Shown here: positions 1-64,000 of the stretch, one piece after another
Layout: each line of letters opens with the position of its first letter
Position numbering within the stretch: the stretch's first letter is position 1
Origin: Kineobactrum salinum
GTDB taxonomy: Bacteria; Pseudomonadota; Gammaproteobacteria; Pseudomonadales; Halieaceae
NCBI RefSeq assembly: GCF_010669285.1
Contig: NZ_CP048711.1
Coordinates: 2,294,001 to 2,358,000, forward strand
DNA length: 64,000 nt
Reading direction: 5' to 3'
The notes under the pieces: generated by a model
The model's database searches: none
The model's input: only the letters and a program-made list of their open reading frames with translations
What the model was told of the DNA's origin: nothing
Position numbers and translations under genes: made by a program

Positions 1-2
1 TG

Positions 3-200
3 CGCGATCAGTTCCAGCAGAAAATGGCTGAGGCGGATTCCCCCGAACAGGCCCAGAGCCTGCAAGAAGAGGCCTCTACCGAAATGATCGGTGCGGTAGA
101 GTCTTTTGGCATGACAGTTGAAGAGTACAACCAGATTGCCTACGCACTGCAGTCCGATCCCGAGCTGCGCGAGCGGCTGGAGAAGCTCCAGAACAGCTGA
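3..200 (+). CDS. DUF4168 family protein, 3' end
   Basis: The C-terminal 65 residues of a protein whose start lies outside the window. The end is acidic and helical (segments EMIGAVESFGMTVEEYNQIA and LQSDPELRERLEKLQ), which is the layout of the DUF4168 family of small, often exported proteins of unknown function. The stop TGA at 198-200 is followed by a clear intrinsic terminator. Function is unknown; the family call rests on the C-terminal pattern only. Confidence 0.6.
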   Translation, partial: RDQFQQKMAEADSPEQAQSLQEEASTEMIGAVESFGMTVEEYNQIAYALQSDPELRERLEKLQNS

Positions 201-234
201 GGTAGTCAGTTCCCCCCTGATCCTCAGTAATGTT

Positions 235-263
235 GGGCCCGGTTATCCCCCGGGCCTTTTTTA
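235..263 (+). terminator. Intrinsic terminator of the DUF4168 gene
   Basis: A GC-rich hairpin (GGGCCCGG, then CCGGGCC after a short loop) is followed directly by six T. It lies 35 bases after the stop codon of the DUF4168 gene and just before hairpin element copy 1. Confidence 0.8.
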
Positions 264-266
264 TGT

Positions 267-474
267 GGGGCACGCCCAAATGGCACTTACTTTCGGGTTT
301 GGGACTTCGTAGCCCGGTCGACATCCTGGGAGGGTGCTTTCGAGACACGCCGTGAACCCCTCCATGGGGGCTCGGTTGCAGCATCCATGCTGCAAACGGT
401 CTCGAAAGCACCCTCCCAGGACGCCGACCTCCCCACGGAGTGAGCTAAAGTAAGTGCCATTTGGGCGCGCCCCG
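267..474. repeat. Long-hairpin repeat element, copy 1 (with outer inverted repeat)
   Basis: A perfect 22-bp stem (325-346 with 399-420) encloses a 52-nt loop. The loop holds two smaller hairpins, one of them the palindrome TTGCAGCATCCATGCTGCAA. A second, outer 27-bp inverted repeat (267-293 with 448-474, core AAATGGCACTTACTTT) frames the whole unit, like the ends of a MITE. It lies between the convergent DUF4168 and cysteine-synthase-type genes. The core is inverted relative to copies 2 and 3. No T-run follows, so it is not a standard terminator. Confidence 0.8.
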
Positions 475-482
475 TATTCGGT

Positions 483-1490
483 TCAGATTTCCAGCCAGGA
501 AGGCACCGGCAGGCCCTTGTTCTGCAAGAACACCGGATTGAATAATTTGCTCTGGTAGCGATTACCGTAGTCGCACAGGATGGTGACAATCGTATGGTCC
601 GGGCCCAGCTGCTCCGCCAGCCGCACCGCGCCGGCCATGTTGATTGCTGTGGACCCGCCCAGGCACAGGCCCTCGTGCTGTAGCAGGTCGAACAGGTAGG
701 GCAAGGCCTCCTCATCGCTGATGCTGAACGCCGTGTCCACCTTCGCCTTGGCGACATTGCCAGTGATGTGATTGATGCCGATACCCTCGACGATGGAGCT
801 GCCTGTACTGGGCTCCACCCGGCCGTTGCTGAAATAGCTGTATAGCGAGGCACCCAGCGGGTCTGCGATACCGATGACGATGCGGTCGTTGTGGGCCTTG
901 AGCGCGGTCGAGACCCCCGCCAGGGTGCCGCCGGTGCCGACGGCGCAGATGAAGCCGTCCACCTTGCCCCCGGTCTGGGTCCAGATCTCCTCGCCGGTGG
1001 TGTCCCGGTGGATGGCCATGTTGGCCGGATTGTCGAACTGGCCTGCCCAGATTGCGCCCCCGGGCTCGGAGTTGGCGTACTTCTCCGCGAGACGCCGGGA
1101 AGTGTGGATATAGTGGCCCTGCTCGTTGTAGGAGGCGGCGGGTACCAGGTGCAGGTCGGCGCCCAGCAATTCCAGAGTATCGATCTTTTCCTTGCTCTGG
1201 CTGATCGGCATCACCACGCTGCTCTTGTAGCCCAGCGCATTTGCCAGCAAGGTCAGGCCAATGCCGGTATTGCCCGCCGTGCCCTCTACTATGCGTCCGC
1301 CGGGTCTGAGTTCGCCCGAGGTCTCGGCGGCGCGGATGATGCCCAGCGCGGTGCGGTCCTTGACCGAGCCACCCGGGTTCAGGAATTCAGCCTTGCCGAG
1401 GATGCGGCAGCCAGTTCGCTCGGAAAGCTGGCGCAGATACAACAGCGGGGTATTGCCGATAAGCTGGGTGACATCGGTGGCGTAGTGCAC
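483..1490 (-). CDS. Cysteine-synthase-type PLP-dependent enzyme
   Basis: A 335-residue fold-type II PLP enzyme of the cysteine synthase / cystathionine beta-synthase family. The PLP lysine motif PGGSVKDR is near residue 44, the substrate loop EGTAGNTGIG near 70 and the phosphate-binding glycine loop GTGGT near 187. Length fits CysK-like enzymes, which make cysteine from O-acetylserine and sulfide in the cytoplasm. The GTAGN loop instead of the usual TSGNT and the long C-terminus are closer to the CysK2 or 'cysteine synthase A-like' branch, so the exact substrate is uncertain. An Lrp-type regulator lies 189 bp upstream on the same strand and may control it. Confidence 0.85.
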   Translation of the reverse strand: MHYATDVTQLIGNTPLLYLRQLSERTGCRILGKAEFLNPGGSVKDRTALGIIRAAETSGELRPGGRIVEGTAGNTGIGLTLLANALGYKSSVVMPISQSKEKIDTLELLGADLHLVPAASYNEQGHYIHTSRRLAEKYANSEPGGAIWAGQFDNPANMAIHRDTTGEEIWTQTGGKVDGFICAVGTGGTLAGVSTALKAHNDRIVIGIADPLGASLYSYFSNGRVEPSTGSSIVEGIGINHITGNVAKAKVDTAFSISDEEALPYLFDLLQHEGLCLGGSTAINMAGAVRLAEQLGPDHTIVTILCDYGNRYQSKLFNPVFLQNKGLPVPSWLEI

Positions 1491-1679
1491 GGCTGGACTC
1501 CTTTCTGACTGGCCCGATTATGTCACAGGCCGCTGCCGCCGGTCAGTTGCCACTGGTACTGCAACAACCCGCAACTACTGAAACATGAAAGCGCGTCTTC
1601 GCAGCCATAGTGACGTTGCAATCCCAACCAGCCCTGGCTGCGGCTTGCGTCTTGCCATGGAAGCGGAGTGCCATTCGGT

Positions 1680-2168
1680 TCAGACCTCGGTGTCGTTGCC
1701 AATATGGTCAAGTGGGAGGGCGGTATGCTGCACCACACGGCGCAGTTCGAAGCTGGAGTGAACGCCAGTCACGCCGGGGATCCGGGTCAGCTTCCCCAGC
1801 AGGAAGCGCTCGTAGTATTGCATGTCGGGGACCACGGCACACAGCAGATAGTCGGCGCTCTGGCCGGTAACGACGGAACAGCCCATCACCTCCGGAAAAG
1901 CGCTGACCTGGGTTTCAAAGGCATCGAAACGATCCGGTGTATGGCGATCCATGCTGATGCCGATCCAGGCCGTCAATTTGAGCCCCAGGCGCGACTGGTC
2001 GAGCAGGGTTGCTGTGCCGCGGATCAGGCCGGAGTCCTCCAGTCGTTTTACCCGTCGGGCACAGGGTGTCGGCGACAGGCCGATGCGGTCGGCAAGCTCA
2101 AGATTGCTGATGCGGGCATTCCGCTGCAGGATCTCGAGGATGCGCCGGTCGGTGCGGTCAAGTTTCAT
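1680..2168 (-). CDS. Lrp/AsnC family transcriptional regulator
   Basis: A 162-residue regulator. It has an N-terminal winged helix-turn-helix (about residues 1-60, start MKLDRTDRRILEILQ, with RIGLSPTPCARRVKRLE as recognition segment) and a C-terminal RAM ligand domain (about 70-150). Size and layout are typical of Lrp/AsnC proteins, which sense amino acids. It is divergent from leuA (312-bp gap) and upstream of the cysteine-synthase-type gene. Control of leuA, of the PLP enzyme or of itself is plausible from position but not shown. Confidence 0.9.
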   Translation of the reverse strand: MKLDRTDRRILEILQRNARISNLELADRIGLSPTPCARRVKRLEDSGLIRGTATLLDQSRLGLKLTAWIGISMDRHTPDRFDAFETQVSAFPEVMGCSVVTGQSADYLLCAVVPDMQYYERFLLGKLTRIPGVTGVHSSFELRRVVQHTALPLDHIGNDTEV

Positions 2169-2480
2169 TGGAGCGTTCTCCTGCGAATGACGAACTGATA
2201 ATAGTCAATGTCACCCCAAATTTACTTGAAATGCGATTTATTCACCACATATTTGGCGTCAGATGTGGATATTTGCAGTAATTCCCTCATCTGCTGCCGT
2301 TATACTGTGGTTTCGGCTGGGCAATAACAGCTGTTGCTGTGGATGCGGCGCACCAACCTCGCGCCCGCAACCTCGACAGACCCCACGAGGGCAGGTTGAA
2401 GGGGCCCACAATCCCGATACCCGGCAGCTGCGCAGCCACCTTGAAACGACTGTGGACAATAGCATTCAGAGGACCAGGCC
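2169..2480. promoter_or_regulatory. Divergent promoter region between Lrp-type regulator and leuA
   Basis: A 312-bp gap without a convincing gene. The part next to the regulator (about 2190-2290) is AT-rich, while the part next to leuA is GC-rich, so promoters and an Lrp-type operator are expected in the first half. The short reading frame from 2263 has no run of leucine codons, so a classical leu attenuator peptide is not supported. Confidence 0.4.
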
Positions 2481-4151
2481 ATGAGCCCGTTCGACCATCG
2501 CAAGTACCAATCCTTCGCACCTGTCCGGATGCCCTCCCGCCGCTGGCCGGACCGCCAGCTGGAACGGGCCCCGATCTGGTGCAGCGTCGATCTGCGCGAT
2601 GGCAACCAGGCCCTGATCGAGCCGATGACGAGCCGCCAGAAATCGCGGCTCTGGGACCAGCTGGTGAAAATCGGCTTAAAGGAAATCGAGGTCGGCTTTC
2701 CCTCTGCTTCCGGCCACGACTACAACTTTGTCCGCGATCTGATCGACAACGATCGCATTCCAGCCGATGTGACGGTGCAGGTGCTGACCCAGGCGCGGCC
2801 GGACCTGATTGAAAAGACCTTTGAAGCCCTGCGCGGTGTCCGGCGCGCGATTGTCCATGTCTACAACTCCACTTCCACGGTCCAGCGCGAGCAGGTGTTC
2901 GGTCTGGAGCGGGCCGGTATCGTGGATATCGCTGTGCGCGGCGCGCAGCTGGTCAAGGAATGCGCCGCCCGCTATCCGGAAACGGAGTGGGTATTCGAAT
3001 ATTCTCCCGAGAGTTTTACCGGCACGGAGCTGGATTTTGCAGTCGAGATCTGCAACGCCGTGACCGCAGTATGGCAGCCCACGCCGCAGCGTCCGGCCAT
3101 TATCAACCTGCCGGCCACGGTGGAAATGAGTACGCCCAATGTCTACGCCGACCAGATCGAGTGGTTCTGTGACCGGATCGAGCGCCGTGATTCCCTGCTG
3201 ATTTCCCTGCATACTCACAATGACCGCGGTTGTGCTGTGGCTGCGGCCGAGTTGGGAGTGCTGGCCGGCGCCGACCGGGTCGAAGGCACCTTGATGGGCA
3301 ACGGCGAGCGCACCGGCAACATGGATATCGTCACGATGGCGATGAATCTGTACAGCCAGGGCATCGACCCTGAACTGCAGCTGGGACACATGGATGAAAT
3401 CATCCAGACCGTGAAAGAGTGCACCCGGCTGCCGGTGCACCCGCGCCATCCCTATGCCGGCGAACTGGTGTTCACCGCCTTCTCCGGCAGTCATCAGGAC
3501 GCGATCAAGAAGTGCCTGGCAAAGCGGGATCCCCGCGAGCCGTGGCAGGTCGCCTACCTGCCGATCGATCCGGCCGATATCGGCCGCTCCTACCAGGAAG
3601 TGATCCGCATCAACAGCCAGTCGGGCAAGGGCGGCATCGCCTATGTCATGGAACGGGATTACGGCTACGAGTTGCCGCGCTGGTTGCAGATCGATTTCAG
3701 CGCTGCCGTGCAAATCCACGCGGAGGCGCAGGAAACAGAGGTGTCCCCGGAGGCGATCTATCAGTTGTTTGAGCGTACCTACCTGACCGGCGAGCGGCGC
3801 TGGCAGCTGGGTGACTACCAGGTCAAACGCGCCGATCAGGTGGACCAGTTGCAGGCCGAATTGCTCGACGGCTCCACCCGACACGCCCTGACCGGCAGTG
3901 GCAACGGCGTGGTGGCCTCCTTTGTCGACGCCATGCAGCGCTTCACCGGCAAGCAGGTCGTGCTGGTGGAATACAGCGAGCACGCGCTGAGCCACAGCGC
4001 CGAGGCTGAGGCGGTGTGCTATATCCAGCTGAATATAGAGGGCGAGCGCTACTGTGGCGTCGGCCGCAGCCCCGATATCATCGAGGCCTCACTGGCCGGC
4101 ATTCTCGGTGCGATCAACAAGGCCGCGGAGCAAGACCAGCTCGCGGCCTAA
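2481..4151 (+). CDS. leuA: 2-isopropylmalate synthase, type 2
   Basis: A 556-residue enzyme for the first committed step of leucine synthesis (acetyl-CoA plus 2-oxoisovalerate gives 2-isopropylmalate). The catalytic TIM barrel starts with VDLRDGNQALIEPM (the DRDG-type metal motif), carries the HTHNDRGCA metal-binding motif near residue 250 and GNGERTGN near 280. The C-terminal about 130 residues form the leucine-binding regulatory domain. The N-terminal extension and length match the long 'type 2' LeuA. It stands alone, and the gene ends 44 bp before hairpin element copy 2. Confidence 0.96.
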   Translation: MSPFDHRKYQSFAPVRMPSRRWPDRQLERAPIWCSVDLRDGNQALIEPMTSRQKSRLWDQLVKIGLKEIEVGFPSASGHDYNFVRDLIDNDRIPADVTVQVLTQARPDLIEKTFEALRGVRRAIVHVYNSTSTVQREQVFGLERAGIVDIAVRGAQLVKECAARYPETEWVFEYSPESFTGTELDFAVEICNAVTAVWQPTPQRPAIINLPATVEMSTPNVYADQIEWFCDRIERRDSLLISLHTHNDRGCAVAAAELGVLAGADRVEGTLMGNGERTGNMDIVTMAMNLYSQGIDPELQLGHMDEIIQTVKECTRLPVHPRHPYAGELVFTAFSGSHQDAIKKCLAKRDPREPWQVAYLPIDPADIGRSYQEVIRINSQSGKGGIAYVMERDYGYELPRWLQIDFSAAVQIHAEAQETEVSPEAIYQLFERTYLTGERRWQLGDYQVKRADQVDQLQAELLDGSTRHALTGSGNGVVASFVDAMQRFTGKQVVLVEYSEHALSHSAEAEAVCYIQLNIEGERYCGVGRSPDIIEASLAGILGAINKAAEQDQLAA

Positions 4152-4195
4152 CTCCCTTAAATGAATGACACTTGTTTTAGCTCACGCTGGTGGCA

Positions 4196-4309
4196 GGTCG
4201 ACATTCTGGGAGGGTGCTTTCGAGACCGTATGCGACATGGATGTCGCATCCGAGCCCCCATGGACGGGTTCACGGCGTGTCTCGAAAGCACCCTCCCAGA
4301 ATGTCGACC
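4196..4309. repeat. Long-hairpin repeat element, copy 2
   Basis: A perfect 31-bp stem (4196-4226 with 4279-4309) encloses a 52-nt loop that contains the palindrome ATGCGACATGGATGTCGCAT. It lies in the gap between the convergent leuA and alanine symporter genes. The left flank (4160-4195) matches the reverse complement of the right flank of copy 1 (motif ...CACTT..TTTAGCTCAC), so the repeated unit is longer than the hairpin. Confidence 0.85.
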
Positions 4310-4322
4310 GGGCTACGGAGCC

Positions 4323-5669
4323 CTAGTATGGGTGACGGCGGAAATACTCCTTCGCCGCCGCCTTCACCCGCGGCGCCAGGATAATCGTCGAAATCATGGT
4401 CGGGATAGCCATCAGGCCATAGGAGCCAGAGACCAGGTTGAACACAACCTCGATGCTCACGCTGGCACCAAACACCACCGCCAGCACAAAAAACCAGCGG
4501 TAGTGGCGTTGTAACTGCGCCCCGAACAGAAAGCCGAAGCATTTGGCGCCGTAGTACCACATCGTGAACATTGTCGTACTGGCCAGGATCAGGGTAATGA
4601 AGGTTAGCAGGCCCACGCCAACCATACCCATATCCTGACGAAAGGCATTGGCGGTCAGGGTGATGCCGGACAGGATGCCCGGCTCCTGCCAGGTGCCCGC
4701 CAACAGAATGACCAGCGCGGTACAGGTGCAGACGATCAGGGTATCCGCAACCGGCCCGATCATTGCCACCAGGCCCTCGCGGATTGGCTCGCTGGTGCGT
4801 GCGGCGCCGTGGGCCATCACCTCGGTGCCTACCCCCGCCTCATTGGAAAATACCCCGCGGCTGATGCCGATCAGGATGACGCCCAGCAATCCGCCGCCGA
4901 CCGCCTGGGGGTTGAAGGCATTGCTGAAAATACTGCCCAGCAGCGCCGGCACTTCGGTGGCGTGCAAGGCCAGCAGGTAGAGGGTCATGCCGAGGTAGGT
5001 GACCACCATTACCGGCAGCAGCGCAACCGCGACTTTTGCTACCCGGGGCAGGCCGCCGAAGATAACAATGGCTACCAGTACTGCCATGCCGCAGCCGATA
5101 AGAAAACTGGTCAACAGAGGGTCACTGTCCGCGAACAGGCTTTCCCGCATCAGCGCGGTCAGCTGGTTGGCCTGGAATATGGGCAATGTTCCCACCAGCC
5201 CTGCCACTGAAAACATCACCGCCAGTGGGTAGAAGGAGCGGGGCAGGGCTTCCCGGATAATGTACATGGGTCCACCCTGCAGTTGCCCGGCGCTGTCTTT
5301 GCCCCGATACATGACGCCCAGGGTGCAGGTGAAAAACTTGGTCGCTATGCCGAAGATGGCCGAGATCCACATCCAGAAGACGGCCCCCGGGCCACCGGCG
5401 ACAATCGCCAGCGCCACGCCGGAGATATTGCCCAGTCCCATGGTGCCGGACAGCGCAGCGGCAAGGGCCTGGGCATGGCTCAACTCGCCGGGCTCGTCCG
5501 GCGTATCATGACGGCCAAGCATGATGCCCAGGCCATGGCCGAAATGGCGGTAGGGGAGGAAGCGTGAGTAGAGCGCAAAAAACAGCCCCCCTCCCATCAG
5601 CAACAGCACCAGCGGGGTACCCCAGACTGCGTTTACGAACGTCTCGGTAAGCTGTTGCAGCTGCTCCAT
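4323..5669 (-). CDS. Alanine/glycine:cation symporter (AGCS family)
   Basis: A 448-residue inner-membrane protein with about ten hydrophobic segments. Family marks include the GTMGLGNISGVALAI segment (near residue 95) and the GVFSNEAGVGTEVMAH segment (near 270), both typical of AGCS sodium- or proton-coupled alanine/glycine importers. Full length for the family. It is transcribed towards leuA and likely forms a single-gene unit. Confidence 0.93.
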   Translation of the reverse strand: MEQLQQLTETFVNAVWGTPLVLLLMGGGLFFALYSRFLPYRHFGHGLGIMLGRHDTPDEPGELSHAQALAAALSGTMGLGNISGVALAIVAGGPGAVFWMWISAIFGIATKFFTCTLGVMYRGKDSAGQLQGGPMYIIREALPRSFYPLAVMFSVAGLVGTLPIFQANQLTALMRESLFADSDPLLTSFLIGCGMAVLVAIVIFGGLPRVAKVAVALLPVMVVTYLGMTLYLLALHATEVPALLGSIFSNAFNPQAVGGGLLGVILIGISRGVFSNEAGVGTEVMAHGAARTSEPIREGLVAMIGPVADTLIVCTCTALVILLAGTWQEPGILSGITLTANAFRQDMGMVGVGLLTFITLILASTTMFTMWYYGAKCFGFLFGAQLQRHYRWFFVLAVVFGASVSIEVVFNLVSGSYGLMAIPTMISTIILAPRVKAAAKEYFRRHPY

Positions 5670-5731
5670 GATCCGGGGCCCCCAATGGATAAATCTGCGA
5701 GCATAGCACAGCGGAATGCTACAATTTTCCC

Positions 5732-6466
5732 ATGAATGTCCGTCTTGTCGCCCTGCTGGCCGTCGCGTTGCCTTTTTTCGGCGTCCACCTGACCTGGCTG
5801 GTGGCGGCTTCGCAGGGGCTGGTGGAATGGTGCAACCCGTATATCGACAGTTGCACGTCGATCAGCGCCACCGGCCGCAAGCCGCCCGCCAGCTACCTGT
5901 TCCGCGCCACCATGCTGCCGGCGGCGGCGGTGCTGGCTGCCTACTGGTGGTGCAACTACGCCTGGTTGCACTCGCTGGCCGGAGCAGAGACTACCGTCAG
6001 CCGCCGTCCGCTGCGCTGGATGCTTGGACTGGGTCTGGCGGCCAGCATCGGCCTGATCCTGTATGTCACCGTATTGGGTGAGGCCGGCGACGTCTGGCGG
6101 GCCCAGCGACGGGCGGGCACGGTGCTGTTTTTTTCCTTCACGTTCATTGCCCAGTTGTTGCTGAGCGCCGAACTGCGGCGCCTGGCACCGCAGCTACCTG
6201 CCTGTCAGGCACTGGCGAGATCGATGTGGTATTTGTGTTGTATCCTGTTGGCATTGGGCATACTGACCGTGGTCCTGCAGGCCTGGTACCACGCATACTA
6301 CGATAGTGTGGAGGATGCCTTCGAATGGATTCTGAGCCTGCTGTTGCAGGCCAACTTCCTGCTGGGCTATTTTTGCTGGCGCCGGACTGGCTGGCAGCTT
6401 CAGGTGGTTCATCGCGCTGTGGCTGCGCCGCGCACAGACACACGTACAGACAGGAATCAGACATGA
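5732..6466 (+). CDS. Membrane protein, possibly DRAM/CWH43-like
   Basis: A 244-residue protein with about six hydrophobic segments. The segment CNPYIDSCTSISATGRKPP after the first helix recalls the conserved 'I-S-D-T-G-x-x-P-P' loop of the Frag1/DRAM/CWH43 membrane family, but the match is weak. Function is unknown. Its stop overlaps the next start (ATGA), so it is translationally coupled to the PLP enzyme that follows. Confidence 0.6.
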   Translation: MNVRLVALLAVALPFFGVHLTWLVAASQGLVEWCNPYIDSCTSISATGRKPPASYLFRATMLPAAAVLAAYWWCNYAWLHSLAGAETTVSRRPLRWMLGLGLAASIGLILYVTVLGEAGDVWRAQRRAGTVLFFSFTFIAQLLLSAELRRLAPQLPACQALARSMWYLCCILLALGILTVVLQAWYHAYYDSVEDAFEWILSLLLQANFLLGYFCWRRTGWQLQVVHRAVAAPRTDTRTDRNQT

Positions 6467-7413
6467 GCACAGCAGAACCCGGGCTGGCAGACATCCAGGC
6501 CGCCCGCGAACGCATCGCCCCCCATGTGCATGTGACACCGATATGTCGCAGCGCCCTGCTGGATGCCCACTGCGGCGCGAGGGTGGCGTTCAAATGCGAA
6601 AACCTGCAGAAGGCGGGTGCTTTCAAGGCGCGCGGTGCCAACAATGCGGTTTTCAGTCTGGTGGAGGCCGATGCCCGCCGCGGAGTTGCCACGCACTCCT
6701 CGGGCAACCACGGCGCCGCCCTCGCCCAGGCTGCCCGCGGACGGGATATTGCTGCGCACATCGTGATGCCCGCCAGTGCGCCGGCGGTGAAGAAGCAGGC
6801 GGTGGCAGCCTACGGTGGCCATATCATCGAGTGCGCGCCCACCCTGGCGGCCAGGGAGGCTGCCCTGGCCCAGCTGGTGGCCGCGACGGGCGCTCACGTG
6901 GTGCACCCTTTTACTGACCCTCGAGTCATTGCGGGCCAGGGCACGGTGGCGCTGGAAATTCTGGAGCAGGTGCCCGACCTCGACGTGGTTGTGGTGCCGG
7001 TGGGCGGCGGCGGTCTGTTGGCGGGAGTGGCGATCGCGATCAAAAGCCTGCGGCCGAGCGTGGAGGTGGTGGCGGCGGAACCGGCCGGTGCCGACGACGC
7101 GTTCCGCTCCTTTGGACTGGGCGAGCTGCAACCCCAGAATGCGCCAGATACCATAGCCGACGGGCTGCTGGCCGGCCTGGGAGAGCTCAACTTTGCGCTG
7201 ATCCAACGCCATGTGGACACCATTCTTACCGTCACGGATGACAATATCGTCGCCGCCATGCGGCTGCAGTGGAGCCGGCTGAAGACGGTGGTCGAGCCCT
7301 CGGGAGCTGTCAGTTTCGCCGCGCTGCTGGAACACCCCGAGCGCTTCCGCGGACGCAACGTGGTGGCTGTAATCAGCGGTGGCAATCTCGACCCCGACGG
7401 CCTGCCCTGGTGA
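6463..7413 (+). CDS. Threonine/serine dehydratase-type PLP enzyme
   Basis: A 316-residue fold-type II PLP enzyme. The lysine motif is AFKARGANNAV (near residue 50), followed by the substrate loop SSGNHGAALA (near 80) and the glycine-rich phosphate loop VGGGGLLAGVA (near 180). It has no C-terminal regulatory ACT domain. It is therefore closer to catabolic serine/threonine dehydratase, serine racemase or hydroxyaspartate dehydratase than to IlvA. The start ATG at 6463 overlaps the upstream membrane gene by 4 bp. Confidence 0.85.
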   Translation: MSTAEPGLADIQAARERIAPHVHVTPICRSALLDAHCGARVAFKCENLQKAGAFKARGANNAVFSLVEADARRGVATHSSGNHGAALAQAARGRDIAAHIVMPASAPAVKKQAVAAYGGHIIECAPTLAAREAALAQLVAATGAHVVHPFTDPRVIAGQGTVALEILEQVPDLDVVVVPVGGGGLLAGVAIAIKSLRPSVEVVAAEPAGADDAFRSFGLGELQPQNAPDTIADGLLAGLGELNFALIQRHVDTILTVTDDNIVAAMRLQWSRLKTVVEPSGAVSFAALLEHPERFRGRNVVAVISGGNLDPDGLPW

Positions 7414-7447
7414 GCGCCGCTTTTGCCACTGACGGGCTGGACTATCC

Positions 7448-8305
7448 GTGAGTGACCGGCCCTGGCTTCGTGTGCGGGTGCTGGCGGCCTGCCTGTTGCT
7501 GGTGTTGCTGGCCGGTTGCAGCAGCACCAAGTTTTTCTATAACCGGCTGGATTTCTTTCTGCCCTGGTATCTGGGTGACTATGTCGAGTTGGAGCGCGAA
7601 CAGGAGGACTACCTCAAGCAAGAGTTGCTGCCGCCATTTCTGCACTGGCACCGCAGCGAGGAATTGCCGCGGTATGTGGCACTGCTGGATGAAGTTCTCG
7701 CCAGCCTGGACCGGGAAGTGACTACCGCGCAACTGGATGACTTCACCGGGAGCGCGGAGCAGGCACTGGACCGGCTGCAGACGCGTGCACTGGATTGGAT
7801 GCTGGCGCTGGGCCGTACCCTGGACGAAGACCAGCTGGCGGGGTTTCACGAGGCACTGTTGGAACAGCAGGCGGAATTCGAAGAGGAATATCTGGAACGC
7901 AGTGACGAGGAGTTCCGGGACGACGCCTGTGAACGCGTCGAGGATCGTGCCCGCAAATATCTGGGGCGCCTGCAGCGGGAGCAAAAAGCGCAGTTGGCAT
8001 CCGCCTGCGGCCAGTTGCGTCGCTCGGATCAGCTGTGGCTGGATGAGCGCGCCCAGTGGCTGCAGCGGTTGCGGGATTTGCTGCAGCGCGAATCCGGCTG
8101 GGAACAGGAGCTGCGGGAGGCCGTGGCGCAACGCGGCAATACCGTATCGGACAGTTACCGTGCGGTCTACGATTACAACTTCCGCACGCTGCAACGGGCG
8201 GTGGCAGAGCTGCTCAACAGTCGCACGCAGCGCCAGGACAGTCATTTGCGCCGCGAGCTGAACAAATTGCGGCGGGACCTGCGGCAGCTGTCCGAGGCCA
8301 CCTGA
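7448..8305 (+). CDS. DUF6279 family lipoprotein
   Basis: A 285-residue lipoprotein starting with GTG at 7448. The signal peptide ends in the lipobox LLAGC (about residues 20-24). The rest is acidic and helical with long coiled segments, and the motif YNRLDFFLPWYLGDYV directly after the lipobox is typical of DUF6279. The role is unknown; location is expected to be the periplasmic side of a membrane. It follows the PLP enzyme by 34 bp and probably shares its transcript. Confidence 0.8.
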   Translation: MSDRPWLRVRVLAACLLLVLLAGCSSTKFFYNRLDFFLPWYLGDYVELEREQEDYLKQELLPPFLHWHRSEELPRYVALLDEVLASLDREVTTAQLDDFTGSAEQALDRLQTRALDWMLALGRTLDEDQLAGFHEALLEQQAEFEEEYLERSDEEFRDDACERVEDRARKYLGRLQREQKAQLASACGQLRRSDQLWLDERAQWLQRLRDLLQRESGWEQELREAVAQRGNTVSDSYRAVYDYNFRTLQRAVAELLNSRTQRQDSHLRRELNKLRRDLRQLSEAT

Positions 8306-8448
8306 GACCGCACCAAAGAGCAGCCGGCTGCGGTGAGTCCCCTCGCCTTCCCCGGGGTGGGGCACGGAAAATTTGGCGTCTTCACAGCGGCGGGGTCAGT
8401 GCCCCATACTGTTGGTCCGCAATCTCTCATTACAGGAGTCGCCAGCCG

Positions 8449-8991
8449 ATGGCCAACTCATTGCAGGACCAATTGCTCAAGGCCGGGCTGGTCGATGCCA
8501 GCACCGTCAAGGGCGTCAACAAGGCGAAGAAGAAAAAGGCCAGGCAGCAGCGCGGCCAGGGCATAGAGGCAGTGGATGAGACCCGGGAAGCCGTGCTGCG
8601 GGCGCAGCGCGAGCAGGCCGAGCGCGATCGCCAGCTGAATGCCGAACGCAACCGGCAGGCGCAGGACCGGGCCATCGTCGCCCAGATCAGGCAGCTGATT
8701 ACCAGTAGCCGGATACCCCGCGGCAACGGCCAGGTAGCCTACAACTTTAGCGATGGCAGCAAGATCAAGAAGATGTTCGTCACCGCAGCCATCCAGGACC
8801 AGCTTGCCAACGGCCGGCTGGCGATTGTGCGCCTGGATGACAGTTATGAACTGGTGCCGATGGTGGTTGCCGACAAGATCCGGCAGCGCGATGAAAGCTA
8901 TGTGATCGTCAGCCAGCAGCCGCAGGCCAGCGTCGACCAAGCCGAGGACCCTTACGCCGACTACAAGATCCCCGACGACCTGATGTGGTAG
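8449..8991 (+). CDS. DUF2058 family protein
   Basis: A 180-residue soluble, highly charged protein. It begins MANSLQDQLLKAGLVD, followed by a lysine-rich stretch (VNKAKKKKARQQ) and a coiled arginine/glutamate-rich segment, then a compact C-terminal domain. This is the DUF2058 pattern found next to housekeeping genes in gammaproteobacteria; its function is not established. The stop codon directly abuts the stop of the opposing MFS gene. Confidence 0.85.
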   Translation: MANSLQDQLLKAGLVDASTVKGVNKAKKKKARQQRGQGIEAVDETREAVLRAQREQAERDRQLNAERNRQAQDRAIVAQIRQLITSSRIPRGNGQVAYNFSDGSKIKKMFVTAAIQDQLANGRLAIVRLDDSYELVPMVVADKIRQRDESYVIVSQQPQASVDQAEDPYADYKIPDDLMW

Positions 8992-10215
8992 TCAGGCATC
9001 GGCTTTGCTCCGTTCTCGCCTGTAGCTGGCGTGCAGCAATGCAATGCCGGCCAGCGCAAGCAGGGCGCACACCGTCAGCGCCAGCGGGAAGCCGACCACG
9101 TCTGCTGCCGCTCCCAGCAACAGTGCGCCCACCGCCGGCGTGCCCATCGCGACCACGGCCCACAGGCTCAGCACCCGGCCCCGGTATGCCTCTGGCACTG
9201 TCAATTGGGTTAGCGCCTGGCATCCTATGCCGTTCATGGTCGTCGCCATGCTCAGGTACAGCACCAGGGCGCCCAGGGTAGCGAGATTGTCCGCCCAGAA
9301 AACCGGCAGCAACACCAGCGCCATACTGGTCAGGCTCAGCATCACCAGCCGCAGCAGCCGCGACTCGCTGCCGCGGTAGCGGGCCAGAATCAGTCCCCCG
9401 AGTACAGAGCCCACCCCCGCCAGCGCGGTCAGGATTGCCAGCGTGCGGGCGTCGCCCGCCAGTATCTTGCCCGACAGCGCCGGCAGCAGTTCCAGCGCTG
9501 TGCGGCCCACCAGGCCGCCGACCATGGTATAGGTCAGCAGCAGTCTGATGCCCGGGTCCCGGCTGGCGAACCGCAGTCCCTGCCGCAGCTGAACGGCCAG
9601 CGAATCGTCATTGGGCGCAGCGCCCGATGAGCTGAGCCTCACCATCAGCAGCGGCACCAGCCCGGCAGTCAAAAGCGCAGCGGCCACGAGAAAGGTGTTG
9701 CCGGTAGAGCTGTGGGTGAGTAGCCAGCCACCGAGAGCCGGTCCCAGGATACGGGAGCTGTTGAACACCATGGCGGAAATGCCGATGGCCTCGGGCAGAG
9801 CCTGCCGGGAGATCAGCCTCGGCAGCAGCGCCAACCGCATCGGCTGGTGGGCAGCGCTCGCCGCGCCCAGCAGGCAGGCCAGGGTCAACAGCCAGGCGAG
9901 GGAAAACAGACCCAGGAAGTGGGCGCCGGCCGCGATTGCCGCGATGAAGGCCTGGCTGCTCACCGTCAGCAGCAGGCCATTGCGCGGGTTTACCCGGTCG
10001 GAGACCACCCCGAAAATCGGCGTCAGTACAAAGCTGGGCAGCAGCATCAGGCCGCTGACCACACCGACCCACAGCGCGGACTGGGTCAGTTCCCAGGCGC
10101 CCCAGCCAAACAGGAAGCGCAGCACCCAGCCGCCCAGGGTATTCAGACAGCTGGCCAGAAAATAACGGCGAAACAGCGGTTCCGACAGCGCTGAACGATG
10201 CTGCGGGGCCGTCAC
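8992..10215 (-). CDS. MFS transporter (enterobactin-exporter-like)
   Basis: A 407-residue inner-membrane transporter with about 12 hydrophobic segments and the MFS loop GVVSDRVNPRNGLL between helices 2 and 3. The pattern fits the EntS/MFS_3 group of drug or siderophore exporters; the substrate is not known. It starts with GTG at 10215, directly after the ilvD stop codon, so it is probably co-transcribed with ilvD. Confidence 0.85.
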   Translation of the reverse strand: MTAPQHRSALSEPLFRRYFLASCLNTLGGWVLRFLFGWGAWELTQSALWVGVVSGLMLLPSFVLTPIFGVVSDRVNPRNGLLLTVSSQAFIAAIAAGAHFLGLFSLAWLLTLACLLGAASAAHQPMRLALLPRLISRQALPEAIGISAMVFNSSRILGPALGGWLLTHSSTGNTFLVAAALLTAGLVPLLMVRLSSSGAAPNDDSLAVQLRQGLRFASRDPGIRLLLTYTMVGGLVGRTALELLPALSGKILAGDARTLAILTALAGVGSVLGGLILARYRGSESRLLRLVMLSLTSMALVLLPVFWADNLATLGALVLYLSMATTMNGIGCQALTQLTVPEAYRGRVLSLWAVVAMGTPAVGALLLGAAADVVGFPLALTVCALLALAGIALLHASYRRERSKADA

Positions 10216-12060
10216 CTAGTCGAGCAGGGACAAGTCCCGCACCGCGCCGCGGTCGGCACTGGTGACCATGCGGGCATAGGCCTTCAGAGCGGTGCTGACC
10301 TTGCGCGGCCGCGCGGCCGCAGGCTGCCAGCCCTGCCGTCCTTTCGCGTCCATCGCCTCGCGCCGGGCCGCCAGCTGTTCAGTGCTCAGCACCACATTGA
10401 TACTGCGTGCGGGAATATCGATGTCGATGATATCGCCCTGCTCGATCAGGCCAATCGCGCCACCGGCGGCCGCTTCCGGGGACACATGGCCAATCGACAG
10501 GCCCGAGGTGCCGCCGGAGAAGCGCCCGTCAGTGAGCAGCGCGCAGGCCTTGCCCAGTCCCTTCGACTTCAGGTAACTGGTGGGATACAGCATTTCCTGC
10601 ATGCCGGGGCCGCCGCGCGGTCCCTCGTAGCGGATGATCACCACATCGCCGGGCTTCACCCTGCCTTCGAGAATGTCCGCCACCGCGCCTTCCTGGCTCT
10701 CGCAGATAAATGCCGGCCCCGAAAACTTGAGGATGCTTTCGTCCACGCCGGAGGTTTTCACCACACAGCCGTCCTCGGCAATATTGCCGTACAGCACCGC
10801 CAGGCCGCCCTCTGTGGAGAAGGCGTGGGCGAGATTGCGAATGCAGCCTTCCTCCCGGTCCATATCCAGACTGGGCCAGCGGGTAGCCTGGCTAAAGGCG
10901 GTCTGGGTGGGAATGCCGGCCGGGCCGGCCTTGAAGAAGGTGTGCACCGTCTCGTCCCGGGTGCGCACGATATCCCACTGCTCCAGCGCGGCTTCCATGC
11001 TGGGACTGTGCACAGTGGGGCAGTCGCGGTGCAGCAATCCGGCGCGGTCCAGCTCCCCGAGAATGGCCATTATGCCCCCGGCACGGTGAACGTCCTCCAT
11101 GTGGTACAGCGGCGTGTTGGGCGCCACTTTACACAGCTGCGGAACCTTGCGCGATAACCGGTCGATATCCTTGAGAGTAAAATCCAGCTCCGCCTCCTGG
11201 GCGGCGGCCAACAGGTGCAGGATGGTATTGGTGGAGCCGCCCATCGCAATATCCAGACTCATCGCGTTCTCGAAGGCCTGGAAACCGGCAACATTGCGTG
11301 GCAGCACCCGCTCGTCGTCCTGCTCGTAATAGCGCTTGCACAGTTCCACCACCACCCGCCCCGCGCGCAGGAACAGCTGCTCGCGGTCGGCGTGGGTCGC
11401 CAGTGTGGAGCCGTTGCCGGGCAGGCTCAGGCCCAGCGCCTCGGTCAGGCAGTTCATCGAGTTGGCGGTAAACATGCCCGAGCAGGAACCGCAGGTGGGA
11501 CAGGCAGAGCGCTCATACTCCGCGACTTTCTCATCGGTGGCTTCGCTGTCGGCGGCAATGACCATCGCATCCACCAGGTCCAGCTTGTGCTCGGACAGTT
11601 TGGTCTTGCCCGCCTCCATCGGCCCGCCGGAGACGAACACCACCGGAATATTCAGGCGCATCGCGGCGTTGAGCATGCCGGGCGTGATCTTGTCGCAGTT
11701 GGAGATACACACCATCGCATCGGCGCAGTGGGCGTTGACCATGTACTCCACCGAGTCCGAGATGATGTCCCGCGACGGCAGGCTATAGAGCATGCCGTCG
11801 TGGCCCATCGCGATACCGTCGTCCACGGCGATGGTATTGAATTCCTTGGCGACGCCGCCGGCCGCCTCGATCTCCCGCGCCACCAGCTGACCCATGTCCT
11901 TGAGATGGACGTGGCCGGGCACGAACTGGGTGAAGGAATTCACCACCGCGACAATCGGCTTGCCGAAGTCGTCATCGCCCATGCCCGTGGCGCGCCACAG
12001 GGCGCGGGCACCGGCCATGTTGCGGCCATGGGTGGAGGTCTTGGAACGGTATGCGGGCAT
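10216..12060 (-). CDS. ilvD: Dihydroxy-acid dehydratase
   Basis: A 614-residue cytoplasmic Fe-S dehydratase for the third common step of valine, isoleucine and leucine synthesis. Marks are [12 protein letters not shown] (near residue 120), [20 protein letters not shown] (near 190) and the C-terminal [10 protein letters not shown], which together carry the cluster cysteines and substrate-binding residues. Full length. An IS5 element has inserted 95 bp upstream of the start, which may have altered its promoter. Confidence 0.97.
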
Positions 12061-12154
12061 AGGGGCCTACCTGGAATTACTGGGCTGTGAAACAGATCTT
12101 AACGAACCCGGTAGGATAGCAAAAAACCTGCCACGACGCGCGGTTATCCCCTAA

Positions 12155-13508
12155 CAGGTTGCTGAAAAACTCCCTCGAATGAGGGAAAATAGCGCAATCG
12201 CAGGTTGGAGACCAAACAATGCGCGGTGATTACCAGGAAGGCGGTGACTTGTTCAGTTATGTTTCGCTGGAACAGCGCATTCCCAAGCGCCACCCGATCC
12301 GCAAGATGCGTAAACTGGTCGATGAAGCGTTGACCAACCTGGACTCTATTTTTAATGAGATCTACGCAGACTGCGGCCGGCCGTCCATCCCGCCTGAGCG
12401 TCTGATCCGCGCTTCCTTGTTGCAGGTGTTCTATTCGATTCGCAGTGAGCGGCAGTTGATGGAGCAGTTGGACTACAACCTGATGTTTCGCTGGTTCGTT
12501 GGCTTGAGTGTTGACGATCCCGTGTGGAACCCCTCGACCTTTTCCAAGAATCGGGATCGACTGGCGCAGGCCGACATCGGGCGCCGCCTTTTCGAAGAAA
12601 TCGTCGAGATGGCCCGCCGACGTAGTCTCACGTCCAACGACCATTTCAGCGTTGATGGCACTTTGATAGCTGCCTGGGCGTCTCACAAGAGTGTTCGCCG
12701 CAAGGATGGCTCGGACGATGACAACCCTGATGGCGTCGGCCGCAATGCGGGCCGCAACTTCCATGGCGAGAAGCGCAGCAACAAGACCCATGCCTCGCGC
12801 ACGGATCCCGAGGCTCTGCTTGCGTCCAAGGGCCAGGGTATGGGAGCGCGCCCCAGCTACACCGGACACACCCTGATGGAGAACCGCAATGGCCTGCTGG
12901 TCAATGCCGATCTTACCTCGGCCACTGGCACTGCCGAGCGCGATGCAGCGATCGACATGGCGACGGTATTGAAAAGTGGCGCAACACTGGGAGCTGACAA
13001 AGGGTACGACACACGGGAGTTTGTCGACGTGTTGAGATTTCTGGATGTTACCCCGCACGTTGCCCAAAACCTGAAGCGTGCAGGCGGGTCTGCGATTGAC
13101 GGTAGAACGACCCGTCATCTGGGCTACGAAATCAGCCAACGGGTGCGCAAACGGGTGGAGGAACCTTTTGGCTGGGCCAAGCAGATCGGCGGGCTCAGGC
13201 AGACAAAGTTCAGAGGTCTGACTCGGGTAAGACAGGACTTCCTGAGGGTGATGGCTGCCTACAATCTCATACGTATCAGAAATCTGCTGCCCGAGGCGGC
13301 GTGGTGAGGGGATACGGGGAATCGATAGCGCCCATGAGCGGCTTATGGAGGCGATAGAGGCTATGAAGGACCTTGTCACAGCGGAAATCGGCCCCGAATC
13401 CCCAATCCGGTGAAGTTGCCACGAATCCGACTCGCCGTTGACCAAACTTGGGACACGGAACGACGAGGAAGTTGAGTGCGTCAAAATCATGCCTTTTTCA
13501 GCAGCCTG
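12155..13508 (+). mobile_element. IS5-family insertion sequence
   Basis: A 1354-bp element with imperfect terminal inverted repeats (CAGGTTGCTGAAAAA at the left; the right end reads the same with C for T on the opposite strand). It is flanked by a 4-bp direct repeat CTAA (12151-12154 and 13509-13512), the YTAR-type target duplication of the IS5 group. It carries one transposase gene and lies between ilvD and the hairpin elements before argA. Intact-looking. Confidence 0.88.
12219..13307 (+). CDS. IS5-family transposase
   Basis: A 362-residue DDE transposase. The N-terminal DUF772-type domain (FSYVSLEQRIPKRHPIRKMR) is followed by the catalytic DDE domain (NDHFSVDGTLIAAW for the first Asp; LGADKGYDTREFV for the second; the Glu in the RVEEPFGW segment). 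No frameshift is seen, so the enzyme may be active. Confidence 0.92.
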   Translation: MRGDYQEGGDLFSYVSLEQRIPKRHPIRKMRKLVDEALTNLDSIFNEIYADCGRPSIPPERLIRASLLQVFYSIRSERQLMEQLDYNLMFRWFVGLSVDDPVWNPSTFSKNRDRLAQADIGRRLFEEIVEMARRRSLTSNDHFSVDGTLIAAWASHKSVRRKDGSDDDNPDGVGRNAGRNFHGEKRSNKTHASRTDPEALLASKGQGMGARPSYTGHTLMENRNGLLVNADLTSATGTAERDAAIDMATVLKSGATLGADKGYDTREFVDVLRFLDVTPHVAQNLKRAGGSAIDGRTTRHLGYEISQRVRKRVEEPFGWAKQIGGLRQTKFRGLTRVRQDFLRVMAAYNLIRIRNLLPEAAW

Positions 13509-13555
13509 CTAAGGCTCGGTGGCGCGATCCCATTCGTCTACTCCAAGGCTAGAGG

Positions 13556-13661
13556 CATCGACCGGGGTGTGCTGTTCAAGACCGTATGCGACATGGATGT
13601 CGCATCCGAGCCCCCATGGAGGGGTTCACGGCGTGTCTTGAACAGCACACCCCGGTTGATG
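13556..13661. repeat. Long-hairpin repeat element, copy 3
   Basis: A 27-bp stem (13556-13582 with 13635-13661, one mismatch that would be a G-T wobble in RNA) encloses a 52-nt loop. The loop is almost identical to that of copy 2, but the stem sequence is quite different (CGGGGTGTGCTGTTCAAGAC). Pairing is kept although the sequence changed. It is located just after the IS5 right end. Confidence 0.85.
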
Positions 13662-13740
13662 TCTCGGCGGTCGAAGTCCCAGCCGCTGACAATCTGCTAC
13701 TCGTGGCCAAGCCGATTGGGTGCCAACAATCCGGTCACTA

Positions 13741-13838
13741 CTTCCGGAGAGTACTTTCGAGACACGCCGTAAACCCTTCCCTGGGGGCTCGGATGCGACA
13801 TCCATGTCGCATACGGTCTCGAAAGTACTCTCCGGAAG
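13741..13838. repeat. Long-hairpin repeat element, copy 4
   Basis: A perfect 23-bp stem (13741-13763 with 13816-13838) encloses a 52-nt loop, inverted relative to copy 3, which ends only 79 bp earlier. The stem (CTTCCGGAGAGTACTTTC) again differs from the other copies. The right flank (near 13869) contains AAGTGCCATT, matching the outer repeat of copy 1. The gap 13309-13905 between the IS5 transposase and argA thus holds the IS end and two hairpins, and no gene. Confidence 0.85.
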
Positions 13839-13905
13839 CAGCACCCTCACATCGAGCGAGGCCATAAATAAGTGCCATTCTACAAACACCCTAAAACACC
13901 CTACG

Positions 13906-15216
13906 CTACGTCGCCAGGGTTTTGAAAAACACCTTGGAGTTGCGTTGCAGGTTGTACAGGTCCTGCTTCTTGCGAGGCAGGTCGTCGCGGCTGCGTTCCT
14001 CGAAGCCCTGTTCCACAAACCAGTGCGCGGTCTGCGTGGTGAGCACGAACACCCGGTCCAGGCCCTGTGCGCGCGCTTCCTGCTCCAGCTCGTACAGCAG
14101 CCGCTGGCCGCGCTGTCCGCCGCGGTAGTCTGGATGCGACACGATACAGGCCAGCTCGCCGCAGCCTTCCCCGGGGAACGGGTACAGGGCCGCGCAGGCA
14201 ATGATGCGGCCGTCCCGTTCCAGCACCCGGAACTGGCGAATCTCGGTTTCAAGCAACTCCCGGGAACGCTTCACCAGCACGCCCTCGCGTTCCAGCGGCT
14301 CGATCAATTCCAGAATGCCGCCCACGTCGTCGATGCTGGCACTGCGCGACTGTTCGAAGTCGTCCTTCGCGATCAGCGTGCCACTGCCGTCGTGGGTAAA
14401 CAGTTCCTCGAGCAGCGAGCAATCGCCCCGATGGCTGATGATGTGGCAGCGTGGCACACCCGCCATGCAGGCGCGTCTGGCGGTGGCCAACAGCCGCGCC
14501 TGCTCGGGGTCGGTGATTGTCAGCCCGGTCAGCGCGCCCACCGCCACCTGGCGCAGCAGGCTGCCGTCCGGCGCTGCGATACCCGGCGCGGCGCCAAACA
14601 GCAGCAGTTTGTCTGCACCGATGCTGGCGGCGCAGTGCACGGCGATATCTTCCAGCGCGAGGTTGAATATCTCGCCTGTGGGCGAGTATCCCAAGGGCGA
14701 CAGCAGCACGATGGAGCCCGCCGCCAGCTGTTGCTGGATGCCGGCGGTATCGATACGGCGCACCCGCCCGGTGTGCTGGAAATCGACACCATTGACGACC
14801 CCCAGGGGCCGGGCAGTGACGAAATTGCCGGAACAGACCCGCATCCGCGCGCCCTGCATGGGTGAATTGGGCAGGCCCATGGAGAGCAGCGCCTCCAGCT
14901 GGGCGCGCTGGGTCCCCACTGCATCCGCCACGTGGGGCATGGCCGCAGTATCGGTGATGCGCATGTCTTCGTGGTAGTCGCTGGGAATGCCTGCGTGCTC
15001 CAGGCGCTCGTCGATCTGGGGCCGGGCACCGTGCACCAGTACCAGGCGTACGCCGAGACTGTGAAGTAGCGCCATGTCGTGCAGAATGGTCGCCAGGTTG
15101 GCGTCGACCGCGGCCTCGCCGCCCAGCATCAGCACGAAGGTGCGCCCGCGGTGGGCGTTGATATAGGGCGCGGTATTCCTGAACCAGCGGATATGGTCCC
15201 GGTTGGGGGTGCTCAC
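13906..15216 (-). CDS. argA: N-acetylglutamate synthase
   Basis: A 436-residue protein with an N-terminal amino-acid-kinase domain (about 1-290; VLMLGGEAAVDAN and VLVHGARPQIDERL) and a C-terminal GNAT acetyltransferase domain (about 295-436; acetyl-CoA loop HPDYRGGQRGQRLL). This is the classical ArgA layout for the first step of arginine synthesis. It follows argE by 91 bp on the same strand, so the two probably form an arginine unit. Confidence 0.95.
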   Translation of the reverse strand: MSTPNRDHIRWFRNTAPYINAHRGRTFVLMLGGEAAVDANLATILHDMALLHSLGVRLVLVHGARPQIDERLEHAGIPSDYHEDMRITDTAAMPHVADAVGTQRAQLEALLSMGLPNSPMQGARMRVCSGNFVTARPLGVVNGVDFQHTGRVRRIDTAGIQQQLAAGSIVLLSPLGYSPTGEIFNLALEDIAVHCAASIGADKLLLFGAAPGIAAPDGSLLRQVAVGALTGLTITDPEQARLLATARRACMAGVPRCHIISHRGDCSLLEELFTHDGSGTLIAKDDFEQSRSASIDDVGGILELIEPLEREGVLVKRSRELLETEIRQFRVLERDGRIIACAALYPFPGEGCGELACIVSHPDYRGGQRGQRLLYELEQEARAQGLDRVFVLTTQTAHWFVEQGFEERSRDDLPRKKQDLYNLQRNSKVFFKTLAT

Positions 15217-15282
15217 GTTAGCATTTCCAAAATGGGTGGCAACAAAGAGACAAGATTACCGAAAGGTGGCGTTCCGCACTAA

Positions 15283-15294
15283 TGCAATTTTGCA
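15283..15294. promoter_or_regulatory. Palindrome upstream of argA, possible operator
   Basis: The perfect 12-bp palindrome TGCAATTTTGCA lies 67 bp before the argA start, in the argE-argA gap. Arginine genes are often controlled by ArgR, but this sequence is not a good match to the usual ARG box. It is listed as a candidate only. Confidence 0.25.
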
Positions 15295-15307
15295 CAGAAC
15301 CGGGCCG

Positions 15308-16459
15308 CTACAGGCAGTAGTGGGCAATGCATTGCTGCAGCAGATCGATGCATGGCTGTATCTGGTCCATTTCCAGGTATTCGTCCGGCTGGTGGGCGCG
15401 GTCTATGGAGCCGGGCCCCATCACGATGGTTTCCATGCCCAGGGCCTGTAAAAAGGGAGCCTCGGTGGCAAAACCCACTACTCCGGCGCTGTGGCCGGTG
15501 AGTTGTTCGGCCAGCCTTAGCAATTCGCTGTCGGCCGGCTGCTCGAACGGGGGTACCGGGTCCACCAGCGGGCACAATTCGAGCCCGGCGCCAAATGGAG
15601 CAGCTACCGCCAGCAGCCGTTGTTCCAACTCCTCGCGGACCCCGGCATTGGCTGCCGCTGGCGTGAGGCGCAGATCGAAATGCAGTTCACTGCCGCCGCA
15701 GATCCGGTTGGGGCTGTCGCCGCCGTGAAGACAACCCAGGTTCAGCGTCGGGAAGGCTACCTCGAATGCAGTATTGCTGTAGCGTGCGGCCAGCTGCTGG
15801 CGAAAGTCCATCAACTCGGACATGACGCCGTGCATCACGTCCAGCGCATTGATGCCCAGCGACGGGTTCGAGGAGTGCCCGGCCCGGCCGGTGACGCGGA
15901 CCGCTTCCATCATGATGCCCTTGTGCATGCGCACCGGTCGCAGTGAGGTGGGCTCGCCGATGATTGCCGCCCGGGCCCGCGGCCTGCCGGCGGCCGCCAG
16001 CGCCCGGGCGCCATTCATCGAGCTTTCTTCATCTGCGGTGGCCAGCACAATCAACGGTTGTTGCAGCGGTTTGCCGACGAACAGGCGCGCCGCGGCGAGC
16101 ACCAGCGGGAAAAAGCCCTTCATGTCGGTGCTGCCAAGCCCGTACAGACGCTGATCCCGCTCGGTCAGGCGCAGCGGGTCCGAACGCCAGCGGCCCTCGT
16201 CGAAGGGTACGGTGTCGGTGTGTCCGGCCAGCACCAGGCCGCCGGGGCCGCTGCCCAGGGTGGCAATCAGGTTGGCCTTGCGGCCATCATCGGAGAGATT
16301 GATGATCTCGGCTGCGAAGCCCAGCTCGGTCAGCCATTGCGCCAGCAGCTCCACCACGGCGCGATTGCCCTGATCCCAGGACGGATCGGTGGAGCTGACC
16401 GACGGACTGCCCACCAGCTCCCGCAATTGCTGGATGATCTGCTTTGGGTGCTGGGACAT
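15308..16459 (-). CDS. argE: Acetylornithine deacetylase
   Basis: A 383-residue M20-family metallopeptidase-type hydrolase that removes acetate from N-acetylornithine. Metal-site motifs are LAGHTDTVPFDE (His and Asp, near residue 77), STDMKGFF (bridging Asp near 110) and ATADEESSMNGA (Glu pair, near 143). The dimerisation domain is in the middle. Full length. It lies upstream of argA, as expected for an arginine pathway pair. Confidence 0.93.
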   Translation of the reverse strand: MSQHPKQIIQQLRELVGSPSVSSTDPSWDQGNRAVVELLAQWLTELGFAAEIINLSDDGRKANLIATLGSGPGGLVLAGHTDTVPFDEGRWRSDPLRLTERDQRLYGLGSTDMKGFFPLVLAAARLFVGKPLQQPLIVLATADEESSMNGARALAAAGRPRARAAIIGEPTSLRPVRMHKGIMMEAVRVTGRAGHSSNPSLGINALDVMHGVMSELMDFRQQLAARYSNTAFEVAFPTLNLGCLHGGDSPNRICGGSELHFDLRLTPAAANAGVREELEQRLLAVAAPFGAGLELCPLVDPVPPFEQPADSELLRLAEQLTGHSAGVVGFATEAPFLQALGMETIVMGPGSIDRAHQPDEYLEMDQIQPCIDLLQQCIAHYCL

Positions 16460-16603
16460 GTTTTTGCCGCCTGGCGCATGGTGGATCAGCGATTGTTGCA
16501 GCTACGTTAGCCGCGCGCGGGGGTGGAGTCAATCGAGTTCCCTGCAGCGGCCCGGCAGCGACAGCCCTGCCGCAAACCGCCCGCCCGGGGTCGCAGCAGT
16601 GGT

Positions 16604-17881
16604 TCAGCTGAACATGCCCTTGAACATGAAGAAAAACATGATCGCCAGCCCGGCGCCGGCCGGCAGGGTCACGAGCCAGGACAGGAAGATATGGCCGATG
16701 GTGCGCAGGTTCAGTGCCGCGATACCGCGGGCGAAGCCCACTCCCAGCACGGCACCCACCAGGGTATGGGTAGTGGACACGGGCAAACCGGTGCCAGAGG
16801 CCAACACCACGGTGGATGCCGCGCCCAGTTCGGCGGCGAAGCCGCGGCTGGGAGTCAGCTCGGTGATCTTGCGGCCCACGGTCATGATCACTTTCCAGCC
16901 ATAGGTGACCAGGCCGACGACGATGCCCAGCGCGCCCACCAGCAGGATCCACCAGGGCATTACTGCCTGCGCGGCGATCAAGCCGCCCGACTGCACGGTA
17001 TTGACGATTGCCGCCAGCGGTCCCACCGCATTGGCCACGTCGTTGGAACCGTGGGCGAAGGCCATCGCACAGGCGGTGAAGACCATCAGGATGGCGAACA
17101 CGCGTTCCACATTGGCGAAGCGGTGTTCCTGGTTGGGCAGCTCCTTCACCCGCCGCAGCAGCAGTGAACCGAGAGCTGCAACCACCAATCCGATCAGTGC
17201 CGAGACGGGCAGCGCGTTGGCAAACTTGCTGCCCAGTCCCAGATCCATATCGACGCCGATATGCTTCAGGCCCTTGAGCAGTGTTACCATGGAGATCATG
17301 AAGCCGACCATCCACATATAGTAGGGGATGTATTTCTTGGCGCGGGCGAACGGGTCCTCGGTGTCCAGGATCAGTTTCTTGACGCTGATGAACAGGCCGA
17401 AGGAGATACTGCCCGCCAGCAGTGGCGAGACGATCCAGCTGGCGGCGATGGTGCCGACCTTTTCCCAATGCACGGCATCGACGCCGATGCCGACTGCGGC
17501 AAAGCCGACGATCGCGCCGATAATGGAGTGGGTGGTGGACACCGGCCAGCCCTTGAAGCTGGCGATCATCAGCCAGGTGCCCGCGGCGAGCAGCGCCGAC
17601 AGCATTCCGTAGACCAGCAGTTCCGGTGAATCCTGCATGGAATCGGCGTCGATGATGCCCTTGCGGATGGTCGCGGTGACTTCGCCGCCGGCCAAATAGG
17701 CTCCCAGAAACTCGAAGACCACAGCCACCAGGATGGCCTGGCGGATGGTCAGCGCACGCGAGCCGACCGAGGTGCCCATGGCATTGGCCACATCGTTGGC
17801 GCCCACACCCCAGGCCATGAAAAAGCCGAACACACAGGCGAGGATCAGCAGGATGCCGCCGTACTCGGAAATTATCTCCAT
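16604..17881 (-). CDS. pit: Inorganic phosphate transporter, PiT family
   Basis: A 425-residue inner-membrane protein with two homologous halves, each with a PiT signature: GANDVANAMGTSVGSRAL near residue 27 and GSNDVANAVGPLA near 278, plus two PVSTTH motifs. It moves phosphate together with cations or as a metal-phosphate. It is 9 bp downstream of the DUF47 gene, the standard pair. Confidence 0.95.
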   Translation of the reverse strand: MEIISEYGGILLILACVFGFFMAWGVGANDVANAMGTSVGSRALTIRQAILVAVVFEFLGAYLAGGEVTATIRKGIIDADSMQDSPELLVYGMLSALLAAGTWLMIASFKGWPVSTTHSIIGAIVGFAAVGIGVDAVHWEKVGTIAASWIVSPLLAGSISFGLFISVKKLILDTEDPFARAKKYIPYYMWMVGFMISMVTLLKGLKHIGVDMDLGLGSKFANALPVSALIGLVVAALGSLLLRRVKELPNQEHRFANVERVFAILMVFTACAMAFAHGSNDVANAVGPLAAIVNTVQSGGLIAAQAVMPWWILLVGALGIVVGLVTYGWKVIMTVGRKITELTPSRGFAAELGAASTVVLASGTGLPVSTTHTLVGAVLGVGFARGIAALNLRTIGHIFLSWLVTLPAGAGLAIMFFFMFKGMFS

Positions 17882-17890
17882 CAGCTGATC

Positions 17891-18571
17891 CTACTTTGCC
17901 ATCAGGATTTGCAGGCGGTGGCCGACCCGCTCGGCCGAATCGGCCAGCGAGGCGAACAGCTCGATTACCTTGTAATAGAACATCACGTCCACGGCGTAGA
18001 GCTTGCGTTCCACCCGGAACAGCCGCGCCCGCAGAGCCTGGGACTGCTTGTCGGTGCGGCCCTCCAGCTTGTCCAGTTCCTTTATCAAGCCTTCGACACG
18101 GGTCACCTCGCGTCCGCTGAATCCCACCTCCAGCAGCTCGTCCAGTTCGCGAATGGCAACCAGAGCCTGCTCACAGGTGGCGGTGCAGGACATCACGAAT
18201 TCGACCAGCCGCCGCTGCAGTTTTTCAGGAAACTGCATTTCCCTTCCCAGCATCAGCCCGGCCACGTCCTTCGCGGTATTGGCGACGTGATCCTGGATTG
18301 TCACCAGCTCCAGCAGATCGGTGCGTGGCACCGGCAGGAACAAGCTGTTGGGGAGGTGGCGCCGCACGGAACGCTTGAGCTTGTCTGCTTCCCGTTCGGC
18401 CTCGCTGATACGGTCGAAAATCCCGCTGGCCGCCGCCCAGTCATCGCGGTGCGCTGCCTCCAGGAAGGCGGGCAGCAGCTGGGCCGCATCGTTGGCCACC
18501 TTCATGTGTTCCTGAATCGGGCCGATGGGCGACCTGCCGAACAGATTGCTGAGGGGGTTGGATCCGGCCAT
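17891..18571 (-). CDS. DUF47 / TIGR00153 phosphate-transport partner protein
   Basis: A 226-residue all-helical, PhoU-like protein. It begins MAGSNPLSNLFGRSPIGPIQEHM and shows the family segments DKLKRSVRRHLPNSLFLPV and LLELVTIQDHVANTAKDVAG. Proteins of this family sit beside PiT transporters and are thought to regulate them. It is the first gene of the two-gene unit with pit. Confidence 0.93.
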   Translation of the reverse strand: MAGSNPLSNLFGRSPIGPIQEHMKVANDAAQLLPAFLEAAHRDDWAAASGIFDRISEAEREADKLKRSVRRHLPNSLFLPVPRTDLLELVTIQDHVANTAKDVAGLMLGREMQFPEKLQRRLVEFVMSCTATCEQALVAIRELDELLEVGFSGREVTRVEGLIKELDKLEGRTDKQSQALRARLFRVERKLYAVDVMFYYKVIELFASLADSAERVGHRLQILMAK

Positions 18572-18730
18572 GGTGTACTCCGTGGTTGCTGGCGCGAAGT
18601 ATAGGGGCTGGGCAGCCGTCTGTCACACCGCGGACCGGTTCTTCGTCCCCTCCCCGGCCGGACTCTTTGTGGTTCGGCTGTGATAGCATGGGGCCCAAAT
18701 AAACCAGCTGAAGACCGGAAAACCCCCCTC

Positions 18731-20508
18731 ATGCCGGTAAATTTCAACGAGCGCCTGTCCGGGCGCCCTCTCGACCTGCTGACCCTGCTGCTGGAGCTGG
18801 AGTCGGAACAGCGTATCAGCGTCGCGGAACTGGAGCGCTTGCGCAAAATGACCATCGGCAGTGTCCATCCGCTGGTGTTCCTCGCCGAGCAGAAGGTGCC
18901 CGACCTGACGCGCCCCGGGCAGAGCCTGGACATGGATGTCCTGCTGGCCTGGCTGGCCGCCAAGGCTGGCCAGGCCGTGTACCAGATAGACCCGCTGAAG
19001 ATCAATGTCGGTGCGGTGGCCGAGGTCATGTCCCGCGCCTTTGCCCAGCGCCACCGGATCCTGGCGGTGGAGGTCAATCGCGAGGAAGTTGTGATCGCCA
19101 GTGCCGAGCCCTACATTCACGCCTGGGAGCGCAACCTCGAACATGTGCTGCGCAAGCGTATCCGCCGGGTGCTGGCCGACCCGCGGGATATCGTCAGGCA
19201 CACGGCGGAATTCTACAGCATGGCGCGGTCGGTGCGTGGCGCGTACGGCGCCAGCCGCTCCGACAGCGGCGCCCCGGGGGTGGCCAATCTGGAGCAGATG
19301 CTGGAACTGGGTTCCAGCCAGGAGCCCGATGCCAACGACCAGCACATCGTCAAGATCGTCGACTGGCTACTACAGTACGCCTTCGAGCAGCGTGCCTCTG
19401 ACATCCATATCGAACCCCGGCGCGAGGTGGGCAAGGTCCGGTTTCGCATCGACGGCGTGTTGCACAGTGTCTATGAACTGCCGCAGCAGGTCTGCGCGGC
19501 GGTGACCAGCCGCATCAAGATCCTGGGCCGCATGGATGTGGCGGAGAAGCGCCGGCCCCAGGACGGCAGGTTGAAGACCCGCTCCCCCAGGGCAGCGAAG
19601 TGGAGCTGCGCCTGTCCACCCTGCCCACCGCCTTCGGCGAGAAGCTGGTGATGCGGATCTTCGACCCGGACCTGCTGCAAAAGAGCTTCACTGAGCTGGG
19701 ACTGGAGGACGAGGATCTGCGGCGCTGGAACCTGATGACGGCGGCCGGGAACGGCATTGTGCTGGTGACGGGCCCCACCGGCTCCGGCAAGACGACCACC
19801 CTGTACTCCACCCTGCGCCGGCTGGCGACCCCCGAGGTCAATGTCTGCACCATTGAGGACCCGATCGAAATGGTCGAGGACAGCTTCAACCAGATGCAGG
19901 TGAATCACGGCATCAAACTGGACTTTTCCTCCGGTGTGCGGGCCCTGATGCGGCAGGACCCGGATATCATCATGGTGGGGGAGATTCGCGATCTGGAGAC
20001 CGCTCACATGGCGGTGCAGGCAGCCCTGACCGGGCACCTGGTGTTATCGACCCTGCACACCAATGATTCGCCGGGGTCCATCTCCCGGTTGCAGGAGCTG
20101 GGGATGCCCGCCTATCTGATCAAGGCTACGCTGCGCGGCATCATGTCGCAGCGCCTGGTGCGGATTCTCTGCGCTGCCTGCAAGGCACCCGCGCCGGTGG
20201 ACGCCGATGCCTGGCAGCAATTGGTGCAGCCCTTCGACCTGGCGATGCCCGCCGGCATTTGCCGGCCCGTCGGCTGCAAGGTGTGTCGCGAAACCGGCTA
20301 CGTCGGCCGCCAGGGTATCTACGAGGTGCTGGTCAACAGCCCCCGTGTTCAGGCCTGCATCAAGCCACAAATGGAGGCCCGGGACATCCGCAAGGCGGCG
20401 ATGGACGAGGGCATGCAGACCCTGCGCCTGAGCGGAGCCGCCCGCGTGGCCGCGGGGCAAACCACAATAGAGGAGGTGATGCGGGTCGCGCCAGTGCTGG
20501 AGACCTGA
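18731..20508 (+). CDS. GspE/PilB-type secretion or pilus ATPase, frameshifted
   Basis: A hexameric ATPase that would power type II secretion or type IV pili. The N-terminal part (18731 to about 19590) ends in the RDQ-like segment KRRPQDGRLKTR. The second part (about 19590-20508) has Walker A GPTGSGKTTT, the Asp box IEDPIEMVED, Walker B MVGEIRD, His box TGHLVLSTLHTND and a four-cysteine zinc motif (CAAC...CKVC). The two parts are in different frames. The shift falls at the CCCCC run near 19583-19588, where PQGSEVELRLSTLPT continues. One base error or a real mutation would explain it. The N-terminal region is divergent, so GspE versus PilB-like is open. Confidence 0.8.
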
Positions 20509-20536
20509 TGTCCGGCCCGCCCCACCCGCAATTGCG

Positions 20537-23443
20537 ATGATAGACACCGACGACCTGCCGCCAGCCCTGGCGGAAGCCGCTGCCACCGCCTGGAGATATA
20601 TTCTCGACCACCCGGACCAGGCGGCACTCGATGCCCTGCAAAACCAGCTGCACAGGGAACCCGCTGTGTGCCGGCAGTTGCCGCGCCTGTTGGCCTGCAG
20701 CCCGTTCATCGCAGGCTTGCTGCGGCGGCAGCCGCAGCTGTTGACCGAGCTGATAGCCAGCGGCCTGTTGCAGCGCTCGCTGGCGGAAACCGAACTGCGC
20801 TCGCAGCTGGCCCGGCTGCTGGCCGAACCGCTGGCCGAGTTGGGCCCCACCCTGCGCCGCTTTCGCCAGTATCAGATGCTGCGCATTATCTGGCGTGACT
20901 TCAGCCGCCTGGCGGACACGCTGGAGACTGTGCGGGATACCTCCCTGCTGGCGGAGGCCTGTATCGAGCTGGCCCAGAGTCAGCTGCAGACGCAACTGGA
21001 GGCGCGTTTCGGGGTGCCCAGAGGGCGCCACAGCGGCGCGGCCCAGCAGCTGATCGTGGTGGCGATGGGCAAGCTCGGCGCGCGGGAACTGAATGTCTCC
21101 TCCGATATCGATCTGATATTTGCCTTTCCTGAAGCCGGGGTTACCGACGGCGAACGCAGCATCAGCAACAGCGAGTTCTTCATAAAGCTGGGCCAGGGCC
21201 TGATCACCGCGCTGGACCAGGTCACGGTTGAAGGCTTCGTATTCCGTGTGGACATGCGATTGCGGCCCTACGGCGAAAGCGGCGCGTTGGCGCTGAATTT
21301 TTCCGCGATCGAGGAGTACTACCAGGACCAGGGCCGGGACTGGGAGCGCTACGCGATGATCAAGGCGCGGCCCATCACCGGGGATCCTGCGCGCGGCGCC
21401 GAGTTGACGGCCACCCTGCGGCCCTTTGTATTCCGCCGCTATGTTGATTTTGGTGTAATCGACAGCCTGCGCGGGATGAAGCAGATGATCAATGGCGAGG
21501 TCCGGCGCCGCGGTCTGCAGAACGACGTCAAGCTCGGACATGGCGGTATCCGGGAGGTGGAATTCATCGCCCAGTGCTTTCAGCTGATTCGCGGCGGGCG
21601 CGACCTGGGCCTGCAGCAGCGGGAGCTGCTGCAGGTGCTGCAAGAATGTGCCGCGCTGGGCTGTCTGCCTGAAGCCACGGTGGCGGAGCTGCGGCGCGCC
21701 TACCTGTTCCTGCGCGACAGCGAGCACGCAATTCAGGGCTACGCCGACCAGCAGAGTCAGGCCCTGCCCTCGGAACCCCTGCAACAGGCCGCGTTGGCTG
21801 AGGTCATGGGACTGCCCGACTGGGATGGCTACCTCGCCGAACTGGACGGGCACCGGCAGCGGGTAGCGGCGCATTTCCGGGATCTGATTGCCGCCCCGGA
21901 GGAACTTGATGACACGCCCCAGGAGTTGGCTCTGTGGGGGGAGGATCTCGACCAGGAGGCGCTGTCCCGGCTCGGTTTCCAGGATCCTGCCGCCAGTCTG
22001 GAGCAGTTGCAGGCATTGCAGCAGAGCCCCCGGGTGGCGACCTTGCAGGCCGAGGGGCGTGAGCGCCTGCAGCAATTCATGCCGCGCTTGTTGTCGGGCT
22101 GTGCCGAGGCCGGCGATCCCGACCGGACGTTGCGGCGCATTCTGCCGCTGGTGACAGCGGTCCTGCGGCGCAGCGCCTACCTTGCCATGTTGCTGGAGAA
22201 CCCGCCTGCACTGGGTGAGCTGGTGTTGTTGTGTGACGCGAGTCCCTGGATCGCCGAGCAGTTGGCCAGGCACCCGGTACTGCTGGACGAGCTGCTGGAT
22301 CGCGCCAGTCTCTACACCGCGCCCGACAAGGCGCTGTTGGCAGCCGAGCTGCGGCAGCAGGTCGCGCGGCTGCCGCCGGGCGATCTGGAAGTGCAGATGG
22401 ACGCGCTACGCTATTTCAAGGCCTCTCATGTCCTGCGGGTCGCCGCCAGCGAACTGGTGGGACGATTGCCGCTGATGCAGGTCAGCGACAAACTGACCTG
22501 GATTGCGGAAGTGATCCTGGAGCAGGTGCTCGCGGTTGCCTGGACCGATCTGACGGGCCGCTTTGGCGAGCCCGAGCGCGACAGCGATGGCTACGGTTTC
22601 GCCATCTTTGCTTATGGCAAACTGGGCGGAATCGAGCTCAGTTACAGTTCAGACCTGGACCTGGTGTTTGTCTACGACGCCGCTGCCCAGGGGGTAACCG
22701 ACGGTGCCCGCAGCATCGATAATGTCAAATTCTATACCCGGCTGGGTCAGCGCGTGATTCATATTCTCGAGTCGCGGATGGCGCTGGGGCTGCTCTACGA
22801 AGTTGATATGCGGTTGCGTCCCTCCGGTGCCTCCGGTCTGCTGGTAAGCAGTTTGTCCGGTTTTGCCAGCTACCAGCGCGAGACGGCCTGGACCTGGGAA
22901 CACCAGGCCCTGGTGCGGGCGCGGCTGGTGGCGGGGGACGTGGCGGTGGGGGCCGGGGTTGACGCGCTGCGGCGGGACATTCTCTGCCGGACCCGAGACG
23001 AGGCCGCCCTGGCGGCCGAAGTGGTGGCCATGCGCCGGCGCATGCGTGAACAGTTGTTGCCGGCCAGCGCCCGTGCGGACGCCGAATTCGATCTCAAACA
23101 GAGCCCTGGAGGTATCGTTGATATTGAATTTATGGTGCAATATGCCGTCCTCGCGTGGTCCCATCGCGTGCCGGAGCTGACGCGCTGGTCGGACAATATC
23201 CGTATTCTCGAGACCCTGGCCCGGGAAGGTTTGTTTGAGCAGCACGAGAGCCAGGCGCTGATCGACGCCTATCTGGCATTCCGGTCTGCCGCCCACCAAC
23301 TTGCACTGCAACAGCGCCCGGGAACGGTTCCCCCGGGGGAATACAGGGAGTCGCGCGCCGCGGTAAGTGCTCTGTGGCAACGGTTCTTTGCAGCCTATGA
23401 TGACAGCAACCCGCAAGCGGGTGAAACAGGAGTGGAAAAATAA
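20537..23443 (+). CDS. glnE: Bifunctional glutamine synthetase adenylyltransferase/adenylyl-removing enzyme
   Basis: A 968-residue protein with two nucleotidyltransferase domains. The N-terminal deadenylylating domain has GKLGARELNVSSDIDLIF (near residue 176), and the C-terminal adenylylating domain has GKLGGIELSYSSDLDLVF (near 695). Each is followed by a helical PII-response region. It adjusts glutamine synthetase activity to nitrogen status. Its stop overlaps the ilvE start by one base (TAATG). Confidence 0.96.
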   Translation: MIDTDDLPPALAEAAATAWRYILDHPDQAALDALQNQLHREPAVCRQLPRLLACSPFIAGLLRRQPQLLTELIASGLLQRSLAETELRSQLARLLAEPLAELGPTLRRFRQYQMLRIIWRDFSRLADTLETVRDTSLLAEACIELAQSQLQTQLEARFGVPRGRHSGAAQQLIVVAMGKLGARELNVSSDIDLIFAFPEAGVTDGERSISNSEFFIKLGQGLITALDQVTVEGFVFRVDMRLRPYGESGALALNFSAIEEYYQDQGRDWERYAMIKARPITGDPARGAELTATLRPFVFRRYVDFGVIDSLRGMKQMINGEVRRRGLQNDVKLGHGGIREVEFIAQCFQLIRGGRDLGLQQRELLQVLQECAALGCLPEATVAELRRAYLFLRDSEHAIQGYADQQSQALPSEPLQQAALAEVMGLPDWDGYLAELDGHRQRVAAHFRDLIAAPEELDDTPQELALWGEDLDQEALSRLGFQDPAASLEQLQALQQSPRVATLQAEGRERLQQFMPRLLSGCAEAGDPDRTLRRILPLVTAVLRRSAYLAMLLENPPALGELVLLCDASPWIAEQLARHPVLLDELLDRASLYTAPDKALLAAELRQQVARLPPGDLEVQMDALRYFKASHVLRVAASELVGRLPLMQVSDKLTWIAEVILEQVLAVAWTDLTGRFGEPERDSDGYGFAIFAYGKLGGIELSYSSDLDLVFVYDAAAQGVTDGARSIDNVKFYTRLGQRVIHILESRMALGLLYEVDMRLRPSGASGLLVSSLSGFASYQRETAWTWEHQALVRARLVAGDVAVGAGVDALRRDILCRTRDEAALAAEVVAMRRRMREQLLPASARADAEFDLKQSPGGIVDIEFMVQYAVLAWSHRVPELTRWSDNIRILETLAREGLFEQHESQALIDAYLAFRSAAHQLALQQRPGTVPPGEYRESRAAVSALWQRFFAAYDDSNPQAGETGVEK

Positions 23444-24369
23444 TGACGTTCGCCGATCGTGACGGGCTTATCTGGATGGATGGGCAGATGGTGCCCTGGC
23501 GCGAGGCCAAGGTACATGTGCTGACCCACACTCTGCACTACGGCATGGGTGTATTCGAAGGCGTGCGCGCCTACCGGACTCCGGACAGGGGCACCTGTAT
23601 TTTCAGGCTCAAGGAGCACACCGACCGGCTGTTTCGCTCCGCCCATATCCTGGGCATGGCGATGCCGTTCGACAAGGCCACGCTGAATGAAGCCCAGCGT
23701 GCAGTGGTGCGGGAAAACGGGCTTGCCGAGGGCTACCTGCGTCCCATGTGCTTCTTCGGCTCCGAAGGCATGGGGCTGCGGGCCGACAATCTGCAGACCC
23801 ATGTCATGGTGGCCGCCTGGGAGTGGCCTTCCTATATGGATCCGGAGGCGAGCGAGCGCGGTATCAAGGTGCGTACCTCCTCGTTCACTCGCCATCATGT
23901 CAATATCACCATGTGCAAGGCCAAGGCCAACGGCAACTACATCAATTCGATGCTGGCGTTGCGCGAAGCTCTGGACAGCGGGGCGGAAGAGGCCCTGTTG
24001 CTGGACAACGAGGGCTATGTGGCCGAGGGCAGCGGCGAGAACGTCTTCATCGTCCGCGACGACAGGATTTACACACCGGACCTGACCTCCTGCCTGGACG
24101 GCATTACCCGCAATACCGTATTTGCCCTGGCCGCGGAGCTGGGCTACCAGGTCCACGAAAGACGCATCACTCGCGATGAAGTCTATATTGCGGACGAGGC
24201 CTTCTTTACCGGTACTGCGGCCGAGGTCGTCCCGATCCGCATGCTCGACGGACGCCAGGTCGGCAGCGGTGCACGGGGGCCGATCACGACCCGGTTGCAG
24301 GCCATGTACTTTGATTCGGTGCGGGGCAACCGGCCCCAGAACCGGGAGTGGTTGACGCCGGTAGCGTGA
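23443..24369 (+). CDS. ilvE: Branched-chain amino acid aminotransferase
   Basis: A 308-residue fold-type IV PLP aminotransferase. It shows the IlvE patterns WMDGQMVPW, LHYGMGVFEGVRAY (near residue 30), the PLP lysine in CKAKANGNYINSM (near 160), EGSGENVFIV (near 195) and FTGTAAEVVPI near the end. It performs the last step of valine, leucine and isoleucine synthesis. Translationally coupled to glnE, linking nitrogen control with branched-chain amino acids. Confidence 0.95.
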   Translation: MTFADRDGLIWMDGQMVPWREAKVHVLTHTLHYGMGVFEGVRAYRTPDRGTCIFRLKEHTDRLFRSAHILGMAMPFDKATLNEAQRAVVRENGLAEGYLRPMCFFGSEGMGLRADNLQTHVMVAAWEWPSYMDPEASERGIKVRTSSFTRHHVNITMCKAKANGNYINSMLALREALDSGAEEALLLDNEGYVAEGSGENVFIVRDDRIYTPDLTSCLDGITRNTVFALAAELGYQVHERRITRDEVYIADEAFFTGTAAEVVPIRMLDGRQVGSGARGPITTRLQAMYFDSVRGNRPQNREWLTPVA

Positions 24370-24408
24370 TGCGGGTGCCGCCGGGCGCAAGCGCGGGGAT
24401 AGATAGCG

Positions 24409-25281
24409 GTGAATACTATGAAAGAAGCCCTGGCTGGCAGTCCAGCTCATCCCTCGCCGCGTGAAGCGCTGCTGGATAACGGGGTGTTCTACCGGCACTG
24501 GCCCGCAGCGGGTGATTTGCAGGGTGTACTGCTGCTGGCCCACGGTCTCGGTGAGCACAGTGGCCGCTATCAACAGTTTGCGGCCTTCTTTGCTGCCAGA
24601 GGTTACGCCGTGGTGGCACCGGATCATCCGGGCCACGGGGCCTCGCCCGGTCGGCGCGCTTACGTGTCCAACTTTGAGGATTTCCTGCAGCCCCTGCTGC
24701 AGCTGCGCGCAGACATTGCCAGTTGGTATCCCGCCGCGGACTGTTTTTTGGTCGGCCACAGTCTCGGTGGCCTGATTGCCGCGCGGCTGTTGTTGCAGGC
24801 CGGAGACTGCTTCGCCGGGGCGGTGTTGTCGGGCGCTGCGCTGGCCGTGGCGCAGCCACCTCCGGTATGGCTGCTGTGGCTGAACCGGTTGCTGTCGCGC
24901 GTGTGGCCCACTCTGGGAATGATGCAGCTGGATCCGGGCCAGATCAGCCGCGACCCCGAAGTGGTGGCAGCCTATCGTGCCGATCCTCTGGTCCACCACG
25001 GCAAGGTCAGCGCCCGGCTGGTGGCGGAACTGTTTGCGGCCATGCGAATGGTCAGCGACCGCCAGCAGGAGATAACGCTGCCGATGCTGGTGCTGCATGG
25101 TGCTGCAGATGTAATGACCGCCCCTGCCGGCTCGGAGTCATTCTGCAGCGGAGCTGGCAACCGGTCCCTGCGGATCTACCCGGGATTGTTCCACGAGATT
25201 TTCAATGAGCCCGAGCGCCTCCAGGTGTTGGACGATGTCCACGAGTGGTTGCGGGCGCAAGCGCGGGCTGCTGCAGACTGA
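24409..25281 (+). CDS. Alpha/beta hydrolase, monoacylglycerol-lipase type
   Basis: A 290-residue hydrolase. The oxyanion region is AHGLGEHSGRY, with PDHPGHGASPGRR after it, the nucleophile elbow is GHSLGG (Ser near residue 118), the acid is the Asp in VLHGAADVMTAP and the base the His in GLFHEIFNE. The HGxGEHSGRY pattern is typical of the monoacylglycerol lipase/lysophospholipase group (PldB-like). The start is GTG 24409 or ATG 24418. The 209-bp gap that follows has no visible gene. Confidence 0.85.
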   Translation: MNTMKEALAGSPAHPSPREALLDNGVFYRHWPAAGDLQGVLLLAHGLGEHSGRYQQFAAFFAARGYAVVAPDHPGHGASPGRRAYVSNFEDFLQPLLQLRADIASWYPAADCFLVGHSLGGLIAARLLLQAGDCFAGAVLSGAALAVAQPPPVWLLWLNRLLSRVWPTLGMMQLDPGQISRDPEVVAAYRADPLVHHGKVSARLVAELFAAMRMVSDRQQEITLPMLVLHGAADVMTAPAGSESFCSGAGNRSLRIYPGLFHEIFNEPERLQVLDDVHEWLRAQARAAAD

Positions 25282-25490
25282 CCTCAACAGCGATACATCG
25301 GCCCGGCGCAGCTGGCGGCAGTAGCGCTGTCGGTGCCCTGCCGTAGCCAAGCTGCCTCCATTGAATATGCCAGTAACAGGGTCCATCGCTGTGGAATATC
25401 GGTGGCGGGGCTGGGCATCCCGGTGCACAGGCCTTACCATAATGGCTTGGTCGCGCGGCACTGGGCCGCGGGTAGCGGGAGTTTTGATTT

Positions 25491-26372
25491 TTGGCCACGA
25501 CTGTTGTCATTGCCGGTGCCGACGGCCAACTGGGGCGCGAGCTGCAGTGTACCGCGCCCACCGGGGTGCGATGCCTGGGCCTGAATCGAACGCAGCTGGA
25601 TATCACCGACCCCGCCTCGATACATCGCTGCCTGCAGGAGCTGCAGCCGGCCTGGCTGTTGAACGCCGCCGCCTATACCGCCGTGGATCGCGCTGAACAG
25701 GAGGAGGCGCTGGCGCTGCAGGTCAACGCCGAGGGTGCGGCCAACCTGGCTACTGCCTGCGCAGAGCGGGATATTCGTCTGCTGCAGGTATCCACTGACT
25801 TTGTCTTTAGCGGCGAATCCGGCCGGCCCTATCAAGTGGATGCGCCACCGGAGCCTCTGGGTGCCTATGGCCGCAGCAAGCTGGCTGGTGAGCAGGCAGT
25901 GGTGAGCGCCCTGCCGGAGGTATTGATATTGCGCACGGGGTGGGTGTATTCCCGCTTCGGCAGCAATTTCGTCAAGACCATGCTGCGGTTGATGGGCGAG
26001 CGGGATGCATTATCGGTGGTCTGTGACCAGGTGGGTACGCCAACCTGGGGCCGGGGGCTGGCGCAGGCCGCCTGGGCGGCTGTGGCGCGACCACAGTTGC
26101 ACGGGATCTACCATTGGAGCGATGCGGGCGTCTGCAGCTGGTATGACTTCGCCGTGGCGATTGCCGAGGAGGGCCTTGCCGGCGGGTTGCTGTCCCACGC
26201 GGTGACGGTGACGCCGATACCCTCCAGCGACTATCCCACGCCTGCCCGACGGCCAGCATTCAGCGTACTGGACAAGCAGCGCAGCTGGCGCGATCTTGGC
26301 TTGCCTCCCCACCATTGGCGCGTTCAGTTGCGGGCAATGCTACAGGACCTGAAGGACAACGGGCATGAATAA
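25491..26372 (+). CDS. rfbD: dTDP-4-dehydrorhamnose reductase
   Basis: A 293-residue SDR enzyme of the RmlD family, starting with TTG at 25491. It shows VVIAGADGQLGRELQ (nucleotide binding), NAAAYTAVDRAEQEEA, STDFVFSGESGRPYQ and the YGRSKLAGEQ active-site Tyr/Lys. It carries out the last step of dTDP-L-rhamnose synthesis. It overlaps rfbB by 8 bp. The partner genes rfbC and rfbA lie 34 kb away at 61-63 kb. Confidence 0.92.
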   Translation: MATTVVIAGADGQLGRELQCTAPTGVRCLGLNRTQLDITDPASIHRCLQELQPAWLLNAAAYTAVDRAEQEEALALQVNAEGAANLATACAERDIRLLQVSTDFVFSGESGRPYQVDAPPEPLGAYGRSKLAGEQAVVSALPEVLILRTGWVYSRFGSNFVKTMLRLMGERDALSVVCDQVGTPTWGRGLAQAAWAAVARPQLHGIYHWSDAGVCSWYDFAVAIAEEGLAGGLLSHAVTVTPIPSSDYPTPARRPAFSVLDKQRSWRDLGLPPHHWRVQLRAMLQDLKDNGHE

Positions 26373-27429
26373 CTCCCTCTTGATAACCGGGGCAGCCGGT
26401 TTTATCGGTGCCAATTTTGTCCACTACTGGTTGCGGCGACATCCGCAGGACACAGTAGTCGCCTATGATGCACTCACTTATGCCGGCAATCGCGCCAGCC
26501 TAGCTGCACTGGAGCAGCAGCCGGGCTTCCACTTCGTGCATGCAGATATCCGCGATCACGCCCGGGTAGTGGCGATGCTGCATGAACATGCGGTAGACAC
26601 GGTGGTGCACTTTGCCGCCGAGAGTCATGTGGACCGCTCCATCGGCGGACCCGATGCATTTATCGAAACCAATGTGCTGGGCACCCACACCCTGTTGAAA
26701 GCCGTGCGGGATGTCTGGCTGGGAGGGGGCGCGCCGCTCCCCCACCGCTTTCACCATGTGTCCACCGACGAGGTCTACGGCTCGCTGAACGCGGATGAGC
26801 CGGCTTTTCACGAGGCCCGCCAGTACCAGCCGAACTCACCCTACTCCGCCAGCAAGGCCGCATCCGATCACCTGGTGCGCGCCTACCACCATACCTACGG
26901 CCTGCAGGTAACCACCAGCAACTGCTCCAACAACTACGGTCCGTTCCACTTTCCCGAGAAACTGATCCCCCTGTGCCTGACCAATATCCTGCGCGGCAAA
27001 CCCCTGCCGGTGTACGGTGACGGCAGCAATATTCGCGACTGGCTCTATGTCGAGGATCACTGCCGGGGAATCGAACTGGTTCTGGAGCAGGGCGTGGTCG
27101 GTGAAACCTACAATATCGGCGGCAACAACGAGTGGACCAACCTGGCCATTGTCGAGTTGCTGTGTGACGAGGTGGACGCCCGCCTGCGTCAGAATCCGGG
27201 CTTGCTGCAACGCTTCCCCGATGCGCCTGCGGCCCGCCAGCGTGGTGCCCGGGAGCTGATCCAGTTTGTGGAGGACCGCGCCGGCCACGATTGGCGCTAC
27301 GCCATTGATGCCGGCAAGATCAGTCGCGAACTGGGCTATACACCCAGCGAAACGTTCGAAACCGGCATCCGCCGTACTGTTGACTGGTACCTCGCAAACG
27401 AGGACTGGTGGCGGCCGTTGTTGCCTTGA
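26365..27429 (+). CDS. rfbB: dTDP-glucose 4,6-dehydratase
   Basis: A 354-residue SDR enzyme of the RmlB family. It has the NAD-binding motif LITGAAGFIGANFVHYW, FAAESHVDRSIGGP, STDEVYGSLN and the catalytic YSASKAASDH, then NCSNNYGP. It makes dTDP-4-keto-6-deoxyglucose, the second rhamnose-pathway step. Full length and intact. Confidence 0.95.
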   Translation: MNNSLLITGAAGFIGANFVHYWLRRHPQDTVVAYDALTYAGNRASLAALEQQPGFHFVHADIRDHARVVAMLHEHAVDTVVHFAAESHVDRSIGGPDAFIETNVLGTHTLLKAVRDVWLGGGAPLPHRFHHVSTDEVYGSLNADEPAFHEARQYQPNSPYSASKAASDHLVRAYHHTYGLQVTTSNCSNNYGPFHFPEKLIPLCLTNILRGKPLPVYGDGSNIRDWLYVEDHCRGIELVLEQGVVGETYNIGGNNEWTNLAIVELLCDEVDARLRQNPGLLQRFPDAPAARQRGARELIQFVEDRAGHDWRYAIDAGKISRELGYTPSETFETGIRRTVDWYLANEDWWRPLLP

Positions 27430-27658
27430 CAGGATAGCCTGGCTACCCGAGTCGGAAGCTGCTGCAGCGTGATCCTGTTCGCAATCTGATGTAGAAACCC
27501 GGTTCCATTGCGCAGTAACGATGCCAGATATGGCCACCGGCTCGCGGGCATGGTATTTTTGCCGAAAAAATGTACTTCAGTGAATGAGAATGGTGCTTTC
27601 TGGGGACGCTTTTCGGCGGTTAGCGGCAACCTGCTTTCGGGCTCTGTATAGCCAGCGG

Positions 27659-28384
27659 ATGAAGCTCCGCGGTTATTGTCTATATCTGCTATTGCTGCCT
27701 GCGAGCATGGCTCACGCCCAGATAGTGGTGCCTGAAGGCGGGATATTGTCGGTGCCCCCCGGTGGTTCGCTGGATTTGTCCTGCAGCGACCTGGTGATTG
27801 AGGGCGCGGTGGCAGTGAGTGATGGGCAGCTGACTAGCGGCGGTACGATCGACATCGCCACCACAGGAGAGCTGACCTCCGGGAGCGGAGACATCACTCT
27901 GGGCGGTGACTGGTTGAATGCAGGCGCCTTTTCGGCCGGCACTGGCACAGTCTTGCTGATTGACGATTGTGGCGCCCCCACGGCGACCTTTGTCGGCAAT
28001 ACCGTTTTCCACAATCTCACCCTTGTCAGCGCCACGGGCCGCAATTTCATCTTCCCCGCCGGCAGTAATATCACCGTCAATGGCACCCTGACTCTGCAGG
28101 GAGCACCGGGTCAACCGATTTCACTCAGTTCCTCTTCCGGCGCTACCGCGATCATCAATCTGGGTCCGGCCGCACAGCTGGTGTCTGCGAACGCCATCGT
28201 CCCGCCCACTGTCCAGATAGGTGAGACTGCGGCGGGCACTGTGGCGATTCCCGTGCTGGGCAACCACGCACTGGTGTTGTTGGCGTTGCTGATGCTGGTT
28301 GTCGCGGGCGTCCGGTTGCAGTGCTCAAGCTCCATCCCTATCCCTACCCGCCGACATTGCAATGACAGGAGACATTCCGGATGA
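27659..28384 (+). CDS. Exported protein with IPTL-CTERM-like tail
   Basis: A protein of about 241 residues with a signal peptide ([20 protein letters not shown]). It has a long glycine/threonine/serine-rich body of beta-helix type, then a C-terminal motif [20 protein letters not shown] followed by basic residues. This resembles the IPTL-CTERM sorting signal, in which the short motif is followed by a transmembrane stretch. The basic tail is longer than usual. Its stop overlaps the start of the collagen-like gene, so the two are coupled. Function unknown, probably cell-surface. Confidence 0.6.
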
Positions 28385-29307
28385 CTTTAGGTATCCCAGG
28401 CAGGCGCTCCCAGCTGGCTATCGCGGTCGCTACCGCATTGTTTGGCCACCAGGTCGTGGCCGATGACTTGTCGGCTACCGTACCCAGCGGCGGTGGTTTC
28501 GTGGTAAAGAATTCCGACGGCTCGCAGGAGCGGTTGCGGGTGCAGGAGAACGGCCGTGTAATTGTACCTGGCCTGCCCGGTGCAGCAGAGGGCGACACAC
28601 TATTGTGTTTCGATGGGGCTGGAGAGTTGGGTCCCTGTGCGGCGGGTGTAGCTACGGGTGCCACCGGACCGCAGGGCCCAACCGGGGCCACTGGACCACA
28701 GGGGCCAACCGGCGCTCAGGGGCCCACTGGCCCTACCGGGGCCGACAGCACGGTTGCGGGCCCCACCGGTCCGACTGGCCCAGTCGGTGCAACCGGGGTG
28801 CAAGGTGAGCAGGGCCCAACCGGAGCGACCGGACCGCAGGGCCCAATCGGGGCCACCGGGCCGACGGGCGCCGACAGCACTGTTGCGGGCCCCACAGGTC
28901 CGACTGGTCCTGCCGGTCCGCAGGGTCCTACAGGCGCGACTGGCCCTGAGGGCAGCGGGACAGCTGGCGCCTCCCGTATCTCCCATGGCTGCGTGTCAAC
29001 CACGGGTTCCGCGCTCACGACAGGCTCCAATGACTGGAGTGCGCAGTGTCTGGGTGGGAACTGTTCGGATGCCGACGCAATGACCATCTACTACCGTGTC
29101 GCTTTTGGCAGCGCTTTCGACACCGCTCCGGTAGTTATGGTGACTCCGGTCGAGACCCCAGCCTATACAGATGGCAATGTGTATCCGGCGTCGGCAATCA
29201 ATGTCGTTTCCAGGACCACGGCGGGATTTGATGTGTACTTCGGTTTCAACAACGCGATCAACACCGCGTCGTATATTCAGTCGTTCTGCTTCACCGCGCT
29301 GCAATAG
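28381..29307 (+). CDS. Collagen-like repeat protein
   Basis: A 308-residue exported protein: a signal-like N-terminus, a short N-terminal domain, a collagen-like region (about residues 92-198) of Gly-X-Y triplets rich in GPT, GAT and GPQ, then a cysteine-containing C-terminal domain of about 110 residues. The triplet region is built from two longer near-repeats (each with [15 protein letters not shown]). Collagen-like proteins of bacteria are surface or filament proteins. It sits between a putative sorting-signal protein and a glycosyltransferase, so it may be a glycosylated surface structure (inference). Confidence 0.8.
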
Positions 29308-29364
29308 CAAGGATCCTGCGACCTTGGCGGTCGTCTGGGGTGGGTTTGCTGTCGTGGTGACAGC

Positions 29365-30461
29365 ATGAACCGACGGTCATCTGCGGCTACGGTATGTCTG
29401 AATATGATTGTTCGCGACGAAGCCGCGGTAATCGAACGCTGTCTCGCATCAGTGCGGCCCTACATAGACTACTGGGTGATTGTCGACACTGGCTCCATTG
29501 ACGACACTCCAGCACGGATCAGGGCTGCGCTCGCCGACATACCGGGCGAATTGTATCACTGCCGCTGGCGCGACTTTGGCTTCAACCGCAGCGATGCCCT
29601 GGAACGTGCCCGCGGCAAGGCCGACTACCTGCTGTTCTTGGACGCGGATGAACAGTTGCTCGTGGATGAAGACGGCACCTGGCCCCCCTCAGCGCAGCGG
29701 CCTATTCTCTGGAGGCTCGTTTCAGCGGACTCAGCTATGATCGGGTCAGTCTGGTTTGCGCGACGTTGCCCTGGCGCTGGGTTGGCGTACTGCACGAGTA
29801 CCTCGACGCCGGCCAGCTGGTAGAGCAACCGCGGCTGCCAGGCTTTCGTATCGAAGTCAGCTCTGATGGGGCTCGTTCGGCAGATCCGCACAAATTTGAA
29901 AAGGATGCGGCGCTGCTCAAGGCGGCGCTTGTGGATGAACCTGACAATAACCGCTACCGGTTCTATCTGGCCCAGAGCTATCGGGATGCCGGTCAGCTCA
30001 GTCTGGCTCGCGAAAACTACCGGCAGCGCGCACAGCGCGGTGGTTGGGAAGAGGAAGTCTGGTATTCACTGTACCAGGTGGCCTGCCTTACCCAGCTGCT
30101 CGAAGACAGCCATGCGGATATCGTGGCGGCCTATTTGCAGGCCTACCAGTACCGACCGGTTCGCGCCGAACCGCTGGCGGCGCTGGCCGCCTACCTGCGC
30201 GGCAGGAACGAATGGCATCTGGCCTATTTATTTGCGACAGCAGCAGCACAGCTGCCTGTGCCGCAAGATCGTCTGTTTGTAGAGCTACCGGTCTATCAAT
30301 GGCGCGCTCTCGACGAGCTGGCCCTGGCTGCTTTCTATTCGTCACGCCAAACGCAGGCGGCGCAGCTTTGGCGAGAGCTGCTGCAAAACCCGCAGCTGCC
30401 GAAGAATGATCGTACCCGCATTGAAGCCAATCTAGGGTTTGTAGAAATCGATACAGACTGA
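29365..30461 (+). CDS. Family 2 glycosyltransferase with C-terminal repeat region, frameshifted
   Basis: The N-terminal part has the family 2 pattern CLNMIVRDEAAVIERCLASV, VDTGSIDDT, HCRWRDFGFNRSDAL and LFLDADEQL. The second part continues in another frame as YSLEARFSGLSYDRVSLV, PWRWVGVLHEYL and a helical TPR-like C-terminus. The shift lies at the CCCCCC run 29683-29688. Whole length would be about 365 residues. Enzymes of this layout transfer sugars to surface polymers or proteins. A run of C could also allow slippage, but there is no direct evidence. Confidence 0.75.
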
Positions 30462-30524
30462 CACGAATGGTCCTCCGGCCCTCCAGAGCGGGTCTCCGGT
30501 TGCATCAATCTCCGAACGCAGAAC

Positions 30525-30552
30525 TTGACGATGGCCCGCATGTGATTAGATA
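30525..30552 (+). promoter_or_regulatory. Candidate sigma-70 promoter for the export operon
   Basis: TTGACG (30525-30530) and TAGATA (30547-30552) are 16 bp apart, about 100 bp before the HlyD-like gene. This is the only clear AT-rich stretch in the 192-bp gap. Confidence 0.4.
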
Positions 30553-30653
30553 TACAACTAAACTCGAAGGCTGATCTGGGCTATTTTAAGCGTGACAGGA
30601 GTTCTGGCCCGGTATTTCGCCAGGCAAGGTAGATCAGGGATGATCACGTCATC

Positions 30654-31898
30654 ATGAATCTGTTTCGTCGACAAGCCATACAAGCTGCCGCGGATCGCCT
30701 GCACGGCGAAGTCATTTGTATCCCCCGGCTATCCCACGGCCTGCTCTGCGGCTTGCTGCTGCTGTGGCTGGTTCTCGCCGGTGTCTTTCTGACCCAGGCC
30801 AGCTATGCCCGCAAGGAAACCGTGCCCGGGTGGCTGGAACCGAAGGAAGGCGTGGTACGCGTTTACGCGCAGCGGGAGGGCAGGGTCGCCCGCTTGCTGG
30901 TAAAAGACGGCGAGCGTGTTGCCCGGGACCAGCCGCTGGTGGTGATAAACGGGGACCGGATACTGCAGGACGGGCAGCATCTGGAGGACGTCCTGCTTGA
31001 GGAGTACGATCAGCAAAAGCAAGCTCTGCTACGGCGTTTGGCTCGTGCCAACGAGATCACGGCCCGGCAAATACAGGACATCGTCCAGCGCACTCGCAGC
31101 GCCAAAACCGAACTGCACTGGCTGGATCGCCAGTTGCAGACCCTCGAGCGTCGCCGCGAACTGGTCGGGCGACGCCTGGCACGGCAGCAGCAGCTGGCCG
31201 AGCAGGGCCATGTTCCGCTTTCCGAGCTGGAGCCGCTGCGTGAGCAGGCAATGGCACTGGAGTCCGAATACCAGGCCCTGTCCCGCAGCCGGGCCCAGCA
31301 ACAGGCCGCCCTTCGCTCGCTGGAGCTGCAGCAGACGCTGCGCACCCAGGAAGCGGCCGACGGCATCGACAACCTGAATTTTTCCCTGAGCGAAGTATCC
31401 CAGGAAATCGCCCAGCTGCGGGGCGAACGCGCCTATGTGCTCAATGCGTCCCGGGCCGGGCTGGTGACCAATCTCCAGATACGTGAGGGACAGTGGACTC
31501 GCTACAATCTGCCTTTGATGACCCTGGTCCCCGACCAGGTACAGCTCACGGCACAGCTGCTGGTACCGGTTAGTGCCTCGGGTTTTATTGGCCCCGGCCA
31601 GCAGCTCAATCTGCGCTTCGATGCCTTCCCCTACCAGAAATTCGGCAGCTACACCGGCGAGGTGCGGGCGGTATCGGACGCGGTACTGCTGCCGGGTGAG
31701 ATACAGGATCCGTTGGTGGACGTGCGCGAGCCTGCCTACCAGGTCACGGCGACCCTGGACGCCCCCGGAGTGACCGCCTATGGTCGAGCTGTGCCACTAA
31801 AATCCGGTATGACCCTGTCCGCGGATATCAGTCTGGAACAGCGCTCCATTCTGCAGTGGCTGCTGGAGCCTCTCTATAGCTTGCGGGGCCGTTTGTAA
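30654..31898 (+). CDS. HlyD-family membrane fusion protein of a peptide exporter
   Basis: A 414-residue periplasmic adaptor. It has one N-terminal membrane helix (about residues 25-48), a lipoyl-like half domain (VRVYAQREGRVARLLVKDGERV), a long coiled-coil hairpin (about 115-250), the second lipoyl half (ASRAGLVTNLQIREGQW) and a beta domain. The pattern is that of CvaA-type partners of bacteriocin exporters. It overlaps the ABC transporter by one base (TAATG). Confidence 0.88.
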   Translation: MNLFRRQAIQAAADRLHGEVICIPRLSHGLLCGLLLLWLVLAGVFLTQASYARKETVPGWLEPKEGVVRVYAQREGRVARLLVKDGERVARDQPLVVINGDRILQDGQHLEDVLLEEYDQQKQALLRRLARANEITARQIQDIVQRTRSAKTELHWLDRQLQTLERRRELVGRRLARQQQLAEQGHVPLSELEPLREQAMALESEYQALSRSRAQQQAALRSLELQQTLRTQEAADGIDNLNFSLSEVSQEIAQLRGERAYVLNASRAGLVTNLQIREGQWTRYNLPLMTLVPDQVQLTAQLLVPVSASGFIGPGQQLNLRFDAFPYQKFGSYTGEVRAVSDAVLLPGEIQDPLVDVREPAYQVTATLDAPGVTAYGRAVPLKSGMTLSADISLEQRSILQWLLEPLYSLRGRL

Positions 31899-34015
31899 TG
31901 GAAGTTGCGTCCCCCGTTTCGGCCCCGCAGGGGTTGCCGGATAATTTCAATACCGCGCGCCGGCTACCGCTGGTACTCCAGGCCGACGCGGCTGAGTGTG
32001 GACTCGCGTGTCTGGCAATGGTCGTGAGCTACTACGGTTTCCATACCGATATCGGCCAGCTGCGCCGACGCTTCGCCATCTCCAGCCACGGCGCCAAGCT
32101 GAAAACACTGATGAGCATCGCCGGCCGTCTGCAACTCGCTGCGCGAGCACTGCGGGTGGAACTGAATACCGTGCCTCAGCTGCAACTACCCTGCGTTGTG
32201 CACTGGGACATGAATCACTTCGTGGTACTCAAGTCGGTCAACACCCGCACACTGGTTATACACGATCCCGCTGTCGGCATGCGACGTTTGAACTGGGAGG
32301 AATTCTCACAGCATTTCACCGGCATCGCGCTGGAGCTGACGCCCACTGCTGCATTTGAGCCCGGCAAGGACAGCAGGCGACTGTCCCTGTCCTCCCTCTG
32401 GTCGCGGCAGGTGGGACTCTCGCGCACGTTGGTGTTGATGCTGTTTTTGTCGTTGCTGTTGCAGCTGTTTACCGTGGTGACTCCCTTTTACATGCAGACA
32501 GTGGTGGACGACGTGATACTGCGCAGCGACACCCACCTGCTGCTGGTGCTGGCCCTCGGTTTTGGCTTGCTGCTGTTGATAGAGACCGGAGTCAGCGCGC
32601 TGCGCCAGTTCGTGATCATAGGGTTTGCGAGCCGCCTGAACCTGCAGATGGCGGCCAACCTGTTCCATCACATGATCCGGCTGCCGCTGGTGTTCTTCCA
32701 GAAGCGGCATATCGGCGATGTAGTGTCGCGCTTTGGCTCACTGGACAATATCCGTCAACTGCTGAGCACGGGGCTGGTAAGCGCCATCGTCGATGGCTTG
32801 ATGGCGGTGGTGACCCTGTTGGCCATGTTTGTCTACGATGTATGGCTTACCCTGGTTGTGCTCGTCACGGTTGCGCTCTACCTGGCCCTGCGTCTGGTGC
32901 TCTACCGACCGCTGCGATTACTGTCGGAAGAGAGCCTGGTTGCCAACGCCCACAAGGACACCAGTTTTCTGGAATCGGTGCGCGCCATCCAGACGGTCAA
33001 GCTGTTCCAGAAAGAGAATGAGCGCCAGAACCAGTGGCAGAACCGTCTCGTGGACAGCATCAACAAGGATATCCGTATCGCCCGCCTCAATATTGGCTAC
33101 GATACCGCCAATCGCCTGTTGTTCGGCGCCGGTAATATTCTGGTCATATTCTTTGCTGCCCAGGCAGTGATGGGCAGCGTGATTTCGCTGGGTATGTTCT
33201 ATGCTTTTATGAGTTTCAAACAACGCTTTGTGGGTGCCATGGACGGCCTGATCGACAATATCATCGAGATAAAGTTGTTGGGGCTGCACCTGCAACGCCT
33301 TGCAGATATCGCCTTTACCCCGCAGGAAGCCTACCACCAACACCAGGCCGGGCTACCCGAGATATCGCGTCCCGCGGGGCGCATCGAGGTAGACAGGCTC
33401 AGTTTTCGCTATGCCGATGATGAGCCGCCGGCGTTCGGGCCCGTTTCCTTTACGGTGGAGGCGGGAGAGATCGTCGCGATTGTCGGCAGCAGCGGCGCCG
33501 GCAAGACCACCTTGATCAAATGCCTGATGGGTTTGCTCAGCCCCTCCGAAGGCTCGATCCTGATCGACGGCCAGCCGGTATCACGCGTCCCCAACTACCG
33601 CAACCTGGTTGCCGGCGTAATGCAGGACGACCAACTGTTGAGTGGCTCCATCGCCGACAACATCAGCTGCTTCGATCCCCAGGGTGAGCTCGCGCGGGTC
33701 GTGGAGTGCGCCCGAATGGCCTGCATTCACGACGAAATCACGGCCATGCCAATGCAGTACAACACCCTCGTGGGCGACCTGGGAACGGGGCTGAGCGGCG
33801 GACAGAAACAGCGCATTGCGATAGCGCGGGCGCTTTATAGCGAGCCAGTGATTTTGTTTATGGATGAGGCGAGTAGTCATTTGGATATAGCGATTGAGCA
33901 GCAGCTTAACTTCAACCTGAGAAAGCTTTCGATCACAAGAGTTATAGCAGCTCACAGGCCGGAAACCATCCGGCTGGCAGATCGAACGATTAGGCTGGGG
34001 AAGCTAGAGTTATAG
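31898..34015 (+). CDS. Bacteriocin/microcin exporter ABC transporter with C39 peptidase
   Basis: A 705-residue inner-membrane protein in three parts. A C39 cysteine peptidase (about 25-140) has QADAAECGLACLAM with Cys34, His in CVVHWDMNHFVVL and Asp in IHDPAVG. A six-helix membrane domain spans about 165-440. The ATPase domain has Walker A GSSGAGKTTL, signature LSGGQKQR and MDEASSHLD. Such proteins cut the leader after Gly-Gly and export the peptide. Three matching peptides lie next to it. Confidence 0.95.
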   Translation: MEVASPVSAPQGLPDNFNTARRLPLVLQADAAECGLACLAMVVSYYGFHTDIGQLRRRFAISSHGAKLKTLMSIAGRLQLAARALRVELNTVPQLQLPCVVHWDMNHFVVLKSVNTRTLVIHDPAVGMRRLNWEEFSQHFTGIALELTPTAAFEPGKDSRRLSLSSLWSRQVGLSRTLVLMLFLSLLLQLFTVVTPFYMQTVVDDVILRSDTHLLLVLALGFGLLLLIETGVSALRQFVIIGFASRLNLQMAANLFHHMIRLPLVFFQKRHIGDVVSRFGSLDNIRQLLSTGLVSAIVDGLMAVVTLLAMFVYDVWLTLVVLVTVALYLALRLVLYRPLRLLSEESLVANAHKDTSFLESVRAIQTVKLFQKENERQNQWQNRLVDSINKDIRIARLNIGYDTANRLLFGAGNILVIFFAAQAVMGSVISLGMFYAFMSFKQRFVGAMDGLIDNIIEIKLLGLHLQRLADIAFTPQEAYHQHQAGLPEISRPAGRIEVDRLSFRYADDEPPAFGPVSFTVEAGEIVAIVGSSGAGKTTLIKCLMGLLSPSEGSILIDGQPVSRVPNYRNLVAGVMQDDQLLSGSIADNISCFDPQGELARVVECARMACIHDEITAMPMQYNTLVGDLGTGLSGGQKQRIAIARALYSEPVILFMDEASSHLDIAIEQQLNFNLRKLSITRVIAAHRPETIRLADRTIRLGKLEL

Positions 34016-34029
34016 CTGCTTTCACAAGA

Positions 34030-34066
34030 TTCACACATGTCGTGTGAATCCCATCAGATGATGGGG
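34030..34066 (+). promoter_or_regulatory. Shared twin-hairpin leader element, copy 1
   Basis: Two adjoining small hairpins: TTCACAC-ATGTC-GTGTGAA and CCATC-AGAT-GATGG. They end 25 nt before the start of peptide 1. The same pair in the same order is found before peptides 2 and 3. Confidence 0.7.
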
Positions 34067-34091
34067 GGTTTTCAACAGAAGGATATCTGTT

Positions 34092-34361
34092 ATGGATGAT
34101 AGAATTTTCTCTTTTTCACCAGAAGTTGCGACTGCTCCTGTCGAGCTCACGGAGAGTGATATTGATAACGTTAGTGGCGGCATACTGCCCGCGATTGGTG
34201 TGGCAGCAGCTCTCGCTAGTCATATCGGTGTTGGCGGCGTCGCTACCAGTGTTACCACACACCTCTTATCAGGGTTTGGCCTCGGATACGCTGTCTTCGG
34301 AGCTGCGTCATATTATGGGGGCGGTGGCGTAAAGACGAAGAAGGACGTAGCTAGCCATTAA
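34092..34361 (+). CDS. Double-glycine leader peptide 1 (putative bacteriocin)
   Basis: An 89-residue peptide. The leader ends ELTESDIDNVSGG (Gly29-Gly30), the cleavage signal for C39 transporters. The mature part (59 residues) is glycine/alanine-rich and hydrophobic (segments AIGVAAALASHIGVGG and GFGLGYAVFGAASYYGGGG) with a basic tail, as in pore-forming class II microcins. It lies 76 bp after the transporter. No homologue could be checked. Confidence 0.75.
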   Translation: MDDRIFSFSPEVATAPVELTESDIDNVSGGILPAIGVAAALASHIGVGGVATSVTTHLLSGFGLGYAVFGAASYYGGGGVKTKKDVASH

Positions 34362-34380
34362 CCGGTCTAGACTAAACTGC

Positions 34381-34404
34381 AGCCCCAATCTTCGGCTTGG
34401 GGCT
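34381..34404 (+). terminator. Hairpin between peptide 1 and the next gene (attenuator-like)
   Basis: A strong 8-bp stem (AGCCCCAA with TTGGGGCT) lies 20 bp after peptide 1. There is no long T-run, so it would reduce rather than stop transcription into the following membrane protein, or protect the peptide mRNA end. Confidence 0.5.
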
Positions 34405-34443
34405 TCACCACATTCTCGCTGATTGTCACGGAGTTTGAAGGTC

Positions 34444-34632
34444 ATGACGAAAACAGGAAAAAACATCTGGTACATGTTCTGCATACTAGCGGGTCTGGGC
34501 GCGGCGTATATAGGAGGGGCAAGTACGGAGGCTTTAATTTTTGGAGCTTTGATCGGAGCCTTGATTGTCGCTGCTGGCTATGGCTGCATGCTCATTTGTC
34601 GACGTTGGCAGTCAAACAAAGACAATTCATAA
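34444..34632 (+). CDS. Small membrane protein, putative immunity protein
   Basis: A 62-residue protein (MTKTGKNIWYMFCILAGLG...) with two hydrophobic segments and a charged tail (RRWQSNKDNS). The ATG at 34444 is preferred over the upstream TTG. Position directly behind peptide 1 and size suggest an immunity protein; this is inference from context. Confidence 0.5.
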   Translation: MTKTGKNIWYMFCILAGLGAAYIGGASTEALIFGALIGALIVAAGYGCMLICRRWQSNKDNS

Positions 34633-34648
34633 TCTGTGTCTGAATTCC

Positions 34649-34993
34649 ATGCATGAGTATCCAGTGATGGTATCGATATCCGCAATAGTCCTTCTTTATG
34701 TCACGTGGAGGGTGTTGCTGAAGTGGTTGTTCCGTCGGAACTTTGTATCGCCTAGAAACCCGCCACCTTTCCATCCCAAGGGCGAGTGGGCGCTATTATT
34801 ACCTGGTTCACTTGCGGCGGCATTCTTGGAGATGCTATTGAGTGCTTACCATGAGACTGGATCGATCAATATGCCTGTGGCTATAGGTCTGATGCTGGCA
34901 CTTTTCACGCTATTCATGTGGACCATGGCATTGGAAACACTAGCGCAATCCAAAAAGCAAAATGCCGAGGGCGAACACGGCCCAGAAGAGTAG
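34649..34993 (+). CDS. Small membrane protein of the bacteriocin locus
   Basis: A 114-residue protein starting at ATG 34649 (MHEYPVMVSISAIVLLYVTW) with three hydrophobic segments and a charged C-terminus (QSKKQNAEGEHGPEE). It follows the previous small membrane gene by 16 bp, so it shares the transcript of peptide 1. A second immunity-like or accessory role is possible; no family recognised. The 200 bp after it hold no clear gene. Confidence 0.45.
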   Translation: MHEYPVMVSISAIVLLYVTWRVLLKWLFRRNFVSPRNPPPFHPKGEWALLLPGSLAAAFLEMLLSAYHETGSINMPVAIGLMLALFTLFMWTMALETLAQSKKQNAEGEHGPEE

Positions 34994-35192
34994 TACGCCT
35001 CGAGAGTCTTGCCTGGTCTTCCCAGACCCTGGCATCCCCGCAAGGTGACTTTGAATGACTGGTCAAGCAGCAGTAGCGCGTCTCTCGCCAGATGGATTTC
35101 ATCTTGGCCGACAGCCTGGTGCGAGCATCCACGGAGCAGCGTGAGCTGCCGGGTGCCCGCCGCCAGGTCTCTGGTTTGCCAGCGCCGATTGC

Positions 35193-35399
35193 TTACCAGC
35201 TGTCGGGCTGGGATCTCACCGGTGTAAACCTGCCACCGCTATAGTCCCGGATGAGACCGGCGCTGGTATCGGTAGGGGCCGCGGCATATACAGCCCCTCC
35301 AGCGAGGCCGGCCCTGCCGCCGCTGATCTGGTCCAACTGTGTGCTGGCAAGCTCGTACGTGCTGCCATTCCTAACCGCTGTCGATAAAGAGTTGTTCAT
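35193..35399 (-). CDS. Double-glycine leader peptide 2 (putative bacteriocin)
   Basis: A 68-residue peptide on the opposite strand. The leader ends ELASTQLDQISGG (Gly27-Gly28), aligned with peptides 1 and 3. The mature part (40 residues, RAGLAGGAVYAAAPTD...) is glycine/alanine-rich, and its last part (RDYSGGRFTPVRSQPDSW) is more polar and may result from a truncation. The twin-hairpin element lies 25 nt upstream. Confidence 0.65.
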   Translation of the reverse strand: MNNSLSTAVRNGSTYELASTQLDQISGGRAGLAGGAVYAAAPTDTSAGLIRDYSGGRFTPVRSQPDSW

Positions 35400-35423
35400 G
35401 GTAGTTCCCTCACCGTTATTTGA

Positions 35424-35458
35424 CCATCATCCGATGGTTTCCACACGTCTGTGTGAAA
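35424..35458 (-). promoter_or_regulatory. Shared twin-hairpin leader element, copy 2
   Basis: Reading on the minus strand: a TTTCACAC...GTGTGGAAA hairpin followed by CCATCGGATGATGG, 25 nt before the start of peptide 2. Nearly identical to copies 1 and 3, although the peptides differ. Confidence 0.7.
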
Positions 35459-35610
35459 CTGTCTGACGGCCGGCTGTTTGAGCCTGCCGTTGCGATTCTG
35501 TGCTGTATACGGGTTGAATCCCGCACTCCGACCGACACCACCGTACCTGTAGAGGTTGGTAGCAATGCACCTGTGAGTGTTTTTTCAGGCGCGCCGGGCG
35601 CGCAATCGGC

Positions 35611-35865
35611 CTACTGGGGGCTCTCGGGGATATCAGTGCCCCGTTCAATCAGCATACTCTCGATGCGTGCCAAAGCCTTGACGCAAAGGATCACGCCTGA
35701 TGTGGCTTGACCGACGACCAGCAAAATAACCAGGTCTATCCCGAGGTCGAAAAAATCGTATATGTAGCTGACCAGCAGGAGAATGACGGTCAGCAGGATA
35801 TTGATGGGTAGCCACCGATAGTGGATCATTAACGCGCTGTCGATGGTCTCGTAGAATGCTTTCAT
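35611..35865 (-). CDS. Small membrane protein, putative immunity protein for peptide 3
   Basis: An 84-residue protein with two to three hydrophobic segments (LPINILLTVILLLVSYIYDF and GIDLVILLVVGQATSGVILC) and a charged C-terminus. It lies 62 bp downstream of peptide 3 behind a hairpin, the same layout as peptide 1 with its membrane gene. Immunity is inferred from position. Confidence 0.5.
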   Translation of the reverse strand: MKAFYETIDSALMIHYRWLPINILLTVILLLVSYIYDFFDLGIDLVILLVVGQATSGVILCVKALARIESMLIERGTDIPESPQ

Positions 35866-35884
35866 ATCTGGTCTCCCGAAGTGT

Positions 35885-35907
35885 GGGGTCTGCGCAAGGC
35901 AGACCCC
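35885..35907 (-). terminator. Hairpin between peptide 3 and its downstream gene
   Basis: A perfect 9-bp stem (GGGGTCTGC with GCAGACCCC) lies 20 bp after the stop of peptide 3. No T-run. It mirrors the hairpin at 34381-34404. Confidence 0.5.
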
Positions 35908-35927
35908 TTGAAGCGTGGTACCGCGGG

Positions 35928-36179
35928 CTAGTGACTCATGTACTTGCTGGAGCCGCTGCTGCCGCCACTGACATGGCCAATAAACATCATGGCTCCCCCG
36001 ATGGCCAGACCAAAGCCGGCAGTCACTGGCCCGCCGGTTATTCCCAGCCCGATAACGGCCATACCCCCGGCCGTCCAGTCACTCATTCCGCCCGCCACCA
36101 TGTCGATTTCGGCGGTAGAGAGCTCTGCTCTGCCCTGCAAGGCGAGGACATTGTTGTCACAAACATTGACATTGTTCAT
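35928..36179 (-). CDS. Double-glycine leader peptide 3 (putative bacteriocin)
   Basis: An 83-residue peptide. The leader ends ELSTAEIDMVAGG (Gly30-Gly31). The mature part (52 residues) is glycine-rich and hydrophobic (AGGMAVIGLGITGGPVTAG, IGGAMMFIGHVSGGSSG), like peptide 1. It carries the twin-hairpin element upstream and a membrane gene downstream, which makes it the clearest complete unit on this strand. Confidence 0.75.
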   Translation of the reverse strand: MNNVNVCDNNVLALQGRAELSTAEIDMVAGGMSDWTAGGMAVIGLGITGGPVTAGFGLAIGGAMMFIGHVSGGSSGSSKYMSH

Positions 36180-36207
36180 AGCAATTTCCCTATTACCATT
36201 AAGTGGG

Positions 36208-36243
36208 CCATCATCCGATGGCTTTCACACACCCTGTGTGAAA
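36208..36243 (-). promoter_or_regulatory. Shared twin-hairpin leader element, copy 3
   Basis: On the minus strand: TTTCACACAGGGTGTGTGAAA, then CCATCGGATGATGG, ending 29 nt before peptide 3. Both hairpins match copies 1 and 2. Confidence 0.7.
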
Positions 36244-36357
36244 CGGGGCCGGCCACGGTGCCTGGCATCCGTCGCCGCAATTCTACAATCCGTTCCGCCC
36301 TCCGGATCGTCTCTGCTCTGTCGCGTGCAAGGCAAGCAGCCAGCCAACGGTTGTGCT

Positions 36358-36600
36358 TCAACTGTCGAGACTCTGATACGATCTGCTGCTCTTAGCGAGC
36401 TGTTTTGCGATAAAGTGTTGAATGGCGCTGGCGGCGGCCCACACTACGGCCGGGAAAAGATATTTGGACAGACATATCATGATAATCGCGTCCCTGAGTT
36501 CAGGCGACGATAATCGATAGATTTGAAGATCGGCAGCTACGGACGCCGCAAGGAATCCACTGATGAATACGAGAGTGATTCTGCTGAGTTGCATTGGCAT
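36358..36600 (-). CDS. Small membrane protein at the edge of the bacteriocin locus
   Basis: An 80-residue protein starting at MPMQLSRITLVFISGFLAAS with two hydrophobic segments (the second in SKYLFPAVVWAAASAI) and a basic tail. It lies upstream of peptide 3 on the same strand. It may be another immunity protein whose peptide has been lost, but there is no direct evidence. The 239 bp upstream hold no recognisable gene. Confidence 0.4.
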   Translation of the reverse strand: MPMQLSRITLVFISGFLAASVAADLQIYRLSSPELRDAIIMICLSKYLFPAVVWAAASAIQHFIAKQLAKSSRSYQSLDS

Positions 36601-36839
36601 CCTTGTCCCTGTGGTTCTGCATTCGGAACCGTTAAGTTCGGCTCCCGGTCTTCCCTGATCGGCCTCCAGCTCCCAGTGCAGAAGAGGCCAGGCTTGGATC
36701 AACTGTTGCTAACAGTTTAGTACTACCCGCCGCAATTGAGGAGTCCCCAAATTGGCCAATTCCGCGCAAGTCTCATCCAGAGTCCTGCCTGAACGACTGG
36801 CTGTATTGCGTTTTCATGATAGTCGAGTAGGTCAATCGT

Positions 36840-37175
36840 TCAGTAGCCAAAGGGATCGTCAGCAGGATAGGGGGCATCGAAGAGAGTGACGCTATGGCAT
36901 TTCGCAATTGCGTCGATCTCGCTTTGTACGATGCGCAATGCGTTATGGATAGCTTGAAAAGAGTCAACGCCGCAGGCATATCGTTCGACTATTTGTATGT
37001 CCTCGCTTGTGCGAATAGGGCATCGCCAGTCCAGGCCAGCAACCGTCGGTACATCCTGAATGGGCATGCCTATTTCAAAAAGAACCTTCGAACAGACGCC
37101 ATTCCGAGCGACTTCACATTCCCGCGAAGCGATCACAGAGGTAAATTCGGTAGGGATCGGTGGGAGTTCGGTCAT
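36840..37175 (-). CDS. DUF6968-like small protein
   Basis: A 111-residue soluble protein. The layout (a start region with VIASRECEV, then DWRCPIRTSE, then ERYACGVDSFQAIHNALRIVQSEIDA) resembles the DUF6968 family of small proteins of unknown role. It marks the change to AT-richer DNA. No attC site was found directly after it, so membership in the cassette array is uncertain. Confidence 0.5.
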   Translation of the reverse strand: MTELPPIPTEFTSVIASRECEVARNGVCSKVLFEIGMPIQDVPTVAGLDWRCPIRTSEDIQIVERYACGVDSFQAIHNALRIVQSEIDAIAKCHSVTLFDAPYPADDPFGY

Positions 37176-37364
37176 CGCTGGTTCCTGGGCAGAGGTTCAA
37201 TCTTTGTCATCTACGACAGAATGAAGTTTAGCTTGTTTGGTGAAAACATGCGCTGTTATTGCTTTGGCGCGCAACACAACTCCTACAACACGGGTTCGCA
37301 TGGAAGCGTGAAGCGCCGGAATGGAGGTCCAGTACCGCGGGGGCTAACGTGGTTGTTTTTGTCA

Positions 37365-37709
37365 CTATTTTTTGCGCCATACTTCTATTGTTCCTGCACC
37401 AGCGAGGAAACATGTGGCCGCCACCAAGAGAATATCCGCAACAAACAGCAATACTTCCAATATTCCTTCACTACTACTTTTTAAGTAGAACGCATACTTG
37501 CATTCAGCTTTGTGATCGGCAACGTTTTCACAATCCGTAGTTTGTTCCATCACGACACCTGAAACTTTTTCAAATTCGTATGATGCTTCGGCAGCCTCTT
37601 TGTCTCGATCAAAGACATACTGACCAAATGTTAGAAATCCACTGCCAAGCCCTATAAGGCATGCAGCCGCAGCAGCAATAAGATATTTTTGTATGTCAGT
37701 TACCAGCAC
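37365..37709 (-). CDS. Hypothetical membrane protein, first gene at the low end of the cassette array
   Basis: A 114-residue protein with an N-terminal and a C-terminal membrane helix and a polar middle part containing two cysteines (DCENVADHKAECKYAF). No family recognised. Its start is 15 bp from the attC site at 37724, the normal distance between an attC and the next cassette gene, but an attC of its own is not evident. Confidence 0.5.
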   Translation of the reverse strand: MLVTDIQKYLIAAAAACLIGLGSGFLTFGQYVFDRDKEAAEASYEFEKVSGVVMEQTTDCENVADHKAECKYAFYLKSSSEGILEVLLFVADILLVAATCFLAGAGTIEVWRKK

Positions 37710-37723
37710 TTCCCCTCCCTGAA

Positions 37724-37795
37724 TGATAACGTGGCCTTGGCCGGCAGAAACGAAGCGCAGCGGAGTTCCCGTCCGAGTGCAAGGTTTGGTTAGCT
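37724..37795 (-). repeat. attC site 1
   Basis: Ends are TGATAAC and GTTAGCT with internal self-complementary stretches. It directly follows the stop of the 37790-38251 gene. Cassettes here are read on the minus strand, so the GTT-end next to the gene is R'' and the AAC-end at low coordinates is R'. Confidence 0.6.
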
Positions 37796-38251
37796 GATCC
37801 TCGGAATCTGAACTTTCGCATCAGCTTTCGTATAAATACCGAGGTCGACTTTTAGTTGAGTCCGCAGCGAGCTGAAGTGATCCTTAATCTCCTCGGCGGA
37901 GGCCTCGGTACGTTCGAGTAGTTTAAGTCCTCCTAAAAACAAATCGGCTGCATTGAGCGATAAATACATAGCGTTACCGTTTTTATAATACCAGTCTCGA
38001 AGATCCTCGAAACAACTACCCTTGGCTGTGCTGACGTCCAGCTCCGCAACTTCACGTGGCGTGAGCGGTTCTGTCTTCTCCCAAAGCATCTGGTAGGCCG
38101 CTGTCCGCTCTGGTGCCAGGGCGGTTTGAAAAGAAAGGGCACCTTTGAAGGTTTCAAGCCGGTGGTTAAGCCAATAGGCAGCGATAAGCATGATAACGCC
38201 GATGAGTAGCTTGTCGATTATAGCCAGGAAAATGTCGTCGGGTAAATTCAT
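37790..38251 (-). CDS. Hypothetical cassette protein with N-terminal membrane anchor
   Basis: A 153-residue protein with one N-terminal membrane helix (AIIDKLLIGVIMLIAAYWLN) and a helical cytoplasmic part (AYQMLWEKTEPLTPREVAEL..., NAADLFLGGLKLLERTE). No family assigned. The stop codon overlaps attC site 1. A good ribosome binding site (AGGAGG) precedes the ATG. Confidence 0.65.
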   Translation of the reverse strand: MNLPDDIFLAIIDKLLIGVIMLIAAYWLNHRLETFKGALSFQTALAPERTAAYQMLWEKTEPLTPREVAELDVSTAKGSCFEDLRDWYYKNGNAMYLSLNAADLFLGGLKLLERTEASAEEIKDHFSSLRTQLKVDLGIYTKADAKVQIPRIS

Positions 38252-38277
38252 ATTACCTCCTGTTACATGGTCATGGC

Positions 38278-38339
38278 AGCTAGCGCCTCACAACAGCTGT
38301 GGCTCCGAAGGAGCCACCCCATGCAATAAATAGTTAGAC
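38278..38339 (-). repeat. attC site 2
   Basis: Read on the minus strand it starts GTCTAAC, a perfect R'' core, contains the hairpin TGGCTCC-TTC-GGAGCCA and ends GCTAGCT. It belongs to the beta-lactamase cassette. Confidence 0.6.
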
Positions 38340-38365
38340 ACCGATACTTTACTACGTGTAGACAT

Positions 38366-38857
38366 TCAATTAATGGAGTCCAGTTTAACGCCATTGATGT
38401 TGAGCAGCTCAAAAGAGAGGATTTTCCTCTTCGCTAACGCATGATGGAACCAAACGGTGGAATTCTCCATGCCTGTGGCTAGGCTGGTCGGTTGATTCCA
38501 CAAAGGCACTATACGTCGCTTACCATTCGATTCCTCTTTTTTAAACTCATCTTTGATTGCTCCGGTTTCCAGCGCGATAAGAGCGTGGGCAACCTTAAAA
38601 GTAGACGCAGGAAGGACACGGCGTTTTGCAGTGGTTGCATTGCAAACGAGGCGCTTGTTCTGAGATGGCAAATACAAAACAAATGTTGCCCCTTGCGCCT
38701 GATCAGCAAGGTACTCGCAGCCATCGGCAATGGCGTAGTCGTCAACCGTCGTGCCTTGTTTGTCAAACCTGGATGTCTGCGCGTGGATATCCAACGACAC
38801 CATAATCAATGAGGTCAGGACCAATCGGCTGAACCAAAACTTTCCATTTTTCATCAA
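38366..38857 (-). pseudogene. Class D (OXA-type) beta-lactamase, C-terminally truncated
   Basis: A 163-residue product with a signal peptide (LVLTSLIMVSLDIHAQ), then the class D active-site motif STFKVAHALIALETGAIKDE (Ser and Lys) and the second motif STVW in ENSTVWFHHALAK. Normal OXA enzymes have about 265 residues. Here the sequence departs from the family after LAK, and the later YGN-type and K-T-G motifs are missing. A functional enzyme is therefore not expected. It is a gene-cassette relic flanked by attC-like sites, with no other resistance gene nearby. Confidence 0.8.
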
Positions 38858-38868
38858 TAAACTCGCTA

Positions 38869-38978
38869 TTACAACGCTCGAAGCAATTCGTCCGATAGCT
38901 GCGCCTTATTGGTCGACAGGACCCATCTCCGAGTCAGCGCCTGCACCTGTAGTGCATAGCGGCCGCGCATTGTTATGC
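38869..38978 (-). repeat. attC site 3 (less certain)
   Basis: Ends are TTACAAC and GTTATGC, 110 bp apart, directly upstream of the beta-lactamase start. The inner symmetry is weaker than in the other sites. Confidence 0.4.
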
Positions 38979-39102
38979 GCTTCCTACGCATAGTCGAACA
39001 ACCAATCCTGATTCTGACAGCTACAAGAAACATTTCTACCCGCGATCAGACTGACATCACTATGATACCGAAATCCGCTGGCTTGCATGCGTCAGGCCGC
39101 AA

Positions 39103-39849
39103 TCAGCCGGAGTGACAAGCGGTCACTTCCGGGCCCACGTCGTACTCATCGTGGCGCCGGACCCAGTCCATGATTTCCGTCTCGTTGCGGCCTTTCGGCG
39201 TGATGTCGAGATAAATGAAGGCGCCGATGACCTCCTCATTGCCGCGGGCGTAGCTAGAGTAGGTGTGGAACACGGCGCCGCTTTCGTCCTTGTAGAAAAC
39301 GCTGAGGCCAGGCAGTTCTTCGCTGAAGTATTTCGGATCCTCGATAGCTTGGTAATTGTAGTAGAGCCGACCAGCCTCCAGGTCTTCCCGGGCGAAAGAG
39401 ACCTGAAAGTCGAAATTGAAGTCGCTGCCCAGGGAGGACACCCACCGCGCCGTCCAGCCCATACGCCTTCGGTAGGCTACCAGCTTTGCTAGCGGGGCAC
39501 GGGATACACGAACGTAACCGACGTCGTGATTGGCGAGGTGGACGATGGTGCCCTCGGCATGATCCGCCTCCAGCGAACAGCTAGGGCAGCCCGCATTCCA
39601 GTCCGGGCCGAACATAAAATGATGCACTATCAGCTGACTGTTTGTGCCGAATAGCTCGGCAAGCGTCACTTTCCCATCCGGCGTTTCGAAGACGTATTCC
39701 TTCTCCACTTTCACCCATGGCAGCTCGCGCCGCTCTCGCGCGACCAGGTCACGCATGCGGGTAAGCGCCTTCTCGTTCTTCAGGTGGGCTTTGCGTGTCT
39801 GAGTCCACTCTGCTCTAGACACAATTCTCGGTGATTCGATCTGGCTCAT
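39103..39849 (-). CDS. DUF899 family thioredoxin-like protein
   Basis: A 248-residue protein. The family pattern is clear: SRAEWTQTRKAHLKNEKALTR, then LPWVKVEKEYVFETPDGKVTLAELF, then FMFGPDWNAGCPSCSLEADH with two cysteines, and later GLSVFYKDESGAVFHTYSSYARG. DUF899 proteins have a thioredoxin-like fold; substrate unknown. Start at ATG 39849, preceded by an AGGAGG site. Its GC content is higher than that of the neighbouring cassettes, and no clear attC follows. Confidence 0.85.
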   Translation of the reverse strand: MSQIESPRIVSRAEWTQTRKAHLKNEKALTRMRDLVARERRELPWVKVEKEYVFETPDGKVTLAELFGTNSQLIVHHFMFGPDWNAGCPSCSLEADHAEGTIVHLANHDVGYVRVSRAPLAKLVAYRRRMGWTARWVSSLGSDFNFDFQVSFAREDLEAGRLYYNYQAIEDPKYFSEELPGLSVFYKDESGAVFHTYSSYARGNEEVIGAFIYLDITPKGRNETEIMDWVRRHDEYDVGPEVTACHSG

Positions 39850-39870
39850 GACGGACCTCCTCATGTGAAT

Positions 39871-40167
39871 TCAGCGTTGTTCCGGGTGCAACACCGGAAT
39901 AACTCCGTATGCATCGAGTAGTCGTTCGCCACTCATCAAAATCGACAGCCGCAATGCGGCTTTATACCTGTTGGCGCTGCAGTCATGGCGGGCCTCCGAT
40001 ACGACATCTTCTTCGGCCGGGGCGGCGGCCTCTTTAGATATAAGCATATAGGGAGTCCACATGATTCCGCCAATCAATGTTCTGACAAATTCTTTAGTAG
40101 TACCTGGGTCCAACATTGTTTCGCGCTCAAATGACCGACATAGCGCCGTTATGAACGCGACGGCCAT
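39871..40167 (-). CDS. Hypothetical protein upstream of the DUF899 gene
   Basis: A 98-residue product, 21 bp upstream of the DUF899 gene on the same strand, so probably co-transcribed. No family recognised. It may be the C-terminal part of a larger protein whose start was lost. Low confidence that it is a complete gene. Confidence 0.35.
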   Translation of the reverse strand: MAVAFITALCRSFERETMLDPGTTKEFVRTLIGGIMWTPYMLISKEAAAPAEEDVVSEARHDCSANRYKAALRLSILMSGERLLDAYGVIPVLHPEQR

Positions 40168-40370
40168 CTGTTTCGAATCTCAGAAGACTGAGCCCTGGAC
40201 ATCACCGCAATTTCGGGCTGCACCTGTCAGATTGTGAATGCCTCTGTATTCTTCCCTCGTTTGTTATTCCTATCACTTTGCTCTAATGTTGGAGCAGCTC
40301 GAAGCCGTGCCGAGCGTGCTCGTGTTTCGTTTCCTAATGTCTGTGTCCACATCTATCCAAGGAGTTTCTT

Positions 40371-40577
40371 ATGCCAATGATGTTACGAACCAGCCTTGTA
40401 CTCGCCCTTTCCGCCATGTTACTTGGGGCCTGCGGCGGTGACGCCGATGACAGTCCCACGGCCGGGGCCAGTGCGGGGTGCACGGAACGCAGTGGGGCCT
40501 GGTTCGGCAAGCGAGCGGACGGTGCCATGATCACGAGCCAGACACGAGATGCGTGCGAGGAGCGGATTCGCGAGTGA
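40371..40577 (+). CDS. Small lipoprotein
   Basis: A 68-residue plus-strand gene with a signal peptide and lipobox LLGAC (Cys near residue 21). The mature part is short and polar, with cysteines in AGCTERSGAWFG and DACEER. The ribosome binding site AAGGAG precedes the ATG. Function unknown. Confidence 0.6.
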   Translation: MPMMLRTSLVLALSAMLLGACGGDADDSPTAGASAGCTERSGAWFGKRADGAMITSQTRDACEERIRE

Positions 40578-40609
40578 AGCCGGGGCTTGCCGAATTTTCA
40601 TTCGATACT

Positions 40610-40693
40610 TTCTAACGCCGCCAGCACGCGCGGCTCTGTAGTGGAGGCGAAGCCGCAACGAAAAAGCCGTCGCCGTGCCTGGCCTTGTTGAAC
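40610..40693 (-). repeat. attC site 4 (less certain)
   Basis: Ends are TTCTAAC and GTTGAAC, 84 bp apart, with partly complementary inner parts. The bases GTTCAAC on the minus strand fit the R'' consensus. Confidence 0.45.
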
Positions 40694-40712
40694 GAAGCCG
40701 CTGCGCGGCACG

Positions 40713-40829
40713 GTCAAGGTGGATCGCCACGGCCTGCAGTTCTTCTACCAGCACGTCCTTAAGAAGGATTGGATTTGGGTGGATATCGTCAAGCCGCCCA
40801 GGAGAAAGCCATCGTTCTGGTTGGGATAG
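40713..40829 (+). pseudogene. Remnant of a small cassette-type protein
   Basis: A short open stretch encoding VKVDRHGLQFFYQHVLKKDW and IWVDIVKPPRRKP before a stop. It has no start codon and looks like the C-terminal end of a gene broken by rearrangement. The gap 40578-40899 otherwise holds attC site 4 and nothing else seen. Confidence 0.4.
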
Positions 40830-40899
40830 GTCGCGGCTGACGCGCGAGATATCCTTATTTGATGTACGGTTGAACACCGAGTTAAGCGCTGCGCAGATG

Positions 40900-41436
40900 C
40901 TAATTCATTTGAGAACAACTATCTAAATTGTTGACCGATCGCTGAGCAGCTTCAACGAGCTGATCTGGGCTAATGCCCAACTTCTGAAAGGCACGAGTGG
41001 AGGGGGTGTAGTTCTCTTGTGCTGCTGCTAGCAGGACATCAGCGCTAAGCAGAAACCGTGCAGTGCGAGTTTTACGTGTCTCGGCGAGGCGCTTAACCAG
41101 AGACTTTCCTGAAGGCTCTGTTTCGTACAGGGCAGACTTTGGCAACGGCAAGGCGGATGGCAGGTTGGTAACCTCGACTGCCGTGGTGGAGATCCCAACG
41201 GAAGCGAGTGCGTCAGAGCGCTGGGCCGCGAGAGCATCCTGAAATTGCTGCTCGGTAAGACCAAGGCTTGCAAACGCTTGTGCGGCTGTTTGATCTGGCA
41301 GGGCCAATGCAGCAAGGATGAAGTGTTCAGAACCCGGCTTGGATCGGCCCTGTTGATGAGCAAGATCTTCTGCGAGTGTACACAGCCGAGCTAGCGTTTG
41401 AGCATCGCGAAGCTTGCGCTTGAACAACTGAAACAT
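40900..41436 (-). CDS. Clp N-terminal (Clp-N) domain protein
   Basis: A 178-residue protein with two Clp-N-like repeats: one with LARLCTLAEDLAHQQGRSKPGSEHFILAALALPD (about 15-50) and one with RTARFLLSADVLLAAAQENYTPSTRAFQKLGI (about 125-160). It has no ATPase domain, so it resembles stand-alone Clp-N proteins that may bind chaperone substrates. It is 18 bp downstream of a small HTH gene, likely one operon. Confidence 0.75.
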   Translation of the reverse strand: MFQLFKRKLRDAQTLARLCTLAEDLAHQQGRSKPGSEHFILAALALPDQTAAQAFASLGLTEQQFQDALAAQRSDALASVGISTTAVEVTNLPSALPLPKSALYETEPSGKSLVKRLAETRKTRTARFLLSADVLLAAAQENYTPSTRAFQKLGISPDQLVEAAQRSVNNLDSCSQMN

Positions 41437-41454
41437 GAAGCCTCCTAAGTTCGA

Positions 41455-41700
41455 CTACCTCGATTGCAGGTGCGACAGCCGCTTGTGTGCGGCTTGCTTT
41501 GACACTCCTAAAGCCTCTGCGATCTGAGACCATGACCAACCTTGCCGAAGCGCTAGATAAACAGCTTTTGCTTCAAGCTCGTCAGCCATTTGGCGCAAGG
41601 TGAGGACTGCGGCTAATGCGTCTGCCGTGTCGCCCGGATCGGGAATGTGCTTTGGAAGTGACATGGCGTCAACTATAGTTGACGGACTCCCGATTGTCAA
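41455..41700 (-). CDS. Helix-turn-helix protein paired with the Clp-N gene
   Basis: An 81-residue protein. The C-terminal half is a clear HTH (AVYLALRQGWSWSQIAEALGVSKQAAHKRLSHL), like sigma-70 region 4 or resolvase-type HTH. It is directly upstream of the Clp-N gene. The start could be the internal ATG before SLPKHIPDPG. Confidence 0.7.
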   Translation of the reverse strand: MTIGSPSTIVDAMSLPKHIPDPGDTADALAAVLTLRQMADELEAKAVYLALRQGWSWSQIAEALGVSKQAAHKRLSHLQSR

Positions 41701-41730
41701 CAGGTGTTGACGGTAACCTTTTGCTTGAAT

Positions 41731-41804
41731 GCGTAACGCCTCAAGAACCTGCGCGCTTTAGTGCGTCTGGCACGGAAGACGCGAAGTTGATTGACTTGTT
41801 AACG
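41731..41804 (-). repeat. attC site 5
   Basis: Ends are GCGTAAC and GTTAACG, with GCGC..TAGTGCGTC-type inner complementarity. It belongs to the following minus-strand membrane gene, whose reading frame runs into it. Confidence 0.65.
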
Positions 41805-42157
41805 CGGTTTCCCCACGAACGAATAATACACCGAGATACCCAAAGATTCTTTAAAGGCAAGAATAGCCCTGACTCTAGTGGCGTTAGGAATAGGGTAAAC
41901 AACACCACTGGAATAACACCCACTGTGCGGCAAGCGGGGTCGATCGAGCGACATGCCCTGTGAACGACAACGATGTAGAAAAGCACAGTAGGTACAGTAA
42001 CTAGAGTAAGTATCAACAGAGTCGGTAGGGAGAACTGGGTTGCTTCTGTCGCAGCGGACGCGCAGGTAGAAAAAAGCCAAAAGACATGAAAGATGTAGGC
42101 TTTTAAAAGCCTTGCCCGCTTTCTCTTCAATCGTTCGATTAGCTGAAGGTTATTCAT
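41741..42157 (-). CDS. Hypothetical cassette membrane protein
   Basis: About 138 residues from ATG 42157 (MNNLQLIERLKRKRARLLK), with three to four hydrophobic segments. The last about 20 residues are translated from attC site 5, which is common for cassette genes. No family recognised. Confidence 0.5.
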   Translation of the reverse strand: MNNLQLIERLKRKRARLLKAYIFHVFWLFSTCASAATEATQFSLPTLLILTLVTVPTVLFYIVVVHRACRSIDPACRTVGVIPVVLFTLFLTPLESGLFLPLKNLWVSRCIIRSWGNRVNKSINFASSVPDALKRAGS

Positions 42158-42159
42158 CG

Positions 42160-42231
42160 TATTAACGCGAAAGCTCAGCCGACACCCGCGAGCATAGCGA
42201 GTGGGCGGTCGGCTGGAGCGCCTTGTTGGGC
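42160..42231 (-). repeat. attC site 6
   Basis: Ends are TATTAAC and GTTGGGC (a perfect R''-type core on the minus strand), with the complementary arms CAGCCGACACCCGC and GTGGGCGGTCGGCTG. Confidence 0.75.
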
Positions 42232-42254
42232 GGCAATTGCTGCATAAGAACTGA

Positions 42255-42743
42255 TTACATCTCCTCACTTGGTAGCCCGATCAGGTCTGTCACTCCGACA
42301 TCAATGCCTAGTTGGGTAAGAAGGGTCGTGATCTGGCCACGATGATGTGTTTGATGATTGAAGAAATGTGAAAGAGCTAACCAAAGCGGATATCGCCGAG
42401 GCTCAGGGTTTACGATGCTGGTATAGACCAAGTCTGAGTCTACATCTTGCGGGGAAAGCGAAGCCACCCATTCGACGATGCGGTTGTCCTCAGCCTCGCG
42501 CTCGCCTCGAAGAACGGCGAAGTCTGTGTAGAGCTCTTGATCTAGCGACTTGACATGGAATGGCTTACCTGTGAACCGCCCCATCCAGACTCTATCAGCA
42601 AGTAATAAATGGTTGAGGGTGCCATGGATTGATTTGAAAAAGGCGCCCATTTCGCGCTTCCGCTTCTCATCTGACAATCCAGAGCAGCACTCGTAGATTT
42701 TATGGTTCATCCAGCGGTTGTACCGCGCCATCGTTTGAATGTG
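42255..42743 (-). CDS. DinB family protein
   Basis: A 162-residue four-helix-bundle protein starting at MHIQTMARYNRWMN. The three metal-binding histidines are in KSIHGTLNHLLLAD and FFNHQTHHRGQI. It is a cassette gene whose attC is site 6. DinB/YfiT proteins are putative metal-dependent hydrolases or thiol transferases. Confidence 0.88.
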   Translation of the reverse strand, partial: HIQTMARYNRWMNHKIYECCSGLSDEKRKREMGAFFKSIHGTLNHLLLADRVWMGRFTGKPFHVKSLDQELYTDFAVLRGEREAEDNRIVEWVASLSPQDVDSDLVYTSIVNPEPRRYPLWLALSHFFNHQTHHRGQITTLLTQLGIDVGVTDLIGLPSEEM

Positions 42744-42773
42744 CATTTGGCTTGCGCCCTCGCCTTTATTGCC

Positions 42774-42848
42774 GCCCAACGATTCAAAAACCGGCGCGCT
42801 GTAAGCGCGTCCGGCGCCGGAGGCGCGTAGTTAATTGCCTGGTTATTG
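42774..42848 (-). repeat. attC site 7
   Basis: Ends are GCCCAAC and GTTATTG; the inner arms around CGCGCTGTAAGCGCG and CGGCGCCGG form hairpins. It is almost identical to site 22 at 57202-57276. Confidence 0.75.
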
Positions 42849-43102
42849 TGGCGCGGAGAAAGCCAACCCGAGAACCACGTTGCCGGAGCGAAAGCGGAGG
42901 CTTTAGCTCAACGGATGCACCGAGAACGGAATTGCTTGGCAAACCTAAACTGGCCACTTTGAAAGTTGCACTTTTAGAAACGAAGTGACGTTTCATTCCC
43001 TGAGGTGGTTGGTCAAGTATTTTGAGCCACTCCGCTGATCAGAGTCGAGCCGCGCCGGTTGAGCGCTTTCAAGTATCTGGATTCGTCGTAAGCTGTGTTG
43101 GA

Positions 43103-44281
43103 CTACCAGCAACGGTAGAGCACACGGATCCACTTGTAGGCGAGGGAGCGTACAGCTGCTTGGTGCCCTTTGCCCTTCTCTCGTTGCTGACGATAGTAGA
43201 CCTCTGCCCAGTATGAGTAACAAATACTATGACTCGCCCATTCAATGAACGTCTGCCGAAGGAAGCGTGGACACTGGGTTCGCCAGTGCACCCATTTCTT
43301 CTGGCCACTGCGCTCGGTGACAGGTGCTACTCCCACATACATCTGAATTTCATCCGCACTCTGAAAGCGATCGCGCTGCTCCCCGAAAGCCACCAATAGT
43401 CGCGGGGCTAAAGCTGCCCCGGCTCCCGGCAGGTTTTCAAATAACTCATAATCCGGGTGACCAACAGCTAGAGATTCAATCTCCGTATCGTACTGTTTAA
43501 TGGCACGTAGTGATACTTCTAGCTGCTCAGCGAGTACCTGGACCTTACGTGCGTAGGCTGAGATCAACGGCTTGTCGACAGTCAATGGGCGGGCGCTTCT
43601 GATGCCCCTCAGACGCTGTTCTTGTACTTCCTTTCGGTTAGCGCGATGCTCTTGGAAGAACTTTTTCAGCGTTTTGGTATCGGCACTCTGCACTTTTTCC
43701 AGGCTAGGCCAGCGTTGGAGAAAGCTGCAGAATAAAACAGTATCAAGTCGCTGGAACCAGTCCAGGCACTGGGGATAGTACTGCTTTAGTGCGGCATTCA
43801 ATCGGTTGGTGAGTCGCACTTTATCCGCCACCAACTGCCGCCGGTGTTCTACCAGCAGTTGAAGTTCTCTCAGCTGGGGGCCTTGGGCTTTGAGTGTCTG
43901 GAAGCGCTCGGGATGTTTCAACACCAGGTCGAGGGCGAGCTCTGCGTCAGAAGGATCGTCTTTGGCTCCACTGGGATGTAACAATTTACGGTAACGAGCG
44001 AGTGTGCTGGGGTTGACCGGGACGATTTCGATGAAATCGTATTTCTGTAGTGCGTACACTACTGGCCCGCGGGTAAGTTCGACAATGATCGCGACAGGGC
44101 CGCCAAAACGCTGGTACAACGACAAGGCCCACTCTTCAATCTTGTCTACCCGGTGGGGAATGCATGCGAATTCGCGCTCTGAAAAACCTGCTCTCTGAAT
44201 ACAGGCATCGTGCTTTTTATCGGCCCAGTCCAATCCAACAAATGCCTTGAAATAGCTTTCGGATATAGCTTCCATGAGCAA
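43103..44281 (-). CDS. IS110-family DEDD transposase
   Basis: A 392-residue recombinase. The N-terminal DEDD RuvC-like domain has FVGLDWADKKHD, IIVELTRGP and AKDDPSDAEL. The C-terminal Tnp_20-type domain has ENLPGAGAALAPRLLVAFG and YVGVAPVTERSGQKK. No frameshift, so it may be active. Confidence 0.93.
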   Translation of the reverse strand: MLMEAISESYFKAFVGLDWADKKHDACIQRAGFSEREFACIPHRVDKIEEWALSLYQRFGGPVAIIVELTRGPVVYALQKYDFIEIVPVNPSTLARYRKLLHPSGAKDDPSDAELALDLVLKHPERFQTLKAQGPQLRELQLLVEHRRQLVADKVRLTNRLNAALKQYYPQCLDWFQRLDTVLFCSFLQRWPSLEKVQSADTKTLKKFFQEHRANRKEVQEQRLRGIRSARPLTVDKPLISAYARKVQVLAEQLEVSLRAIKQYDTEIESLAVGHPDYELFENLPGAGAALAPRLLVAFGEQRDRFQSADEIQMYVGVAPVTERSGQKKWVHWRTQCPRFLRQTFIEWASHSICYSYWAEVYYRQQREKGKGHQAAVRSLAYKWIRVLYRCW

Positions 44282-44540
44282 TTCCCTCCCAAAATGCTAC
44301 AGTCCATATAGGGACATGCATGCCCGAGTTCGGCGAAAGTGATATAGGGGCCGGTGCAACGGCAATCCCTGAGTATTCGTTAATGAACTCGAGCGCACCT
44401 GCTGGCTCGAAGATGAAACGTCGATCGTCTGGCGATTCCGCGGAGACATTCGTAGCCAGCAGGTGCATGTCCCGCCTTGGCTGGCAGTTGCCTGCCAATT
44501 ACCGTAGTAAAGCCCAAGAAACGGGACTGAGTATCTATAT
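44282..44540 (-). ncRNA. Candidate bridge RNA of the IS110 element
   Basis: The non-coding left end contains a perfect 13-bp stem (44395-44407 GCACCTGCTGGCT with 44454-44466) around a 46-nt loop. In this loop TTCCGCGG (44436-44443) equals the target core TTTCCGCGG rebuilt at the insertion site. A smaller hairpin lies near 44346-44371. IS110 enzymes are known to use an RNA from this region whose loops pair with target and donor DNA. Which part is the donor loop is not worked out. Confidence 0.5.
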
Positions 44541-44682
44541 CCGCGGAAACGTTTTCCGGTTATAGATGGCACCCGGAACAGAGGCACTGAGATATAAGCA
44601 GGGTGGGTTTCCCGAGACCCGGATCTCTGATCGCAGTGGCCAAATTGTGGTGAACTCCATCTCTCGATTCCTTGGTGGATCC

Positions 44683-44775
44683 GCTTAACGTCAGGCTTTG
44701 GGGCGGGCTTGTAGTAGCGAAGCTGCGGAAAGACCGTCCCAGCCCCGTAGGGGCGACAACAGCCGCTTGTTAAGC
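44683..44775 (-). repeat. attC site 8
   Basis: Ends are GCTTAAC and GTTAAGC, complementary to each other, with a GGGGCGGGC...GCCCCGTAGGGGC interior. It is of the same subtype as site 14. Confidence 0.75.
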
Positions 44776-44791
44776 GGTTCTTTTATGGCGT

Positions 44792-45157
44792 CTAAATCCA
44801 TAAAGATGCTACCGGAATTATAATACCCAGGACGCCAACACCGCCTAGTAATGCTATTGATTGTTGTGAAAGGTCATTCATCATCAGCCCAACAATAGCA
44901 CTTCCGAAGAACAGCGTACTTAAAAGAATAATCCATAAACCAAGAGACGCTGATCCGATCAGCACTAAGATAATCGACAAAGCTACCCACGCGAAAACTA
45001 CAAACCGCAGTGCTTCAAGCTTCGATTCATTCTGGACTAACAGTAGAGCCAATCCGACTATCGTGGAAATAATTGAGATACCCAATCCCAAAAGAACAGA
45101 CACAAGATTGTCGAGTAAGTACAGAGATCCAGCAATTCGATATCCCTTCAATTCCAT
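44792..45157 (-). CDS. Hypothetical cassette membrane protein
   Basis: A 121-residue protein with four hydrophobic segments (LYLLDNLVSVLLGLGISIIS at the N-terminus, then VGLALLLV, ALSIILVLIGSASLGLWIIL and a C-terminal GGVGVLGIIIPVASL). Unknown family. A ribosome binding site AAGGAGAG precedes the ATG. attC site 8 follows the stop. Confidence 0.65.
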   Translation of the reverse strand: MELKGYRIAGSLYLLDNLVSVLLGLGISIISTIVGLALLLVQNESKLEALRFVVFAWVALSIILVLIGSASLGLWIILLSTLFFGSAIVGLMMNDLSQQSIALLGGVGVLGIIIPVASLWI

Positions 45158-45288
45158 GAGAACTCTCCTTAGTTCGCGATCCTCTTAACGCCGCGTTAAC
45201 CGGCGGCCTGCGGCGAAGCCGCGATTAGGCTGTCCAGCGCCGTCAGGCGGAGACTTCCTTCGAAAAAATTGACACCCATCAGTTAGCT

Positions 45289-46092
45289 TCACGCTGCTTC
45301 AAACTCCACCGGACTTTGATACCCGAGTGATGAGTGTAATCTCTCATTGTTGTAAAAACGAATGTAATCTCTAATCGCACCTCGTAGCTGCCCATCCGTC
45401 TCAAACTTATAGCGATGGTACATATCCGACTTCATCGACTTGTACCATGACTCCATGTGCGCGTTGTCATTCATCCGGCGCGGTCTGTTCATGCTTTGGA
45501 TAAAATCAGCCTTTTTCAATGCCTTCTTAAAATCTGCAGCCAGATACTCCGTGCCTCGATCCGTATGAAAGTAAATTTCTCCAGCCGGGCGCCTTAGATT
45601 CAACGCCTGTTGCAACGCCCGACGCGTTAGCGCCGAGGTGCGCTCTGCGCCGTATGACCAACCCAGCAGTCGTCTGGTATGTCGATCCATCACCGTGGAC
45701 AGATATCGGCGCTGTCCGCCCGCTTTCAGGTAGGTGACATCGCCTACCCACACCTGATCCTTCCTGGTGATCTCCAGCTCATGAGTCTGGTTCTTTACAC
45801 TGCCGAAGAAGCGACTTGTACCAGGCGTCCGCCGATACAGCGTGCTGGAACAAGCCTTGATACCGTTTTCGCGCATGATCCGCTCTACACGGCGTCTGCC
45901 CACCGTCTCGCCGGCTCTCCTGAGCACCCGGTGAATCCGCGGACTTCCATAGGTGTGCTGACTCTTGTCATAGGCAGTCTCGATCTTCTTCAACAAGGCC
46001 TTATCAACAATTTCCCGCTCGCTCGGTGGTCTCTCCCGCCAGGCGTAGTATCCACCCCGAGTAACTCCATATAGCTCGCACATGCGCTTCAA
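45289..46092 (-). CDS. IS3-family transposase OrfB
   Basis: A 267-residue DDE integrase. It has an HTH_21-type N-terminus (KKIETAYDKSQHTYGSPRIHRVLRR) and the rve catalytic core (VWVGDVTYLKAGGQRRYLSTVMD, YFHTDRGTEYLA, DNAHMESWYKSMK). It is made as an OrfAB fusion by slippage near 46164-46170. Confidence 0.93.
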   Translation of the reverse strand: MKRMCELYGVTRGGYYAWRERPPSEREIVDKALLKKIETAYDKSQHTYGSPRIHRVLRRAGETVGRRRVERIMRENGIKACSSTLYRRTPGTSRFFGSVKNQTHELEITRKDQVWVGDVTYLKAGGQRRYLSTVMDRHTRRLLGWSYGAERTSALTRRALQQALNLRRPAGEIYFHTDRGTEYLAADFKKALKKADFIQSMNRPRRMNDNAHMESWYKSMKSDMYHRYKFETDGQLRGAIRDYIRFYNNERLHSSLGYQSPVEFEAA

Positions 46093-46445
46093 CGCGAACG
46101 TCCCTTTGTGGTAGTCGATGAAGGCGAAGACTTCGCTTTTCGAGTGGAAGTGTACTCGATGGCTTTTTTTAAAAGGTCATGCTCCACCTGCAGGCGCTGA
46201 TAGTCTCTTTTAATGCGCCGCAGCTCCTTTGACTCAGCAGCAACCTCTTTATTGATTTCTGCACCCTTGGTCATAATCACCCCCTCTCGAACCTGCTTTC
46301 GCCATCGCGACAGCATGAAGGGATGAATATACAGAGATTCGGCAACATCCTGAATCGCCACTCCCGGTAATTCACTCAGCTTGACTGCTGTTGCTTTGAA
46401 TTCATCGCTGTATTTATACATCGTTCTGGGACCTGGTTTCGGCAT
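46089..46445 (-). CDS. IS3-family transposase OrfA
   Basis: A 118-residue protein with an HTH_8-type DNA-binding part (YSDEFKATAVKLSELPGVAIQDVAESLYIHPFMLSRW) and a leucine-zipper-like coil (KRDYQRLQVEHDLLKKAIEY). A run of seven A followed by G on the minus strand (46164-46170) is a typical -1 slippage site for OrfAB. Confidence 0.9.
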   Translation of the reverse strand: MPKPGPRTMYKYSDEFKATAVKLSELPGVAIQDVAESLYIHPFMLSRWRKQVREGVIMTKGAEINKEVAAESKELRRIKRDYQRLQVEHDLLKKAIEYTSTRKAKSSPSSTTTKGRSR

Positions 46446-46520
46446 TTTCTTGCTCTCCTGACAGTTAGGTCAGGGTGTCAACTGAACCGAAGGAACTACG
46501 GCGCGTAGTTGAACGCCTGG

Positions 46521-46910
46521 TTATGCATGCCGTCCCCCTAGCCACTTACCTTTTGACGAAGCTAGGAATAATATCAGTGGAAAGACAGTAAATAGCGTCT
46601 GCTCAAAAGCCAATCCCACGATAAATGCAAGTGGGGAGCCTTGCCCATCTGGGCCTTCAAGGCTGCCATGTTCCACTATGAAGCTATACCTCGACCATAA
46701 AAGCCACAGACCCAGAACGAAACAGAAGGCAGCAAAGCTTCGCACCACAAAAAATGAGTATTTCGCATACCTCAACCAAAGTATAGGTCCGGATAAAGCG
46801 CAGAGACAGACCACCAGAAACACAGGAAAATACCAGAATGATCGAACATGTCCGAGCAATACTAGGGATATCAGGAAAATGATTAGAAATGAAATAGTTC
46901 GCGAAAGCAT
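46521..46910 (-). CDS. Hypothetical cassette membrane protein
   Basis: A 129-residue protein with four hydrophobic segments (TISFLIIFLISLVLLG, FPVFLVVCLCALSGPILW, VRSFAAFCFVLGLWLLW and a C-terminal one). Unknown family. Its attC is site 9, now split by the IS3. Confidence 0.6.
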   Translation of the reverse strand: MLSRTISFLIIFLISLVLLGHVRSFWYFPVFLVVCLCALSGPILWLRYAKYSFFVVRSFAAFCFVLGLWLLWSRYSFIVEHGSLEGPDGQGSPLAFIVGLAFEQTLFTVFPLILFLASSKGKWLGGRHA

Positions 46911-46926
46911 CTACGTATCTAAGGCT

Positions 46927-47004
46927 GCATAACGCCGAAGATAACCGGCGCGGCCGCAGGCCGTGTCCGGCGCCGTAGGCGCGTAGTTAATCGAATTGTT
47001 ACGT
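46927..47004 (-). repeat. attC site 10
   Basis: Ends are GCATAAC and GTTACGT, with ACCGGCGCGGCC / GGCCGTGTCCGGCGCC arms. Confidence 0.75.
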
Positions 47005-47424
47005 GTTTTCATCGCGAGCCTGTGGGAAATGTTCATATATGTATTCGCTAGTGATATTGCGAGTAGTGTTTGAGAAGCTGTAGTAGTCTGGCTTCTTATC
47101 GAAGAACACCTGCCGATTGAAATCTATACCTTTGTCGCTATCAAACAGCCCCGGCGGGATACCATACTCGCCGCTTTCAACCGACTTAATAAAAAGGTGG
47201 CTTCCACACACTTTGCAGAACCCCCTTTCAGCCCAGTCCGAGGACTTGAAGACTTCGATATTCTCAAAACCTTCAAATTTCACATCGGAACCACATTCAA
47301 GCTCCATCAATGGGCCGCCCGACCATTTCCGACATCTTGCACAATGACAGGCGCCAAGGTCAGTTGCTGCAGCGTCTACACTGACTCTAACCGCACCACA
47401 GAGGCAACTACCTGTCCTTTTCAT
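46999..47424 (-). CDS. GFA/CENP-V domain protein, cassette copy 1
   Basis: A 141-residue zinc protein starting at ATG 47424. Zinc ligands are in GSCLCGAVRV, CHCARCRKWSG and FCKVCGSHLF. This is the glutathione-dependent formaldehyde-activating (GFA) fold; the real substrate is often unknown. The stop lies in attC site 10. Confidence 0.88.
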   Translation of the reverse strand: MKRTGSCLCGAVRVSVDAAATDLGACHCARCRKWSGGPLMELECGSDVKFEGFENIEVFKSSDWAERGFCKVCGSHLFIKSVESGEYGIPPGLFDSDKGIDFNRQVFFDKKPDYYSFSNTTRNITSEYIYEHFPQARDENT

Positions 47425-47465
47425 ATTGATCTGGTTCCAATTCTGCGTGTCTCGACTGGGTGGGC

Positions 47466-47543
47466 ACCTAACGCCGCGCACACCGGCGCGAGCCTGCGAG
47501 CGTCCGGCAGCCGAAGGCTGCGAAGTGCTGCGCTTGGTTATGA
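47466..47543 (-). repeat. attC site 11
   Basis: Ends are ACCTAAC (perfect R' on the minus strand: GTTAGGT) and GTTATGA; arms CACACCGGCGCGAGC and GCGAGCGTCCGGCAGCCG. Very close to site 18. Confidence 0.8.
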
Positions 47544-47547
47544 GTGC

Positions 47548-47826
47548 TCACTTCCTGGTACCAAAATTATGATGATGGAACTGGGGCATAACGGCGTCCT
47601 TACCGCTTGCGAGCTTTTGACCGCAATAAGGGCAGAACGCCACCTGAATCTTAATGGTTTCGATTGTCTGCCCCTCATATTCAAGATAATGGTCGCGCTC
47701 AAGGTCTTCTTCTGCCGCTACCCTATTCAGGTTTAGATAAACATCGGAGCCATCTTCTTCGAACCATACCTCAGCCAGCGAACAAGAAGAGCAACTATGA
47801 ATCAAATCTCGAACCTCGTTAAGCAC
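47548..47826 (-). CDS. Hypothetical cassette protein with zinc-ribbon-like pair
   Basis: A 92-residue acidic protein with two CxxC-type pairs (SCSSCSLAEVWFEEDG and AFCPYCGQKLASG), suggesting one zinc site. Family unknown. Between attC sites 11 and 12. Confidence 0.65.
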   Translation of the reverse strand: MLNEVRDLIHSCSSCSLAEVWFEEDGSDVYLNLNRVAAEEDLERDHYLEYEGQTIETIKIQVAFCPYCGQKLASGKDAVMPQFHHHNFGTRK

Positions 47827-47904
47827 TCATAACGCGGAGCACAGCGGCGCCCTTTCAAGGGCGTCCGGCGGCCGCAGGCCGCGTACTGGTGCGTATTGTT
47901 ATGT
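47827..47904 (-). repeat. attC site 12
   Basis: Ends are TCATAAC and GTTATGT; contains the hairpins GCCCTTTCAAGGGC and CGGCCGCAGGCCG. Confidence 0.75.
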
Positions 47905-48246
47905 AGCCTTGGCACCCAAGCTACCCCACTTGGATAAGAAATACTTATCCGGAACAATAAAGGCAAGGAACACCGAAACGCCACCAAATGCTGAAAACCC
48001 TAACTTAAATGCACCGTCACGAAATACTTCAGGGTGAGCCTCTGCGACGTAAAAAACGATATTCGTATAAATTGCGAAAATCGGAAATAGGCACAAGAAA
48101 AATAGACAAACCCAAATCCAATATTTCCCGTTACGTTTTAGCCTTTGCTTCGCCCCGCAACTAGAGCAAGTAATCGAACCGATCGAAGCCTTGAAGTACA
48201 GACGCCAAGTCCATATTTCCGGCGAATGGCAAGTTTCGCACTTCAT
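47899..48246 (-). CDS. Hypothetical membrane protein with N-terminal zinc ribbon
   Basis: A 115-residue protein. CETCHSPEIW and CSSCGAKQRL form a zinc ribbon (residues 3-34), followed by two membrane helices (WIWVCLFFLCLFPIFAIYTN and a second one around FSAFGGVSVFLAFIV). The stop lies in attC site 12. Confidence 0.7.
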   Translation of the reverse strand: MKCETCHSPEIWTWRLYFKASIGSITCSSCGAKQRLKRNGKYWIWVCLFFLCLFPIFAIYTNIVFYVAEAHPEVFRDGAFKLGFSAFGGVSVFLAFIVPDKYFLSKWGSLGAKAT

Positions 48247-48257
48247 CTCATAAGCCT

Positions 48258-48335
48258 ACATAACGACCGCAACAGCGGCGACAACGAAGCTGGCGTCCGG
48301 TGCCGTCAGGCACGCACTGCTTGCGCTTGTTATGG
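48258..48335 (-). repeat. attC site 13
   Basis: Ends are ACATAAC and GTTATGG, with the arms GCAACAGCGGCGAC and GTCCGGTGCCGTCAGGCACG. It forms the low-coordinate border of the toxin-antitoxin cassette. Confidence 0.75.
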
Positions 48336-48386
48336 GTTATAATTTGCGGCAACATTTCACCAGTTTGCTCATTTATGGAGACGACT

Positions 48387-48623
48387 ATGAGTACGGCAGA
48401 ACTTGAAACTCTCAGGAATGCTGCCCTAAGCCTGACTGAGCAGGAACGGGCTAAACTTGCCAGTGATCTTATGGCCAGCCTCGATGGCCCCTCTGAGGGA
48501 GATGTCGCAGAAGCTTGGGATATCGAAATTTGCCGGAGAATCAATGAGATAGAGTCCGGCAAAGCAGAATTACTGGACTTGGATGAAGTCCTTGCCAGAG
48601 CCAAATCTCGCATAGGTGCCTGA
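48387..48623 (+). CDS. Addiction-module antitoxin (TIGR02574 type)
   Basis: A 78-residue protein, MSTAELETLRNAALSLTEQE at the start and DLMASLDGPSEGDVAEAWD in the middle, the usual pattern of the 'putative addiction module component' family. A TA pair needs its own promoter, which fits its orientation opposite to most cassettes. It is followed after 2 bp by the toxin gene. Confidence 0.88.
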   Translation: MSTAELETLRNAALSLTEQERAKLASDLMASLDGPSEGDVAEAWDIEICRRINEIESGKAELLDLDEVLARAKSRIGA

Positions 48624-48625
48624 TT

Positions 48626-48937
48626 TTGAAGATAAAGGTCAGCAAGGAAGCTGCCCGGGAACTTGAAGAAGCTGTTGCCTGGTACGAAATGGAGCAGCCC
48701 GGCCTTGGGTCCAGGCTCATTTCTGCCTTTGAGCATGGAGCTCGCCTTCTCAGGGGACCTAACCCTCCGCTCATACCGATTACGGGGAATGCCGCCGGAC
48801 TTGGTGCAAAGAAGCTGATCCTGCATAGATTTCCCTTCTCTCTCGTGACAGTACAGCACGATCAGACTATCACCATCGTTGCTTTAGCACACCACTCTCG
48901 GCTTCCAGATTATTGGCACGGCCGGCTCAACCCATAA
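48626..48937 (+). CDS. RelE/ParE-family toxin
   Basis: A 103-residue protein (KIKVSKEAARELEEAVAWYE near the start, LHRFPFSLVTVQHDQTITIV and AHHSRLPDYWHGR at the end). This is the ParE/RelE plasmid-stabilisation fold. The start codon looks like TTG. Its stop lies in attC site 14. Such cassettes are thought to stabilise large arrays. Confidence 0.88.
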   Translation: MKIKVSKEAARELEEAVAWYEMEQPGLGSRLISAFEHGARLLRGPNPPLIPITGNAAGLGAKKLILHRFPFSLVTVQHDQTITIVALAHHSRLPDYWHGRLNP

Positions 48938-49021
48938 CGCCCGCCTTTGGGGCAGGCAAAATAAGCGCAGCGTTTTTGGCTGTCCCAGCCCCGCAGGGGC
49001 GACAACAGGCGCTTGTTAACT
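48932..49021 (-). repeat. attC site 14
   Basis: Ends are CCATAAC and GTTAACT; interior GCCTTTGGGGC...AGCCCCGCAGGGGCGACAAC is shared with site 8, so these two form a subtype. Confidence 0.75.
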
Positions 49022-49579
49022 GCTGATTTCAATACGTCCAAAAGTGCCTCCGCCCTTAATAAATTCTTTTTCTAATTTTAGCCAATCTTCTTCTGAGTTG
49101 AGGTTTTTGAAAAAGCCAGGATCTTTGCAGCGTTTTTCCTTCAAGAATTCATCCCATGGGCTAATATAGATTTTTTCTGGCATTTCCATAATCTGAAAAG
49201 ATAAGTCCCTGAAACTTCGAATCCCCCTCTGCACCTCGAAGTATTCCCACTGAGCCCGAAATGCTGCCATTACTAGTGTGATGGTCACGAGGACAAGCGA
49301 GCAAATAATAGTACAATTTATTTTATCGCTGTAGTTACCAATATGAGATGCGAATATCTCGACAATAGCCCACAGACCAAATAGCGCGAAGACATACAGA
49401 AATAAATTGAATGGGGTGAACCCCGATTGATCAGAAGCAAGCCAAAATGCTTCTAGTGATTCGCACCCTGTCGTTACTACCGTGTGGATTTCCGTATATT
49501 GGAACAGGAAAAAGAATATTACTAGCAACGATACTAGTAAAAACGAATTGCTTGACTCCCTATTTTGGTGGATTCTCAT
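49016..49579 (-). CDS. Hypothetical cassette membrane protein
   Basis: A 187-residue protein with three hydrophobic segments (LLVSLLVIFFFLFQYTEIHT, NLFLYVFALFGLWAIVEIF, INCTIICSLVLVTITLVMAA) and a soluble C-terminal third. AT-rich. Unknown family. Its stop overlaps attC site 14. Confidence 0.6.
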   Translation of the reverse strand: MRIHQNRESSNSFLLVSLLVIFFFLFQYTEIHTVVTTGCESLEAFWLASDQSGFTPFNLFLYVFALFGLWAIVEIFASHIGNYSDKINCTIICSLVLVTITLVMAAFRAQWEYFEVQRGIRSFRDLSFQIMEMPEKIYISPWDEFLKEKRCKDPGFFKNLNSEEDWLKLEKEFIKGGGTFGRIEISS

Positions 49580-49592
49580 GGCTCCACAAGGC

Positions 49593-49649
49593 AGTTAACG
49601 CTCAAAACAGCGGCGCATTCATGCGTCCGCCTGCTTTTTATTGTTATGG
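49593..49649 (-). repeat. attC site 15
   Basis: A short site, ends AGTTAAC and GTTATGG, with GCGGCGCATTCATGCGTCCGC as a hairpin. Confidence 0.7.
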
Positions 49650-50062
49650 AGCTGAGCAGAGGACGGAAAAGAGACCAAACAGGCGGAGCGCCAGCGGAGC
49701 CCGGACTGGATGCTAGCCTCTACGGAAAAGGACGCTGATGTTGATGATGCCGCTGCTTCCATTGCTGGCCTCTGTGAAGGTGGCATAATGCTCCGGCCAC
49801 CACCTCCGGTTTATTGAAATCTCCAGATCTTCAGCCTGGTTTCCCGGCATTGCTCCGAACGGCTGAACGAACGGTAATGCCTGACCCGATTATGCCACCT
49901 CAGCCCGCTGCAGGGGAACTCGAAAAGCCCACGGGGCCGACAACTCAGAAATGGTCGGACGAACGGAGCTGCCCTGACCTGAATATTCCTCCATTGCCTG
50001 ATGCTGGAGAACAAGAACAACCCACAGGGCATAATTGCTTGCCGGAGCCCATGGAACCAGCT
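49650..50062. other. Cassette without a recognisable gene
   Basis: A 413-bp stretch between attC sites 15 and 16. The best plus-strand candidate is a TTG-started frame at 49814-50068 (84 residues, proline-rich, DPIMPPQPAAGELEKPTG); a minus-strand frame at 49811-50032 is equally unconvincing. No family is recognisable. It could be a non-coding cassette or a decayed gene. Confidence 0.35.
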
Positions 50063-50122
50063 TCATAACGCCAGCCATCAGCCGCGCGAGGTACGAGCGT
50101 CGGCTGCATGGCTTTGTTCAGC
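50063..50122 (-). repeat. attC site 16
   Basis: Ends are TCATAAC and GTTCAGC; arms CAGCCATCAGCCG and CGTCGGCTGCATGGCTTTG. Confidence 0.7.
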
Positions 50123-51022
50123 ATGATGGGTAATTTCATCTGCTATCCGAGGCAGCAAGGCTTTTGGAAGACAGTGCCCAAGACCATCAACTTCAACCAG
50201 GCGACCGTTCGGCAACAAATCCGCAATGTGCTTGCCGTGGGGTGGCGGATTGAGAGGGTCCTCAGAGCCCTGAATCACCAAGGCCGGAACGCTCACCTTG
50301 CCCAGCTCCCTCCCTCTGGATAGAGGTACTGGCGATGCCATCGCGTGATTTCCGGGCTGTACCCAAGTTCCGGCATGATCTATACATCGTTGCTCACGGA
50401 GCCGAAAATCAGCCGCATCAAACTCGAGCTTTTCTCCTGAAAGGAGACCCCATTCTTTTACGCGACGATCAAGTTCTTCCTCCATACTCTCTGAGGGCGT
50501 TGCTCGCGCAGAGAGCGCTTCAAGCACCTCCTTGTTTGGAAGGGGCAAACCATCCGGTGAACTTTCTCCTGAAAAGGCCCGTCCGATATTGCCGACGAAG
50601 TCCACATCGAGTGCTGCTCCACACATGAGGGTCAAACTGTAGAGCCGATCCGAATGATCAAGCGCAAGCACTTGGCCTAACGTCGCGCCTATCGATAAGC
50701 CAACAACATGGGCCTTGCCCACTTCCCACGCGTCGAGAATTAATACCGCATCGGACGCCAGATCCTCCACGGTATAGGGGGCATCATCAAACCCAATAAA
50801 GGTAGAGCGTCCAGTATCACGATGATCATACCGAATCACGCGATATCCCTTGGACACGAGCAGTTCAACGAATTCATCCGGCCACATCAAAGCTGATGCA
50901 TTCGCACCTGAAACCAATAGTATGACGTCCCGTCCGTCCGAGCCGACAGAATGACTCCAAAGTGACCTGCCATCCACGGGGACAAATTTCTCTGGCACCA
51001 AAACCTCCTGATATATTTCCAC
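50078..51022 (-). CDS. Alpha/beta hydrolase (cassette)
   Basis: A 314-residue hydrolase. It shows LVSGANASALMWPDEFVELL, YDHRDTGRSTF, the nucleophile elbow GLSIGA, VIQGSEDPLNPP with the acid and DGLGHCLP with the base. The last about 15 residues are encoded by attC site 16. The fold fits rdmC/aclacinomycin-esterase-type hydrolases, but substrate is unknown. Confidence 0.85.
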   Translation of the reverse strand: MEIYQEVLVPEKFVPVDGRSLWSHSVGSDGRDVILLVSGANASALMWPDEFVELLVSKGYRVIRYDHRDTGRSTFIGFDDAPYTVEDLASDAVLILDAWEVGKAHVVGLSIGATLGQVLALDHSDRLYSLTLMCGAALDVDFVGNIGRAFSGESSPDGLPLPNKEVLEALSARATPSESMEEELDRRVKEWGLLSGEKLEFDAADFRLREQRCIDHAGTWVQPGNHAMASPVPLSRGRELGKVSVPALVIQGSEDPLNPPPHGKHIADLLPNGRLVEVDGLGHCLPKALLPRIADEITHHAEQSHAADARTSRG

Positions 51023-51030
51023 TCGTGGCT

Positions 51031-51102
51031 GCTGAACGCCCTGGCTTTGCGGCGTGCCGGAGCGCCAGCGAAGGTGCGTCCGCCAACAGCCACTGGTTAT
51101 GT
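51031..51102 (-). repeat. attC site 17
   Basis: Ends are GCTGAAC and GTTATGT, with CGGAGCGCCAGCGAAGG and CGTCCGCC arms. Confidence 0.65.
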
Positions 51103-51111
51103 GATCTTAGC

Positions 51112-51513
51112 CTACTCTGGCAGGCCCTCGAACTCTGGCACGTCACCAATCGCCGCGTCCCAAGCCGCTCTGCTCGATGTGAAGATGTGCGCAGTTGGCA
51201 ATACAGAGACTTCAGTATCCAAACACCCTGCGGGAACAACGAGCAGGTCTGTAAGTTGGGTGCTTGGTAATGCTGAACCACACGACCTACAGAAGCTTTT
51301 GTTGTGGCGAGTATCTGGAAGCGTAAAGGAAGTCACAGCATCTACACCCGCCAGCCAGGTCAGTTTAGCTGACTGCGAAAATAAATTTGCCGCATGAGCA
51401 GATCCCGTATCTTTTTGGCAATACTCACAATGGCACAGGTAAAAGCTGTCGAAGTCACCATGGACCTCAAATCTCACTGTGCCACACAGGCAAGAACCAA
51501 CATGCTTAGTCAT
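51112..51513 (-). CDS. GFA/CENP-V domain protein, cassette copy 2
   Basis: A 133-residue zinc protein starting at MTKHVGSCLCGTVRFEV. Zinc ligands are in SCLCGT, CHCEYCQKDTGS and FCRSCGSALP. It is a second, clearly different GFA protein in the same array, 3.6 kb from the first. It is longer by a C-terminal tail (AAIGDVPEFEGLPE). Confidence 0.88.
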   Translation of the reverse strand: MTKHVGSCLCGTVRFEVHGDFDSFYLCHCEYCQKDTGSAHAANLFSQSAKLTWLAGVDAVTSFTLPDTRHNKSFCRSCGSALPSTQLTDLLVVPAGCLDTEVSVLPTAHIFTSSRAAWDAAIGDVPEFEGLPE

Positions 51514-51546
51514 AGGATTCCCATCCATGGCCTGCAGGTGACGCAC

Positions 51547-51624
51547 ACATAACGCCGCGCACACCGGCGCGAGCTTGCGAGCGTCCGACAGCCGAAGGCT
51601 GTGTAGTGCTGCGCTTGGTTATGG
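51547..51624 (-). repeat. attC site 18
   Basis: Ends are ACATAAC and GTTATGG. Inner sequence is almost identical to site 11 (a few substitutions), although the cassettes differ. Confidence 0.8.
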
Positions 51625-51863
51625 ATTCCTTGCCTCATTTACTCGCTCCCAAGTGCGGTTTTAATAGATAGCATTTGTTCTGCAACAGCTAATTTACGCT
51701 TCTTTGCTTGGGGGAGCCCCATAAATTCAACTTCAAAGGTTCCTAGCAAGGCTGCAATTGGCTCAGGATCGTCATTCGCTATGACCGCCCAAAGATGCGA
51801 GGAACATATGCTTCATACTCGTCACGAGGCCAGTCACTATTCGATATTCCTATTGGGTCCCAT

Positions 51864-53222
51864 GATAACGTAAAATATTTTTCGCACATTTGAAGAGGCG
51901 GTGGCCTCCCGAGTTGATACGATTGAGTTGCGAAGCTTAATCCCACAACAACGGAGAACCACCACCATGAGCAACAATAGCGAGAACAAGAGCTTGGGTA
52001 AAGTCGTTCAGATCAACGAGGCAAAGATACAGGATCACCTCGGTGAACTGGTCCGTGGCACGGTTGAGGAGACGCTGAATGCGATGCTGGATGCCGAGGC
52101 AGATGCTATGTGCGGGGCCCAGCGTTACGAACGCAGCCCTGATCGCATAGATACCCGCGCCGGTCACTATGAGCGCAAATTCCACGCCAAGGCCGGCGAA
52201 GTCACCCTGAAGATGCCCAAGCTGCGCAAGCAGACCTTCGAGACCGCCATCATTGAACGATATAAGCGCCGCGAGACCTCAATTGAAGAGGCCCTGATGG
52301 AGATGTACCTGGCCGGCGTTTCCGTCCGCCGGGTCGAGGATATCACCGAGGCCCTGTGGGGAACCCGCGTCAGCTCCGGCACCGTCAGCAAGCTGAACAA
52401 GAAGGTCTACAAGCATATTGAGACCTGGCGGAATCGTCCTATCCGGGGCGAGTATCCCTACGTCTACCTGGATGGTATCGTCTTGAAGCGAAGCTGGGCC
52501 GGCGAGGTGCGCAACGTTTCCGTATTGGTCGCTGTCGGCGTCGACCAGGAGGGGTATCGGCATATTCTCGGCGTTCAGGAAGGGCACAAGGAAGACAAAT
52601 CCGGCTGGGGCAGCTTCCTGGAGCATTTGAAATCGCGAGGCTTGAAGGGTATCAGAATGATCATTTCTGATGCCTGCATGGGCTTGAGTGAATCCGCTGC
52701 CGAGTATTTCCCAGAGGCGGATTGGCAGCGCTGTACAGTCCATTTTTATCGCAACGTGTTCAGCCATGTGCCCAGGGCGAAGATGGCCCTGGTTTCCGCT
52801 ATGCTCAAGGCTATCCATGCCCAGGAGAGCCGCGAGGCGGCACAGGATAAAGCGATGAAGGTTGTCGAGGAACTCAGAACCATGCGGCTACAGAAGGCTG
52901 CTGATTTGGTGGAGCGCTGCATCGACGAGACCTTCGCCTTCTACAGCTACCCACAGACCCACTGGCTGAAGATTCGTACCAATAACCCGCTGGAGCGGAT
53001 CATGCGAGAAATTCGGCGCCGTACCCGGGTTGTCGGCGCGTTCCCTGATGGCGAGTCCGCTGTGATGTTGGTAGGGGCGAGGCTCCGCCACATCGCGAGC
53101 ACCAAATGGGGAACCCGTAAGTACATGTCGATGGACTGGTTACGGCAGCAGGATATAGAGGCTCATCAATCAGCTTGAAGGTCATCGCCTCGAAAAAAGT
53201 GCGAAAAAATATTTACACTACC
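51864..53222 (+). mobile_element. IS256-family insertion sequence
   Basis: 1359 bp, with imperfect inverted repeats (left GATAACGTAAAATATTTTTC; right similar) and a 7-bp duplication GTCCCAT (51857-51863 and 53223-53229). It has one intact transposase gene. Confidence 0.85.
51967..53178 (+). CDS. IS256-family transposase (mutator type)
   Basis: About 403 residues from ATG 51967 (MSNNSENKSLGKVVQINEAK). The DDE mutator domain includes VYLDGIVLKRSWAGEV, IRMIISDACMGLSESA (second Asp), DWQRCTVHFYRNVFSHVPR (the C-x2-H signature) and NNPLERIMREIRRRTRVVG (catalytic Glu). Intact. Confidence 0.94.
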   Translation: MSNNSENKSLGKVVQINEAKIQDHLGELVRGTVEETLNAMLDAEADAMCGAQRYERSPDRIDTRAGHYERKFHAKAGEVTLKMPKLRKQTFETAIIERYKRRETSIEEALMEMYLAGVSVRRVEDITEALWGTRVSSGTVSKLNKKVYKHIETWRNRPIRGEYPYVYLDGIVLKRSWAGEVRNVSVLVAVGVDQEGYRHILGVQEGHKEDKSGWGSFLEHLKSRGLKGIRMIISDACMGLSESAAEYFPEADWQRCTVHFYRNVFSHVPRAKMALVSAMLKAIHAQESREAAQDKAMKVVEELRTMRLQKAADLVERCIDETFAFYSYPQTHWLKIRTNNPLERIMREIRRRTRVVGAFPDGESAVMLVGARLRHIASTKWGTRKYMSMDWLRQQDIEAHQSA

Positions 53223-53313
53223 GTCCCATTTGTAGAAGACAATTTCATCTATACGCTTGTACAACGCTTTTTGTTCCGGCGTTAGCTTTCGGCCCATTCA
53301 ATCCACCAGATAT

Positions 53314-53433
53314 CCATAACGCCAAGCTCACCGGAACATTTTACGGAGAGCGTTTTTGTGAAAAAATGAAGCGTAGCGGAATGCACAAAAATGAGCGTAG
53401 TAAAATGTTTCCGCGTGCAGCTTCTTGTTAGGC
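53314..53433 (-). repeat. attC site 19 (long form)
   Basis: A 120-bp site, ends CCATAAC and GTTAGGC (perfect GCCTAAC on the minus strand). Arms AACATTTTACGGAGAGCG and the complementary ATGTTTCCGCGTG form a long stem, as in VCR-like long attC sites. Confidence 0.75.
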
Positions 53434-54120
53434 ATTTATTTCACGCCGAGATTAATTTTCAAAGTATCTCTATGCTGCAGAAAATCCGCCCACGACCATG
53501 ATGGATTGTCCATCATGTCTCTGATAACACACGAAGCATAATATTGTAATTCTTTGAATAGGCTAGAAAGTTCTTCGTGAGGACCAACAAGATCAGGCAG
53601 ATACCTACCTTGGTGTACGACAAGTGTTCGATAGCCTATTTCATTACCATTGCCATCGTTGAGTGATGTAAGAGCTCGAAACCTATCTAATAGCGAATGA
53701 TATTTGGTTTTGTCTTTGGCAATATGGCAGGCCAAATCACCTTTTACTTTTTTCCAAGTTTGATATTCATTTGGGCTTGCCAGAAATTCCAGCAGCCCCA
53801 TCACCCGCATGAACTTTACAGTGCTATTTGGTGCGATCATGGCGTCAGTTAGCAACATGAGCGCTTGATGGGCATATGATGCAAGTTCACCGTACTCAGG
53901 CTTAAGGATTGGATGGTATGGGTAACGATCAATCTCTAGGCCAATGCCTTTAACGACTTGAGTTGACTCAACAGCTGAACCTGCAATTAAAAAGCTTTTA
54001 GCCATATGCTTATCATAAACGAGAACACCTAGATAATCACTTGAACCTTCCCATGAGCCAATAGTGCCGGGAATGGTGTCAGGTAGATCTAAACGACATA
54101 ACTCAAAACGAATCATATCC

Positions 54121-55445
54121 CACTACTGTCCGGTTAACTAAGTCCATGATTCACGTAACTGTATGAATAGGCTAATTTTTTCGCCAAATATTTGTGGTGT
54201 CGACTTGAGCGCGACTGCGCTTTCAGGTGACCTTCCGGGAATCTATTCCCAGAGGACTCCCCATGTACACCGGCAAAACTCTGTTTGCGCAGTTGATGGA
54301 CTTCCTGCCATGGACTACGTTCACGCGAATCGTCGATCGGTATGCAGGAAATCGTCGTGTACGCACGCTGCCGTGCACCGAACATTTTCGTGTGCTGGCA
54401 TTTGCGCAACTGACCTACCGGGAAAGCCTGCGCGATATAGAAGCGTGTCTTTCGGCGCAATCGGCCAAGCTCTACCACATGGGCATTCGTTCGCCGATCA
54501 AGCGCTCTACGCTGGCCGATGCCAACGAGCGGAGAGACTGGAGAATCTACGCCGAGTTTGCGCAACGGCTGATTGCACAGGCCCGCAAGCTCTACGCCGA
54601 AGAAGACCTGGGGCTCGATCTGTCGAACACGGTTTACGCGCTCGACTCGACAACCATCGACCTCTGCCTTTCGCTGTTTCCGTGGGCACCATTTCGAAGC
54701 ACCAAGGCAGCGGTCAAAATGCACACGCTGCTGGACCTGCGCGGAAATATCCCGAGTTTTATACATGTTTCCGACGGCAAGATGCACGATGTCAACGTGC
54801 TCGACCTGCTGATTCCGGAGCCGGCAGCAATCTACGTAATGGATCGTGCTTACCTCGATTTCGAACGGCTCTTTGGGTTGCACGACGCCGGAGCGTTCTT
54901 TGTCACCCGCGCCAAATCGAATACCGACCTGCGGCGGATCTACTCTGCTCCGAGCGACCGGACGCAGGGCATTATCTGCGATCAGACGGTGGCGCTGTCG
55001 GGATTCTACAGCCACAAACATTATCCCCACCATCTGCGTCGGATTCGCTTCAAAGATCCAGAGACAGAGAAAACACTCATTTTCCTGACCAACTTGTTCG
55101 GTCCTCCACCAATAACCATCTGCGAGCTGTACAAGGCCCGCTGGCAAGTCGAGTTATTTTTCAAATGGATCAAGCAACATCTCCGGATCAAGAAGTTCTA
55201 CGGCACATCGGAGAACGCGGTGAAGGTGCAAATCTGGACCGCTGTGTCGGTATATGTGCTCGTCGCTATCATCAAAAAGCGCCTCGATTTGCAGCCTTCG
55301 CTCTACACTCTATTACAGGTATTTTCCATCACCCTGTTCGAAAATATCCCTTTAAACAAGGACTTTCTCGACACCAAACAGATCCTGGAGGATGACATGA
55401 TTTCTAACCAACTGAATTTGTTCCATAATTAACCGGACAGTAGTG
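54121..55445 (+). mobile_element. IS4-family insertion sequence
   Basis: 1325 bp with perfect 17-bp inverted repeats (CACTACTGTCCGGTTAA) and a 9-bp duplication ATCATATCC (54112-54120 and 55446-55454). One transposase gene, intact. The perfect ends suggest a recent insertion. Confidence 0.95.
54227..55432 (+). CDS. IS4-family transposase (DUF4372 type)
   Basis: A 401-residue DDE transposase with an N-terminal DUF4372-like domain (FLPWTTFTRIVDRYAGNRRV, LAFAQLTYRESLRDIE). In the catalytic core, the first Asp is in YALDSTTIDLCLSLFPW, the second in YVMDRAYLDF and the Glu in YKARWQVELFFKWIKQHL (the Y-R-E-K type segment). Translation could start at ATG 54227 or ATG 54263 (MYTGKTLF). Confidence 0.94.
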   Translation: MTFRESIPRGLPMYTGKTLFAQLMDFLPWTTFTRIVDRYAGNRRVRTLPCTEHFRVLAFAQLTYRESLRDIEACLSAQSAKLYHMGIRSPIKRSTLADANERRDWRIYAEFAQRLIAQARKLYAEEDLGLDLSNTVYALDSTTIDLCLSLFPWAPFRSTKAAVKMHTLLDLRGNIPSFIHVSDGKMHDVNVLDLLIPEPAAIYVMDRAYLDFERLFGLHDAGAFFVTRAKSNTDLRRIYSAPSDRTQGIICDQTVALSGFYSHKHYPHHLRRIRFKDPETEKTLIFLTNLFGPPPITICELYKARWQVELFFKWIKQHLRIKKFYGTSENAVKVQIWTAVSVYVLVAIIKKRLDLQPSLYTLLQVFSITLFENIPLNKDFLDTKQILEDDMISNQLNLFHN

Positions 55446-55850
55446 ATCATATCCATTGCTTTCTCGGCGATAAATGACAGCTTTTTAATTAAATCAACAT
55501 CATCCTGATGATGTTGATTTAAAAACTTCTCCATATCAATGGAAACTGGAAAGACCACTGTTGGGTGATTTTTTAAAACATCCAAATCAAATTTTGTGAG
55601 CGATGTCGTAGCCCGTCTGAGCATTTGGTTTCCATATTGAGGATCAACTTCACCGTTTAACTTATAATCACAGAGTTCTCCAAAGGTTTCATTTTGTATT
55701 GGGTTTAACGACTCAAGATCTAAAGCCCCGGCCTCAAAGAATACGAACTCATCAATCTCAAAATTGTGCTCAAGAAGTGCCCTAGAGAATGGCATTATTG
55801 CTATTTGTTCAACTTCATTGAGGACTTCTTTTAACATGCGCACCTCAGAT

Positions 55851-55925
55851 GCCTAACGCTTCAAGCAGGGGCCCGCGTTAGCGGGTCCCGGCGCGAAGCG
55901 CCCTTGCTGCCTTGACGTGTTAGGA
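55851..55925 (-). repeat. attC site 20
   Basis: Ends are GCCTAAC and GTTAGGA, both good consensus cores; inner hairpin GGGGCCCGCGTTAGCGGGTCCC. Confidence 0.82.
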
Positions 55926-56477
55926 GGCGTACGCATCGAGCCTGCTTACCATAGTAAGCGCAATATCAATGTAAGCCTCTATCGGACGCCCCTCTAAATC
56001 AAAATCCTCGTGGTGAGCAGCCATATTCCTTAAGCGTCGTAGCTCTCTCAACTCGTTCGTCTCATTCTTATTCAGAACTTTCTTCTCCAGCAGCCTTAGC
56101 GGCTGGGCAGGACCACGTAGCATTTTTTCATCCAATTCGGGAAATGCTCGCACTGCGGCTCTAGCTGCTGAGGTTTCAACCTTGATCCAGGCCTCCATTA
56201 CCGCTGCTCGCGGTGATATCTCAGCGATCTTTAAGAGCTCTAGGTACTGCTCATTCGGCTCGGCCTCATAGACGGCACCTTCTATAGCCGGCTGCTCAAT
56301 TCTTTCTAGTCTTTCGATCGCCTCGGAAAACTCCAGTTCAGTGTCTTTGTGTTTGAACCGGACCAATCGTGGTAGCAGAGATCCAATGCGCTCTTGAAAA
56401 GTCCAGAGGAACACACAGACCACTCCAGGCCAGGCGAGTGAATCCACAAGACTAGCGATGAATTCTAGGAAGTTCAT
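55920..56477 (-). CDS. Hypothetical cassette protein with HEPN/DUF4145-like C-terminus
   Basis: About 185 residues from ATG 56477 (MNFLEFIASLVDSLAWPGVV). It has one N-terminal membrane helix, a charged linker, and a helical C-terminal domain with LRELRRLRNMAAHHEDFDL. The R-N-x3-H pattern recalls HEPN or DUF4145 domains, but other ligands were not checked. The stop lies in attC site 20. Confidence 0.6.
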   Translation of the reverse strand: MNFLEFIASLVDSLAWPGVVCVFLWTFQERIGSLLPRLVRFKHKDTELEFSEAIERLERIEQPAIEGAVYEAEPNEQYLELLKIAEISPRAAVMEAWIKVETSAARAAVRAFPELDEKMLRGPAQPLRLLEKKVLNKNETNELRELRRLRNMAAHHEDFDLEGRPIEAYIDIALTMVSRLDAYAS

Positions 56478-57180
56478 TAAGACTCCTAACGTCTCCATCA
56501 GCCGACGCGTCAGCGGTCGGCTGCATTGATTTGTTAGCCCAGCGAAGCACATGCTGGAGCTCTATATCTATAGATGCAGGTACGCTTTCAAGGTATTCAA
56601 CTTCCATGCGTATTTGCTCGCCCTTATTTTGAAATAACGAATACCAGTGTTTAGGGTCGACTCCGTACGGTATTTCGCAATTAATATCGAACTCACCCGT
56701 TTTGGAGTTCAGTATTGGTGGTCCTAGCAGGTTACCTTTTGTTGCTAGATTAAGCTCATGTGAAGCCTTATTGAGAAAATCACGAAAGTCAGACCACCAG
56801 GGATCAGTTTTTTCTCGAAACTTCTGCTGAGCGTGGAGGTAATCTCCCAGCCGCTGGGCATAGTTCTTAAGAGTTTTACCCACCGGAGTATAATAAAAGA
56901 CAGCTAAAAGGTTACCACCGTCGTGGTCATAAATACTGACTTTTACGACGTTATCACCGGTTTTGAAGGCTTTTTCAATCGACTTACCAAGCCTTGCAAT
57001 TTGCCACCCTTTTTTCAGCCTCTGAGAGATGTGCTTCTGGACTTCGAGATACTCTTTCATCCTAGATTCAATTCCGCACCTCAATTCGAACGAAGCATAG
57101 AAGAGCGATTCAGGCTTTCCGTCCTCTAGAAGCCGAAAGGCTCTGAAAAGGTAATCTTTCGCTGAGGTTCCATATTGCAT
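56452..57180 (-). CDS. Hypothetical cassette protein
   Basis: A 242-residue soluble protein (MQYGTSAKDYLFRAFRLLED at the start, FELRCGIESRMKEYLEVQKH, then VVKVSIYDHDGGNLLAVFYY). No family recognised. The natural stop has been lost or never existed: the last about 30 residues (from KSMQPTADASADG) are translated from attC site 21 and the neighbouring cassette. Confidence 0.6.
   Translation of the reverse strand: MQYGTSAKDYLFRAFRLLEDGKPESLFYASFELRCGIESRMKEYLEVQKHISQRLKKGWQIARLGKSIEKAFKTGDNVVKVSIYDHDGGNLLAVFYYTPVGKTLKNYAQRLGDYLHAQQKFREKTDPWWSDFRDFLNKASHELNLATKGNLLGPPILNSKTGEFDINCEIPYGVDPKHWYSLFQNKGEQIRMEVEYLESVPASIDIELQHVLRWANKSMQPTADASADGDVRSLNELPRIHR
56484..56539 (-). repeat. attC site 21
   Basis: A short site with ends TCCTAAC and GTTAGCC and the arms CAGCCGACGCG and CGGTCGGCTG. 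Confidence 0.8.
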
Positions 57181-57201
57181 CTTTAGTCTCTATTTTTGAT
57201 T

Positions 57202-57276
57202 GGCTAACGATTCAATAACCGGTGCGCTTTAAGCGCGTCCGGCGCCGGAGGCGCGTAGTTAATTGCCTGGTTATTG
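57202..57276 (-). repeat. attC site 22
   Basis: Ends are GGCTAAC (GTTAGCC, a perfect R' on the minus strand) and GTTATTG; nearly identical to site 7. Confidence 0.8.
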
Positions 57277-57566
57277 TAGCGCTGGGAAAGCTTACCCGAC
57301 CACCACGTTGCCAGAACGAAAGCGGAGGCTTTAGCCAAAAGGATGCACCGAGGACGAAGCTGCTTGGCGCTTCCACACTGACCACATTGAACACGGGCAC
57401 CTTCAGAAACGAAGCCGCGTTTCCGCGGAAACGTTTTTCGGTTATAGATGGCACCAGGAACAGAAGCACTGAGATATAAGCCGGGTGAGGCTCCCGAGAC
57501 CGGAATCTCTGATCGTAGTGGCCGAATTCTTGTGAACTCCATCTCTCGATTCCTTGCTGGATGCGC
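57277..57566 (-). other. Duplicated cassette, copy B (uninterrupted)
   Basis: The intact counterpart of the cassette broken by IS110 at 42.8-44.7 kb. The best frame on the minus strand (57212-57469) gives 85 residues, starting LLFLVPSITEKRFRG; the last third is attC translation. Whether it encodes a protein is doubtful. The gap 57181-57663 holds this cassette with its two attC sites. Confidence 0.55.
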
Positions 57567-57567
57567 T

Positions 57568-57657
57568 CAATAACGCCGCGTTAACCGGCGGTCTGCGGCG
57601 AAGCCGCGATTAGGCTGTCCGGCGCCGTCAGGCGCGTAGTTCAACGCCTGGTTATGA
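57568..57657 (-). repeat. attC site 23
   Basis: Ends are CAATAAC and GTTATGA; contains GCCGCGTTAACCGGCGG and GCCGCGATTAGGC hairpins. It is the intact model for the IS3-split site 9. Confidence 0.8.
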
Positions 57658-57663
57658 GTGTTC

Positions 57664-57891
57664 TTAGCCCGAAACAACGCCGGCTCCTGAAAAATAGTAC
57701 CCAAGCAGGAAAAATATAAGAACGGAAACAACAGAAACAATTACGTTCTTACTACTACGACTAAATCGAGAAAACGCTGATGTTTTGTAAACTACAAGGC
57801 TAATCACAACGTAAGAGCCAACCAATAGCAAAACAAAGAGAATCAGATTCCCCGTCATACTTTCTATTGCGCCCTTGGTGGATTCACTCAT
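57664..57891 (-). CDS. Hypothetical cassette membrane protein
   Basis: A 75-residue protein starting at MSESTKGAIESMTGNLILFV with two hydrophobic segments (LILFVLLLVGSYVVISLVVY and VIVSVVSVLIFFLLGYYF). No family recognised. attC site 23 follows the stop. Confidence 0.6.
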   Translation of the reverse strand: MSESTKGAIESMTGNLILFVLLLVGSYVVISLVVYKTSAFSRFSRSSKNVIVSVVSVLIFFLLGYYFSGAGVVSG

Positions 57892-57912
57892 CTTCAGAGC
57901 TCTCGGAAACAC

Positions 57913-57993
57913 TCATAGCGCTCAGCGCAACGGGGAGCCACGGAATGGCGAGTCCGGCGGCCACAGGCCGCGTGTTGCCGCTGCTTGTTATAG
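57913..57993 (-). repeat. attC site 24
   Basis: Ends are TCATAGC (slightly degenerate) and GTTATAG; inner arms with CCGGCGGCCACAGGCCGCG. Confidence 0.65.
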
Positions 57994-57994
57994 G

Positions 57995-58276
57995 TCATGG
58001 CAGCACGAACCACCCGAGGATACCGAGTAACAAAACTGCCAAGGCACCTGCAAGTACACGCCCCCTATTGTTTAGGAGCCCAAGGCCAACTAAAAAGCAG
58101 GCGATCGCTGGCCCGCCGTACAAAGAATGATACGATGGATGCGGAACTGCAATTACTCCCGCCAGTCCGACCCAAATTATCTTAGGAATGGACCCAGCCA
58201 GAAATAGCCACCCCGCTAACTTTCGGGAGGGGAACGAGGAGGAGGTATGGCGCTTTTGAAGCTCTCCGATTCTCAT
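57995..58276 (-). CDS. Hypothetical cassette membrane protein
   Basis: A 93-residue protein with three hydrophobic segments (KLAGWLFLAGSIPKIIWVGL, GPAIACFLVGLGLL, VLAGALAVLLLGILGWFVLP). Unknown family. Its stop overlaps attC site 24. Confidence 0.6.
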   Translation of the reverse strand: MRIGELQKRHTSSSFPSRKLAGWLFLAGSIPKIIWVGLAGVIAVPHPSYHSLYGGPAIACFLVGLGLLNNRGRVLAGALAVLLLGILGWFVLP

Positions 58277-58285
58277 TCGAATGAC

Positions 58286-58372
58286 CTATAACGCCGCGCA
58301 TCACCGGCAGCAAAAAGCGGAGCGAGGAACGAGCGGCGCTTTTTGATGTCCGCGTGCATGCGATTGTTGGGC
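58286..58372 (-). repeat. attC site 25 (high-coordinate end of the array)
   Basis: Ends are CTATAAC and GTTGGGC (perfect GCCCAAC on the minus strand); arms CAAAAAGCGGAGCG and CGGCGCTTTTTG. It is the last site seen. The universal stress gene starts its 3' end 52 bp further on. Confidence 0.78.
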
Positions 58373-58423
58373 TTTCGTGCCCCTCAATAAAGTCATCCTA
58401 CGTCCCACCAGTTTGGGCATCTG

Positions 58424-59395
58424 CTACTCAGAAAGCTTTATCGGGGTGACGAACCCAGGAGGTTTGACAGCGAGCACGGAACATTGCAATTGTTCGAGAA
58501 TCGTTTCTGCAGTGTTGCCGATGAACAATCCAGCGATGCCTGTCCGGGCCACTGTTCCCATCACCACCAGATCGGTTTGCAACTGCTTTGCCATTTCCGG
58601 TATGACCGTGGAGGCCGCGCCGCGACGCAAATTAAATTGAGGCAAAAGATAATCGTAAGCCTCTTTGCCTATTTGGTCTCTTAGCTGATCTCGAAGGCGA
58701 TTGAAGGCACTTTCATGACGGGAACGTTCACTTTCCACGTATGCCATGCCGGCTTCATCAGGATTGTCGGCCCATGACCGCACTGTCATTTCGGCCGGGG
58801 CATCCCAGACGTGAACCAAATGCAAAGACGCCAAATCAGACAACGCGAGCGAACTGGCAAGTTCAAGAATCTGTTGATTAAGGCTCTGCTGTACTGTGTC
58901 GGGCAGGTTGTCCAGGTTGAAGTCGACGGCCGCCAGAATGCGCTTGTAATTCGGTTTGTCATCCGGACGTGTCAACCATACCGGACAGGGGCACTTGCGG
59001 AGTATATGCATGTCGCCGCTGCCAAATAACCGTTCGATGAACCCAGGGTTCTCAGCAGGCTTTATCAGCAAGTCATACTTGTTGCGCGAAACGGCACGGA
59101 TGACTTCCAGAAACATTTGACCAACAAGAACCTCGACCTGGATACGCCCGTGTCGCTGGTAGGGCGTGACCAGGGACTCCAGCTCCGCGCGGCGCCTACT
59201 CACCGCATCTGATTGTAATTGCGTGGAGATCGGGCCGCCGGGTGGCATGCTAATCCCTGCCGAGATGACCGGCACCACATCGACGACCGTCAAATCTGCC
59301 TGACTGCTCTCCGCCAGCGAAACTGCCCGCGCGAGTTCTTGCTCGTGCGCAATGGCATCCTGTGCAACATATAGAATATTCTTGAACTGATTCAT
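58424..59395 (-). CDS. Tandem universal stress protein (UspE-like)
   Basis: A 323-residue protein made of two Usp domains. Start at ATG 59395 (MNQFKNILYVAQDAIAHEQE). The first domain ends near residue 145 (RKCPCPVWLTR); the second begins NYKRILAAVDF and has the ATP-type motif GTVARTGIAGLFIGNTAE. It lies 54 bp downstream of a Kef-type antiporter, so it may act with it in stress response. attC site 25 follows its stop. Confidence 0.9.
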   Translation of the reverse strand: MNQFKNILYVAQDAIAHEQELARAVSLAESSQADLTVVDVVPVISAGISMPPGGPISTQLQSDAVSRRRAELESLVTPYQRHGRIQVEVLVGQMFLEVIRAVSRNKYDLLIKPAENPGFIERLFGSGDMHILRKCPCPVWLTRPDDKPNYKRILAAVDFNLDNLPDTVQQSLNQQILELASSLALSDLASLHLVHVWDAPAEMTVRSWADNPDEAGMAYVESERSRHESAFNRLRDQLRDQIGKEAYDYLLPQFNLRRGAASTVIPEMAKQLQTDLVVMGTVARTGIAGLFIGNTAETILEQLQCSVLAVKPPGFVTPIKLSE

Positions 59396-59448
59396 AACGT
59401 TCACCCTATCTACGTGCGCCATCAACACACCTGTCGATGGCTACCTTT

Positions 59449-61152
59449 TTACTGTTCACGCTCATTTTCAAGTACGGGCTTGTACCCCCAGTCCCGAACG
59501 CCCTGGATTACTTGGTCAATATCTGCAGAGGGCACCTCAAGTATCTCCAGCGCTGTTGCGCCAAGGCGCAAGCTCGCCTCGATGGTTTCCGGAAAGGCAT
59601 GAACCGCGCCGGCTGCAAGTAGCTGCGCACTCGTTTCGAGATCCCGTGCCCGCGCGACGACCGGAACCTGCGGACAAGACCTGCGTAAATACGAAAGCGC
59701 TCTCAATGCCGTGGTGCTGCCATCGGCGGTAATGACAATCAGTGAGGCGCGCTCTACATGAATGGCGGCCAGCAATGCCGGATCCGAGATATCACCAAAA
59801 TAAACAGAATGACCATCTCTTCTTCCCTGCGCGACCTGTTTCGCGTCGGTATCAAAAGCCACAAACGGAATGCCGCTTGAATGCAGTAGTACAGCGATGG
59901 CATGGCCGACGCGCCCATAACCACCAATCACAACCTGTTTTTGAGGCTTATCGAGTAACTCGGGTCTGTCTGGCGTCTCAACAGGCGGGGTACGGACCAG
60001 CCAGGACGCAATGGCACCACTAAAGTGGATCAGAACGGCACCGACTATCATCGAGAGCAACACCGAGGTTATCGCAATCTGCCCTAGTTGCATTTCGAGT
60101 ACGTTGGCATCCAACGCGATGGCAATGAGGGCCAAGCCGAATTCACCACCCACGCTCAATAACAAGCCTGTACGCAATGCCACCAGGATATCAACCCCGG
60201 TCTTGCGCACCATTGCGGCGACAATCAGCGTCTTACTCCCCAGAATGACTAGCGCGCCTAGTAGAGCCCAGTGCCAAATCGGAAATATCGCGGTTGGGTC
60301 GAAGCGCATGCCGATGCCGATAAAGAACAAACCAAGCAGGACATCACGGAACGGGCGTATGCTCGACTCCACCTGATGTCGGAACTCCGTTTCTCCCAGC
60401 ATCATTCCGGCGAGAAATCCCCCGAATGCCAGGGATAATCCGAGGCTGCTTGTGCTCCATGCCGCGAGCAGGGCGAGCAGAAGTACGGCGAGCGTGAATA
60501 TCTCAAGCGACCGACGCTTTGAAATAAGATGGAGCAGTGGGCGCAGCAACCAGCGTCCGACAATGAACACCAACGCGACCGCGAATACGGCTTTGGCAAG
60601 TGCCCAACCCAGAGTTTCGGCCAGTACACCCGCAGCGACGGACGTGCCCAGCACTGGGATGATCACAAGAAAAGGAACGGCGGTGACGTCCTGAAATACC
60701 GACATCGCCAGACCAAGACGGCCGTGCTGGGTGTTCTCCTCGCCGCGCTCGTTCAGGAGGCTCGCAATGATCGTGGTCGACGATTGGGCGAACACTGCGC
60801 CGAACACGAACGCAACCGCGATAGAAAGTCCCGTAAGCCACACTATGATGCCAACGAGCAAGGTGGTAAAGACGACCTGCCCTGTCCCCAAACCAAAAAC
60901 GTGATGCCGTAACACTTGCAATTGCGGCAGGGAAAAATTAAGCCCAATCGTAAACAGCAAGAAGACAACACCGAATTCGGCGAGCGTTTGTAATTCCGGT
61001 ATCGAGACTATTGGACCCAGCGTGTGTGGCCCGACGATCACGCCCACCAGTAGATACCCCAGACTGGTCGGGACATGTAGCCGCTGAAATGTAACCACGA
61101 CGGCTATCGCCAAGGTCAAGAGCAAGAGGATCTGTTCGAGATGGTCCATCAT
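59449..61152 (-). CDS. CPA2-family monovalent cation:proton antiporter (Kef/Rosb type) with RCK domain
   Basis: A 567-residue inner-membrane protein. The N-terminal Na+/H+-exchanger domain (about 1-380) has about 12 helices, with LGYLLVGVIVGPHTLGP near the start and ALSLAFGGFLAGMMLGETEF-like segments. The C-terminal TrkA-N/RCK domain (about 405-530) starts QVVIGGYGRVGHAIA. It probably moves K+ or Na+ against protons. The 286 bp upstream have no gene; they hold the likely promoter and a short repeat of the text AATAAAAAGGT. Confidence 0.92.
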   Translation of the reverse strand: MMDHLEQILLLLTLAIAVVVTFQRLHVPTSLGYLLVGVIVGPHTLGPIVSIPELQTLAEFGVVFLLFTIGLNFSLPQLQVLRHHVFGLGTGQVVFTTLLVGIIVWLTGLSIAVAFVFGAVFAQSSTTIIASLLNERGEENTQHGRLGLAMSVFQDVTAVPFLVIIPVLGTSVAAGVLAETLGWALAKAVFAVALVFIVGRWLLRPLLHLISKRRSLEIFTLAVLLLALLAAWSTSSLGLSLAFGGFLAGMMLGETEFRHQVESSIRPFRDVLLGLFFIGIGMRFDPTAIFPIWHWALLGALVILGSKTLIVAAMVRKTGVDILVALRTGLLLSVGGEFGLALIAIALDANVLEMQLGQIAITSVLLSMIVGAVLIHFSGAIASWLVRTPPVETPDRPELLDKPQKQVVIGGYGRVGHAIAVLLHSSGIPFVAFDTDAKQVAQGRRDGHSVYFGDISDPALLAAIHVERASLIVITADGSTTALRALSYLRRSCPQVPVVARARDLETSAQLLAAGAVHAFPETIEASLRLGATALEILEVPSADIDQVIQGVRDWGYKPVLENEREQ

Positions 61153-61438
61153 AGTTAACGTTACCGTGAAAGCCTAACAGCCTGTTAAAGAGGTCTGCCG
61201 ACCTCATAACAATTCTTAGAAGGTATACCTTTTCGGCTCGACCAGTGATTGCCGTGCATCTGTAACCCTCTCTATTCCTAGAAAAAATCCATCCGGGATG
61301 CTCTACTTTGTCGAATAAAAAGGTTTCCAGGGTCCTGGTCCCCGAAATAAAAAGGTATGAATTGCCATTGGCATCTCAAGGACGCGGCAAGCACAGACAG
61401 CCGTTATTCTCGACGCGCCCAAACAAGCCATAGTCGGA

Positions 61439-61987
61439 CTAGCCTATCAGCGGCACGCCCTCCCACGGCAGGCCGGCCTCGTCCTTGGCCGACAGCCTGG
61501 GGCGGGTTCCCGCGAGCAGCGGCCACTCGATCCCCACCGCGGGGTCGTCCCAGGCGAGGGATATCTCGCTGGCCGGATGATAATAGTCGGTGCACTTGTA
61601 CTGGAAGTCGGCATAGTCAGACAGCACGTAAAAGCCGTGAGCGAAACCCGGCGGTATCCACAGCATCCGGTGGTCGACCGCGTTCAGTTCCACGCCGTAC
61701 CATTGCCCCAGGGTGGGTGAGTCGCGGCGCAGATCGACCACCGCATCGAACACTGCGCCGGCAGTTACCCGCACCAGCTTGCCTTGGGGCTTTTCAGTCT
61801 GGTAGTGCATGCCCCGCAGTATGCCCTGGGCCGAACGGCTGTGATTGTCCTGGACGAAGTTCAGGTCGAAACCGGCGTCGCGAAAGGTCTGTTCATTCCA
61901 GCTCTCCAGGAAAAACCCGCGCTCGTCGCCAAATACACGGGGCTGTAACAGGAACACTCCCGTCAGTGGCGTGTTTTCAAATATCAT
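61439..61987 (-). CDS. rfbC: dTDP-4-dehydrorhamnose 3,5-epimerase
   Basis: A 182-residue cupin of the RmlC family: [59 protein letters not shown] and YKCTDYY. It carries out the third step of dTDP-rhamnose synthesis. Its start overlaps the end of rfbA by about 11 bp. Confidence 0.95.
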
Positions 61988-62881
61988 GACCGAGAACTCC
62001 GTCTTGCTCCAGTAGTTGCTTCAGGTACAGCCCGTAACCGCTCTTCTCCAGCGGCGCGGCCAGCGCCAGCAATTGTTCGGCGTCGATGTAGCCCATGCGG
62101 TAGGCGACTTCCTCGGGACAGGCGATCTTAAGGCCCTGGCGCTCCTCCACTACGCGGATGAAATTGGCGGCATCGAGCAGCGAGTTGTGGGTGCCGGTGT
62201 CCAGCCAGGCGGTGCCGCGGCTCATGACTTCCACATGCAGGTCACCGCGCTGCAGATAGGCCTTGTTGACGTCAGTGATCTCCAGTTCGCCCCGATGGGA
62301 GGGACGGATGTGTCTGGCGATATCGATGACATCGTTGTCGTAGAAATACAGACCGGTGACGGCATAGCGGGATTTGGGCCTGGCCGGCTTTTCCTCGATG
62401 TCGCTGGCTACACCGCTGCTGTCGAAACTGACCACGCCATAGCGCTCGGGATCCTGTACATAATAGGCGAACACAGAGGCACCCTGCTGCCGCTGCGCCG
62501 CCTTGCGCAAACTGGCGGTGAAACCGCCGCCATAGAATATGTTGTCACCCAGTACCAGCGCTGCGGGTGAGCTGCCGATGAACGCCTCCCCCAGCAGGAA
62601 GGCCTGAGCCAGGCCGTCGGGACTTGGCTGAACTGCATAGTTTATGTTGAGGCCCCAGCGTCCGCCGTCTCCGAGCAGCTCGGTGAACGCGGCCTGGTCG
62701 CGGGGGTGGTAATAACCAGGATGTCGCGGATACCCGCCAGCATGAGCGTCGCCAGAGGGTAGTAGATCATCGGCTTGTCGTACACCGGCATCAACTGCTT
62801 GCTGACTGTGCTGGTCAACGGGTGGAGGCGGGTTCCGGACCCGCCGGCGAGAATAATGCCTTTGTAGCTGGTTGCCGTCAT
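61977..62881 (-). CDS. rfbA: Glucose-1-phosphate thymidylyltransferase, frameshifted
   Basis: The first step of dTDP-rhamnose synthesis. The 5' part gives [37 protein letters not shown] and [10 protein letters not shown]. The rest continues in another frame as [26 protein letters not shown] and [16 protein letters not shown]. The shift is at the C5 run (minus strand) near 62701-62706. Whole length would be about 300 residues, normal for RmlA. An indel error in the read is likely, as the pathway would otherwise be broken. Confidence 0.88.
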
Positions 62882-63015
62882 CTGCTACTCCTGGCCAACA
62901 GAGTGGGTAAATGAGGCGATTATACGTGAACTGGCGGTCAGCGGGAGCGGTTTCAGAATGATTCCGTCATACTGGCTTTTCTGGCATATTGACTGCTAGA
63001 ATCCTGGCAAGCGCT

Positions 63016-64000
63016 GTGCCAGCCGGTCGCAGCGCAGCCCCGGCCCTGTTTCCCGAGGTTGACGTTCAAGGGGACACCGTCATAAGGTATCTTGATACAG
63101 TAGGCCGTGAGTCGCGGGTCCAGCTGCGCGCCGAGGCGTCGCCGCCTGTCCCGGTCCCGTTGGCCGACCCGCCCCTGCGCATTGCGCTGCTGGGTTATCG
63201 CAGCAATCCGCATTCCGGCGGCCAGGGCGTCTATCTGAATTATCTCAGCAAAGCCCTGGTCGAGGCCGGGCATCGTGTCGATGTCATTTCCGGGCCGCCC
63301 TACCCGGTCCTGGACGCCCGAGTGCGGTTGGTCCGGCTGCCAAGCCTGGATCTGTACGAAAATGGTCTGCGGTCGCTGCGAGTGCATCACCTCAGCTCGC
63401 TGGGTAATCTCATCGAATGGGGCAGCAAACTGACGGGCGGTTTTGCTGAACCCTATACGTTTGGCCGGCGGGCGGTGAAATATCTGCGCCGCTATCGGCA
63501 TGACTATGATGTTATCCACGACAACCAGAGTCTCAGCCATGGCATGCTGCAATTGCAGCGGATGGGCCTGCCCCTGCTCACGACGGTGCACCACCCCATC
63601 ACCAATGATCTGCGCATTGCGCTGGGCTCGGCGCGGTCATGGCAACAGCGTCTGATGATCCGGCGCTGGCACTCTTTTCTGCGGATGCAAAAAACGGTGA
63701 TCAAACAGTTGCGGCATGTGGTGACGGTCTCGGACTGCTCGCGCCAGGATATCGCCCGCGATTTCGGCCTGCAGCCGGCGGGCATCGAGCTGGTGCACAA
63801 CGGCATCGATACCGAGGAATTTCGCCCCCTACCCGCGGTGGTCCGCAAACCGTACCGGTTGATGGCGACCGCCTCGGCGGACGCGCCCCTCAAAGGCTTG
63901 CGCTACCTGCTGCTGGCCCATGCCTCGCTGCTGCGGCACTATCCGGATCTGGAATTGTTGGTGGTCGGCAGGCTTCAACCCGGCGGCAAGACCGAGCGAC
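63016..64000 (+). CDS. Family 4 glycosyltransferase, 5' part
   Basis: An open frame runs off the end of the window. The N-terminal Rossmann domain begins LRIALLGYRSNPHSGGQGVY near 63175. Further on are VIHDNQSLSHGML, LTTVHHPITNDLRIALG, VSDCSRQDIARDF and VHNGIDTEEFRPLP, then the start of the C-terminal domain (LLLAHASLLRHYPDLELLVV). Start codon is unsure: GTG 63016 or a later TTG. It is divergent from rfbA, which fits a role in surface polysaccharide with rhamnose. Confidence 0.85.
   Translation, partial: MPAGRSAAPALFPEVDVQGDTVIRYLDTVGRESRVQLRAEASPPVPVPLADPPLRIALLGYRSNPHSGGQGVYLNYLSKALVEAGHRVDVISGPPYPVLDARVRLVRLPSLDLYENGLRSLRVHHLSSLGNLIEWGSKLTGGFAEPYTFGRRAVKYLRRYRHDYDVIHDNQSLSHGMLQLQRMGLPLLTTVHHPITNDLRIALGSARSWQQRLMIRRWHSFLRMQKTVIKQLRHVVTVSDCSRQDIARDFGLQPAGIELVHNGIDTEEFRPLPAVVRKPYRLMATASADAPLKGLRYLLLAHASLLRHYPDLELLVVGRLQPGGKTER

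Follow-up and report, generated by a model that had tools for sequence, protein, structure and literature searches.

The 64-kb stretch of DNA analysed here (the window) contains a 1,545-bp insertion sequence (length without the 2-bp core) that we assign to the IS110 group. Its left end is predicted to encode a bispecific bridge RNA (seekRNA) acting by the mechanism proposed below, in a lineage whose RNA appears to have been retargeted; judged from sequence, we give this reading a probability of about 0.94. The sequences offer an RNA structure with compensatory changes, four putative guides, two copies inserted at an identical base, an exact target that is still empty, conserved residues of catalytic type and both halves of a candidate promoter, and transcription, the ribonucleoprotein and the order of strand exchange are presumed by analogy with IS621 and ISEc21. 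The preliminary description had recognised an IS110 bridge-RNA candidate here, an identity supported by our covariance model (R1), the four guides and the donor loop; it understated the case, having missed the right target guide and the donor loop. Coordinates of all features are given in Table 1.

Table 1. Features of the insertion sequence, its predicted bridge RNA and its target sites in the window
Feature	Position	Strand	Basis
IS110-group insertion sequence	42995-44539	-	ends set against second copy and uninterrupted copies
IS110 recombinase gene	43103-44275	-	Pfam and NCBIfam matches
Core GA, left junction	44540-44541	-	overlap of occupied and empty sites
Core GA, right junction	42993-42994	-	overlap of occupied and empty sites
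TTGACC, -35 half of putative junction promoter	43011-43016	-	joined-ends sequence
TATAGA, -10 half of putative junction promoter	44534-44539	-	joined-ends sequence
Bridge RNA core: closing stem, target-binding loop, donor-binding loop	44311-44474	-	model R1, RNAalifold, fold z
Target-binding loop: 13-bp stem, bulged A, CGAA/UUCG, 46-nt loop	44395-44466	-	stem search, structure counts
Donor-binding loop with CGAA/UUCG and inner hairpin	44322-44393	-	structure counts, RNAalifold
Small hairpin separating the two target guides	44424-44436	-	helix 3: 100% of cells paired; 2/4 pairs changed on both sides
Left target guide UCUCCGCGGA, 9/10 to left target plus core	44437-44446	-	guide scoring
Right target guide GACGUUUC, 8/8 to core plus right target GAAACGTC	44415-44422	-	guide scoring
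AU adjoining right target guide, positioned like the IS621 handshake bases	44413-44414	-	by eye; IS621 rule as in the available text
Left donor guide CUCAGGGAUU; element right end reads CTCAGGGAAT	44364-44373	-	sequence match
Right donor guide CUAUAUC, complement of core plus left end GATATAG	44341-44347	-	sequence match
Occupied junction copy of target	44537-44550		match search
Uninterrupted target palindrome CGTTTCCGCGGAAACG in cassette-like repeat	57418-57433	.	match search

The insertion sequence and its predicted upstream RNA

The recombinase matches the Pfam families DEDD_Tnp_IS110 and Transposase_20, and NCBIfam NF033542, "IS110 family RNA-guided transposase", with 171 bits against a cut-off of 140. 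Its start, ATG 44275, was picked by eye and is immediately preceded by GGGAGGG; the list of open reading frames instead begins at TTG 44281. Across 14 aligned sequences, that of the window included, residues D13, E63, D104, D107, S320 and G321 do not vary. The corresponding catalytic-type residues of IS621, in the part of its description available to us, are D11, E60, D102, D105, S241 and G242; because a PDB sequence search with the recombinase returned one weak match only, not named IS621, the equivalence of the two sets is proposed by motif. Together, the profile matches, the alignment and this motif-based equivalence indicate a DEDD recombinase with a Tnp-domain serine, as in the IS110 group. 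The long non-coding end of the element comprises 264 bp and lies upstream of the recombinase gene. From a look at their translations, three transposase-like genes near the element (45289-46445, 51901-53178 and 54227-55432) are presumably IS3-, IS256- and IS4-like.

At gathering scores Rfam found nothing in the window, and a covariance model of our own (R1) was therefore built from an alignment of the window RNA and 12 relatives (alignment A1, 13 sequences), which is also the basis of the structure. The perfect 13-bp stem (44395-44407/44454-44466) enclosing 46 nt, reported in the preliminary description, is exact. The closing stem, the target loop and the donor loop are all backed by alignment A1, where both partners have changed in 14 of 43 stem pairs; 34 cells are changed on both sides, compared with 10.7 ± 2.6 in shuffles, none of which (0/500) reached the observed count. 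This covariation signal is lost when the partners are slid by one to three columns. A measure of further pair types was not above the shuffles (25 vs 23.4; 97/500). RNAalifold, run without structure input, produced nearly the same helices, dropping two pairs and adding five, and the fold z of the window RNA is -6.2.

Model R1 has a single match in the window, of 174 bits, which is the minus-strand segment 44311-44474 (the window being one of the 13 training sequences). It matches at full length in 70 of 70 further loci. One of these is the second copy of the element itself and 69 are relatives, taken from the best 80 of 104; of these 80, the remaining 11 are training members of the model. The same loop is found in all 70, and the model thus places the loops where they had been proposed and not elsewhere. 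It also gives 11 weak partial antisense matches to the target loop. The window element and all of the best 80 of 104 relatives carry the RNA upstream of the gene (69 relatives by the model, 11 by alignment), and this position, together with the long upstream non-coding end, is that of the IS110 group.

Guides, insertion sites and proposed mechanism

The guides are arranged in the order left target, right target, left donor, right donor (LTG, RTG, LDG, RDG), the left guides corresponding to the bottom strand and the right guides to the top strand. As in the IS110 group, the target loop matches opposite strands of the insertion site with its left and right guides (9/10, a single position of the left guide being mismatched, and 8/8), and the donor loop fits the joined element ends. 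It carries CUCAGGGA, as does the right end of the element, and CUAUAUCA, the complement of the joined-ends sequence TGATATAG. Both comparisons, of the target guides with the site and of the donor loop with the element ends, had been proposed in the preliminary description. By eye, the AU at 44413-44414 is complementary to the donor end AT, and the donor-loop handshake base is unpaired with the target of the window element.

The match between loop and target from which the first reading started is real: GATTCCGCGGAGAC at 44434-44447 (plus strand) is two mismatches from GTTTCCGCGGAAAC, and its segment TTCCGCGG corresponds to the left target guide of the bridge RNA. Allowing two mismatches, GTTTCCGCGGAAAC occurs three times in the window (in the loop, at the occupied left junction and in the copy at 57.4 kb) compared with 0.22 expected, and 0 of 100 shuffles reached three. 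This left match fits both strands because the target is a palindrome; the orientation is settled by the right target guide. The copy at 57.4 kb, from which the original target was to be reconstructed, is indeed uninterrupted (57419-57432), but it is not the exact target, its right half fitting the right guide at 6/8 positions.

Two copies of the element are present in the genome, with 1 difference in 1,545. The second occupies a diverged copy of the repeat, with an insertion point and orientation identical to those in the window. It is the only other genomic copy found and has the same core, so that none of the copies found lies in a target lacking the core. Both occupied copies fit the right target guide at 8/8. 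CGTTTCCGCGGAAACG is uninterrupted at four places in the genome, two of which were scored for guide fit. The empty copy at G000:C1:2828550, approximately 1.5 kb from the second element copy, fits the right guide at 8/8 in the occupied orientation compared with 7/8 in the opposite one.

Of the 83 elements tried (the best 80 of 104 relatives, the two own copies and the closest relative, G014), ends were found by simple rules in 70, with 45 distinct loops, and 13 were dropped. Guides fit their own left flanks better than those of other elements (7.38 vs 4.96 of 9), and likewise their own right flanks (6.18 vs 4.52 of 8); 0 of 20,000 permutations reached either value, in a scheme that ignores kinship among elements. 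The right-hand score is lowered by about 4 of 70 right ends that look mis-picked. At the left junction of these 70 elements the dinucleotide varies (GA 23, AA 16, CT 8, others 23), at the right junction it is GA in 55, and left and right dinucleotides are equal in 20. A left core supplied by the target and a right core supplied by the donor would yield these dinucleotides.

When the right and left ends are joined they read TTGACC-18-TATAGA; at the left junction of the inserted element, the -35 position is occupied by ATAACC. By tally, 63 of the 70 elements have a spacing of 17 or 18 nt between TTG and TATAG. The circle would carry a junction promoter, as in the IS110 group, and such promoters are reported for IS621 and ISEc21 in the available text of the original papers (PMC11208160, PMC11208158, PMC11187229). 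In the mechanism that we propose, joining of the ends in the excised circle would form this promoter, from which the RNA and then the recombinase would be transcribed. The first loop would find the target through bottom-strand pairing of the left guide at TTTCCGCG-GA and top-strand pairing of the right guide at GA-AACGTC; the element's own joined ends would be held by the second loop. The recombinase would then swap strands at the GA core, without duplication beyond the core.

The preliminary description had only the left guide, whose match is modest alone, dinucleotide-preserving shuffles of the loop giving an equally long left-target run in 46 of 5000 cases. With a palindromic target, which leaves the strand of that match ambiguous, the RNA could be real and its TTCCGCGG match the chance product of a near-palindromic loop. 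We consider this extremely unlikely, given that left and right runs occurred jointly in 1 of 5000 shuffles and that both arms vary with the flanks over the 45 loops. Moreover, G014 (72% identical), which has its left guide in common with the window element, shows a 10/10 left flank in another site, its right flank fitting at only 6/8. The second copy might instead reflect duplication of the cassette copy or gene conversion and not an independent RNA-guided insertion. In agreement with this, 28-40 nt of flank around the junctions are identical in both copies; however, the flanks are far more diverged (117 identities, 24 mismatches and 18 gaps in the left 150 nt; 183 identities in the right 200 nt) than the element with its single difference, and such an origin seems to us unlikely. 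Separate insertions guided by the bridge RNA are the reading we favour for the two copies.

Target classes among relatives

In a transposase tree of 40 sequences the window element and G014 form one clade (support 100/100), and the 11 elements whose right flank reads [T/G]GTTA (L030, L049-L052, L054, L055, L057-L059 and L066) are set apart by a single branch (98/94; found in 99% of bootstrap trees), with L060, unlabelled, falling among them; L147 and L148 also belong to this clade. The three target labels, assigned by eye, require two changes on the tree, the fewest possible. These relationships suggest two or more changes of target class, one in the window clade to a palindrome within a cassette-like repeat and one in another clade to the R' end of integron attC-like sites. 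On inspection, the left guide of the window element is shifted 5' by one base relative to that of AGCGG-type relatives. Comparison with the relatives suggests that the change of landing site came via a change of the RNA, and that both target guides were altered in the window lineage, which thereby left the AGCGGAC-type sites of most sampled relatives.

Enterobacterial relatives (L014-L048 and others) have the right flank AGCGGAC and left flanks GAGCGAGA or GTGCCAGA. A relative from Cupriavidus is of the GACCC left type, and its right guide could not be fitted by eye. A relative on a Leptolyngbya plasmid (L149; 49% identical to the L050 protein), left aside as lacking a TATAG left end by rule, has a right-guide-like CTAACATAT that matches its right flank ATATGTTAG.

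Parts of the target repeat match 10 places in the genome, four of which are the two halves beside the insertions. A 121-nt piece of the repeat matches in 18 of 100 family genomes (the own genome included), in many of them only through the short palindrome. In genome G004, repeat copies at C10:2371 and C10:4589 lie less than 3 kb from an integron integrase (C10:5106-6041; 421 bits, cut-off 265), and attC-like repeats were picked by eye around the target repeat. As these two observations are its support, the repeat is called a cassette but not a proven one. No integron integrase passes the cut-off in the own genome, nor in the sister genome of the same genus (G001), where a 4-kb stretch holds the palindrome four times. 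About 6 kb from the second copy, an 84-aa frame (L096 14351-14470, equal to G000:C1:2837350-2837469) that shows a short match to the integron integrase family is perhaps an integrase remnant.

The palindrome is enriched and clustered in the genome (16 places with at most two mismatches vs 2 for a reversed control), and for this reason a ParB- or Noc-type binding site, which we take it to resemble, was considered. This idea was dropped: three of the clusters or single places (3641745-3642399, 1807528/1808182 and 2069768) lie in DUF222/HNH or HNH genes, where the palindrome encodes Val/Ala-Ser-Ala-Glu-Thr (frames assigned by hand). In L136 (3246-3915), L137 (4029 and 4683) and L138 (2769), the palindrome or a close variant of it lies within DUF222/HNH genes and encodes a Ser-Ala-Glu-Thr stretch.

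Several empty sites of the [T/G]GTTA clade resemble integron attC, with insertion one base before GTTA. Joined empty sites of L051, L054, L055 and L058 form hairpins in which TAAC pairs with GTTA at the insertion point (z of -3.2, -5.3, -4.1 and -2.0); that of L050 keeps the outer pairs (z -1.2), and the other six of the eleven are not clear by the hairpin rule. Two elements on Pseudoalteromonas plasmids have the right end of the attC clade and left flanks that are attC-like by eye, with no annotated integron-type integrase within 6 kb of either. When 369 genomes of the class were searched for attC-clade elements, only the window's own genome matched at E <= 1e-120.

Relation to known systems

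According to the available text, the left guides of IS621 correspond to the bottom strand and the right guides to the top strand, in the RNA order LTG, RTG, LDG, RDG (PMC11208160, PMC11208158). The window element resembles IS621, as described there, in having the RNA in the left end, a target loop followed by a donor loop, the same guide strands, a putative junction promoter and a DEDD plus Ser recombinase. It differs in its core, which is GA and not CT, and in a stem that closes both loops, whereas IS621 is described, in the parts seen, with a 5' stem-loop and two loops; its recombinase is also too distant for a PDB sequence match to IS621. With ISEc21, compared by description and not by sequence, it shares the upstream non-coding region and the size class (345-385 aa vs about 390 in the window; PMC11187229, as far as available). 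ISMch6, a redirected relative of ISEc21, likewise illustrates natural redirection, but the available account gives three changed bases in one guide (PMC11187229), whereas in the window element both guides appear changed and the target is the repeat palindrome.

The second clade recalls the IS1111 elements at attC (ISKpn4 and ISPst6), whose RNA also guides insertion at integron cassette sites; in the text available these have the RNA downstream and the guide order reversed, and the window element meets a cassette-like-repeat palindrome and not attC (PMC11187229). With its DEDD recombinase and the integron-associated targets of its lineage, the element might itself be placed in the IS1111 group, beside these attC-targeting insertion sequences. 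We judge this very unlikely: the RNA is upstream in the window and in all of the best 80 of 104 relatives and not at the downstream end, the left-then-right guide order is that reported for IS110 in the sources as available, and no long subterminal inverted repeat (usually 11-13 bp) is seen by eye at the ends of the window element. A 5-bp subterminal repeat, GAATG/CATTC, is present in some relatives.

As an IS110-group insertion sequence, the window element is unusually complete natural evidence for a known, recently discovered mechanism and not for a new one. Guide RNAs of the bridge RNA/seekRNA type are published, as are cases of natural redirection (ISXne4, ISMch6) and the targeting of attC by IS1111 elements, in the accessible text of these papers (PMC11187229, PMC11208160; attC targeting in PMC11187229). 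What is instructive is that both guides appear retargeted and that IS110-group elements probably occur at attC; in a literature search covering few subscription papers, we found no account of upstream-RNA elements of the IS110 group that target attC. Bridge RNAs are under development as programmable recombinases, and few natural cases show both target guides changing while the remaining RNA and the donor loop stay. Since the RNA, two occupied targets, exact and near-exact empty targets and relatives with other guides are available together, the rules of register, of core and mismatch tolerance and of orientation can be read from them. It is fairly probable, in our estimation, that one upstream-RNA IS110 lineage was reprogrammed at least twice in both target guides, onto the attC R' end, as a counterpart independent of the IS1111 elements at attC, and onto the palindrome of the cassette-like repeat. 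If true, the lineage would offer a series of bridge RNAs retargeted in nature and settling in integrons again and again. The data also suggest that IS110-group elements, not IS1111 alone, use integrons as landing sites.
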